37,852 nt of DNA from Betaproteobacteria bacterium (GTDB lineage Bacteria; Pseudomonadota; Gammaproteobacteria; Burkholderiales; SG8-39). The stretch is from NCBI GenBank assembly GCA_009693435.1, contig SHXF01000046.1, positions 1 through 37,852 on the forward strand, given 5' to 3'. Shown here piece after piece: positions 1 to 37,852 of this stretch (the stretch's first letter is position 1; the number at the start of each line of letters is the position of its first letter). Made by a program: the position numbers and the translations under genes. The notes beneath the pieces are model-generated. The model did not search any database, had not been told where the DNA came from, and worked only from the letters and a program-made list of their open reading frames with translations.

Positions 1-106
1 AAGGTAGAAAAAGCAGAGAAATCGTCAAATAAACGGTCGGTAGCGAGTAATTTCATGCCTATCGCATATTTCATTCCGCAGTGGAGTGAATCACCTCTGT
101 GCTCAA

Positions 107-712
107 ATGCCAACTGCTAAAATTGAAAAAATCACAGCCTCTCAGCCCTTTCGGCAGCCCGTTGAGATCACGGATCTGAGCAAGACCCACCGCGACCAAA
201 TCGCGATGTTCGGCCGCATCAGCACCCGCGACCAGGAAGAGTACGGCCAGTTGCACGGATTCGTCGTCGAAAAATGGGAATTGCGCGAGGAGAGCCTGAC
301 CGGCCTGCGCATCGAGCGCCCCGGGTCCGACGGGGGTGGGCGCTATCTCCATTCCCAGCTGATTGCCGTGCATCCGGCGGACGCGAAGACTTTCGTGGTT
401 GGCGCGATCCGCTCTTTGGCTGTATCCGCCGGTCACGAAATCTCTGCTGAAATTCAGACGATTCCGGGCATTCCGCAGGCCGTCGCGATCCGCGCGACAG
501 GGCTGAATGCGATGTCCGACAAGTTCATCCCGGCGCTGTTGCTCCCGGAGATTGCGGCATTGCAGTCGCCCCTGAGCCTCATCCTGCCTGCGGGCTGGTT
601 TCGCCCTAAGCGCGTAATCGAACTGTTCGACGATCACGCGCACCAGATCATGCTGGCGTCTGTGCTCGACCGCGGCAGCGATTTCGAGCGCGTGCTGTTC
701 ACGCTCGTGTGA
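107..712 (+). CDS. Hypothetical protein
   Basis: The frame encodes about 201 residues from the ATG at 107; a GTG at 86 would add seven residues. I do not recognise the family. The protein looks soluble and mixed alpha/beta, with no signal peptide or membrane segment. A central stretch has alternating hydrophobic strands (around residues 60-110) and the C-terminal third ends in a hydrophobic, acidic segment around 'ELFDDHAHQIML'. A similarly long frame on the opposite strand is compositionally poor (many Arg, Gln and His) and looks like a shadow. The gene lies 130 bp upstream of the ubiquinone block and on the same strand, but nothing ties it to that pathway. Confidence concerns it being a real gene, not its function. 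Confidence 0.6.
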   Translation: MPTAKIEKITASQPFRQPVEITDLSKTHRDQIAMFGRISTRDQEEYGQLHGFVVEKWELREESLTGLRIERPGSDGGGRYLHSQLIAVHPADAKTFVVGAIRSLAVSAGHEISAEIQTIPGIPQAVAIRATGLNAMSDKFIPALLLPEIAALQSPLSLILPAGWFRPKRVIELFDDHAHQIMLASVLDRGSDFERVLFTLV

Positions 713-842
713 TTTCGTGAATTTTTGGCGCATATTCGCACCGCACGGGGCACCCGGATACGAGCCACAGGGAGTCGTGTCGCGATTCGGCATTGCTCGT
801 ATCCCCTGCCTGCGCGGATTCGCCGCGCGGTAGAATCACGCC

Positions 843-1232
843 ATGTCTCCACCGGTCAAAGTGTCGCCCATTCCGACGGAAATCCGCCTGCACCAGAAAT
901 CGCGGCTGATGGAAATCACGTTCTCCGATGGCGCGCATTTCAATCTCAGCTGCGAGTTCCTGCGTGTCCATTCGCCATCCGCGGAAGTGCGCGGCCACGG
1001 GCCCGGCCAGGAAGTGCTGCAGACCGGAAAGAAGGATGTCGACATCGTCGCCATCGAACCGGTCGGCAGTTATGCCATTCAGCCGACGTTCTCCGATGGC
1101 CACAATACCGGCATTTTTTCCTGGGATTACCTCCAGGAACTCGGGCGCAATCAGGCGTCCATGTGGGAGAAATACCTGAAACGCCTGGAGCAGGCCAGTG
1201 CGTCGCGCGAGCCCGCGCCCGGGCGGTCGTGA
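843..1232 (+). CDS. DUF971 (gamma-butyrobetaine hydroxylase-like N-terminal) domain protein
   Basis: This 129-residue protein is a stand-alone DUF971 domain. The family signature is visible: a beta-rich N-terminus ('PTEIRLHQKSRLMEITFSDG'), a central 'FLRVHSPSAEVRGHGPGQ' segment, and a C-terminal 'GIFSWDYLQEL' motif. The domain is related to the N-terminal metal-binding domain of gamma-butyrobetaine hydroxylase and also occurs beside Fe-S scaffold genes; its exact role here is unknown. It ends 36 bp before ubiE. In many betaproteobacteria a DUF971 gene precedes ubiE in just this way, so co-transcription is likely. The last 15 residues are Ala/Arg/Pro-rich and probably disordered. Confidence 0.85.
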   Translation: MSPPVKVSPIPTEIRLHQKSRLMEITFSDGAHFNLSCEFLRVHSPSAEVRGHGPGQEVLQTGKKDVDIVAIEPVGSYAIQPTFSDGHNTGIFSWDYLQELGRNQASMWEKYLKRLEQASASREPAPGRS

Positions 1233-1268
1233 TCCGGCCTGCCGCGCTGCACTCAGACGCATAACGGC

Positions 1269-2000
1269 ATGCCGCAAACCCACTTCGGCTACGAAACTGT
1301 CGGCGAGCAGGAAAAGGCGCGTCGCGTCGCGGGTGTGTTTTCGTCCGTCGCCGGGAAGTACGATTTGATGAACGACCTGATGTCCGGCGGGCTGCACCGG
1401 CTGTGGAAGGCGTTTGCCATCGCCCGCAGCGGGGTAAGGGCGGGGCAGCGGGTGCTCGACGTGGCGGGGGGAAGTGGCGATCTGGCGAGCGAATTCGCCC
1501 GGCGCGTCGGCCCCGAAGGCGAAGTCTGGCTCACTGACATCAATGCGGAGATGCTCGGCGCCGGCCGCGACCGGCTGCTCGACCACGGTCAGATTCTGCC
1601 GGTCGCCCGGTGCGATGCCGAACGCCTGCCCTTCGCTAGCGGTTACTTCGACTGCGTCAGCGTTGCATTCGGTCTGCGCAATATGACCCGCAAGGACGTC
1701 GCGCTGGCCGAGATGCGGCGGGTGCTGCGCCCCGGCGGACGCTTGCTGGTACTGGAATTCTCCCGTGTCTGGAAGCCGCTGGAGCGCCCCTACGAATGGT
1801 ACACTTTCAACGTTCTGCCCTGGCTGGGGCGGCAAGTGGCCGGCGACGAGGCGAGCTACCGCTACCTTGCGGAATCGATCCGCTTGCATCCCGACCAGGA
1901 GTCATTAAAATCCCTGATGGAACGCGCCGGGCTGGAAGATGTCGAATACCACAATCTGACCGCAGGCGTGGTAGCCTTGCATATTGGGTTCAAGTACTAA
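1269..2000 (+). CDS. ubiE: Bifunctional demethylmenaquinone / 2-polyprenyl-6-methoxy-1,4-benzoquinol methyltransferase UbiE
   Basis: UbiE is the SAM-dependent C-methyltransferase of ubiquinone (and menaquinone) biosynthesis. The 243-residue length is typical. The N-terminus has the family signature '[24 protein letters not shown]' in two overlapping parts around residues 23-46. The SAM-binding motif I '[11 protein letters not shown]' lies near residue 65, an acidic residue follows in 'LTDINAEML', and 'SVAFGLRNM' plus '[13 protein letters not shown]' form the later Rossmann motifs. The C-terminus ends in the usual '[16 protein letters not shown]'. It sits between a DUF971 gene and a Tim44-like gene and upstream of ubiJ and ubiB, so this is a ubiquinone-biosynthesis cluster. 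Confidence 0.97.
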
Positions 2001-2076
2001 GCTTCAAATCGCCGGATACAGTCTGGCGACTGTCCCGGATTTGTCCCGGATTGTGAAACATTTACAGGAGAGCCAG

Positions 2077-2982
2077 ATGAAACGTTCTTGGTTGACATTG
2101 ATTGCCATATCGCTCGCGATCGGACTGACATCGGGGAGCGCGGACGCAAAACGGGTAGGCAGCGGCAGTAACGTCGGCGCGCAGCGCGCAGCCCCCATGC
2201 AAAAGCAGGCGGCAACGCCGGCACAACAGAATCCGACCGCGGCGAAGGCCGCGCCGGCTGCGGCGGCCGCACCTGCTGCCTCCGGGGCAAGCCGCTGGAT
2301 GGGCCCGCTTGCCGGACTTGCTGCAGGCCTGGGCTTGGGCTGGCTGCTCAGCCAGAGCGGCATGGGTGGCGCATTCGGCATGTTGCTGATGGGCTTGCTC
2401 GCAGCGGTCGCGGTGTTCGCGCTGGTGCGCTTCCTGATGCGTCCGAAGGGTCAGGCAGGGCAGAGCATGCAGTCGATGCAATACGCCGGTGTGGGCAATG
2501 AAACCGTCGCGGCGCCGCCGCCATCGCAGATGCCCAGCGGCAGTGCTGCCGCGGCCGCCGCGGGGGAGCAGATGCCACAAACCATGCAGCAGAACGCGGC
2601 CTCGACCATCCCTGCGGGCTTCGACATCGACGGATTCCTGCGTCAGGCGAAAATCGGATTTGTCAACCTGCAGGATGCAAACGACCGCGGCGATGTACAG
2701 GCGTTGCGCGATTTCACCACCGACGAAATGTTCGAATCCCTCAAGGGAGACATTGTCTCGCGCGGCAATACCGGCCAGCACACGGAGGTGGTCAACCTGA
2801 ACGCGTCGTTGCTGGAAGTGGTGACTGAAGGCAACACGCACTGGGCCAGCGTGCGCTTCCACGGCAGCCTGCGCGAACAGCAAAGCCAGACAGCGGAGTC
2901 GTTCGAGGAAGTATGGCACCTGCAAAAGCCGGTTCAGGGTGGTTCCGGCTGGCTGCTTGCGGGGATTCAGCAAGTTTCCTGA
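2077..2982 (+). CDS. Tim44-like domain membrane protein
   Basis: I take the ATG at 2077 because an 'acaggag' ribosome site precedes it and the protein then starts with a signal sequence (MKRSWLTLIAISLAIGLTSGSADA); an in-frame start at 1984 would lack this. The product is about 301 residues. After the signal comes a low-complexity Ala/Pro/Gln segment, then two hydrophobic stretches rich in Gly and Leu (around residues 70-115), a Met/Gln/Ala-rich linker, and a C-terminal Tim44-like alpha/beta domain from about residue 180. That domain in bacteria is a NTF2-like fold, often membrane-associated, of uncertain role. Its location between ubiE and ubiJ is conserved in betaproteobacteria. A good intrinsic terminator follows. 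Confidence 0.85.
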   Translation: MKRSWLTLIAISLAIGLTSGSADAKRVGSGSNVGAQRAAPMQKQAATPAQQNPTAAKAAPAAAAAPAASGASRWMGPLAGLAAGLGLGWLLSQSGMGGAFGMLLMGLLAAVAVFALVRFLMRPKGQAGQSMQSMQYAGVGNETVAAPPPSQMPSGSAAAAAAGEQMPQTMQQNAASTIPAGFDIDGFLRQAKIGFVNLQDANDRGDVQALRDFTTDEMFESLKGDIVSRGNTGQHTEVVNLNASLLEVVTEGNTHWASVRFHGSLREQQSQTAESFEEVWHLQKPVQGGSGWLLAGIQQVS

Positions 2983-3015
2983 ACGCCGCAAGTCATCACA
3001 GCTAGAGACACTCGG

Positions 3016-3047
3016 GCCGCCGCGGGATTACCCCGGCGGCTTTTTCT
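3016..3047 (+). terminator. Rho-independent terminator after the Tim44-like gene
   Basis: A GC-rich stem (GCCGCCG and GGG pairing with CCC and CGGCGGC, one bulged C, loop around 'attac') is followed directly by TTTTTCTTT. It lies 34 bp after the stop of the Tim44-like gene and about 65 bp before ubiJ, so the ubiE transcript probably ends here and ubiJ-ubiB have their own promoter or rely on readthrough. Confidence 0.85.
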
Positions 3048-3111
3048 TTGAGCGAACCGGGCTCCGTAATTGTTGGCGCCCACTGACTCTCTGGATCCAG
3101 AAGTATGACCC

Positions 3112-3711
3112 ATGCTCAAGCGTAGTGCCGTTTCCGCAATCAACCACCTGCTGGCACAGCAACCGGCATTGCAGGAACGGCTAGCCTCTTTTGCCGGCGA
3201 GTGCGCCGAATTCAGGCTGGATCCGCTGCCGACGCTGCGGCTGATGATCCTGGGGTCGGGAGGTGTGGCCCAGGCTAGCCCTGAACAAACAGGCAGTCTT
3301 GTCGTCACCCTTCGCCGCGCGGCGCTGCCATTGTTGCTGAGGCGTGATGCTACGGCCTTGGGGGAAATCGAGATCGCGGGCAATGAGGGTCTTGCCGACG
3401 CGGTGAGGTTCGTCTTGATGCACATCGAGTGGGATCCAGAGGAAGATCTGTCGCGCCTGGTCGGGGATGTGCTGGCGCACCGCATTGCCGGTGTCGGACG
3501 CGACTTCGTCGCTTGGCAGCGCGATGCGGGGTACCGACTGGCGCAGAATTTTGCTGAATACTGGACCGAAGAACGTCCTGTTCTCGCACGAGCCGATGAT
3601 TTTGCAACTTTCTCCGCGGAAGTGAGTGCTCTCAACGAAGCAACGGCGCAGCTCGAGGGACGACTGGACGTGCTCGTCCAGCCGGCCATCACGGGCTCTC
3701 AGGGTTCGTAA
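3112..3711 (+). CDS. ubiJ: Ubiquinone biosynthesis accessory factor UbiJ (SCP2 domain)
   Basis: The 199-residue protein matches UbiJ, a lipid-binding accessory factor of the aerobic ubiquinone biosynthesis complex. The N-terminal half is an SCP2-like sterol-carrier fold. Its family features include '[20 protein letters not shown]' at residues 10-29 and '[31 protein letters not shown]', where the IxGN segment is characteristic. The C-terminal part '[27 protein letters not shown]' forms the usual amphipathic coiled helix. It is immediately upstream of ubiB; the UbiB frame extends back over its 3' end, but the likely UbiB start lies downstream of the ubiJ stop. Function is assigned from family and context. 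Confidence 0.9.
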
Positions 3712-3787
3712 TCGCATCCTCGGCCGGGTCCGTGCCGACAACTCTGGTAAATTCCCGGCTCCTTCCCCTTCCAGGCTTGCGTTTGCC

Positions 3788-5323
3788 GTGCTGCGCCTGA
3801 TACGCCTGCTGAAGATTCTCTCGGTCGGTCTGCGATTCGGGCTGGACGAACTGGCGTTCGCGCCGGAACACCAGCTGTCACGTTTCCTCCATCGCTTTCG
3901 CGCATGGCGCGATCTCTCGGTGCCGCGTGCAGTACGCCTGCGCCTGGCACTCGAGACGCTCGGGCCGATCTTCGTCAAGTTCGGGCAGGTGTTGTCGACC
4001 CGCCGCGATCTCATGCCGCCGGATATCGCCGACGAACTGGCCAAGCTTCAGGACCAGGTGCCGCCCTTTCCCGCGGAGCAGGCGCTCGCTGAAGTGCAGA
4101 AAGCCTTCGGCCGGCCCGCGAGTACGTTGTTCAAGGCGTTCGATCCCGTTCCGGTGGCGAGTGCCTCGATTGCGCAGGTGCATTTCGCCCTGCTTCAGGA
4201 CGGCACGGAGGCTGCGGTGAAAATCGTGCGTCCGGGAATGCTGCCGGTGATTGCCCGGGATCTGGGACTGCTCGATGCCGCGGCATGGTTCATCGAATTG
4301 TTGTGGGCCGATGGCAGGCGGCTGCGCCTGCGCGAAGTGGTCGCGGAGTTTGCCAAGCACCTCTACGACGAACTGGACCTGATGCGCGAAGCGGCCAACG
4401 CCAGCCAGCTTCGGCGCAGGTTCCTGCATTCTCCGCTGCTCGCCATTCCCGAAATGTACTGGGATTATTGCGCGCCCTCGGTGATGACGATGCAGCGCAT
4501 GCACGGGACGCCTATCAGCCACGTCCAGGCGCTGCGCGATGAAGGCATCGACATTCAGCGGCTGGCGCATTCCGGCGTGGAAATTTTCTTCACCCAGGTG
4601 TTCCGCGACGGCTTCTTCCATGCCGACATGCACCCAGGCAATATATTTGTGTCCACCGATCCGGAAACACGCGGCCAGTACATCGCGCTCGACTTCGGCA
4701 TCATGGGTACCCTCACCGACGCCGACAAGGCCTACCTGGCGCAGAACTTCATCGCTTTCCTGAACCGCGACTACCGTCGCGTGGCCCAGGCGCATCTAGA
4801 GGCGGGATGGGTCCCGCCGGAGACGCGCATCGACGAATTCGAGACGGCGATACGCGCAGTGTGCGAGCCCGTCTTCGACCGGCCGCTCAAGGAAATCTCC
4901 TTCGGCCGGGTGCTGCTGCAGCTGTTCCGCGCGTCGCGCCGTTTCAATGTCGAGATCCAGCCGCAGCTGGTGATGCTGCAAAAGACGCTGCTCAACGTCG
5001 AAGGACTCGGACGGCAGCTCGACCCGGAACTCGATTTGTGGAAAACCGCCAAACCCTTTCTCGAAACCTGGATGGGAGAACAGATCGGTTTCCGCGCGTT
5101 GGTAGACAACATCAAAAACGAACTGCCGCGCTGGGCCGCCATGCTGCCGCAAATGCCGCGGCTCGCTCACCGGCTGCTGGCGCAGGACCGCCTGGGCGCG
5201 CTCGAAAAGGCGATAGCCGAAATGCAGGCGCAGGCGCGCCGCCGCAACCGGTTGCTCGCCTGGATCTCGGTCTGGCTGGCGGCACTGGTCATCTGGCAGG
5301 CCGGCGTGTTCCTGACCCGCTGA
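3788..5323 (+). CDS. ubiB: Ubiquinone biosynthesis regulatory protein kinase-like UbiB
   Basis: UbiB is the ABC1/ADCK-type atypical kinase/ATPase needed for ubiquinone synthesis. I choose GTG 3788 because it gives the normal start '[21 protein letters not shown]'; the open frame extends further upstream over ubiJ. The product is about 511 residues. Key family motifs are present: the KxGQ motif in '[16 protein letters not shown]', the alanine-rich loop '[12 protein letters not shown]' replacing a kinase P-loop, the catalytic '[12 protein letters not shown]', and the metal-binding 'ALDFGIMG'. The C-terminus carries a transmembrane helix ('[20 protein letters not shown]'). It follows ubiJ by 76 bp and completes the ubiquinone block. 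Confidence 0.95.
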
Positions 5324-5440
5324 CGCCGTCCGGGCAAGGGCGTTCCCGGAGCGTCCACCTCGATCTTCCGATCGCATTGCGCCGGGGACAGTTTCAAGCC
5401 GCCAGCATCGCGCCTGGGCTACAACCAACTGGGCTGCCCT

Positions 5441-5446
5441 TATAAT
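5441..5446 (+). promoter_or_regulatory. Possible -10 element (TATAAT) upstream of the symporter gene
   Basis: A consensus TATAAT lies 38 bp before the symporter ATG in otherwise GC-rich sequence. A weak -35 (GCTACA at 5418-5423, three of six matches) is at 17 bp spacing. This is a guess from sequence only. Confidence 0.35.
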
Positions 5447-5483
5447 GGCCGCTGCTCATCAACCATTCTGATTTTCGCCCCGA

Positions 5484-6938
5484 ATGTCGCTACTCTGGTT
5501 CGTGGTGCTCTACCTGATCGTTTCGATCGCGATCGGCCTGTACGCGGCCACCAAGGTCAAGACCGCGGCCGACTTTGTCGTCGCGGGACGGCACCTGCCG
5601 CTGCCGTTCATCATCGCCACGGTGTTTGCGACCTGGTTCGGCTCCGAAACCGTGCTCGGCATCCCGGCGAAATTCATCAACGAGGGCCTGAAGGGCGTGA
5701 TCGCCGATCCGTTCGGCTCCTCGATGTGTCTGATATTCGTCGGCCTGTTCTTCGCGCGCCCGCTATACCGCATGAAGCTGCTGACCATCGGCGATTACTA
5801 CCGCGCGCGCTACAACCGTCCAGTGGAACTGGTCACTAGCCTGTGCATCGTCCTCTCATACCTTGGCTGGGTCTCGGCACAGATCACCGCGCTCGGGCTG
5901 GTATTCAATATCCTGACAGAAGGGGCGCTCGCGCCCTGGCAGGGGATGACACTGGGCGTGGCCATTGTCCTCGTCTACACCCTGGCCGGGGGCATGTTCT
6001 CGGTGGCCTTCACCGATCTGTTCCAGATGCTCATCATCGGCGTGGGTATGGTCTATATCGGCTTCGTCGTGAGCGAACTGGCCGGCGGCGCAGGGGTGGT
6101 TTTCGACAGTGCGCGCGCCGCGGGCAAGCTTGAATTCTGGCCGGCGTTCGAGGCGCGCGACATTATCCTTTTCACTGCTGCGTGGATGACCATGGCGCTC
6201 GGCTCGATCCCGCAGCAGGACGTGTTCCAGCGCGTGTCCGCGGCCAAAGACGAGAAGACCGCCGGCCGCGGCTCGGTAATCGGCGGCTGCATCTATTTTT
6301 GTTTCGCCTTTGTGCCGATGTTCCTCGCCTGGTCCGCCAGCATCATCGATCCGGCCATGGTGAACGAACTCATTGCCAAGGATTCGCAATACATCCTGCC
6401 GCGCCTCATCCTCGACCACGCGCCCTTCGCGGTGCAAGTGATGTTCTTCGGCGCGCTGCTCGCGGCCATTCTGTCGTGTTCCTCGGCGACCCTGCTGGCC
6501 CCTTCGGTGACGTTCGCCGAAAACGTGCTGCGCGGCTTTCTGCCGCCGCTCGACGACACCCGGTTCCTGCGCCTGCTGCGCGTGGTGGTGCTGCTGTTTG
6601 CCCTCGGCGTGCTGACCTTCGCCCTCACGTCGAATTCCACCATCTACGGCATGGTCGAGAATGCCTACAAGATCACGCTGGTCGCGGCATTCACGCCGCT
6701 CGCCTTCGGCCTGTATTGGAAGCCCGCCACCACGCAGGGCGCCGCCGTGGCGATCGCTCTCGGCCTGTCGGTGTGGATAGTATTGGAGGTGACGGGCGTC
6801 GAATTTCCCCCTCCGCAATTTGCCGGCCTGATAGCCGCGATTGTCGGCATGTTGGCCGGCTCCCTATTGCCGCAACGTTACGGCCGCGTCCCTGCGGCGC
6901 AGCACGCCCCAGCCGGCGGGTCGCCAGTCCGGGTGTAG
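5484..6938 (+). CDS. Sodium:solute symporter family (SSS) transporter
   Basis: This 484-residue protein is almost wholly hydrophobic, with about 12-13 membrane helices, and has the SSS (PutP/PanF-type) family look. The conserved early motif 'ATWFGSETVLGIPAKFINEGLKG' is split here between residues 51-73 and matches the Na+/substrate region of the LeuT fold. 'YTLAGGMFSVAFTDLFQM' (around 168-185) is the typical TM6 signature. 'IPQQDVFQRVSAAKDEKTA' is the typical cytoplasmic loop after TM7. The substrate cannot be told from sequence. It is flanked by ubiB and a VanZ-like gene with gaps of about 160-180 bp, so it is probably its own transcription unit. Confidence 0.9.
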   Translation: MSLLWFVVLYLIVSIAIGLYAATKVKTAADFVVAGRHLPLPFIIATVFATWFGSETVLGIPAKFINEGLKGVIADPFGSSMCLIFVGLFFARPLYRMKLLTIGDYYRARYNRPVELVTSLCIVLSYLGWVSAQITALGLVFNILTEGALAPWQGMTLGVAIVLVYTLAGGMFSVAFTDLFQMLIIGVGMVYIGFVVSELAGGAGVVFDSARAAGKLEFWPAFEARDIILFTAAWMTMALGSIPQQDVFQRVSAAKDEKTAGRGSVIGGCIYFCFAFVPMFLAWSASIIDPAMVNELIAKDSQYILPRLILDHAPFAVQVMFFGALLAAILSCSSATLLAPSVTFAENVLRGFLPPLDDTRFLRLLRVVVLLFALGVLTFALTSNSTIYGMVENAYKITLVAAFTPLAFGLYWKPATTQGAAVAIALGLSVWIVLEVTGVEFPPPQFAGLIAAIVGMLAGSLLPQRYGRVPAAQHAPAGGSPVRV

Positions 6939-7120
6939 GAGGCCCGGACGCATCCCTGCCGGTGCGGAAAAGCAGGCGACGCGGCCCCTGCCGGATTGGA
7001 AATATCATTTTTGATAGTGATAGGGTCCGCAGATGCCCGTAATTCGGCGCTTTATCCAGATAATTTATCCGGATTATCGACGCCGCAAGGCCGCCTCCGT
7101 GACTGTGCGAGAATCGGCCC

Positions 7121-8194
7121 ATGCGTGAATCGGAACGCGCTTCGCCGCTGGCCCGGTACCTGTTCGTTGCGTATGGGCTGTTGATCATTTATGCGAGCCT
7201 GCATCCGTTCGCCGGCTGGCGCGATCCCGGCGTGGCACCGTTCGCGTTTCTCGTCGCGCCGCTGCCTCGCTACATCACCGCGTTCGATCTCACCGCAAAT
7301 TTCATCGCCTACGCGCCGCTCGGATTTCTCACCGTGCTTGCGCTGGTTCCCATGGTCGGGCGCGCCAACGGTGTGTTCCTTGCGACGCTGCTGGCAGCCT
7401 GCCTCAGCCTCTCGCTGGAAGCGCTGCAGAACTACCTGCCGGTGCGCATTCCTTCGAACGTCGATCTCGCGACCAACGTAACGGGCGCGCTCACCGGCGC
7501 GCTCGCCGGCGCCCTGTCCATCCGCCCGCTGCTGCGCGAAGGCGGGTTGCAGGCCTTGCGCTATCGGGTGTTCCTGCGCGGTGGCCGTATCGATCTGGGC
7601 GTTGTGCTGCTGGCGCTGTGGCTGGTGTCGCAACTCAACCCGGAGACCCTCCTGTTCGGCAACGGCGACCTGCGCGACCTGTTCCACAATCCCGACGGCA
7701 CGTTACGGCCGGCGGAGGCGTTCATGCGCACCGAAGCCGGCGTAGCGGGGGCCAACGCGTTTGCACTGGGGTTGTTGCTGTCGGGTCTGGTCGAGCGCAA
7801 CCAGAGCGCCTGGGCGCTGTGCCTGCTGCTGGTCGCGGCAGCGCTGGCGGTGCGCACCATTGCGTTCGGCGTGCTGATGACGCCGCACGACATGCTGCTG
7901 TGGGTCACCCCCGGCGCGGTCTACGGGCTGACGGCCGGCACGCTGGCCGCCATCATCGCCATGGTCTTGCCGCGCGGCGGGCGGCTCGCGCTGGCGGGTC
8001 TCGCGCTGATGGGCGCCACGGTGCTGGTCAATCTGGCGCCGGAAAATCCCTATCTGGCGAGTTCGCTGGCGCAGTGGCGACAGGGACATTTCTTGAATTT
8101 CAACGGCCTCACCCGGGTGGTTTCCGCCGTGTGGCCGTTCGCCGCGCTCGCCTATGTCATGGCGTTGCTTGCGGACCGCAGCCGCGTGCACTGA
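7121..8194 (+). CDS. VanZ-like family membrane protein
   Basis: The 357-residue protein has about eight to nine predicted membrane segments. Its first 130 residues match the VanZ-like domain: 'LLIIYASLHPFAGWR', then 'FDLTANFIAYAPLGFL', and 'SLSLEALQNYLPVRIPSNVDLATN'. This pattern (N-xx-Y-P-G and E-xx-Q-x-(6-8)-R-x-S-x-D) is the family hallmark. VanZ of enterococci gives low-level teicoplanin resistance, but most homologues have no known role. The C-terminal half is a second hydrophobic block with no domain I recognise. There is no sign of a van operon nearby, so no resistance role should be inferred. Confidence 0.82.
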   Translation: MRESERASPLARYLFVAYGLLIIYASLHPFAGWRDPGVAPFAFLVAPLPRYITAFDLTANFIAYAPLGFLTVLALVPMVGRANGVFLATLLAACLSLSLEALQNYLPVRIPSNVDLATNVTGALTGALAGALSIRPLLREGGLQALRYRVFLRGGRIDLGVVLLALWLVSQLNPETLLFGNGDLRDLFHNPDGTLRPAEAFMRTEAGVAGANAFALGLLLSGLVERNQSAWALCLLLVAAALAVRTIAFGVLMTPHDMLLWVTPGAVYGLTAGTLAAIIAMVLPRGGRLALAGLALMGATVLVNLAPENPYLASSLAQWRQGHFLNFNGLTRVVSAVWPFAALAYVMALLADRSRVH

Positions 8195-8352
8195 AGACTC
8201 CCCCTGCGGGAAGGGCGGGCCAGATGTTCACATAATATAATGCCTGCTGTAACCTGCCTCGCGCGAGTTGCATGTCCGGATGGCTCGATCCACGCAAGGT
8301 CCTGGCGCACGATCCGACGCCTTCCATTCCATTCGAGAGCAAAGGCTGAAAC

Positions 8353-9321
8353 ATGAATCGACCACTGACGATCGCGTTGCTTGCGGCAGCATGGCTGGGG
8401 GGAGCGCAGGCGCAGGTGTATCCCGCAAAGCCGATCACCGTGGTGATTCCGAATGTGCCGGGCGGCAGTTCCGACCCGATCGCGCGGCTGGTGGGAGCGA
8501 AACTCACCGATTCCTGGGGCCAGACGGTGGTACTCGAACACCGCGCCGGCGCGAATGGGCTTATCGGCTACAACGCGGCCCGGGCGCGCCCCGCCGATGG
8601 CTACACGCTCTTCCTCGGCAACGACAGTCAGATGGTGACTTCGCCGCACCTCACGCCCAGTCTCGGCTACTACGACCAGCACTTTGTTCCGGTGATCCAG
8701 GGCGTGAACATAGAATACGTGCTCGCGGTCCATCCTTCGATCCCTGCAAATACCGTCCCGGAACTCATTGCCTACCTGAAGTCGAACGCGGGCAAGGTGA
8801 GCTACGCCCACAGCGGCACCGCGAGCATCCATCACCTTTCGATGGAAATGCTCAAGGCAGCCGGAGGCCTCGCTGTCGGCGACGTCATAAGCATCCCCTA
8901 CAAGGGAAGCGGCCAGTATCTCGTCGACATGGTGGCGGGCGTGGTGAGGCTCGCCTACGGCGGCATTCCCCAGACAATGCCGTTCGTGAAGAGCGGCAAG
9001 CTGAAGGCCATCGCCATCGGCTCCGGCGCGCGCCTCGATGCGGCCCCCGGCGTGCCGACGATCGCCGAGACCTATCCCGGGTTCGAAACGAGTTCATCGT
9101 GGAATTACTTTGTGCCGGTCGGCACGCCGGCCGAGGTCGTCGTGAAGCTGAACGCCGAGATCAACAAGATCCTCGCCATGCCCGACGTCCGCGAGCGCTT
9201 TGTGTCGCAGGGCCTGTACCCGATAGGCGGCACGCCGGAGAAACTCTCCGCCCGTATGAAAGCGGACTACGAGAAGTGGGGCGCCATCATCCGCAAGCTC
9301 AACCTGAAAGGGGAGCAATAG
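8353..9321 (+). CDS. Bug-family periplasmic substrate-binding protein (TctC-like)
   Basis: This 322-residue protein is a tripartite-tricarboxylate-transporter receptor of the Bug family. A signal peptide covers about residues 1-20, ending 'GAQAQ'. The mature start 'VYPAKPITVVIPNVPGGSSDPIARLVG' is the family N-terminal signature in two parts. Later motifs are 'ANGLIGYNAARARPADGYTLFLG', 'ELIAYLKSNAGKVSYAHSGTAS' and 'ISIPYKGSGQYLVDMVAGVV'. Bug proteins bind small organic acids or related ligands and are hugely expanded in Burkholderiales, usually far from any TctAB membrane genes. None is seen here. It is paired in tandem with a second Bug gene 70 bp downstream. Confidence 0.93.
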   Translation: MNRPLTIALLAAAWLGGAQAQVYPAKPITVVIPNVPGGSSDPIARLVGAKLTDSWGQTVVLEHRAGANGLIGYNAARARPADGYTLFLGNDSQMVTSPHLTPSLGYYDQHFVPVIQGVNIEYVLAVHPSIPANTVPELIAYLKSNAGKVSYAHSGTASIHHLSMEMLKAAGGLAVGDVISIPYKGSGQYLVDMVAGVVRLAYGGIPQTMPFVKSGKLKAIAIGSGARLDAAPGVPTIAETYPGFETSSSWNYFVPVGTPAEVVVKLNAEINKILAMPDVRERFVSQGLYPIGGTPEKLSARMKADYEKWGAIIRKLNLKGEQ

Positions 9322-9390
9322 CGTGCGGAGCAGGGGTTCGATCAACCATAACATCGCCGAAAGCCCGGGCGGCGCGGCGGGGGCCAATCC

Positions 9391-10356
9391 ATGATTTCTT
9401 GTCCCAGGCATCTGGCGTTTTTTGCCGCGCTGGTATTCAGTCTGGGCGCGAGCGCGCAGGAATATCCGTCGAGGCTGGTGCGGATCATCTCGGGGGGCTC
9501 GGGTAGCGGGCCGGTAGACATCGCCTCGCGGGTGGTCGCGCAGAGGCTTTCCGAGATCTGGGGACAGCCTGTCATCGTGGAGACCCGTACCGGGGCGAGT
9601 GAAATGATCGCCGCCGAGGCCGTTGCGAAGTCCAAACCCGATGGTTACACCATGCTCAGCGCCGGCAATATCATTACGCACACGCCTGCGATCTTCCGCG
9701 TGCTGCTCTACGACCCGGTGCGCAGTTTCGCGCCGGTCACCCTGATGATGCAAAGTCCGATGGCGCTGGTGGTCAACGCCAGTGCCCCGTACAACTCGCT
9801 CAAGGATCTCATCGCCGCGGCGAAGCAGCGGCCCGGCCAGATAGCCTGGGCCTCGGCCGGCATCGGCACCAACAATCATGTCACCGGCGAGCAGTTCGCC
9901 GCCGAGGCCGGCATCAAGGTGATCCACGCGCCCTATAAAGGCAGCCAGTCGGCGGCGAACGCGGTCATCGGCGGCGAAGTGGCGTACGCCATCGTAGCCC
10001 TCAGCTCGGCGCTGACGTTCGCCAAGGCCGGAACGCTGAAGGTCTTTGCGGTGACCACCGAAAACCGCACCTCGCTCGCACCCGATGTGCCGACAATAGC
10101 GGAGCTCGGGGTCCCGGGTGTCGACGGCGCTGTCCGCGGCGGCTTGTATGTTCCCGCCGGGACGCCGGAAAACATCATCGCGAAGCTGAGCGTCGACATC
10201 AATCGCATCCTCAAGGAACCGGCGACGCGCCAGCGCTTCGCGGCGCTTGGCCTGGAAGCGCTCGGCACCACGCCGGTGGAATACGAAGCGATCAATAGAA
10301 AGATCGCGGCGCAGGTCGTGAGAATCGTCACGCAGGCGAACATCAAGGTCGAATGA
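9391..10356 (+). CDS. Bug-family periplasmic substrate-binding protein (TctC-like), second of a tandem pair
   Basis: A 321-residue Bug receptor. The signal peptide is residues 1-23 ('FFAALVFSLGASA'). The mature protein starts 'QEYPSRLVRIISGGSGSGPVDIASRV', where the usual PF-PGG loop is replaced by a Ser/Gly-rich 'SGGSGSGP', so ligand contacts may differ from its neighbour. Further family motifs are 'EMIAAEAVAKSKPDGYTMLSAG', 'YDPVRSFAPVTLM', and 'IHAPYKGSQSAANAVIGGEVAYA'. It follows the first Bug gene closely on the same strand and is probably co-transcribed. The two are clearly divergent, so this is not a recent duplication. The ligand is unknown. Confidence 0.92.
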   Translation: MISCPRHLAFFAALVFSLGASAQEYPSRLVRIISGGSGSGPVDIASRVVAQRLSEIWGQPVIVETRTGASEMIAAEAVAKSKPDGYTMLSAGNIITHTPAIFRVLLYDPVRSFAPVTLMMQSPMALVVNASAPYNSLKDLIAAAKQRPGQIAWASAGIGTNNHVTGEQFAAEAGIKVIHAPYKGSQSAANAVIGGEVAYAIVALSSALTFAKAGTLKVFAVTTENRTSLAPDVPTIAELGVPGVDGAVRGGLYVPAGTPENIIAKLSVDINRILKEPATRQRFAALGLEALGTTPVEYEAINRKIAAQVVRIVTQANIKVE

Positions 10357-10445
10357 TTTTTCCATCGGGCCGGGCGATGCGCGCGAGGGAGGATCTTGCG
10401 TTGCCGCCTGAGGCCGGTTCAACTGCCCCAGCGGATTTCATGCAC

Positions 10446-10451
10446 TATAAT
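10446..10451 (+). promoter_or_regulatory. Possible -10 element (TATAAT) upstream of the ferredoxin-like gene
   Basis: A perfect TATAAT stands in the 245-bp gap between the second Bug gene and the ferredoxin-like gene. The -35 at 17 bp spacing (CTGCCC) matches only three of six bases. It would give a leader of about 145 nt. Suggestive only. Confidence 0.3.
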
Positions 10452-10601
10452 TGCGCCGTGCGAAAGCTGGGGCGGCTGAATTCGCGCAGGGCATTGGTGC
10501 CTGTTTCATTGATGTACTGATCCGCCATTGCATACTCATTTTCCACCTCTGCTGCGCGCCGGCTGGCCGCACGCATCAACTTCCGGGACACTTGCAAATC
10601 C

Positions 10602-10910
10602 ATGAGCTATTACGACAAACACGTATTTTTCTGCTGCAACCAGCGCGAAGAAGGCCGGGAGTGCTGCAATAACAAAGGCGCGAGCGATCTGCGCGATTAC
10701 GCCAAGAAAAAAGTGAAATCGCTGGGCCTGGCCGGTGAAGGCAAGGTGCGCATCAACCAGTCCGGCTGCCTGGATCGCTGCGAAGAAGGCCCGTGCATCG
10801 TGGTGTACCCGGACGGCGTCTGGTACACCTACGTCGACGAGCAGGACATCGACGAGATCATCGAAGAGCACGTGCAGAACGGCCGGGTGGTCGATCGCCT
10901 GAGGATTTGA
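10602..10910 (+). CDS. (2Fe-2S) ferredoxin domain protein, thioredoxin-like fold
   Basis: This 102-residue protein has the thioredoxin-like [2Fe-2S] ferredoxin pattern. Cysteines are at 11, 12, 21 and 22 ('FFCCNQREEGRECC') and at 56, 60 and 65 ('SGCLDRCEEGPC'). The likely cluster ligands are one cysteine from each N-terminal pair plus Cys56 and Cys60. The rest, 'IVVYPDGVWYTYVDEQDIDEIIEEHV', is the usual C-terminal half of these proteins, also seen in NuoE-like domains. Electron partner is unknown. The gene is 18 bp before an alpha/beta hydrolase gene, a pairing that suggests one transcript. A second member of this family occurs at 26247-26621 beside a diiron protein. Confidence 0.92.
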   Translation: MSYYDKHVFFCCNQREEGRECCNNKGASDLRDYAKKKVKSLGLAGEGKVRINQSGCLDRCEEGPCIVVYPDGVWYTYVDEQDIDEIIEEHVQNGRVVDRLRI

Positions 10911-10928
10911 GCAGCGCAGCCCAGATTC

Positions 10929-11569
10929 ATGCCCAGCGCCCCCAGCGAGCGGACACTGATCGCCGGCGCCGCCGGCAGCATCGAAACGGTCATCGATTTT
11001 CCTGCGGCAGACGCCGCAGCGGGCCTGGCGCTGGTCGCGCATCCCCATCCGCTGTACGGCGGCACGCTGGACAACAAGGTCGCGCAGACCCTGGCTAAAA
11101 CGTTTACGGAACTCGGTTACATAGCGTTGCGCCCCAATTTCCGCGGCGTTGGCGCCTCCGAAGGTGTGCATGATCATGGTAACGGCGAGACGGACGATCT
11201 GGAGCGGGTCACGGTGTATGCGCTGCAGAGCGATTCGGCGAGCGGCGGCTGGTGCTGGCCGGTTTTTCATTCGGCTGCTACGTGCAGATGCGCCTGATGA
11301 AGCGCCTTGCCGGCGGAACTGCTCCGCGACTGGTGCTGGTTGCGCCGGCCATCGGGCGGGTTTCCGCGGACAGGGATTACGCGGCCCAGGATGTGCCGGC
11401 CGACACCATAGTCATTCACGGCGAGCAGGATGAAACGGTGCCGCTGGGCAATGTATTCGACTGGGCGCGCCCGCTGGAGTTGCCGATCACGGTGATCCCC
11501 GGCGCGGATCATTTTTTTCATCGCCGCCTGCATCTCATCAAAGCCGTCATCAAGCGCCAGTGGCAGTGA
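10929..11569 (+). pseudogene. Alpha/beta hydrolase (COG2945-type), frameshifted
   Basis: Two overlapping frames make one hydrolase. The first (from ATG 10929) carries 'GLALVAHPHPLYGGTLDNKVAQTLAKTF' and 'LRPNFRGVGASEGVHDHGNGETDDL' in parts. The frame two positions over continues 'AAERFGERRLVLAGFSFG', the nucleophile elbow (G-F-S-F-G, catalytic Ser), then 'VIHGEQDETVPL' with the acid and 'VIPGADHFFHRRL' with the His. Joining them needs one missing base at about 11210-11225 and gives a product of about 213 residues, normal for this family. As written, translation of the first frame ends at 11297 without the catalytic serine. It is either a recent pseudogene or a sequence error; all three catalytic residues are otherwise intact. 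Confidence 0.85.
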
Positions 11570-11729
11570 AGGCCGCACCGGTTTTCCCATTCCCGCCTCT
11601 TCTGCCGGATAGGGGGAGGGCGGCATGTCGAAGGCACGTCGGCAGACTAGGTACGCGTGACTTCCCGCGATCATTACCGGAGGACTGCGCGCGAACACGC
11701 AGCGCCACGAAAGATTCACCGGATTTTTC

Positions 11730-12711
11730 ATGCGTATGGATACAGCCGATATGAACGCCCGCTCCAGGCCGGACTTCGCTGCGGACCTGGGAATGGACAG
11801 CGCGGTGCTGCGGGTGACCGACTTGCGCAAGTCCTACGCTACGCACCAGGTTCTGGCCGGCGTGTCGTTCGAAATCAAGCGTGGGGAGTGTTTTGGTCTG
11901 CTCGGCCCGAACGGCGCAGGCAAGACCACCACCTTGCGCCTGTGCCTGGGCCTGATACACCCCGACAGCGGCAGCATCACGCTCGGCGGTCTGGCCGGTG
12001 CCACGGCAGGCGCGACAGGCGCGGCTGCGCGTCGGTGTCGTGCCGCAAATGGACAATCTCGATCCGGATTTCACCGCTGCGGAAAACCTGCTGGTCTACG
12101 GCCGCTATTTCGGCATGACGGACGCCGCCATCCGCGCGCGAATCCCGCAGTTGCTGGAATTTGCAGGACTCGCGCAACGCGGCGACGCGCGCATCCAGGC
12201 GCTCTCGGGCGGCATGAAGCGGCGGCTTACCCTGGCGCGGGCGCTGGTGAACGATCCGGACTTCATTTTCATGGACGAGCCGACCACCGGGCTGGATCCG
12301 CAGGCCCGGCATCTCATCTGGGACCGCCTGAAAACGCTGCTCGCGCAGGGCAAGACGATACTGCTCACCACGCATTTCATGGACGAGGCCGAACGGCTGT
12401 GCGCGCGGCTGGCGGTGATGGACCAGGGCGCCATCATCGCCGAGGCGAGTCCGCGTGAACTGATCGCGCGCCATATCGAACCCAACGTGGTGGAGGTGTT
12501 CGGCGATGGCGTCACGGAGTGGGCGGACCGGCACGCATCGCGCCTCGCCTCGCGCCTGGAGAAGGCCGGCGAAACGGTGTTCTGCTACGCCGCAGACCCG
12601 CATCCGCTGGTGGAGAACTTGGACCGCGAGCCGGGGTTGCGATACCTGCGCCGTCCGGCGAACCTCGAGGACGTGTTTCTCAAGCTTACCGGTCGTGACT
12701 TGAGAGAGTAG
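11730..12711 (+). pseudogene. NodI-type ABC transporter ATP-binding protein, frameshifted
   Basis: The ATPase partner of an ABC-2 exporter. The first frame (ATG 11730) has '[31 protein letters not shown]' in two parts, that is, the Walker A motif. At about 11991-11997 it leaves the coding frame. The next frame, open from GTG 11998, continues '[22 protein letters not shown]' (Q-loop), '[15 protein letters not shown]' (signature), '[13 protein letters not shown]' (Walker B) and '[13 protein letters not shown]' (H-loop). One extra base in 'ctggccggtg' explains the break; the repaired protein has about 326 residues. The [12 protein letters not shown] block is typical of NodI relatives, which are widespread in betaproteobacteria that do not nodulate. 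With the break, the downstream frame alone lacks Walker A and would not hydrolyse ATP. Confidence 0.85.
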
Positions 12712-12723
12712 GCGGAATGCGGT

Positions 12724-12738
12724 AAGGGTCGAACCCTT
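12724..12738. other. Small perfect hairpin between the NodI- and NodJ-type genes
   Basis: AAGGGT and ACCCTT form a perfect 6-bp stem around CGA, 12 bp after the ATPase stop. No T-tract follows, so it is not a convincing terminator; it may affect mRNA stability or be chance. Confidence 0.35.
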
Positions 12739-12780
12739 CCCGTCCCCAGCAGTCCCCTCGTTTCTAAACGGACGCCGAGA

Positions 12781-13605
12781 ATGAACCTTCAGGACATGAG
12801 TATCCAGGGCACGAGCAGGCAGGGCATGAACCCGTATGCGCTGCCGCGCCTGTCGCTGCGGTTTCTCCCGGTATGGCGGCGAAATTTCAAAGTCTGGACA
12901 AAGCTGGCCGTACCCTCGATTCTCGGCAACCTCGCGGATCCGATGATTTACATGCTCGGCCTGGGCTACGGGCTTGGCGCGTTGGTGCCGGATGTTGCGG
13001 GCGTGTCCTACATTGCCTTTCTCGCGGCCGGTACCGTTTGCTTTTCGACGATGAACAGCGCCACCTTCGAATCGCTGTATTCCAGCTTCTCGAGAATGCA
13101 CGTGCAGCGGACGTGGGACGCCATCATGAACACGCCCATCAACCTCGATGATGTGGTGCTCGCCGAACTCTTCTGGGCGACGGCCAAGAGTTTTCTTTCC
13201 GGACTTGCCATCCTGGTGGTGGTCTGGGCGCTCGGCTTGTCGCATTCGCCGCTGTCGATCTGGGTGCTGGCCGTCATTCCGCTGATCGGGCTCGCGTTCG
13301 GCGCGCTCGGTCTGCTCATCACCGCAATGGCCTCGAGCTACGATTTCTTCATGTACTACTTCACTCTGGTGATCACGCCGATGGCGATGCTGTGCGGGGT
13401 TTTCTTCCCCGTAGCGCAACTGCCCGCGACATTCCAGGTCGTATCGCAACTGTTGCCGCTCAGCCACGCCACGGCGCTGGCCCGGCCGCTGCTCCTCGGC
13501 GAGGTGCCGACCGACATCCTGCTCCATGTGGCGGTGCTGCTTGCCTACGCAGCGGCCGCCTTTTATGCTGCGGTCGTCCTGCTGCGGCGCAGACTGCTCA
13601 AGTAA
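12781..13605 (+). CDS. NodJ-type ABC-2 transporter permease
   Basis: The 274-residue membrane protein has six predicted helices and the ABC-2 permease layout. 'RFLPVWRRNFKVWTKLAVPSILGNLADPMIYML' in parts near the N-terminus, 'FLAAGTVCFSTMNSATFESLYSSFSRM' and 'LPLSHATALARPLL' near the C-terminus are NodJ-family features. ATG 12781 is used; ATG 12826 ('MNPYALPRL') would remove a polar leader of 15 residues and is also possible. It forms an exporter with the upstream NodI-type ATPase, which is frameshifted here. Rhizobial NodIJ export lipo-chitooligosaccharides; in other bacteria the substrate is unknown. Confidence 0.9.
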   Translation: MNLQDMSIQGTSRQGMNPYALPRLSLRFLPVWRRNFKVWTKLAVPSILGNLADPMIYMLGLGYGLGALVPDVAGVSYIAFLAAGTVCFSTMNSATFESLYSSFSRMHVQRTWDAIMNTPINLDDVVLAELFWATAKSFLSGLAILVVVWALGLSHSPLSIWVLAVIPLIGLAFGALGLLITAMASSYDFFMYYFTLVITPMAMLCGVFFPVAQLPATFQVVSQLLPLSHATALARPLLLGEVPTDILLHVAVLLAYAAAAFYAAVVLLRRRLLK

Positions 13606-13724
13606 TCCGGTATGCAGATTGAACTGAACCCCGCGCTTCAACCATTGGCGATGCCGGTCCAGCCCGGCCCTGCGATGAGGCGCGGCGGTCGCCCGCCGTT
13701 GCGTTTGCCGGACGGGTGCGCGTG

Positions 13725-14150
13725 ATGTTGTGGGTCAAAGCCCTGCATGTGGTGTTCATGGTTACCTGGTTCGCCGGGTTGTTCTACCTGCCGCGCCTGT
13801 TCGTCTATCACGCCATGGCGGAAGCGGAAGGCAAGGACAGCGCCGGTGTCGCCCGTTTCAAGGTGATGGAGCGCAAACTCTACTGGGGCATCATGACGCC
13901 GGGCGCAGTCTTCACCATCGGGTTCGGGCTGTGGCTGTGGCTGGGATACGGCATCACCGGTGGCTGGCTGCATGCCAAGCTCGTCGTCGTCGTCCTGCTG
14001 ATCGCCTATCACCTCTGGTGCGGCCGGCTGCTGGCGGACTTCCGGGAAGATCGCAACCGGCGCAGCCATATGTGGTTTCGCTGGTTCAACGAGGCGCCGG
14101 TTCTGCTGCTGCTGGCGGCCGTGATACTGGTGGTCATAAAGCCGTTTTGA
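13725..14150 (+). CDS. hemJ: HemJ-like protoporphyrinogen oxidase / CopD-family membrane protein
   Basis: A 141-residue, four-helix membrane protein. 'MLWVKALHVVFMVTWFAGLFYLPRLFVYH' (split over residues 1-29) is the HemJ/UPF0093 signature, with a conserved His in the first helix and a second after LFVY. 'KLYWGIMTPGAVFTIGFGLWLW' and 'WLHAKLVVVVLLIAYHLWCG' follow, with further conserved His and Lys. HemJ oxidises protoporphyrinogen IX to protoporphyrin IX in many proteobacteria lacking HemG or HemY. I start at ATG 13725; GTG 13716 or 13722 in frame would add up to three residues. Function is by family similarity only. Confidence 0.87.
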   Translation: MLWVKALHVVFMVTWFAGLFYLPRLFVYHAMAEAEGKDSAGVARFKVMERKLYWGIMTPGAVFTIGFGLWLWLGYGITGGWLHAKLVVVVLLIAYHLWCGRLLADFREDRNRRSHMWFRWFNEAPVLLLLAAVILVVIKPF

Positions 14151-14199
14151 CCTGGTTAAAGCTGTGATAAGCTTTTCGCGGAGACGATGAAAAGCCGCG

Positions 14200-14715
14200 A
14201 TGACTGCCGACAACATCACCCTCAGGCTCGCGCGAACCGCAGACGCGGAAGAAATTGCGCTCATGTCCCGCGACCTCATCGAAACCGGGCTTGGCTGGTC
14301 ATGGAGCCCGGAGCGCATAGCCCGCGCAATCCGCAACACCGATACCGTTACCCTCATAGGTTGCGATCGCGACGCGCGCATCGTGGCGTTCGCCGTGATG
14401 CGTTTCGGCGACGAACACGCCCACCTGTCGCTGCTGGCGGTGCGCCCGTCCTACCAGCGGCGGGGTCTGGGCCGGCGCCTCGTCGATTGGCTGCTGTCTT
14501 CGGCAAGAGTCGCAGGCATTGCGACCATCGGCCTGGAACTGCGCTCGAGCAACCCCGGCGCGCGCCGCTTTTACCGCTCGCTCGGTTTCAGCGAAGGCGC
14601 CTACATTCCCGGTTATTACCGCGGCCGCGAGATGGCGCTGCGCATGATGCTGGAACTGCGCAGAGTCGGCACGCCACTGCCTCCCTGGCCTGTCGCCAGG
14701 CTGCCCAGGCGCTAA
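14200..14715 (+). CDS. GNAT family N-acetyltransferase
   Basis: A 171-residue GNAT protein. The acetyl-CoA-binding motif A is 'LSLLAVRPSYQRRGLGRRLV' (about residues 76-95), with the QRRGLG pyrophosphate loop. Motif B, 'LELRSSNPGARRFYRSLGFSE', carries the usual Asn and Tyr. It is close to RimI-like and ElaA-like acetyltransferases in layout, but the acceptor is unknown. The gene ends 49 bp before the M1 peptidase ATG, and the peptidase frame is open right back over its stop, so the two may be co-transcribed. Confidence 0.9.
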   Translation: MTADNITLRLARTADAEEIALMSRDLIETGLGWSWSPERIARAIRNTDTVTLIGCDRDARIVAFAVMRFGDEHAHLSLLAVRPSYQRRGLGRRLVDWLLSSARVAGIATIGLELRSSNPGARRFYRSLGFSEGAYIPGYYRGREMALRMMLELRRVGTPLPPWPVARLPRR

Positions 14716-14764
14716 AAAAGCACGGCGCTCCATTTCATTCGCACCCGTTTTTTATCTGCTCCTG

Positions 14765-17632
14765 ATGGCGAGCATTGCACCCGCCATGGCGGCCGGTCTG
14801 CCTGCTGAATCGGCAGCCGGATCGCGGGTTGCGATGATCGCGCCGGGCGTGCCGCACGCCCTTGCCCGCTGGCGCACCCGGCATTACCGCGATATCCGCT
14901 ACGACCTGAAGCTGGAAATCGTCTCGGCGCCGGTTGCGGCGCTTGCGCCTGCCCGTGCCGGAGCGTCGGCCGCACCCGAATCCGGACCGGGTGATCAGGC
15001 CGGAAGTGTGCCGGCTGCGCTGCGCGGTGAAGTCGAAATCCGGTTTCATTTCCGCGGAGCACGCCAGGACATCGTGCTCGACTGGCGGCCGGATGCCGGC
15101 GGCACCCTGTCGCAACAGGTGGAATTGAACGGCCGCATGGTTGAAGCACGCTTTGAACACGAGCACCTGATCGTGCCGCGGGCGCTTGCCCGCGCGGGAG
15201 AAAACGTGCTGCGCCTGCCGGTGCAGGCGCCCATTCGCGCCTCGGGCACGGCAGTGACCCGCTATGCCGACCGCGAGGACGGATCGCACTACGTGTATAC
15301 GCTGTTTGTCCCTTCGGATGCGAGCAGCGTGTTTCCGTGCTTCGATCAGCCCGACCTCAAGGCGCGCTTCACGCTCGACCTTGCAGCGCCGCGCGGTTGG
15401 AAAGCCATCGGCAATGGTGCGCTGGTCTCGCGCTCCGAGGGCGCGGTATCGCAGGTGCCAGCGCTCACCCGTCACCGATTTGCCCGGACCGAGCCCATCA
15501 GCACCTACCTGTTCGCTTTTGCCGCGGGACCGTTCGTTGCGATTGAGGAGACAAGCGCTGCCGGCCCGGCCGTGCCGCTGATGCCGACGGCGCTGCCGCT
15601 GGCGACACTGCCATTTACACCGCCTTTGACACCGCCTTTGACACGTTTGTACGTGCGCAAGTCGCGCCTGGAGCGCGCGTCGCGGGAAGCCACCGAGGTA
15701 CTGCGCATCAATCGCGAGGCGCTTGCCTGGTTCGCGCGCTACTTCGGCCACGCCTATCCGTTCTTCAAGTACGACCTGGTACTGATCCCGGAGTTTGCCT
15801 ACGGCGGCATGGAACACGCCGGCGCGAGTTTCCTGCGGGAGGAGTCGGTGCTGTTCCCCTCGGATCCGAGCGACTACGACCACATGCGCCGCGCCAACCT
15901 GATATTTCACGAGGCCTCGCATCAGTGGTTCGGCAACCTGGTGACGATGCGCTGGTTCGACGACTTGTGGCTGAAGGAAGGCTTTGCCAATTACATGGCC
16001 GCCAAGGCGACCGCTGCGCTGTTGCCCCGGTATCCGGCCTGGAACGCGTTCCTTGCGCTCAAGGCCGGTGCCTATCGCACCGATGTGACCCGCGGCACCA
16101 CGGCGATATACCAGCCGATTCCCAATCTTGCGTCGGCCAAGTCGGCGTACGGCAACATTGTCTACAGCAAGGCCCCGGCAATCCTGAAGCAAGCGGCATT
16201 CTTTCTCGGAGAAGACGTATTCGAGCAGGCGTTGCGCGAATTTGTGCACCGTCATGCGTTTGGCGCCGCGCAGTGGAGCGATCTGGTGCGTGCGTTCGAG
16301 CGCGCCTCGGGCCGCGATCTGAAGCGCTGGGCTGACGCGTGGGTGAAACGCCGCGGCATGCCGGCGGTGCGCCTCGCCTGGCGGCCCGACCGTCTCGGCG
16401 CCGTGGCGACACTCAGCCTCGCGCAGCACGATGTGCTCGGCGAGGGCGGGGTGTGGCCGATGCGGGTGAAGGTTGTGGCGCAGTCCTTGTTTGACGACAA
16501 GCAGGGAGACGACAAATACGGGGACGACAAGCAAGGGGACGACAAGCAAGGGGACGACAAGCAAGGGTACGAAAAGCGCGGCAATCACAAGCGCGGCGGC
16601 GAAACGCGCACCGCAGACATCACGCTCTCCGGCAAATCGGTGCGCGTTCCGGGGATGACCGGCATGGTGCCGCAGTTCCTTTTTGCCAACGCCGGGGATC
16701 ACGGCTACGGGCAGTTCCTCCTCGACTGGCGCAGCCGCCAGGCCGTACTCGATCAGCCACGCATCGCCCGCGATGACCTGCTGCGGGCGCTGCTGCTCGA
16801 TGCCCTGTGGGAGGCAGTGCGGGAAACCGAACTTGCACCGGCAGATTACATCGCCATGGTGACGCGCCATGCGCCGCACGAGACCGATGAAATTACCCTG
16901 GCAAGTCTACTGGCACGGGCGCAGGTGGCGCTGACGCGGTACGTGCCGCAATCCGCGCGCCACTCCCTCGCGCCGCCCTTCGAGGCGATGCTGGCGGAGC
17001 AGCTTGCCGCCGGGATATCGACCGGCAAACGCATCACGTTCCTGCGCGCCTGGATGGATTCCGGCTGGAGCGAAGCGAGCCGCGGCGAGCTGAAGCGCCT
17101 CGTCCAGGGCGGTGTCGCGGTTCCGGACATCACGTTGCGCTCACGTGACCGCTTTCGCATCATCCGCACGTTGCTGATCCGCGGCGACCGGGACGCTGCG
17201 GCGCTGCTGGAGCGCCAGGCGGCAGCCGACGTCAGCGACGAGGGACGGCGTTATGCGTATGGCAGCGCCGCGGCCGCGGCCGATGCAGCGACCAAGCAGC
17301 GCTATTTCGAGCGCTTCCTCGGCGATCCGCAACTGCCGGAGAGCTGGATAGAGGAAGCGCTCGGACCGTTCAATGCAGTGGAGCAGGCGCCGCTGACGCG
17401 CGCGTTTCTCGAGCCGGCGCTGGCCGCCATCGCGTCGCTTAAACGCCAGCGCAAGATTTTCTTCGTCAACAACTGGCTTGCTGCGTTCATCGGCGGTCAG
17501 ACCGATGCCGCGGCGCTGGCTGCGATCGAGCGGTTCGCGGCGAACCCGGCGCTCGATCCCGATCTACGCCTGAAGGTGCTGGAAGCGATCGACAGCGTTG
17601 AGCGCACCGTGCGGATACGCGCGCGCTACTGA
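14765..17632 (+). CDS. M1 family metallopeptidase (aminopeptidase N-like) with an internal DDKQG repeat
   Basis: A 955-residue zinc aminopeptidase. The zinc site is HEASH at residues 382-386 with Glu405 in 'WLKEGFAN'. The substrate-binding exopeptidase motif reads GGMEH (347-351) in 'AYGGMEHAG' instead of GAMEN, as in a distinct M1 subfamily. 'GSHYVYTLFVPSDASSVFPCFDQPD', in parts, is the normal M1 N-domain, and the last 330 residues are the helical ERAP1-C-like domain. Residues 577-611 are seven 5-residue DDKQG-type units inserted between domains. No clear signal peptide follows the ATG, yet the frame is open upstream and reads a charged and hydrophobic stretch (FAPVFYLLLM), so the true start may be missed or use a rare codon. 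Confidence 0.92.
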   Translation: MASIAPAMAAGLPAESAAGSRVAMIAPGVPHALARWRTRHYRDIRYDLKLEIVSAPVAALAPARAGASAAPESGPGDQAGSVPAALRGEVEIRFHFRGARQDIVLDWRPDAGGTLSQQVELNGRMVEARFEHEHLIVPRALARAGENVLRLPVQAPIRASGTAVTRYADREDGSHYVYTLFVPSDASSVFPCFDQPDLKARFTLDLAAPRGWKAIGNGALVSRSEGAVSQVPALTRHRFARTEPISTYLFAFAAGPFVAIEETSAAGPAVPLMPTALPLATLPFTPPLTPPLTRLYVRKSRLERASREATEVLRINREALAWFARYFGHAYPFFKYDLVLIPEFAYGGMEHAGASFLREESVLFPSDPSDYDHMRRANLIFHEASHQWFGNLVTMRWFDDLWLKEGFANYMAAKATAALLPRYPAWNAFLALKAGAYRTDVTRGTTAIYQPIPNLASAKSAYGNIVYSKAPAILKQAAFFLGEDVFEQALREFVHRHAFGAAQWSDLVRAFERASGRDLKRWADAWVKRRGMPAVRLAWRPDRLGAVATLSLAQHDVLGEGGVWPMRVKVVAQSLFDDKQGDDKYGDDKQGDDKQGDDKQGYEKRGNHKRGGETRTADITLSGKSVRVPGMTGMVPQFLFANAGDHGYGQFLLDWRSRQAVLDQPRIARDDLLRALLLDALWEAVRETELAPADYIAMVTRHAPHETDEITLASLLARAQVALTRYVPQSARHSLAPPFEAMLAEQLAAGISTGKRITFLRAWMDSGWSEASRGELKRLVQGGVAVPDITLRSRDRFRIIRTLLIRGDRDAAALLERQAAADVSDEGRRYAYGSAAAAADAATKQRYFERFLGDPQLPESWIEEALGPFNAVEQAPLTRAFLEPALAAIASLKRQRKIFFVNNWLAAFIGGQTDAAALAAIERFAANPALDPDLRLKVLEAIDSVERTVRIRARY
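16493..16597 (+). repeat. 15-bp in-frame tandem repeat (seven units) in the M1 peptidase
   Basis: Seven 15-bp units encode DDKQG, DDKYG, DDKQG, DDKQG, DDKQG, YEKRG and NHKRG. The three central copies are identical at DNA level (gacgacaagcaaggg), indicating recent expansion. The array keeps the frame and would form a charged, flexible linker. Confidence 0.95.
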
Positions 17633-17680
17633 ATGCGCCCGCGCCGACGCTTGCGCGTGGAAAAGCACATCCGTGCGTTT

Positions 17681-18247
17681 TTACCGGGGTTCCATGCGCT
17701 GCATCTCGGCCTTCACGGCCCGCGCAGCAGCGGTGATATCCACCGGTTTCGACTTCCGGAACAGCATCCACAGCATGGCGCCATTCACCAGCACGAATAT
17801 CACTTCGAGGTAGAGGATCTGAGTGACCAGCGCGCGCTTGGCATGATCCCCGAACAGGAAGTAGAAGCCGTCGAAAGAAGGCAGCGCTGCGCGGGTGAGG
17901 GCGTAGTAGTTCTCCATTGGCGGAAACAGCAGCACCAGCAGCAGGTTGAGGCCGACGCCGAACAGCACCACTTTTTGCCAATCGACCCGCCTGCCTTCCT
18001 GCTTTCCGGGACTATCCCGCAACAGCAGCCAGGCGATCGAGGCGTTGATCAGAACCACGAATATTTCAATCTGCAGAAAGCTCGAATTGACGATGCGGGG
18101 CGCATTGTCGTCGAATACGAAATAGAAGCCGTCGAAAATCGGCGCGCTGGCGCGTGTCAGCGACATGTAGTCGAACGGCGGAAAAAGCAGGATCAGCGCC
18201 ACGTTGAGCACCGCGACTGCGACTGTCAGCCATTGATATTTATTCAA
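17681..18247 (-). CDS. Membrane protein built of two copies of one module
   Basis: I do not recognise the family. The 188-residue protein has about four membrane helices arranged as two similar halves. Residues 10-77 and 97-164 share 'LLFPPFDYMSLTRAS' / 'LLFPPMENYYALTRAA', then 'IFDGFYFVFDD' / 'SFDGFYFLFGD', then 'LQIEIFVVLINASIAWLLLR' and 'LYLEVIFVLVNGAMLWMLFR'. Each half is thus helix - FPP loop - FDGFYF - helix. The FDGFYF segment probably sits at or in the membrane interface. It is convergent with the M1 gene and divergent from the RlmL gene. The opposite strand is also open but is poor in hydrophobic residues. Confidence 0.8.
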   Translation of the reverse strand: MNKYQWLTVAVAVLNVALILLFPPFDYMSLTRASAPIFDGFYFVFDDNAPRIVNSSFLQIEIFVVLINASIAWLLLRDSPGKQEGRRVDWQKVVLFGVGLNLLLVLLFPPMENYYALTRAALPSFDGFYFLFGDHAKRALVTQILYLEVIFVLVNGAMLWMLFRKSKPVDITAAARAVKAEMQRMEPR

Positions 18248-18315
18248 TTCTGACCCTCACCGAGGCTGGAATAGGCGCTATCGTACTACGCTGCACGACC
18301 TTTTCCCATACAGTA

Positions 18316-18339
18316 CCCATGTAAATGCCCATGTAAATG
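18316..18339 (+). repeat. Two tandem 12-bp copies upstream of the RlmL-like gene
   Basis: Two exact copies of cccatgtaaatg lie side by side in the divergent intergenic region, about 90 bp before the methyltransferase ATG. They may be a binding site or a simple duplication. Confidence 0.6.
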
Positions 18340-18428
18340 CGGCCGTTGCCGACCGCAAGACGGACCGGCGCGGCCGCTTGTTCAACCCGCCATCGCCGCA
18401 AGCCGGCGGCATAAACGAATCGATTGTC

Positions 18429-19799
18429 ATGAATCCCGACGCGGCCCACGCCACATCGTATTTCGCGACCTGCCCGCGCGGACTGGAAACGCTGCTCGCC
18501 GACGAACTGAACGCGCTCGGCGCGAGTACGCCGCGCACCGTTGCCGGAGGCGTTTCTTTCAAGGGCGATGTCACGGTGCTTTACCGCGCCAATCTGGAAT
18601 CGCGCCTTGCGTCGCGGATCCTGGTCCAGCTTTCGCACGGCGCCTATCGCAACGAGCAGGAGATCTACGACGCCGCGCGCGCCGTTGCCTGGCACAAACT
18701 GTTCAGGGTGAGCCAGTCGATACGCGTCGATCTCACCGCGACACGCTCGCCGCTGAAGAGCCTGGACTTTGCCACCCTGCGGATCAAGGACGCGGTATGC
18801 GACCGTTTTCGCGACGAGACCGGGCAGCGCCCCGACGTCAACACGCGCTCGCCGGATATCCGCATTGCGGCTTTTGTCGATGCCACGCACATCACGCTCT
18901 ACCTGGACAGTTCCGGCGAGCCGCTCTACAAGCGCGGCTATCGCACCGAGGCCGGCGAGGCGCCGCTCAAGGAGAATCTCGCCGCGGGCATCATCCGCCT
19001 TTCCGGCTGGCAGGCCGGCGAGCCGCTGTTCGACCCGATGTGCGGCAGCGGCACCGTGCTGGCCGAGGCGGCGATGATAGCGCTGGATATCGCGCCGGGC
19101 AGCCTGCGGCGATTCGGATTCGAGAACTTTGCCGACCACGACGCCATGCTGTGGGGCAGGCTGAAGGGCGATGCCGCCGCGCGCCGCGCGAAGCCGCGCC
19201 GGCTGGCGATTTTCGGCAGTGACGTGTCGGCCCGCGAACTCGGCTGGGCGCGGGAGAATCTTGCCGCCATCGGCATTGCAGGCTGCGTGGACCTGAAGCA
19301 GGCCAACGCGCTGGAGGTCGCGCCGCCCGTGATCGAGGGACCGACGCACGCGCTCAATGAACCGGCACCCGTGCCGGATGGAGCGACGCACGCATCGGGT
19401 GGAGCGACGCACGCATCGGGTGGAGCGACGCATGCATCGGGTGGACCGACGCACGCATCGGGTGGACCGACGCACGCATCGGATGGACCGACGCATGCAT
19501 CGGATGGACCGACGCATGCATCGGGGGGGGGCGTGCTGATCACCAATCCACCCTACGGGGTGCGCCTTGGCGACAAGGACGACATGTCGCTGTTCTATCC
19601 GAAATTCGGCGACGCGCTGAAGCAGAGATTCGCCGGCTGGCGCTGCTACATCCTGTCCGCGGATCCACAACTGAAACGCGGCATCCGCCTGCATGCGAGC
19701 AGGCGCACGCCCATTTTCAACGGACCGCTGGAATGCCGGCTGTACGAGTACCGCATCATCGCCGGTTCGATGCGGCGCGATCGCGGCGAGCCGGCATAG
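18429..19799 (+). CDS. rlmL: THUMP-domain class I RNA methyltransferase (RlmL-like, 23S rRNA m2G)
   Basis: The ATG at 18429 gives the family start 'YFATCPRGLETLLADELNALG'; an upstream in-frame ATG at 18378 is possible but adds a poor leader. The 456-residue protein has an N-terminal THUMP domain (about 1-160), then 'LYLDSSGEPLYKRGYR', the SAM motif 'LFDPMCGSGTVLAEAA' (about 200-215), and the catalytic NPPY motif at 373-376. It matches the N-terminal methyltransferase part of RlmKL, which makes m2G2445 in 23S rRNA; the RlmK half is absent, as in other betaproteobacteria. Between the SAM fold and NPPY lies an inserted array of seven GPTHASG-type repeats (residues 318-366), which is not part of the family. 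Confidence 0.93.
   Translation: MNPDAAHATSYFATCPRGLETLLADELNALGASTPRTVAGGVSFKGDVTVLYRANLESRLASRILVQLSHGAYRNEQEIYDAARAVAWHKLFRVSQSIRVDLTATRSPLKSLDFATLRIKDAVCDRFRDETGQRPDVNTRSPDIRIAAFVDATHITLYLDSSGEPLYKRGYRTEAGEAPLKENLAAGIIRLSGWQAGEPLFDPMCGSGTVLAEAAMIALDIAPGSLRRFGFENFADHDAMLWGRLKGDAAARRAKPRRLAIFGSDVSARELGWARENLAAIGIAGCVDLKQANALEVAPPVIEGPTHALNEPAPVPDGATHASGGATHASGGATHASGGPTHASGGPTHASDGPTHASDGPTHASGGGVLITNPPYGVRLGDKDDMSLFYPKFGDALKQRFAGWRCYILSADPQLKRGIRLHASRRTPIFNGPLECRLYEYRIIAGSMRRDRGEPA
19380..19526 (+). repeat. 21-bp in-frame tandem repeat (seven units) inside the RlmL-like gene
   Basis: Seven 21-bp units encode GATHASG three times, then GPTHASG, GPTHASD twice, and GPTHASG. A degenerate founder copy (PTHALNEP) lies just upstream, at about 19339-19360. 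Copies differ by one or two bases, so the array is young. It lies directly before a nine-G run and 19 bp before the NPPY codons. Confidence 0.96.
19523..19531 (+). repeat. Nine-G homopolymer inside the RlmL-like coding region
   Basis: Nine consecutive G follow the last repeat unit, in frame, six residues before the catalytic NPPY motif. Loss or gain of one G would remove the active site. Such tracts are typical slippage sites. Confidence 0.9.
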
Positions 19800-19852
19800 C
19801 GCGTATCGATCGCGCGCCGCGCCCATGTCGAGCCGGCGGGGCGCCGGCGATG

Positions 19853-20335
19853 TCAGGCGGCCAGTGCCTGCTCGATGTCGGCCGCGAACTCTTTCGGCTC
19901 GACCTGCGGCGCATAGCGCTTGACGATACGTCCGTCGCGCCCGACCAGGAATTTGGCGAAATTCCATTCGATCGCAGGTCCCTTCGCTCCCGGGGAGGAC
20001 TGGGTCAGCCATTGGTAGAGCGGATGCGCGCCGGCGCCGTTCACTTCGATTTTGTCGAACATCTGAAACGAAACACCGTAATTTTTCTGGCAGAACGCGC
20101 CGATCTCGCCGGCGCTGCCCGGTTCCTGCGCGCCGAACTGGTTGCATGGAAAACCGAGCACCGCCAGCCCTTTCCCGGAATAGCTGTGGTGCAACTGTTC
20201 CAGCCCCGCGTACTGCGGGGTGAGGCCGCACTGACTCGCCATGTTCACCAACAGCACCGCCTTGCCGCGGTAGTCCCGCAGCGCGCGGAGACTGCCATCC
20301 AGCGTATTGGCTGAAAAATCGTACAAGTCGCTCAT
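19853..20335 (-). CDS. Glutathione peroxidase family protein, thioredoxin-dependent type
   Basis: A 160-residue Cys-type GPx. The start is the ATG of 'MSDLYDFSANTLDG' because AGGAAGG lies six bases upstream. The peroxidatic Cys36 is in 'VNMASQCGLTPQY', the fold motif 'LGFPCNQFGAQEPG' follows, and 'IEWNFAKFLV' carries the catalytic Trp and Asn. A cysteine at 82 ('AFCQKNYG') fits the resolving Cys of thioredoxin-dependent peroxidases of this family. The enzyme reduces hydroperoxides in the cytoplasm. It is downstream of pilT-pilU on the same strand, but a hairpin separates it from them. Confidence 0.94.
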   Translation of the reverse strand: MSDLYDFSANTLDGSLRALRDYRGKAVLLVNMASQCGLTPQYAGLEQLHHSYSGKGLAVLGFPCNQFGAQEPGSAGEIGAFCQKNYGVSFQMFDKIEVNGAGAHPLYQWLTQSSPGAKGPAIEWNFAKFLVGRDGRIVKRYAPQVEPKEFAADIEQALAA

Positions 20336-20355
20336 GTCCATCCTTCCTGAAACGG

Positions 20356-20376
20356 AAAGGGCGCCAGGCGCCCTTT
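20356..20376 (-). terminator. Perfect 10-bp hairpin between pilU and the peroxidase gene
   Basis: AAAGGGCGCC and GGCGCCCTTT form a near-perfect inverted repeat (one-base centre). On the minus strand the right arm ends in CCCTTTCCGTTT, a modest T-rich tail. It could end the pilT-pilU transcript, or form a structure in the peroxidase leader just ahead of its ribosome site. Confidence 0.55.
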
Positions 20377-20418
20377 GATTATGCAAACGGCATAGGTCCG
20401 CCTGGTCGCCGCGGCGTA

Positions 20419-20443
20419 GGGGTGGCGTAGGGTGGGGTAGGGG
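20419..20443 (+). other. Potential G-quadruplex motif
   Basis: Four G runs (GGGG, GGG, GGGG, GGGG) with loops of seven, one and two bases fit the G3+N1-7 rule. It lies in the 131-bp gap between pilU and the peroxidase gene, with the G-rich strand opposite to the transcribed RNA. A role is only a possibility. Confidence 0.5.
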
Positions 20444-20466
20444 TTGCGTAGCGGCAGCGCGCCGCT

Positions 20467-21603
20467 TCAGACGATGTTGAGGTGCTCGATTCCGCTGTTG
20501 ATGTCGCGGTTTTTCGATTCCTTGGAATTCAGCTTCATCATCAGGCGCAGGTCGTTGACGCTGTCGGCGTTACGCAGCGCGTCCTCGTAGCTGACCTTGC
20601 CCGCTTCGTAGTGATCGAACAGCGCCTGGTCGAACGTCTGCATGCCGAGCTCGCGCGATTTTTTCATGACTTCCTTGATCTCGTGCACGTTGCCCTTGAA
20701 GATCAGGTCCGCGATCAGCGGCGTATTCAGCAGGATCTCCACTGCGGCGGCGCGGCCCTTGCCCTCTTTCACCGGTATCAGCCGCTGCGACACCAGCGCC
20801 TTCAGGTTGAGCGACAGATCCATCAGCAACTGCTGCCGGCGTTCTTCGGGGAAGAAGTTGATGATGCGGTCGAGCGCCTGATTGGCGCTGTTGGCGTGCA
20901 GGGTTCCCAGGCACAGATGGCCTGTTTCCGCAAACGCCACGGCATGTTCCATGGTTTCCTTGGCGCGGATCTCGCCGATCAGAATTACATCGGGCGCCTG
21001 GCGCAGGGTGTTGTGCAGCGCGTGCTCCCAGGTCAGGGTGTCGACGCCGACCTCGCGCTGCGTGATCAGGCAGTTCACGTGCGGGTGGGTGTACTCGATC
21101 GGATCCTCGATGGTGATGATGTGGCCGTAGGAATTGGCATTCCTGTAGCCGATCATCGCCGCGAGTGTCGTGGACTTGCCCGAGCCGGTCCCGCCCACCA
21201 TCAGCACCAGGCCGCGCTTGGTCATGATCACGTCCTTCAGCACCGGCGGGATGTTCAGCGACTCGAAGGTCGGGATGGAGGTGGTGATCACCCGCAACAC
21301 CATGCCCATGTGGCCCTGCTGCACGAAGGCATTCACGCGGAAGCGTCCGATGCTGGCGGGCGCGATGGCGAAATTGCATTCTTTGGTCGCCTCGTACTCC
21401 GCCGCCTGCTTGTCGTTCATGATGGAACGGCACAGATCCGAGGTGTGCTGCGCCGTCAGCGGCGTCTGCGATACCGGCGTCATCTTGCTGTCCACCTTCA
21501 TCGCCGGCGGAAAGCCGACGGTGATGAACAGGTCCGAGCCCTTTTTCTGCAGCAACAGCCGCAGCAGGTCGTACATAAACTTGGTTGCCTGTTCCTTTTC
21601 CAT
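20467..21603 (-). CDS. pilU: Type IV pilus ATPase PilU
   Basis: PilU is the PilT-dependent retraction ATPase paralogue of type IV pili. The 378-residue protein has a PAS-like N-terminal domain (to about 110) and a RecA-like domain. Walker A is 'MVGGTGSGKSTTLAAM', the Asp box 'ITIEDPIEYTH', Walker B 'DVILIGEIRAKE', and the His box 'TGHLCLGTLHANSA'. The longer N-terminus starting 'MEKEQATKFMYDLLRLLLQKKGSDLF', in parts, and the polar C-terminal tail ('KLNSKESKNRDINSG') are typical of PilU and not of PilT. It follows pilT by about 110 bp on the same strand, the usual pilTU order. Confidence 0.95.
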   Translation of the reverse strand: MEKEQATKFMYDLLRLLLQKKGSDLFITVGFPPAMKVDSKMTPVSQTPLTAQHTSDLCRSIMNDKQAAEYEATKECNFAIAPASIGRFRVNAFVQQGHMGMVLRVITTSIPTFESLNIPPVLKDVIMTKRGLVLMVGGTGSGKSTTLAAMIGYRNANSYGHIITIEDPIEYTHPHVNCLITQREVGVDTLTWEHALHNTLRQAPDVILIGEIRAKETMEHAVAFAETGHLCLGTLHANSANQALDRIINFFPEERRQQLLMDLSLNLKALVSQRLIPVKEGKGRAAAVEILLNTPLIADLIFKGNVHEIKEVMKKSRELGMQTFDQALFDHYEAGKVSYEDALRNADSVNDLRLMMKLNSKESKNRDINSGIEHLNIV

Positions 21604-21712
21604 CTTTCAGTGCCTCCGTGGTTGCTTCTGCCGGGTTCTGCTCCATGCGGCGCTTATCGAGCCATGCGCATGCATTGTCGCGGCGTCTGCCCAGGCAGCG
21701 CCGCCCTGCCTG

Positions 21713-22759
21713 CTAATCCTTGCCGAACAAGTCCTTGTTCATCGCCTTGCCGCGCGCTTCCCCGGAGGAAATGACATTGCGCTTCACCAGTTCACTGAGG
21801 TTCTGGTCCAGTGTCTGCATGCCGTATTGCGCGCCGGTCTGGATCGCCGAATACATCTGGGCGATCTTGTTCTCGCGGATGAGGTTGCGGATCGCCGGGG
21901 TGCCGACCATGATTTCGTGCACCGCCGCGCGGCCGCTGCCGTCCTTGGTCTTGCACAGCGCCTGCGAGATCACCGCCTTCAGCGATTCGGAAATCATGGC
22001 GCGTATCATTTCCTTTTCCGCGGCGGGAAACACGTCGACTATACGATCTATCGTCTTGGCCGCGGACGACGTATGCAGGGTGCCGAACACCAGGTGGCCG
22101 GTTTCGGCGCCGGAGAGGGCAAGGCGTATCGTTTCCAGGTCGCGCATCTCGCCCACCAGTATCACGTCCGGGTCCTCGCGCAGCGCGCTGCGCAACGCAT
22201 TCTGGAACGACAGCGTATGCGGGCCGACTTCGCGCTGGTTGATCAGGCACTTCTTCGAATCGTGCACGAATTCGATGGGGTCCTCGATAGTGAGAATGTG
22301 GCCCTCTTCGCTTTCGTTCTTGTGATTCACCATCGCAGCCAGGGTGGTGGATTTGCCCGAGCCGGTCGGCCCGGTCACCAGCACCACACCGCGCGGCTGG
22401 TCGGACAGATCTTCGAATATCTTCGGGCACTTCAGGTCGGCGAGCGACAGGATTTTCGAGGGTATGGTCCGCATCACCGCGGCGGCGCCGCGGTTCTGCA
22501 CGAACGCATTGACGCGAAAGCGCGCCAGCCCCGGAATGGCGAAGGAGAAATCGCACTCCAGATTTTCCTCGTAGAACTTGCGCTGGCCGTCGTTCATGAT
22601 GTCGTAAATCATGCTGTGGACATCCTTGTGCTCCATCGGCGGCAGGTTGATGCGCTTGATGTCGCCGTGAACGCGCAGCATCGGCGGCAGACCGGCGGAC
22701 AGATGCAGGTCGGATGCCTTGTTCTTCACCACGAAAGCTAGGAGTTCGGAGATATCCAC
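21713..22759 (-). CDS. pilT: Type IV pilus retraction ATPase PilT
   Basis: The 348-residue retraction motor ATPase of type IV pili, a hexamer at the inner membrane. It starts at GTG 22759 with AAGGA five bases upstream, giving 'MDISELLAFVVKNKASDLHLSAGLPP' in two parts. Walker A is 'VTGPTGSGKSTTLAAMV', the Asp box 'LTIEDPIEFVH', Walker B 'DVILVGEMRDLET', and the His box 'TGHLVFGTLHTSSAAKT'. The conserved C-terminal AIRNLIRE motif is present ('GTPAIRNLIRENKIAQ'). The gene is divergent from yggS across a 158-bp gap, an arrangement conserved in many betaproteobacteria and gammaproteobacteria. Confidence 0.97.
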   Translation of the reverse strand: MDISELLAFVVKNKASDLHLSAGLPPMLRVHGDIKRINLPPMEHKDVHSMIYDIMNDGQRKFYEENLECDFSFAIPGLARFRVNAFVQNRGAAAVMRTIPSKILSLADLKCPKIFEDLSDQPRGVVLVTGPTGSGKSTTLAAMVNHKNESEEGHILTIEDPIEFVHDSKKCLINQREVGPHTLSFQNALRSALREDPDVILVGEMRDLETIRLALSGAETGHLVFGTLHTSSAAKTIDRIVDVFPAAEKEMIRAMISESLKAVISQALCKTKDGSGRAAVHEIMVGTPAIRNLIRENKIAQMYSAIQTGAQYGMQTLDQNLSELVKRNVISSGEARGKAMNKDLFGKD

Positions 22760-22917
22760 TATAATCCTTCAGGAAAGAAGACCGGCGCTGGAAAACGCTG
22801 CAGGAAGCGGGCGGAGGCCGGACTTGCATCAAACCGGAATTCACCGGGATTGTCACCTTCGGCATCGCCTTGCACTCCTGGCATCGCCTCGGGCGGATCC
22901 CTTCCTGCCGCAGGATT

Positions 22918-23607
22918 ATGGCAACAATCGAGACGAACTTGCAAGCCGTATGGCAGCGCATCGCCCGGGCCTGCGAGCAGGCAGGTCGTCCTCGCGATTC
23001 GGTGCGCCTGGTGGCAGTCAGTAAGACCTTTCCCGCCGATGCGATTTCAGCCGCCGCAGCCGCCGGGATGCGCGATTTCGGCGAGAACTATGTGCAGGAG
23101 GCGATCGGGAAAATCGCGGCGTTGTCGCCACTCGGCCTCACCTGGCACTTTATCGGTCCCATCCAGAGCAACAAGACCCGCCAGCTTGCGGAACATTTCG
23201 ACTGGATTCATTCTCTCGACCATGAAAAAATCGCGTTGCGCCTGGCCGAACAGCGCCCGCCATCGCGCGCCCCCCTGCAAGTGTGCCTACAGGTGAACAT
23301 CAGCGGCGAAGCCTCGAAAAGCGGCGTCGCCCCCGGTGAGGTGGCCGCGCTCGCGGGCTGCGTGGCTGCACTGCCGCGGTTGCGGCTGCGTGGTCTGATG
23401 GCGGTCCCCGAGCCGACCGCGGACCCGGCCCTGGCGCGGCACCGCTTCGCGCAATTGCGTTCGCTCAAGGAACAACTCAATCGCGGCGGCCTGCAACTCG
23501 ACACGCTGTCGATGGGCATGTCGGCGGACCTGGAGGCGGCAGTCGCCGAGGGCGCCACGATGGTGCGCGTTGGCACCGCGATTTTTGGCGAAAGGCACAC
23601 CAAGTGA
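22918..23607 (+). CDS. yggS: YggS/PLPBP-family pyridoxal phosphate homeostasis protein
   Basis: This 229-residue protein binds PLP but has no known catalytic activity; it balances PLP and amino-acid pools. It is a single TIM-barrel domain like alanine racemase's N-domain. The PLP lysine is Lys36 in 'RLVAVSKTFPADAI'. 'FGENYVQEAIGKI', 'LTWHFIGPIQSNKTR' and 'LSMGMSADLEAAVAEGATMVRVGTAIFG' (in parts) are the family blocks. The start at ATG 22918 gives the standard N-terminus; an in-frame ATG at 22870 would add 16 residues. It overlaps proC by 4 bp. Confidence 0.95.
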   Translation: MATIETNLQAVWQRIARACEQAGRPRDSVRLVAVSKTFPADAISAAAAAGMRDFGENYVQEAIGKIAALSPLGLTWHFIGPIQSNKTRQLAEHFDWIHSLDHEKIALRLAEQRPPSRAPLQVCLQVNISGEASKSGVAPGEVAALAGCVAALPRLRLRGLMAVPEPTADPALARHRFAQLRSLKEQLNRGGLQLDTLSMGMSADLEAAVAEGATMVRVGTAIFGERHTK

Positions 23608-24422
23608 CCATCACTTTCATCGGCGGCGGCAACATGGCGAGCGCCATCATCGGCGGCCTGGCGGCGCGGGGTTTCGCCGGGCGCGACATCAAGGTGGTGG
23701 AACCGCTCGCCGACGGGCGCGAGCGGCTGACCCGCGAGCGCGGTGTAGCCTGCTTCGCTGCTGCAAAAGATGCCGCGCCTTTCGGCGAACTGGTGGTCAT
23801 GGCGGTCAAGCCGCAGCAGATGCGTGAGGCCGCGCGCGCCATGGCCGGCCTGCTCTCCGGCGGCGAACTGGTGCTCTCGATCGCGGCCGGCATCCGCCTC
23901 GCCGACCTCGGCCGCTGGCTGGGCGGGCACGCGCTCATCGCGCGCTGCATGCCCAATACGCCTGCGCTGATCGGTGCCGGGGTCACAGCGGTGTTCGCGC
24001 CGCCCGCAGCGGGCGACGCGCATCGCGCGAACATTGCAAAGGTGCTCGAGGCGGTCGGTACGGTTACCTGGGTTGCCAGCGAAGCGTTGCTCGATCCGGT
24101 GACCGCGGTCTCGGGCAGCGGCCCCGCCTACGTGTTCTATTTCATCGAAGCCCTGCAGCAGGCGGCGCGCGACATGGGCCTGGACGCCGGGCAGGCGCGC
24201 GAGTTGTCGCTGCAGACTTTCCTCGGCGCGACGCAACTCGCCATCAGTACCGGCGAAGACGTGGCGGTGCTGCGCGAGCGGGTCACCTCCAAAGGCGGCA
24301 CCACCGAACGCGCCCTCGCCAGCATGAATGCCGACAGGGTGCAGGAAGCGATCGTGCGCGCCCTCAAGGCGGCGAACGAGCGCTCCCGGGAACTGGGTGA
24401 TCTGCTGGGGCGGGACGATTGA
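23604..24422 (+). CDS. proC: Pyrroline-5-carboxylate reductase
   Basis: ProC reduces pyrroline-5-carboxylate to proline with NAD(P)H. The start is GTG 23604, overlapping the yggS stop by 4 bp, so translation is probably coupled. The 272-residue protein has the Rossmann motif 'TFIGGGNMASAIIGGL' at residues 2-17, 'VMAVKPQQM', and the conserved C-terminal signature 'ALLDPVTAVSGSGPAYVFYFIEAL' in parts, with 'RVTSKGGTTERALASM' before the end. The family length is normal. It is the second gene of yggS-proC-yggT-DUF167. Confidence 0.96.
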   Translation: MTITFIGGGNMASAIIGGLAARGFAGRDIKVVEPLADGRERLTRERGVACFAAAKDAAPFGELVVMAVKPQQMREAARAMAGLLSGGELVLSIAAGIRLADLGRWLGGHALIARCMPNTPALIGAGVTAVFAPPAAGDAHRANIAKVLEAVGTVTWVASEALLDPVTAVSGSGPAYVFYFIEALQQAARDMGLDAGQARELSLQTFLGATQLAISTGEDVAVLRERVTSKGGTTERALASMNADRVQEAIVRALKAANERSRELGDLLGRDD

Positions 24423-24489
24423 GCATCGGCATCCGGCGGTACGCCGTTTCTGACACGCGCTCTTCAACAGGAAAGGTTCAACCAACGCC

Positions 24490-25062
24490 ATGCTGAGCCA
24501 GATCGTCATCCTCGTCGTCGAAACCGCGTTCGGGCTGCTGCTGTTCGTGTTGCTGCTGCGGTTCTTCATGCAGCTCACCCGGGCGCCGTTCCGCAATCCG
24601 ATCGGCGAATTCGTGCAGACTCTGTCCAACTGGGCCGTGTTGCCCGCGCGCCGCGTCGTGCCGGGGCTGTTCGGCATCGATCTGGCGACTGTGCTGCTTG
24701 CCTGGGTGGTGGAAGTGGTAAAGCTCGCCATCGTGCTGAGCCTGCGGGGCTATGCGCTGGGTGAAGCCGGCGCGCCGGCCTTGCTGCTGATCGCCGCGCT
24801 CGCCGTGGTGGAGCTGCTGCGCTTTTCGCTTTATCTCCTGATCGGCGCTGTGCTGGTGCAGGTGGTGACGAGCTGGGTTGCGCCCTACACGCCGCTTACC
24901 CCGGTGTTCGATGCGCTGACGCGGCCGTTCTACCGCGTGTTCCGCCGCTACGTCCCGCCGATCGGCAATATCGATTTGTCGCCGCTGTTCGTGGTGCTGC
25001 TCGCGCAGATCGCCCAGATCCCGCTCGAGCACCTGGTGCGTTGGCTGGCGACCCCGCTCTAG
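24490..25062 (+). CDS. yggT: YggT family membrane protein
   Basis: A 190-residue protein of two YGGT domains. Each has a helix, a polar loop with 'NPIGEFVQTLSNW' in the first and 'TPVFDALTRPFYRVFRRYVPP' in the second, and another helix. 'IDLSPLFVVLLAQI' is the typical end of the second copy. Its role is not settled; relatives have been linked to osmotic or shape functions in some bacteria and to complex CCB assembly in plastids. It is in the conserved order yggS-proC-yggT-yggU and overlaps the next gene by 22 bp. Confidence 0.92.
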   Translation: MLSQIVILVVETAFGLLLFVLLLRFFMQLTRAPFRNPIGEFVQTLSNWAVLPARRVVPGLFGIDLATVLLAWVVEVVKLAIVLSLRGYALGEAGAPALLLIAALAVVELLRFSLYLLIGAVLVQVVTSWVAPYTPLTPVFDALTRPFYRVFRRYVPPIGNIDLSPLFVVLLAQIAQIPLEHLVRWLATPL

Positions 25063-25355
25063 GCTGGGCCGTCCGCGCTGCAGGCGGCTGGCTGCTGTCG
25101 CTGCACATCCAGCCGGGCGCAAAACGCTCGGCGGTTGCCGGACTGCACGACGGCGCCCTCAAGATCCGTATCGCCGCCCCGCCCGTGGAAGGCAGGGCGA
25201 ACGAAGCCCTGATCGCGTTCATCGCCGCCGCACTTGGCGTGACCAGGCGTTCGGTGAGCGTCGTAAGAGGCGAAAGTGCGCGCCGCAAGACGGTGCTGGT
25301 CGCCGCGCCGGGGATCGATCCTGGCGCGCTGCTCGGTCCGCTCAGGGGCCGATAA
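25041..25355 (+). CDS. yggU: DUF167 (UPF0235/YggU) family protein
   Basis: A 104-residue YggU-type protein of unknown function. Family motifs are 'LSLHIQPGAKRSAVAGLHDGALKIRI' in parts, 'APPVEGRANEALIAFIAAALGV' and 'VSVVRGESARRKTVLV'. The coding frame opens with TTG 25041 inside the yggT 3' end (22-bp overlap). Later alternatives exist, but the residues just after the overlap ('GWAVRAAGGWLLSLHIQPG') match the usual family N-terminus, so an early start is right. Last gene of the yggS operon. Confidence 0.9.
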   Translation: MAGDPALGWAVRAAGGWLLSLHIQPGAKRSAVAGLHDGALKIRIAAPPVEGRANEALIAFIAAALGVTRRSVSVVRGESARRKTVLVAAPGIDPGALLGPLRGR

Positions 25356-25405
25356 TTCACTGAATCTATCCGGCAGTGAGCCCAATTGGCGGATGTCTAC
25401 GGTAC

Positions 25406-25421
25406 ATTACGTTATCGTAAT
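25406..25421. other. AT-rich inverted repeat between convergent genes
   Basis: ATTACG-TTAT-CGTAAT, a 6-bp stem with a 4-base loop, in a locally AT-rich stretch between the convergent yggU and diiron-protein genes. It may act as a weak terminator for either side. Confidence 0.4.
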
Positions 25422-25486
25422 TAATATACTATCTGGCTTATTTTCCCGGCCTGTGCGGCAAGCCAGGCACGGAGTTTCCGTGCGTC

Positions 25487-26245
25487 TCAGTGCTTGCGGA
25501 TCTCCGCCTTCCCGGTCTCGCAGGCGCGCCAGAAATTGGCCCAGTGGCGGGTGTACTCGTCTATGCACCAGAACATCTGCTGCTGCAGCTCGGCGCTCAG
25601 GCAGTTGTCGAGCACCACCTTGAACGCGGTATCGCTGTGGTCTTCGTCGCCGTCGATGTGCACGATCCACGATTCCTGGTCTTCGTCCTTCACGCCGTAA
25701 TGCGCGCGCAGGCCGTCGCTGATGTGGCGGCACATCTGCGGCGCGTGCGACTCGCTGGCGATGCCGGAATTGCCGAGCGCGATCACGATGGGCATCTCGC
25801 GCGCCACCTTGAAGCGATAGTCCACCATGTCGCGCAGCCACTGCGGGCGCTCGAAAGCCTCCACCTCAGCCTCGGTCCAGCCGGTGAAGCGCGTCGCGAA
25901 ATCCATGGCGAGCGCATCGTGGCCCTTGCTGCCGCAGCGCAGCTCGGTGTCCTCGTCGATCAAGGTGTCCATGATGGCGCGGCGGATGCGGCGGTCTTCG
26001 CAGCGCGCGTGGATGCTGGAGAGCACCTGCGGCGTCACCTTGGTGAAGTGATAGAACACCACCGCCAGAAAACCGATCTGCTCGCGCGTCGCGGTGCCGT
26101 TGGCGATCGCCTGCACGATGGGGAAGTTGGAATGCTCCTTGCCCTTCAGCCGGTTTTTCATGGCGTCGAGGAAGTCGTCGCGCGTCAGCGTGCGCGACTT
26201 GCCGGCGGATTGTGTTGAAGCGCTCTGCGTCTGGCTCAATGACAT
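25487..26245 (-). CDS. Heme-oxygenase-like diiron protein (TenA/PqqC/CADD superfamily)
   Basis: The 252-residue helical protein belongs to the TenA/PqqC-like superfamily. It shows a set of residues fitting a heme-oxygenase-like diiron oxidase (HDO): Glu101 and His109 ('TELRCGSKGH'), Glu165 ('IASESHAPQ'), and His196, Asp200, His203 ('VHIDGDEDH'). The H-x3-D-x2-H spacing equals that of the CADD/UndA type. By naive spacing it lacks the Lys used by CADD to make p-aminobenzoate. It is therefore probably an oxygen-activating enzyme, not a thiaminase, but the substrate is unknown. It starts just after a [2Fe-2S] ferredoxin gene with AGGAG upstream, so the ferredoxin may be its electron donor. Confidence 0.82.
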   Translation of the reverse strand: MSLSQTQSASTQSAGKSRTLTRDDFLDAMKNRLKGKEHSNFPIVQAIANGTATREQIGFLAVVFYHFTKVTPQVLSSIHARCEDRRIRRAIMDTLIDEDTELRCGSKGHDALAMDFATRFTGWTEAEVEAFERPQWLRDMVDYRFKVAREMPIVIALGNSGIASESHAPQMCRHISDGLRAHYGVKDEDQESWIVHIDGDEDHSDTAFKVVLDNCLSAELQQQMFWCIDEYTRHWANFWRACETGKAEIRKH

Positions 26246-26246
26246 G

Positions 26247-26621
26247 TCAATCTCCTGGTGGTTTTGCGAGGGTTCCGGATGGTGGTTCGGGTGTTCGGGA
26301 TGCCGCGGCCATGGAAGCGATCTCCCGCTCCAGGGTTGCGGCCAGCTCCGTCACGTCGGCGAGTTCGATTTTGTGAAACCAGCTGTTGGCCGGCGCAAGG
26401 CGCGCATTGGGCCCCTTGGCGCACAGGCCGAGGCAGGCGATGGTCTGCAGATCGATGTCGAGGCTGCGCGCGGCAATGGCCTGTTCCAGCGCGTCGCGGA
26501 TTGCGAGCGAGCCGCGCCGTCCGCAACTCTGGACGAACTCCTCCTTGCGCACGTTCACGCACACGGTGAGCGTCGGACGGCCGCAGTATCCATCGGGCCA
26601 GGCGCGGAGCACTGATTTCAC
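26247..26621 (-). CDS. (2Fe-2S) ferredoxin, thioredoxin-like
   Basis: A 124-residue protein starting at GTG 26621. The thioredoxin-like [2Fe-2S] pattern is 'LTVCVNVRKEEFVQSCGRRGS' in parts for the first two cysteines and 'IACLGLCAKGPNARLAP' for the second pair. The C-terminal 30 residues are Pro/Ala-rich. Its stop lies one base before the ATG of the downstream diiron protein gene, so the two are translationally linked. It is 74 bp downstream of an isochorismatase-type gene on the same strand. The obvious guess is that it passes electrons to the diiron enzyme. Confidence 0.87.
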   Translation of the reverse strand: MKSVLRAWPDGYCGRPTLTVCVNVRKEEFVQSCGRRGSLAIRDALEQAIAARSLDIDLQTIACLGLCAKGPNARLAPANSWFHKIELADVTELAATLEREIASMAAASRTPEPPSGTLAKPPGD

Positions 26622-26695
26622 CGGGCTGCCCTCACTGTGGCGTCTTCATCGCGTTGCTTTCATCCGGTGCCCTTCCCCGAAGCAGCCACCATCCT

Positions 26696-27382
26696 TCAAG
26701 CAGGCTCTTTCGTCGCCACGAACAGGCTCTGCATTTCGGCCACACTCATCACGTCGCCGAAGAAGAGCATGAAATTGGCAAGTGTTTGCACGTGGACTTC
26801 CTCGGTCATGGTGGCGTTACCATCCGCAAGCATGACCGTCTTGAAATTGAGCATCATGGCGTCGCGCGCGGTGGATTCGCAGCAGACATTGGTGGCGGTG
26901 CCGGCGATGAGCACGGTGTCGATGCCGCGACGGCGCAACTCCTGATCCAGGTTCGACGATCCCTGAATGAAGGCGCTGTAGCGGCGCTTGACGATGCGCA
27001 GGTCTTGCGGCATCGGCTGCATCTCGTGCCACAGCGCGAAACCTTCGGAGCCCTCGGCGAGTTCGATCAGCCTGCGCTTGCTGCGCTCGGGACTGTACAA
27101 GTGATGGTGCAGCCAGCTCCAGTCGGAGTCGGCCCCATCGGACGCGGTCTGGATCCACACCACGGTACCGCCGTGCTTGCGGGTGCTTCTCGCCGCGGAG
27201 TTGATCGCCTGCACGATGCCGCGGGCCGCGGGAATCTCCGCCTGGAATCCGGGTTTCACGAAATAGTTCTGCATGTCCACCACCACCAGCGCGCACCGCT
27301 CGCCGGCGAGCTCGGTCAATGTGTGCAAGCGGCCTTGCCGCGCCAGAACGCCGTCAATTACCGATTGCGGAATGCCATACAT
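26696..27382 (-). CDS. Isochorismatase-family cysteine hydrolase
   Basis: I start at the ATG at 27382 ('MYGIPQSVIDGVLARQG'); the frame is open further upstream but that part is not family-like. The 228-residue protein has the catalytic triad: Asp36 in 'LVVVDMQNYF', Lys132 in 'RIVKRRYSAF', and a nucleophilic cysteine at 167 in 'GTATNVCCESTARDAM'. That last block is close to RutB and N-carbamoyl amidohydrolase types, so an amide or carbamoyl group is a likely target. The gene is divergent from an ABC importer operon over a 155-bp gap, and upstream of the ferredoxin and diiron protein genes. Confidence 0.92.
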   Translation of the reverse strand: MYGIPQSVIDGVLARQGRLHTLTELAGERCALVVVDMQNYFVKPGFQAEIPAARGIVQAINSAARSTRKHGGTVVWIQTASDGADSDWSWLHHHLYSPERSKRRLIELAEGSEGFALWHEMQPMPQDLRIVKRRYSAFIQGSSNLDQELRRRGIDTVLIAGTATNVCCESTARDAMMLNFKTVMLADGNATMTEEVHVQTLANFMLFFGDVMSVAEMQSLFVATKEPA

Positions 27383-27537
27383 GACTTTTGCCTTGCCGGA
27401 TGGGTGATTCCAAATAGTGCCACAATGAGCCGTCGCAGGCCATTGTCGCCGAGCGATGCGGCGATCCCCGATGTGGGGGATGCTTGCCCCTGCCGCTGGC
27501 CGAAAGACAGGCCGGAAAATTATTGAGGAGATGCGCA

Positions 27538-28533
27538 ATGTCAACAACACAAGCTCGTCGTCTGGCGGTCGTGGCCGTGGCAGTATTCTGCGGATTGCTG
27601 TCCACGGGCATCCAGGCTCAAACCAAAGTTCGTTTTGCCGAAGTGGCGCACTCGCTGCTGTTTGCGCCGGTGTATGTGGCTTTCGCCAAGGGCTATTTCA
27701 AGGACGCCGGGCTGGATGTCTCCAGCACCACCATTCCGGGCGGGGACAAGACCATGGCGGCGCTGCTGTCGAACAGCGCCGACGTCGGGCTGATGGGGCC
27801 CGAAGCCGCGATGTATGTCTGGAACAGCGAATCGTCGACCAAAGCAAAGATCTTCGCCGGACTCACCACCACCGACGGATTCATCCTGATGTCACGCCAG
27901 AAAATCGGCAAGTTCGACTGGAAAATGCTGAAAGACAAGGAGGTGCTCGCCTTCCGTCCCGGCAGTTCGCCGCTGCTTTTTCTGGAGTCGGCGATGCGCA
28001 GGCACGGCGTGGATCCCCGCAAGGACGTGAAGCTCGCCAATAACATCCCCTATCCGGCAAGAGTCGGCGCGTGGCTGGCGGGCCAGCAGCCGTTCGGCAT
28101 ATTCGACGAGCCGGCGGCTTCGCAACTCGAAAAGGACGGCAAGGCATTCCCTCTGGCATCGATCGGCAGGGAAGTGGGGGCTGCCGACTACAGCGTCTTC
28201 ATGGCGACAGACAGGTACATCAAGGAACAACCGGTCGTCATCCAGTCCTGGACGAATGCGGTGTCGAAGGCGATGAAATGGACCGAGGCCGCGCAGACCG
28301 CCGAGCTGGTGAAAATTCTTGCGGAATTTTTCCCCGGCATCGACGCCCAGATTCTCGGTGCAGCCGTGGAACGCTACCGGGGAATCAGGATATGGAAGAG
28401 TTCCCCTTTGATCGAGCCCGGACCCATGCGGAAATTCGAAGATACCCTGGTCGAAGGGGGCGTGCTCGAAAACACCAAGCGGGTGAAGTTCGAAAACGTG
28501 GTGATCACGGACTTCGCCCGGAATGCAAGGTGA
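27538..28533 (+). CDS. NMT1/TauA-type ABC transporter substrate-binding protein
   Basis: A 331-residue periplasmic receptor of the NitT/TauT/SsuA (NMT1/THI5-like) group. The ATG at 27538 follows 'ttgaggag' and gives a signal peptide to about residue 27 ('GLLSTGIQAQ'). 'FAPVYVAFAKGYFKDAGLDV' and 'NSADVGLMGPEAAMYVWNS' are the family ligand-lobe motifs. The ligand may be a sulfonate, a nitrate-like ion, a pyrimidine or another small compound. It is the first gene of a three-gene importer and divergent from the hydrolase-ferredoxin-diiron operon, so the substrate of those enzymes is a good candidate. Confidence 0.92.
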   Translation: MSTTQARRLAVVAVAVFCGLLSTGIQAQTKVRFAEVAHSLLFAPVYVAFAKGYFKDAGLDVSSTTIPGGDKTMAALLSNSADVGLMGPEAAMYVWNSESSTKAKIFAGLTTTDGFILMSRQKIGKFDWKMLKDKEVLAFRPGSSPLLFLESAMRRHGVDPRKDVKLANNIPYPARVGAWLAGQQPFGIFDEPAASQLEKDGKAFPLASIGREVGAADYSVFMATDRYIKEQPVVIQSWTNAVSKAMKWTEAAQTAELVKILAEFFPGIDAQILGAAVERYRGIRIWKSSPLIEPGPMRKFEDTLVEGGVLENTKRVKFENVVITDFARNAR

Positions 28534-29347
28534 GGGGACAGTGCCCGCCGGGTCTGGCGCGGCCGCTTCGGCGCCGAAGGTAGAACTGCGCGGCGTCAAT
28601 CTTCGATACTTCAGCGCGGCGGGGGAGACGGAAGCGCTTTCCGGCATCTCGCTCGGCGTTCAACCGGGCGAGTTCGTCGGCATCATCGGCCAGAGCGGCT
28701 GCGGCAAAAGCACGCTGCTCTCGCTGATATCGGGCATTCTGAAACCGACTGGCGGAGAAGTGCTGATCGACGGTCGCCCGGTCACGCAGCCGGGTCCGGC
28801 GGTCGGCTACATGCTGCAACAGGACTTCCTGTTCGAATGGCGCACTATCCTGGAGAACGCGATTCTCGGCGCCGAGATCCAGAATGCGGACATCGGCATG
28901 GCGCGGGATCGGGCGACGCAATTGCTCACCCGCTACGGTCTGGGCATGTTCCTCAATCACCTGCCCCGGGAGCTCTCCGGTGGCATGCGCCAGCGCGTGG
29001 CGCTGGCGCGCACGTTGTGCACCAATCCCGACGTGGTGCTGCTGGATGAACCGTTTTCCGCCCTGGATTCGCAAACACGGATAGCGCTGGCCGACGAAAT
29101 TTCCGACATTCTCCGCCGCGAAGGCAAGACAGTGGTGCTGGTGACACACGATATCGGCGAGGCGGTCAGCATGAGCGATCGTGTGATCGTGCTGTCGCGC
29201 CGGCCGGGCCGGGTGAAATCGGAGCATGCGATCCGGTTCTCCGGCGGCGGCGCCCGGCCCACGCCGTTCAAGGCGCGCAGCACGCCCGAGTTCAACGCAT
29301 ACTTCAACCGCCTGTGGCAGGAACTCGAAGTGCATGTCGAAGGTTGA
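28523..29347 (+). CDS. NitT/TauT-type ABC transporter ATP-binding protein
   Basis: A 274-residue ATPase. Walker A is 'IIGQSGCGKSTLLSLISG', the Q-loop 'YMLQQDFLFEWRTILENA', the signature 'ELSGGMRQRVALARTL', Walker B 'VVLLDEPFSALDS', and the H-loop 'LVTHDIGEAVSMSDRV'. It overlaps the receptor gene by 11 bp and the permease gene by 14 bp, so the three are one operon. The ATG at 28523 is used; a GTG 18 bases later would be an alternative. The last 35 residues are a short polar extension. Confidence 0.95.
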   Translation: MQGEGTVPAGSGAAASAPKVELRGVNLRYFSAAGETEALSGISLGVQPGEFVGIIGQSGCGKSTLLSLISGILKPTGGEVLIDGRPVTQPGPAVGYMLQQDFLFEWRTILENAILGAEIQNADIGMARDRATQLLTRYGLGMFLNHLPRELSGGMRQRVALARTLCTNPDVVLLDEPFSALDSQTRIALADEISDILRREGKTVVLVTHDIGEAVSMSDRVIVLSRRPGRVKSEHAIRFSGGGARPTPFKARSTPEFNAYFNRLWQELEVHVEG

Positions 29348-30164
29348 ATCCGGTGTTTCCGGCGCGCCCAGTCCCGCGTACGCCGACTACCTCAAGCGCG
29401 AGCGCCGCTCGCGCTTTGCGGTGCGCGGCTCCCAAGCCGCATTGCTGGTGGTGTTCCTGATTTTATGGGAGGTGCTGCCCAGGGCGCAGATCATCAATCC
29501 GCTTTTCACCAGCTACCCGTCGGCGCTGATTCCGACCTTTATCGAGCTGCTCAAGGAGACCCCGCAACAACAAAGCATTCTGGCGCACGCCTGGTCGACG
29601 ACTTTCGCCACGGTCATAGGATTTACCCTGGCGATGGCGCTGGGAACGCTGGCCGCCGCGGCGTTATGGTACTGGCAGACTCTGTACCGCATCCTCGACC
29701 CCTACCTCGTAGTGGCGAACGCGATGCCGAAAACCGCGTTCGTGCCGATTTTCTACATCTGGCTCGGCGCGTCCCTGTCGATTTACGGGATGTCGCTCGC
29801 GATCTCGTTGTTCATCACCATCCTCATCCTGTACAACGGTTTCCAGGAAGTGGATCCGAACAAGATCAAGCTGGCGCGAACCTTCGGCGCCAGCCGCGCG
29901 CAGATTTTTCGCAAAGTGATTTTTCCGGGCAGTGTTCCCACCATGTTCGCCGCGCTCAAGGTCAATGTCGGACTGTCGCTGGTCGGGGTGGTGGTTGGTG
30001 AACTGCAGTCCGCCAGCGTGGGACTCGGGTATCTCATCCAGTACGGCAGTCAGGTCTTCAAGCTCAACATCGTCATGACCGCGATTGCGATACTCGCGCT
30101 GCTGTCCGTGCTGCTGTACGCAATGATCTATTTCCTGGAGGCAATCGTCGCGAGGCGCCGCTAG
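29334..30164 (+). CDS. NitT/TauT-type ABC transporter permease
   Basis: A 276-residue inner-membrane permease with about six helices. The EAA loop is 'EVDPNKIKLARTFGASRAQIFRKVIFPGSVPTMFAALK' in parts, with the central A-x-x-x-G-A pattern for contact with the ATPase. 'AMPKTAFVPIFYIWLGAS' is another family block. The start is ATG 29334, within the ATPase 3' end. Its stop shares the tetramer CTAG (30161-30164) with the stop of the convergent Bug gene, so the two 3' ends overlap by 4 bp. Confidence 0.94.
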   Translation: MSKVESGVSGAPSPAYADYLKRERRSRFAVRGSQAALLVVFLILWEVLPRAQIINPLFTSYPSALIPTFIELLKETPQQQSILAHAWSTTFATVIGFTLAMALGTLAAAALWYWQTLYRILDPYLVVANAMPKTAFVPIFYIWLGASLSIYGMSLAISLFITILILYNGFQEVDPNKIKLARTFGASRAQIFRKVIFPGSVPTMFAALKVNVGLSLVGVVVGELQSASVGLGYLIQYGSQVFKLNIVMTAIAILALLSVLLYAMIYFLEAIVARRR

Positions 30165-31147
30165 TCGATTTTGGCGCCGGACGCCTGTATTGCCTTGCCC
30201 CACTTCGCCACCTCGCCCTGCAGGAAGGCGCGGAATTCATCGGGCGTGGTGCTGACCGACTCCGCGCCCATGGCAAGCATCGCCTGTCGATAACCCGGAT
30301 CGCGCGCCGCCTTCACCAGTTCCGCCTGCAACCGTTCGATGATGGCCCGCGGCGTTGTTGCCGGTGCAAACAGGCCCGTCCAGCTATCCACCTGGTATCC
30401 CGGGACACCGGCTTCCATCATCGTCGGCAGATCGGGAAAGGACGGCCAGCGTGCCGCGCCGGTGACGGCGAGCGCGCGCAGCTTGCCCGACTTGATCATC
30501 GAAATCGCGTTGGCCGGCGTCTCTATCATCATCGAGACATTGCCCGCCAGCAGGTCCGGCAGCGCCGCGCCCCCGCCCTTGTAAGGCACGTGCACCAGCT
30601 GGATGCCGGCGATGCTCTTCAACAGCTCACCTGCCAGATGCGATACCGAACCGTTGCCGGCCGAGGCAAAGGTGAGCTTGCCCGGATTGGCTTTGGCGTA
30701 GCCGATCAGCTCCTGCACGGAATTGATGGGCAATGCGCTGTTGACCACCACCACGTTGGGATGCTGGTGCAGCATCGAGATCGGCGCGAGGTCTTTAACC
30801 GGATCGAAAGGCAAGTTCCTGAACAGCGCCGGCGAAATGCCGTTGGTGCCAATGGTGCCGAACAACAGCGTGTAGCCGTCCCCGGCGGATTTGGCCACCC
30901 CTTCCAAGGCGATGTTGCCGCCGGCGCCGGGCCGGTTCTCCACCACGAACTGCGCCCCCATCTGTTCGGCTAGCTGCTTGCCCACGGTGCGCGCCATGAC
31001 GTCCGACGAACCGCCGGCTGCGAAGGGGACGATGATGCGGGCGGGTTTGGCGGGATAGGCCTGGGCGGTGGCGTGCGGGGCGAACGCCGCGGCGCACAAC
31101 GCAACGCCGATCGAAGCTGCGCGTGAAAGCAAGAGTGCCGTTCGCAT
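30161..31147 (-). CDS. Bug-family periplasmic substrate-binding protein (TctC-like)
   Basis: A 328-residue Bug receptor starting at ATG 31147 (GGAG six bases upstream), with signal peptide about residues 1-29 ('FAPHATAQA'). The mature part starts 'YPAKPARIIVPFAAGGSSDVMAR', which is the classical PF-AGG ligand loop. 'GAGGNIALEGVAKSAGDGYTLLFG' in parts, and 'VHVPYKGGGAALPDLLAGNV' follow. It is convergent with the ABC permease gene, with overlapping stops. No TctA or TctB gene is near. Ligand unknown. Confidence 0.93.
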   Translation of the reverse strand: MRTALLLSRAASIGVALCAAAFAPHATAQAYPAKPARIIVPFAAGGSSDVMARTVGKQLAEQMGAQFVVENRPGAGGNIALEGVAKSAGDGYTLLFGTIGTNGISPALFRNLPFDPVKDLAPISMLHQHPNVVVVNSALPINSVQELIGYAKANPGKLTFASAGNGSVSHLAGELLKSIAGIQLVHVPYKGGGAALPDLLAGNVSMMIETPANAISMIKSGKLRALAVTGAARWPSFPDLPTMMEAGVPGYQVDSWTGLFAPATTPRAIIERLQAELVKAARDPGYRQAMLAMGAESVSTTPDEFRAFLQGEVAKWGKAIQASGAKID

Positions 31148-31323
31148 GATTTCTCCGGACAGGGACTGCGGCACAATCGCCACAGCAGCGGACATTTTCC
31201 TTCAAACCCCGGCACCCGGCTGGACATTCGACGGTCCCCAATGGCAATGGCGGGGCGCGCACTCAAATGCCGGGGAATGGTACGATGACTCCGAATAGAG
31301 CTTACGCGGCTAATGTGTCCATT

Positions 31324-31662
31324 ATGTTGAGCCAAACTACTGCGCTTCCGGTTGCAGAGGAACAAATCAGGGAAATCGCGCAGAGAATTGGCCGCGAGTT
31401 TCAACCGCGCGGGATCATCCTGTTCGGTTCCTACGCCAGGGGCGAACAAACAGCCGATTCGGACATCGATCTGCTCGTGATCTTCCCGCATCCGGTTGAC
31501 AAGGCCGCCGAGGCAGTGAAAATCAGGCGTGTGATCGGTCGCGTCAACACCGGCGTCGACGTTGTTGTCAGTTCGGCGAAGGAGCTTGCCGAATGGGAAG
31601 GTGTCAAGGGCACTCTGTACTTTTACGCGCGGAGGGAGGGCCGGCTCCTTTATGGCCACTAG
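31324..31662 (+). CDS. MNT-type minimal nucleotidyltransferase (HEPN/MNT antitoxin-like)
   Basis: A 112-residue minimal nucleotidyltransferase. The catalytic pattern is 'LFGSYARGEQTADSDIDLLV': Ser36 of G-S and the Asp47 and Asp49 pair. This is the MNT (MntA) class, which usually pairs with a HEPN RNase gene; the MntA antitoxin AMPylates the HEPN toxin. I start at ATG 31324; upstream in-frame ATGs at 31267 and 31285 lack a good ribosome site. The next gene begins within its 3' end (ATG 31652) as a HEPN should, but only a fragment of HEPN is left, so this antitoxin is probably orphaned. Confidence 0.88.
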   Translation: MLSQTTALPVAEEQIREIAQRIGREFQPRGIILFGSYARGEQTADSDIDLLVIFPHPVDKAAEAVKIRRVIGRVNTGVDVVVSSAKELAEWEGVKGTLYFYARREGRLLYGH

Positions 31663-31840
31663 CCTGGATTTTGCCGCCGAGTTGATCGCTGCTGGGGACC
31701 GGGATCTTGTGGTGGTCAGAATCGGTGTCGAGATTCAGGATATTCCTATCGAAACGCTGAACAAGCAGAATTGGGCTTCCAGGTTCACTGCATGCGTCCG
31801 TCCGCGGCGGGTCTTGGACTCGAATATCGAGGCGAATCAG
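31652..31840 (+). pseudogene. HEPN-domain toxin remnant (5' end only)
   Basis: The frame starts with an ATG overlapping the MNT gene by 11 bp, as in normal MNT-HEPN operons. It reads 'MATSLDFAAELIAAGDRDL', then 'VVVRIGVEIQDIPIETL', which fits the first helix and following loop of HEPN proteins. After about 35 codons the similarity ends; the neighbouring frame shows a short 'ELGFQ' that may be a trace of the next helix. The expected RxxxxH active site is missing. The frame stays open into the YajD-type gene, so a fusion of 190 residues is formally encoded. Confidence 0.6.
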
Positions 31841-32224
31841 ATGTCACAGAAGAAATCATTCGAGGTCGGCGGCAACCGGAGCCCGATCGTGGCCGAGGCG
31901 CATCGCCAGCAGGCGCTGCGCGAGCAGACCTACCGTGAACAGGCGCTCAAGCTCTATCCCTGGGTCTGCGGGCGGTGCGCGCGCGAATTCGGCGGCAAGA
32001 CGCTGCGCGAACTCACGGTCCATCACAAGGACCACAACCACGACAATAATCCCGCCGACGGCAGCAACTGGGAGCTGTTGTGCCTCTATTGCCATGACAA
32101 CGAGCACGCGCGACAGCAGGTTGCCGATGCTTACGGCACGACGGCGCGCGGGGGGCAGCCGGAACTCCCGTCGACGTACAAACCGTTTGCCGCCCTGCAG
32201 GACTTGTTGAAGCGCAGGACCTAG
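31841..32224 (+). CDS. YajD-type HNH nuclease
   Basis: A 127-residue HNH protein of the YajD family. Zinc-binding pairs are Cys43-x2-Cys46 ('WVCGRCAREF') and Cys81-x2-Cys84 ('LLCLYCHDNEHA'), framing the HNH core 'LTVHHKDHNHDNNPADGSNW' (His61, His62, Asn69 region). The start ATG 31841 gives the normal family N-terminus ('MSQKKSFEVGGNRSPIV...'). The true substrate of YajD is unknown. It lies directly downstream of the HEPN remnant and in frame with it, possibly after a deletion. Confidence 0.9.
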   Translation: MSQKKSFEVGGNRSPIVAEAHRQQALREQTYREQALKLYPWVCGRCAREFGGKTLRELTVHHKDHNHDNNPADGSNWELLCLYCHDNEHARQQVADAYGTTARGGQPELPSTYKPFAALQDLLKRRT

Positions 32225-32375
32225 CCGACCAGGACAGGGGCGCCGTCGACACGCGCCTGCGATTACGTGCGGCCCCGACAGGCTCGGCCCGAACGGCGTC
32301 GTGCATTTTGAAAAGATCCATAACCGGAACTGGCCGCTGGCGTTCCTTCGGCCGATGGCACCGGAATATTCCGAT

Positions 32376-32786
32376 TCAGCGCTTGAGCCAGTTCTCCATG
32401 CGCAAACCGGGAACGCGCCGGAATTCCCGGGTGTTATCTGTCACCAGCAGGGCGTCGTCGGCCAGCACCTGCGCCGCTATCCACAGGTCGGTTGCCCCGA
32501 TTGGACTGCCTTTGGCCTCGAGATCGGCTCGCAGGATGGCATAACATTCCAGAGCCGCCGCGTTGAGGGGAACTATGCCACCGGCCATGGCGAAAAGTCG
32601 CTCCAGGCGTGCTCGAAGTGCGTCGGCCGGCCGGCCTGAGCGGATGTACCTTTGCAGGCCAAAACGCAATTCCGCGGCCACCATGTAGGGAATCTGCACA
32701 CGATCGCCATGTTGCAGCAACCTGGCCGCGACACGGCGGTCGTCCCGCATTGCGGCGGCGCAGATGTTGGTATCGAGCAGAATCAC
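32376..32786 (-). CDS. vapC: Type II toxin VapC (PIN-domain RNase)
   Basis: A 136-residue PIN protein. The acidic active-site residues are Asp5 ('MILLDTNICA'), Glu39 ('VAAELRFG'), and the Asp of 'IGATDLWIAAQ' and 'LVTDNTREF'. VapC toxins cleave tRNA or rRNA. It overlaps the upstream vapB-like gene by 4 bp (ATGA), so translation is coupled. 'RRVPGLRMENWL' is a typical VapC C-terminus. Confidence 0.93.
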   Translation of the reverse strand: MILLDTNICAAAMRDDRRVAARLLQHGDRVQIPYMVAAELRFGLQRYIRSGRPADALRARLERLFAMAGGIVPLNAAALECYAILRADLEAKGSPIGATDLWIAAQVLADDALLVTDNTREFRRVPGLRMENWLKR

Positions 32787-33076
32787 CGCTGGCGGGTTGA
32801 TTTGCGCCCTACCGTCGGAGCGCGAACCATCCCCAGTTTCACGGCACGCGGAGCTTCCTTGTCGCGCAACTGCGCCGTGGTGTAGCCGAATTCAACACCG
32901 GGTTCAGCGAAAAACAGATCCCATCGACCCCGTAACGCCGAGATAAAAAGCCCTCCCTCGCGCCGTTCGATGGTGACTTCGCCTTCGGGCAGATCGAAGT
33001 CGCGTGGAATTCGAACTGCGCGGCTGTTGCCTGCCCGAAACACGCGCGTCCGCACTGGCTTGCCCAAGGATTCCAT
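32783..33076 (-). CDS. vapB: Type II antitoxin VapB (AbrB/SpoVT-like fold)
   Basis: A 97-residue antitoxin. The N-terminal 'RTRVFRAGNSRAVRIPRDFDL' (in parts) is the swapped-hairpin AbrB DNA-binding fold with the GNSxAVRIP motif. The C-terminal half is a toxin-binding tail. It is the first gene of the vapBC pair. An imperfect palindrome lies 20 bp upstream and may be its operator. Confidence 0.92.
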   Translation of the reverse strand: MESLGKPVRTRVFRAGNSRAVRIPRDFDLPEGEVTIERREGGLFISALRGRWDLFFAEPGVEFGYTTAQLRDKEAPRAVKLGMVRAPTVGRKSTRQR

Positions 33077-33095
33077 AACGATTACCCCAACAACG

Positions 33096-33118
33096 CGTAA
33101 TCACATTATGTTATCACG
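33096..33118. promoter_or_regulatory. Imperfect palindrome upstream of vapB, likely operator
   Basis: CGTAATCAC and GTTATCACG (seven of nine pairs match) surround ATTAT, 20 bp before the vapB start in AT-rich DNA. Such sites are commonly bound by the VapBC complex to repress its own transcription. Confidence 0.55.
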
Positions 33119-33268
33119 TAGATGCTGAACGGGCATCTCCCGCCGACACTCCCGCCGAAGGGCGGAAGCTCCAGCATCAGTCAGCGCGCGCGCTTGCCGC
33201 TTTCACGATTTGACCGTGCCAGTTTCAGTTTTGCCGCAGGGCGCCGGGACGTGTCAAAGTGCTGCACG

Positions 33269-33484
33269 CTAGAACTGCAATTTCCGGAGGTCGGCCTCCC
33301 ACGGGAAACGTCCTGTCTCGTAGCGGGAGTAGACCAGCTTTCCGTCGACCTGGACGTCGAACTGTCCGGACTTGCCGGGTTGGATGTCGACATGCCCGTG
33401 TCCATTTGCTTCGATCCAGGCCTTCACACGGAGGGCTTCGGGTCGATAGCCTCAGGCCGAGCAGTAATGAATGATGATCGCCAT
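33269..33484 (-). CDS. SelW/Rdx-family selenoprotein (in-frame UGA read as selenocysteine)
   Basis: A 71-residue protein on the minus strand that is broken by a TGA in normal gene finding. It reads 'MAIIIHYCSA', then TGA at 33452-33454, then 'GYRPEALRVKAWIEANGHGH' and on to 'FPWEADLRKLQF'. The codon sits at residue 11, making Cys8-x-x-Sec11, the redox motif of SelW/SelT/SelH (Rdx) proteins at the expected place. The remainder, including 'DVQVDGKLVYSRYETGRFP', matches the thioredoxin-like family fold. GGGAGG lies eight bases upstream of the ATG. A weak stem-loop follows the TGA. An alternative is a Cys-to-stop or Trp-to-stop null mutation, but the exact position makes that unlikely. Confidence 0.85.
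33418..33437 (-). promoter_or_regulatory. Candidate bacterial SECIS hairpin
   Basis: Fifteen to 34 nt after the UGA the minus-strand RNA can fold with a GUGU loop (loop begins 23 nt after UGA) and a stem containing two mismatches (C-C and C-A). The distance and a G at the loop start fit bacterial SECIS rules, but the stem is weak, so this is tentative. Confidence 0.4.
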
Positions 33485-33563
33485 TGTCCGAGCCTCCCGG
33501 GCGGCACGCGTGCGCCGTCGCAGACGCGAAGCTTACCGGCAGAACACGGAAATGTCTGCACCG

Positions 33564-33680
33564 TCAATGCCTCGCCGCCAGCCTGGCGCTGGCCAGCCGG
33601 TTGAGGCTGATGCCTTCCTACTCCGCCTGTAACGCCAGAGCGCGATGCACCTGCGGCGAAATCAAGGCGCAATGATCCGT
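33564..33680 (-). pseudogene. HicB-like antitoxin remnant with nonsense codon
   Basis: On the minus strand 'CALISPQVHRALALQAE', a TAG codon, then 'EGISLNRLASARLAARH' reads as the C-terminal DNA-binding part of a HicB-family antitoxin (pattern SP-xxH-xxLA-xxAxxEGxSLN). The TAG replaces the usual Gln-type position. There is no start or toxin gene. It is a leftover fragment between the selenoprotein gene and the PIN gene. Confidence 0.65.
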
Positions 33681-33687
33681 CCTCGCC

Positions 33688-34107
33688 TCACTCATCCAGG
33701 ACATGCAGAAAGTGCTGATTGCCCGGCAGACGGTAGACCGAAAAATCCTTTGCATCCGTGGTCGCGATACGGTGAATCTTCAGGCTGCTCGCCAGAAAAA
33801 CCAGGCTTGCATCGCAGAAGTCCATGGGCAGGTCTTCATATTTTTCCATCATCTTCCAGAGCGAGGCGACGGCATCGCCGGGCGGCGACTCAATGCGCAG
33901 ATACCCGAGCGACTGCGCCTTGTCGGCCCATGCGAAGAAGGCTTTCTGCCTGCCATGCGTCAGCAGGGCGCACACCTCGACGAACACCGCCCAGGTGGTG
34001 GTGGTTTGCCCGGTGTAGCCGGTAAAGAAGGTCTTGCAGCGCTGGTGGTGATGGTCCCGGGGATTGAACAGGCCCACGAAATAACCCGAGTCGGCCAGCG
34101 TGTTCAT
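33688..34107 (-). CDS. PIN-domain toxin (VapC-like)
   Basis: A 139-residue PIN protein: 'TLADSGYFVGLFNPRDHHH' carries the first Asp, 'VFVEVCALL' the Glu, 'FCDASLVFLA' and 'IATTDAKDF' the later acids. It overlaps the upstream RHH-type gene by 4 bp (ATGA). It is thus a toxin-antitoxin pair, of a type different from the VapBC pair 1 kb away. Confidence 0.91.
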   Translation of the reverse strand: MNTLADSGYFVGLFNPRDHHHQRCKTFFTGYTGQTTTTWAVFVEVCALLTHGRQKAFFAWADKAQSLGYLRIESPPGDAVASLWKMMEKYEDLPMDFCDASLVFLASSLKIHRIATTDAKDFSVYRLPGNQHFLHVLDE

Positions 34108-34430
34108 GCCGGGCTGCCGGTGCCGGGTGTTCGCTTTGTCGGCGCCCTGGCCGCACGCTCGGAGCGCCGGGCGTGCTTGCGGCGGAGGGCGGCGCGCAGC
34201 TTGAGTTTGTGCGGACGCCGTTCCGACGTCTCGCGCGCGGCATTGTCCAGCCCGGGCGTCGCGTCCCTCATCGCGTCCTCGTATATCTGCAACGAGGATG
34301 GCTGCGCATGTCTGGCCAGAAATTCCTGAATGCTGCGCACGATGACGGCTGACTTGGTCAGGCCGAGGCGGGCGCCATATCCCGCAATCTGCGTCTCAAT
34401 GTCCGCGGGCAATCGAAGGGAAATGGGCAT
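34104..34430 (-). CDS. Ribbon-helix-helix antitoxin-like protein
   Basis: A 108-residue protein starting at ATG 34430 with GAGGAG upstream; a start inside the nearby palindrome at 34451 is not plausible. The N-terminus 'MPISLRLPADIETQIAGYG' and 'LGLTKSAVIVRSIQEFL' form a ribbon-helix-helix (CopG/MetJ-type) DNA-binding fold. The C-terminal half is Arg/Lys-rich and probably unstructured until it binds the toxin. It overlaps the PIN toxin gene and sits 15 bp below a perfect palindrome, its likely operator. Confidence 0.88.
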   Translation of the reverse strand: MPISLRLPADIETQIAGYGARLGLTKSAVIVRSIQEFLARHAQPSSLQIYEDAMRDATPGLDNAARETSERRPHKLKLRAALRRKHARRSERAARAPTKRTPGTGSPA

Positions 34431-34444
34431 GGAAGCTCCTCTGA

Positions 34445-34467
34445 GATACAATTATCATAATTGTATC
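34445..34467. promoter_or_regulatory. Perfect palindrome, probable operator of the RHH/PIN module
   Basis: GATACAATTAT and ATAATTGTATC are exact inverse copies around a single C. The site lies 15 bp upstream of the RHH antitoxin start in an AT-rich patch. It fits auto-repression by an RHH antitoxin-toxin complex. Confidence 0.85.
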
Positions 34468-34477
34468 GCACGAAGTT

Positions 34478-34540
34478 GTGACTGCGTGTCGTGGCTGCGT
34501 GTCGTGACTGCCTGTCGAGACCGCGTGTCGTGACTGCGCC
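34478..34540 (+). repeat. 13-bp tandem repeat, about five units
   Basis: Units of the type gtgactgcgtgtc: copy 2 has one change, copy 3 one, copy 4 three, and copy 5 is cut to 11 bases. The array is just upstream of the RHH/PIN operator. Confidence 0.85.
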
Positions 34541-34801
34541 GGTCTCCGACGAACTGACTCGGTGGCCGGGGCGATGCGATCGGGGAGGGGGTGCTGGGGT
34601 ACGGACAGCTCGAAGCCGTTCGCCGGCGCTCGAAGCCCGGGATCAAAGTACCGCGCTGCCGGCGCGCGCCGCAGTGTTATGACTTTCAGCGAACCGCAAT
34701 CGATCCCGACGATATCCCCGTGATCGGTCGCAATTCCGAGTGGGTCGGCGAGCCGCAAAGGCGCGCACGGGGTGTCCGCTGGACCATCGAGAGGGCTACC
34801 C
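34541..34801. other. Non-coding stretch between the toxin-antitoxin module and the UspA gene
   Basis: Together with the operator and repeats this gap is 371 bp. Open frames cross it on both strands but I see no conserved protein, RNA gene or terminator in them. Confidence 0.5.
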
Positions 34802-35245
34802 ATGTACCGGAAGATTCTGGCCGTGACTTTTGGCACCGAAATGTCGAATCGGGCGGTTACCGCGGCCGCACAGGTTGCAAAAGGGCTGGGGGCAAGTCTG
34901 CTGCTGCTGCACGTGCGCTCTCCCATGGACATTCCGCACCATGCCGAAGGCGGCGTGTTGTCGAGTCCCGGCAGGGAAATCGTCACCGAAGAGATCAACG
35001 AAGAGGAGCGGAAGCTTCTCGCCGGGGCGGTGGCAATCGCCGCGTCGTTCGGCGTGCAGGCGGAAACCGCGTTCATCGCCGATATTCTGGCGTCGGACGC
35101 CATCGTCCGGGTTTCCCGCGAGCAGCAGTGCGACCTTATCGTGATGGCGACGCGCATCCGTCATGGCATCCCCGGCTATTTCGTCAAGAGCGAAACACAG
35201 AAGGTGCTGGAGCACACGGATACGCCGGTGCTGGTGGTGCGTTGA
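34802..35245 (+). CDS. Universal stress protein (UspA) family
   Basis: A 147-residue single USP domain. 'MYRKILAVTFGTEMSNRAVTAAAQVAKGL' in parts is the usual first strand and helix; 'ADILASDAIVRVSREQQCDLIVMATRI' and 'VLEHTDTPVLVVR' the rest. The usual Asp after the first strand is Thr, and the G-x2-G-x9-GS/T loop that holds ATP reads 'RIRHGIPGYFVKSETQKVL', partly degenerate, so ATP binding is uncertain. I start at ATG 34802 instead of the in-frame codon 30 bases earlier. Its stop is 14 bp before a 13-bp repeat array. Confidence 0.9.
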   Translation: MYRKILAVTFGTEMSNRAVTAAAQVAKGLGASLLLLHVRSPMDIPHHAEGGVLSSPGREIVTEEINEEERKLLAGAVAIAASFGVQAETAFIADILASDAIVRVSREQQCDLIVMATRIRHGIPGYFVKSETQKVLEHTDTPVLVVR

Positions 35246-35259
35246 TGCCGGGCTGAATT

Positions 35260-35311
35260 GCCGACATCAAGTGCCGCCATCAAGTGCCGCCATCAAGCGC
35301 CGGCATCGAGC
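35260..35311 (+). repeat. 13-bp tandem repeat, four units
   Basis: Units gccgacatcaagt, gccgccatcaagt, gccgccatcaagc and gccggcatcgagc fill most of the gap between the UspA gene and the convergent Bug gene. Confidence 0.9.
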
Positions 35312-35331
35312 ATCGACACGAAGCGGCCGCA

Positions 35332-36300
35332 TCAGTCGAGCGCGATCCCCAGGCGGCTGATCAACGGCCCCCACACCGCGCGCTCCTTCTTCAGCACCTC
35401 GGCGGCTTCTTCGGGTGACGAGACGGCCACCTCCGCGCCGTAGTCCGGATAGCGGGCCACCACCTCGGGCGAGGCCATCGCCTTGCGCAATTCCTGGTTG
35501 AGGCGCGCGACGATCTCTTTCGGCGTGCCGGCGGGCGCGATCAGGGTGTACCACACCACCACCGAAAAATCCGGCACGGCCGCTTCGGCCACCGTGGGCA
35601 CGTCGGGCAGCAGCGGATTGCGCCGCACGTCCGTGCTTGCCAGCGGACGCACCTTGCCCGATGCGATGTTGCTGCGCACATTCAGCAGGGTGAGCGAGGC
35701 GATGTCGACGCGGCCCGCGAGAAAATCCTGCATCACCGGTCCGGCGCCCTTGTAGGGTATGTGAACGAGGTCGATGCCGGCGCGGTTCTTCAGCAGTTCC
35801 ATGGTCAGGTGCTGCGGGCTGCCGATACCCGAGGAGGCGTAGGTGATCTTGCCCGGCCGTTCGCGCGCGGCGGCTATCAATTCCGTGATCGAGCGGATGC
35901 CGGAGTTTTCCCCGGAGGAGATGAAGAGCGGTATTCGCGCATACAGCCCCACCGGCAGCAGGTCGCGCACCGGGTCGTAGGGAAGCTTCTTGTACAGCGA
36001 CGTGTAGTAGGTCAGCGGGCCGACGTCACCGACGCCGATGGTGTAGCCGTCCGGGGCGGCCTTGGCGACCGCATCCGTACCTATCATGCCCCCCGCGCCG
36101 ACGCGGTTCTCGACGATAACCGTCTGGCCGAGGTTGGCCGACAGCGGCCCGGCGACCAGGCGCGCGATCGCGTCGATCGCGCCGCCGGGCGGATAGGGCG
36201 CGATCCAGCGTATCGGTCTGGCGGGCCAGGTTTGCGCCGGCGCCGGCGAGGCCAGGGCGAGGGCAAAACCGCACAGCAGCGTGCGCGACAGCTTGATCAT
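35332..36300 (-). CDS. Bug-family periplasmic substrate-binding protein (TctC-like)
   Basis: A 322-residue Bug receptor. The signal peptide is residues 1-22 ('CGFALALASPAPAQ'). The mature start is 'TWPARPIRWIAPYPPGGAIDAIAR', with a PYPPGG ligand loop. 'GAGGMIGTDAVAKAAPDGYTIGVG' in parts, 'YKKLPYDPVRDLLPVGLYA' and 'VHIPYKGAGPVMQDFLAGRV' follow. This is the fourth Bug gene of the window. No transporter membrane genes are near. Ligand unknown. Confidence 0.93.
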   Translation of the reverse strand: MIKLSRTLLCGFALALASPAPAQTWPARPIRWIAPYPPGGAIDAIARLVAGPLSANLGQTVIVENRVGAGGMIGTDAVAKAAPDGYTIGVGDVGPLTYYTSLYKKLPYDPVRDLLPVGLYARIPLFISSGENSGIRSITELIAAARERPGKITYASSGIGSPQHLTMELLKNRAGIDLVHIPYKGAGPVMQDFLAGRVDIASLTLLNVRSNIASGKVRPLASTDVRRNPLLPDVPTVAEAAVPDFSVVVWYTLIAPAGTPKEIVARLNQELRKAMASPEVVARYPDYGAEVAVSSPEEAAEVLKKERAVWGPLISRLGIALD

Positions 36301-36531
36301 GGTGTTCGCATCCTGCGAGTGGCCAATCGTTCAATATAGCAGAGGCCCGAGCCGCTTCCGGCCGGGACGAAGGCGGCGCGATGCTCACGGTCGGGAGTCC
36401 TGTTGTGGGTTCCGATGCCGGATTTCTATTGCGGTTGCGCTCGGGCTGCGGCTACGATGGGCTCGCGGGCGCAGCCGGGTGCATCGCCAACGACCACGCC
36501 CAGCGCAACGCCAGACCAAAGGGGAATGCGC

Positions 36532-36822
36532 ATGTCCATCCGACTCGTCTTGACCATCACCGCTGCGCCCGGTCGCGGCGCGGAACTCGCCAGGGTCTAC
36601 CAGGCCCGTGCAGCGGAGGTCCTCAAGGAACCCGGCTGCGAACAGTTCGAATTCTTCAGCGGTGTCGCCGATCCCGACCGCCTCATTCTCATGGAGCGCT
36701 GGACCGACCAGGCAGCCCTGGCCGCGCACGCGAAACTCCAGGAGACGCGTGCCCCGGTGCCGGCGGAACTGGTGGCGGGAGTCAGCCAGCGCGAGGACTA
36801 CCAGTACAATCGCACGCGCTGA
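36532..36822 (+). CDS. ABM-family (antibiotic biosynthesis monooxygenase / YgiN-like) protein
   Basis: A 96-residue ferredoxin-like alpha+beta fold. 'RLVLTITAAPGRGAELARVY' then 'EPGCEQFEFFSGVADPDRLILMERWTDQAALAAH' (in parts) is the standard ABM pattern, with the Glu-Arg-Trp strand near the end. Members include quinol monooxygenases and heme-degrading enzymes; no cofactor is needed in many. ATG 36532 follows 'aaaggggaatgcgc'; ATG 36526 is also possible. It ends 11 bp before a small gene and probably shares its mRNA. Confidence 0.88.
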   Translation: MSIRLVLTITAAPGRGAELARVYQARAAEVLKEPGCEQFEFFSGVADPDRLILMERWTDQAALAAHAKLQETRAPVPAELVAGVSQREDYQYNRTR

Positions 36823-36833
36823 ACGGCCTGCCG

Positions 36834-37136
36834 ATGACGCTCACATCCCGCGAACAGCGCATGAATCTTCCCGGAATCAGGAAACGCCGCACCGTGGGCG
36901 ATGTCGAGGGCTTCATCACCCTGCTGCGCGCCGCGTGCGACGACAAGGGCATGAACGACGCGCTGGAGAAACTCCTCTCCATGCCCGACGAGCAGCGCAA
37001 GACATTCGTCCATGGCTGGGTCTCCGATCTGCTGGTGAAACAGGCGCCCGCCGACTTCATCGAGGCGATTGCGTGCCTGCTCGACGATGCCGTGGCGGAG
37101 CAGGCCTACCAGGTCATCTTCCAGTGCCGGCGCTGA
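36834..37136 (+). CDS. Hypothetical protein
   Basis: A 100-residue soluble helical protein I do not recognise. ATG 36834 is used; ATG 36861 ('MNLPGIRKRRTVGDVEGFITLL') is an alternative. The middle is rich in charged helices ('DKGMNDALEKLLSMPDEQRKTFVHGWV', in parts), and the C-terminus ends in 'AYQVIFQCRR'. It follows the ABM gene by 11 bp. Confidence 0.65.
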   Translation: MTLTSREQRMNLPGIRKRRTVGDVEGFITLLRAACDDKGMNDALEKLLSMPDEQRKTFVHGWVSDLLVKQAPADFIEAIACLLDDAVAEQAYQVIFQCRR

Positions 37137-37241
37137 GTGCGGCCTTGAGTCCTATCGTAAGCATGGGTAACCACGGGATCTGCGCGTTCACCACGCGCGC
37201 ACCCTCGCGTGGCGGCATTGCGCGTATCATGGGTTGCATCC

Positions 37242-37607
37242 ATGACTGACGATGACGCCATGATCCGCCGACCGCAGAACGTCCACGTGCGCTACCACGC
37301 GCATGTGTACTTCGATGCGAAAACCCGCGACCAAGCCGAGTTGTTGTGCCGCGCCGCCGCCGAGCGCTTCGGCGTGGCGATGGGCCGCATTCATCAGCGC
37401 CCGGTCGGACCGCACCCGCGATGGAGTTGCCAGCTTGCGTTCGACGCATCGCAGTTCGACGGCCTGATCCCGTGGCTGGAGGCCAATCGAAGCGGCCTGA
37501 CGGTGCTGGTGCACGGCCAGACCGGCAACGCACTGGAAGACCACACGGCGCACGCCGCCTGGCTGGGCGAGCCGGCGGTGCTGGATCTCACCGCGTTCGA
37601 CGACTGA
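37242..37607 (+). CDS. DOPA 4,5-dioxygenase family protein
   Basis: A 121-residue protein of the DOPA_dioxygen family. Conserved histidines are in 'VRYHAHVYFDAKT', 'GRIHQRPVGPHPRWSCQLAF' and 'VLVHGQTGNALEDHTAHAAWLG', the last being the strongest family block. Fungal homologues open the DOPA ring in betalain-type pigment synthesis; bacterial ones are of uncertain substrate, though some act on catechols. The start is ATG 37242 ('MTDDDAMIRRPQ'). Confidence 0.92.
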   Translation: MTDDDAMIRRPQNVHVRYHAHVYFDAKTRDQAELLCRAAAERFGVAMGRIHQRPVGPHPRWSCQLAFDASQFDGLIPWLEANRSGLTVLVHGQTGNALEDHTAHAAWLGEPAVLDLTAFDD

Positions 37608-37661
37608 GGTGGGCGCGCCAGCGTTCGATGTCGCGGCGTCGGTGTCCGGGCGACGCTAGCC

Positions 37662-37852
37662 CTGCCCTTTACCCACAATTATTTCAACTCGTATCCGGTG
37701 GCTTGAGAGTGAAGCCCAGACAGAGGATTTGCAGGACCGTGTAGCCCTGCCACATAAGCTGGTGTCCCGGGTGCGGATCGTTGTTACGGCCAAGATAGCC
37801 ACCCAGGCGGGCTACCAGGCGGATGGTATCGCCAAGGTGGGTGGGCTGCTTG
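37662..37852 (-). mobile_element. End of an IS4/Tn5-type insertion element (cut by window end)
   Basis: CTGCCCTTTACCCACAATT at 37662-37680 matches the Tn5/IS50 end pattern (CTGACTCTTATACACAAGT) at 13 of 19 positions and lies just outside the transposase stop. The element extends beyond the window. Its 9-bp target duplication would begin at about 37653, but the other end is not visible. Confidence 0.72.
37684..37852 (-). CDS. IS4-family (Tn5-like) transposase, C-terminal fragment
   Basis: The last 55 residues are visible and open to the window edge. 'DTIRLVARLGGYLGRNNDPHPG' (in parts), 'HQLMWQGYTVLQIL' and 'GFTLKPPDTS' match the C-terminal helix and dimerisation tail of Tn5-type transposases, where the R-LGG-L-x-R-x-D-x-xPG pattern is diagnostic. 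No start is seen because the gene continues past position 37852. Confidence 0.82.
   Translation of the reverse strand, partial: KQPTHLGDTIRLVARLGGYLGRNNDPHPGHQLMWQGYTVLQILCLGFTLKPPDTS

Follow-up and report, generated by a model that had tools for sequence, protein, structure and literature searches.

The stretch of DNA analysed here, hereafter called the window, comprises 37,852 nucleotides of a betaproteobacterial contig and carries on its minus strand, at 33269..33484, a gene for a predicted SelW-like (Rdx) selenoprotein of 71 residues followed by a TAG stop codon. The open reading frame starts with an ATG codon at 33484, begins MAIIIHYCSA-TGA-GYRPEAL and ends RKLQF-TAG, and a GGGAGG resembling a ribosome site (33493..33498, minus strand) is located 8 bases upstream of the ATG. 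Codon 11 is an in-frame TGA (33452..33454, minus strand), read directly from the sequence, conserved in relatives and predicted to specify selenocysteine (Sec); its partner in the CxxU motif, assigned from sequence and alignment, is the TGC codon of Cys8 (33461..33463, minus strand). Further downstream, also on the minus strand, a bSECIS-like hairpin with the 5-nt loop CGTGT spans 33419..33437 (with columns numbered from the T of the TGA, 18-24 pair with 30-36), and the GTG of codon 20 (33425..33427) is the start of the window's own database entry (P0002, 52 aa). A preliminary description of this DNA, which gave no strand, had proposed a hidden 71-residue Rdx/SelW frame across a single TGA, with the TGA at residue 11 forming a CxxU centre with Cys8. 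Start codon, GGGAGG and stop codon were all present and the codons read as described, and the observation of a hidden SelW-type frame containing a TGA is confirmed.

In the window, selW is set among toxin-antitoxin genes and remnants, an arrangement that differs from the loci of its relatives. Just downstream, a VapB-like antitoxin and a PIN-domain VapC-like toxin are encoded on the minus strand (32376-33076); the VapC-like protein exceeded the Pfam PIN cut-off, while the NCBIfam VapB/VapC models stayed below theirs. Upstream on the same strand lies a remnant with an internal TAG (33560-33680) that, judged by eye, is similar to the C-terminus of a HicB-type antitoxin. It is followed by two overlapping ORFs (33688-34451) whose sequences suggest, again by eye, a ribbon-helix-helix antitoxin and a PIN toxin; neither matched Pfam or NCBIfam within the limits applied. 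A small nucleotidyltransferase (Pfam NTP_transf_2) is encoded on the plus strand at 31267-31662, its nearest NCBIfam model being the MntA antitoxin, below cut-off.

The read-through product matched Pfam Rdx (PF10262) over residues 3-68 (E=5.4e-16, 59 bits, cut-off 22.6) and passed the NCBIfam model TIGR02174 CXXU_selWTH (49.8 bits, cut-off 34.2); the equivalog cut-off of NF041051 SelTWH_Campy was not reached (68.4 vs 88 bits). An AlphaFold2 model with Sec modelled as Cys had a mean pLDDT of 92.8 and the element order strand-helix-strand-strand-strand-helix-helix, a thioredoxin-like predicted fold in which the CxxU centre (Cys8, TGA11) lies just after strand 1. All PDB fold matches at E≤0.001 (n=23) were SelW-related bacterial proteins, MIEN1 or mouse SelW, and a profile sequence search agreed with them. 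Proteins of the SelW/Rdx family have a redox role, and the product is probably active in thiol redox chemistry, as predicted from this family knowledge.

To find relatives, genome contigs of 84,980 species, one genome per species, were scanned using a query with Cys at codon 11 and peptide patterns that excluded this codon. The scan matched 170 stretches, 13 of which encode SelW relatives. Twelve of these come from metagenome-assembled genomes (MAGs) named as Betaproteobacteria, at 65-76% identity, and the thirteenth, at 40%, from a MAG of Rhizobiales. Codon 11 was TGA in all 13, and M1, Y7, C8 and position 11 were invariant across the 14 sequences. Since the scan patterns include PEALRVKA, protein conservation in that segment is partly ascertained, while codon choice is unaffected. 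A second sample consisted of 399 genomes of the order of one relative (G005), searched with a profile built from the 13 relatives and the window. Matches were obtained in 66 genomes, and the top 14 by score were exactly those with one in-frame TGA, the lowest of them (42.2 bits) scoring only slightly above the top TGA-free match (39.4 bits); the profile has Cys at the Sec position, and the score ranking therefore gives TGA no advantage. Thirteen of these 14 read YCxx-TGA and one (L043) FCxx-TGA. The remaining 52 genomes had only matches without TGA; eight of these proteins were read out, and they carry CxxC and belong to a different subfamily (helix 1 YCxxCxWLLRAAW...). Two genomes (G018, G151) each carry a second Rdx match without TGA in addition to a TGA-type SelW. 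In a phylum sample of 398 genomes, both matches at E≤1e-9 (G013, G544) had the TGA. Besides the window, the TGA was thus seen in 25 genomes, and the alignment with SelW homologues suggested in the preliminary description placed TGA at the Sec position in every one of these TGA-type genomes read.

Alignment A1, which served as the profile for the order and phylum samples, the PDB sequence search and the viral-contig search, carried a spurious terminal C in five rows (L001, L005, L006, L010, L012), because the terminal TGA had also been read as a residue; this was corrected in the later alignment A4. A tblastn search of the 43 pattern matches from viral contigs yielded no relative, nor was a relative of the SelW protein found in plasmid records, which matched window positions 30100-37852 only over 37-95 bases in four records. 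Across 14 selW loci, five of which have short flanks (L001, L003, L007, L009, L013), no neighbour was conserved in more than five, frames overlapping selW aside; the two groups of five consist of ORFs that by eye look receptor-like or ABC-ATPase-like and whose position varies between loci.

The sequence following the TGA was analyzed for covariation in an alignment of 24 rows, gap-free 3' of the UGA. The alignment excludes L034-L036 (the same genes as L004, L005 and L008) as well as L043 and L065, the latter pair being inspected separately. A stem formed by columns 18-24 and 30-36 encloses a 5-nt loop, whose second position (column 26) is G in all 24 sequences and also in L043 and L065. Four of the seven pairs (18-36, 21-33, 22-32, 23-31) show changes on both sides, a count matched by 12 of 500 shuffles, and 85.7% of cells are paired, vs 28-61% with slid partners, the model being derived from the same sequences as those testing it. 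The covariation score of 0.234 (shuffle mean 0.109) was reached in none of 500 shuffles, which kinship alone can beat; the number of further pair types was matched by 359 of 500 shuffles and lends no support. Pair 22-32 is unformed in 14 of 23 rows and pair 18-36 in six, the window being among both, so that five of seven pairs form in the window's hairpin, interrupted by one C.A. The stems are of three kinds, GCC-C-UC/GA-A-GGC (the window's), CCCUC/GAGGG and GGCCGCC/GGCGGCC, with variants in L044 and L045.

According to a published bSECIS model, the loop has 3-9 nt with a G in its first two positions, the stem 4-16 bp, the UGA-to-loop distance is 16-37 nt and the energy is at or below -7.5 kcal/mol (PMC13188914). 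The geometry of the window's hairpin lies within these limits (5-nt loop, five pairs, G at position 2, 21 nt spacing). Its 28-nt piece, at -5.8, is one of five pieces out of 26 above the energy limit, while the 51- and 54-nt pieces reach -14.7. In most respects, though not in all, the hairpin agrees with the published bSECIS model. Among 938 TGAs in the window, six fit the hairpin geometry under a rule that was fixed after the hairpin had been seen and that includes the selW TGA by construction. RNAalifold unaided predicted just the four inner pairs, and the window matched no Rfam family at gathering thresholds. RNA folding downstream of the TGA, proposed in the preliminary description, was borne out in part: comparison revealed compensatory changes in a hairpin whose distance from the UGA suits a bSECIS, but folds of the window alone showed no clear excess stability over shuffles (z -0.27 to -1.57), and a 44-nt piece folded differently.

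A further signature of the hairpin was observed in codon usage. Codons 17-21 are each represented by a single codon in all 13 genes with the window's kind of stem, whereas outside the hairpin all nine invariant residues that have at least four synonymous codons vary in codon (4 positions inside vs 9 outside, p=0.0014 when codon 22, variable at the outer pair, is omitted; p=0.005 when it is included). Two-fold codons stood outside this test, and two of them beyond the hairpin (C8, Q41) are also fixed. Of the codons frozen here, CGT accounts for 5 of 56 Arg codons elsewhere in these genes and GTG for 6 of 71 Val codons.

Genes for Sec decoding were searched in the genomes of the relatives. SelD was present in all 13 genomes from the species-wide scan and SelB exceeded its cut-off in 11, the other two having a C-terminal part beside tRNA-Sec (G006) or none (G008). 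SelA was over cut-off in nine; G001 and G003 have a partial SelA, and G004 and G006 none. tRNA-Sec scored at least 68 bits in ten, a limit set by the analyst, given that 5 of the 14 control genomes also exceeded the gathering score; ARAGORN reported tRNA-SeC (tca) in all six sel loci examined out of 16. For all 24 TGA-SelW genomes handled, SelB was over cut-off in 20 and SelA in 19. SelB was over cut-off in 103 of the 399 order genomes, comprising 11 of 14 with TGA-type SelW, 9 of 52 with only matches without TGA and 83 of 333 with no match (11/14 vs 92/385, Fisher p=3.9e-5, kinship of the genomes ignored). Three TGA-SelW genomes lack SelB altogether, two of which (G008, G368) have SelA, while the third (G155) has a formate dehydrogenase (FDH) bearing an in-frame TGA. 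Two full-length selB genes and two tRNA-Sec were seen in G005 (MAG28, contigs C38 and C40), reflecting a duplication or a mixed bin, and G112, G192 and G278 likewise have two full-length selB each. As far as searched, the window carries none of selA, selB, selC and selD, and a tRNA search of it found none. The PilT protein of the window shares 82-84% identity with its counterparts in G003, G005, G001 and G148, all of which have SelB over cut-off, and this kinship makes it likely that the host is a betaproteobacterium possessing the Sec trait. Judging from these relatives, the window organism likely has the Sec machinery and inserts Sec.

Taken by itself, the window shows merely a stop within a known domain, as expected if a nonsense change or a sequencing error had struck the second redox Cys of a Cys-type Rdx gene. 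The same TGA is, however, present in 25 other genomes, with protein and hairpin conserved on either side of it; a nonsense mutation or sequencing error was therefore rejected for the family, and such an origin of the window's TGA is highly improbable. Database annotation points to another product, namely the 52-residue protein starting at GTG 33427, 3' of the TGA: of the 117 entries, among which is that of the window itself, 111 start with [MV]KA, nine codons 3' of an inferred TGA, and CxxC occurs in none of the 117. A protein with this internal start would be devoid of strand 1 and the CxxU centre, yet the region preceding it is equally conserved, including the four invariant positions of the 14 sequences, and the codon freeze surrounding the GTG is consistent with the hairpin; with its active site missing, the shorter product was rejected and deserves very little credence. 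These gene models, which begin inside the hairpin and lose the active site, constitute a systematic annotation error for the family. In this sense the gene had rightly been described as hidden, but the family itself is known, and many JGI entries bear the name 'predicted Rdx family selenoprotein'.

The amino acid inserted at a UGA is not readable from sequence, and Cys or Trp could in principle be placed there through a reassigned code or a near-cognate tRNA. Elsewhere in the window, TGA ends 14 of 20 likely-gene ORFs (picked by the analyst, 15 with a family match) and is hence an ordinary stop here, for which reason a reassigned code was rejected; the association of SelB with TGA-SelW genomes fits Sec, so that insertion of another residue appears extremely unlikely. 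With the frame, the conserved UGA, the hairpin with compensatory changes and the Sec machinery of the relatives established by sequence and comparison, and the fold predicted, we are highly confident that the window gene encodes a betaproteobacterial SelW-like (Rdx, PF10262) selenoprotein with UGA codon 11 decoded as Sec, and the selenoprotein interpretation of the preliminary description is supported at the level of sequence. SelB and tRNA-Sec would decode UGA codon 11 as selenocysteine, SelB being recruited by the hairpin, with its stem starting 14 nt and its loop 21 nt 3' of the UGA, and the predicted product would adopt a thioredoxin-like fold and act in thiol redox reactions through Cys8-x-x-Sec11 just after strand 1.

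A 2006 survey describes fdhA as the sole selenoprotein gene of Sec-decoding Alphaproteobacteria, Betaproteobacteria and Pseudomonadales (PMC1794560). Among the 24 draft genomes with SelW-U, FDH-N/O alpha was over cut-off in six, five with a TGA; the match in the sixth (G009) begins at profile position 215, and no TGA was seen. None was over cut-off in the other 18, whose 122 matches to PF00384 (molybdopterin family) contained no in-frame TGA, in a search of partial sensitivity that recovered the TGA in three of five known-positive genomes. The presence of SelW with no FDH-N/O alpha over cut-off in most of these draft genomes is mildly notable against the fdhA-only picture of 2006. In two genomes selD has one in-frame TGA (G007, C261; G011, C295), and SelD itself is thus probably a selenoprotein there. 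A tentative, rather doubtful extension is that an environmental lineage of Betaproteobacteria keeps the entire Sec machinery without a Sec-type FDH, a tiny solitary SelW, in some cases with SelD, being the main client. The lineage offers a setting for asking what bacterial SelW does and whether SelW alone sustains the Sec pathway.

SelW-like selenoproteins of bacteria have been tabulated repeatedly, with table rows giving 10 (PMC1794560) and 35 (PMC5029168); the GOS survey counted 427 SelW-like genes alongside 56 Cys homologues (PMC2398784), and both PMC9312934 and PMC13188914 include such proteins in their tables. The last of these, a 2026 review, grades SELENOW-like proteins (PF10262, CxxU) as 'predicted with high confidence'. 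Such proteins being already known, the window gene adds a member. Among the open-licence papers searched, no report of a Sec-containing betaproteobacterial SelW was recognised, and our analysis adds a coherent Sec-using SelW subgroup for Betaproteobacteria, its hairpin backed by compensatory changes.

Among proteins of known structure, mouse selenoprotein W (2npb; profile E=1.2e-8, TM 0.69 by query length) and MIEN1/C17orf37 (2ljk; E=6e-11, TM 0.74) are eukaryotic, unlike the window protein. In eukaryotes, the SECIS directing Sec insertion is located in the 3'-UTR. The Cys-type bacterial Rdx proteins 2fa8, 2ojl, 3dex, 2oka, 2p0g and 2obk have the fold in common with the window protein (TM 0.79-0.88 by query length) but are only 24-28% identical to it. 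The prokaryotic SELENOW-like selenoproteins share with the window gene the PF10262 domain, a CxxU motif with Sec in second place and a bSECIS-like hairpin 3' of the UGA, and the sole difference shown for the betaproteobacterial subgroup is its near-invariant hairpin sequence.
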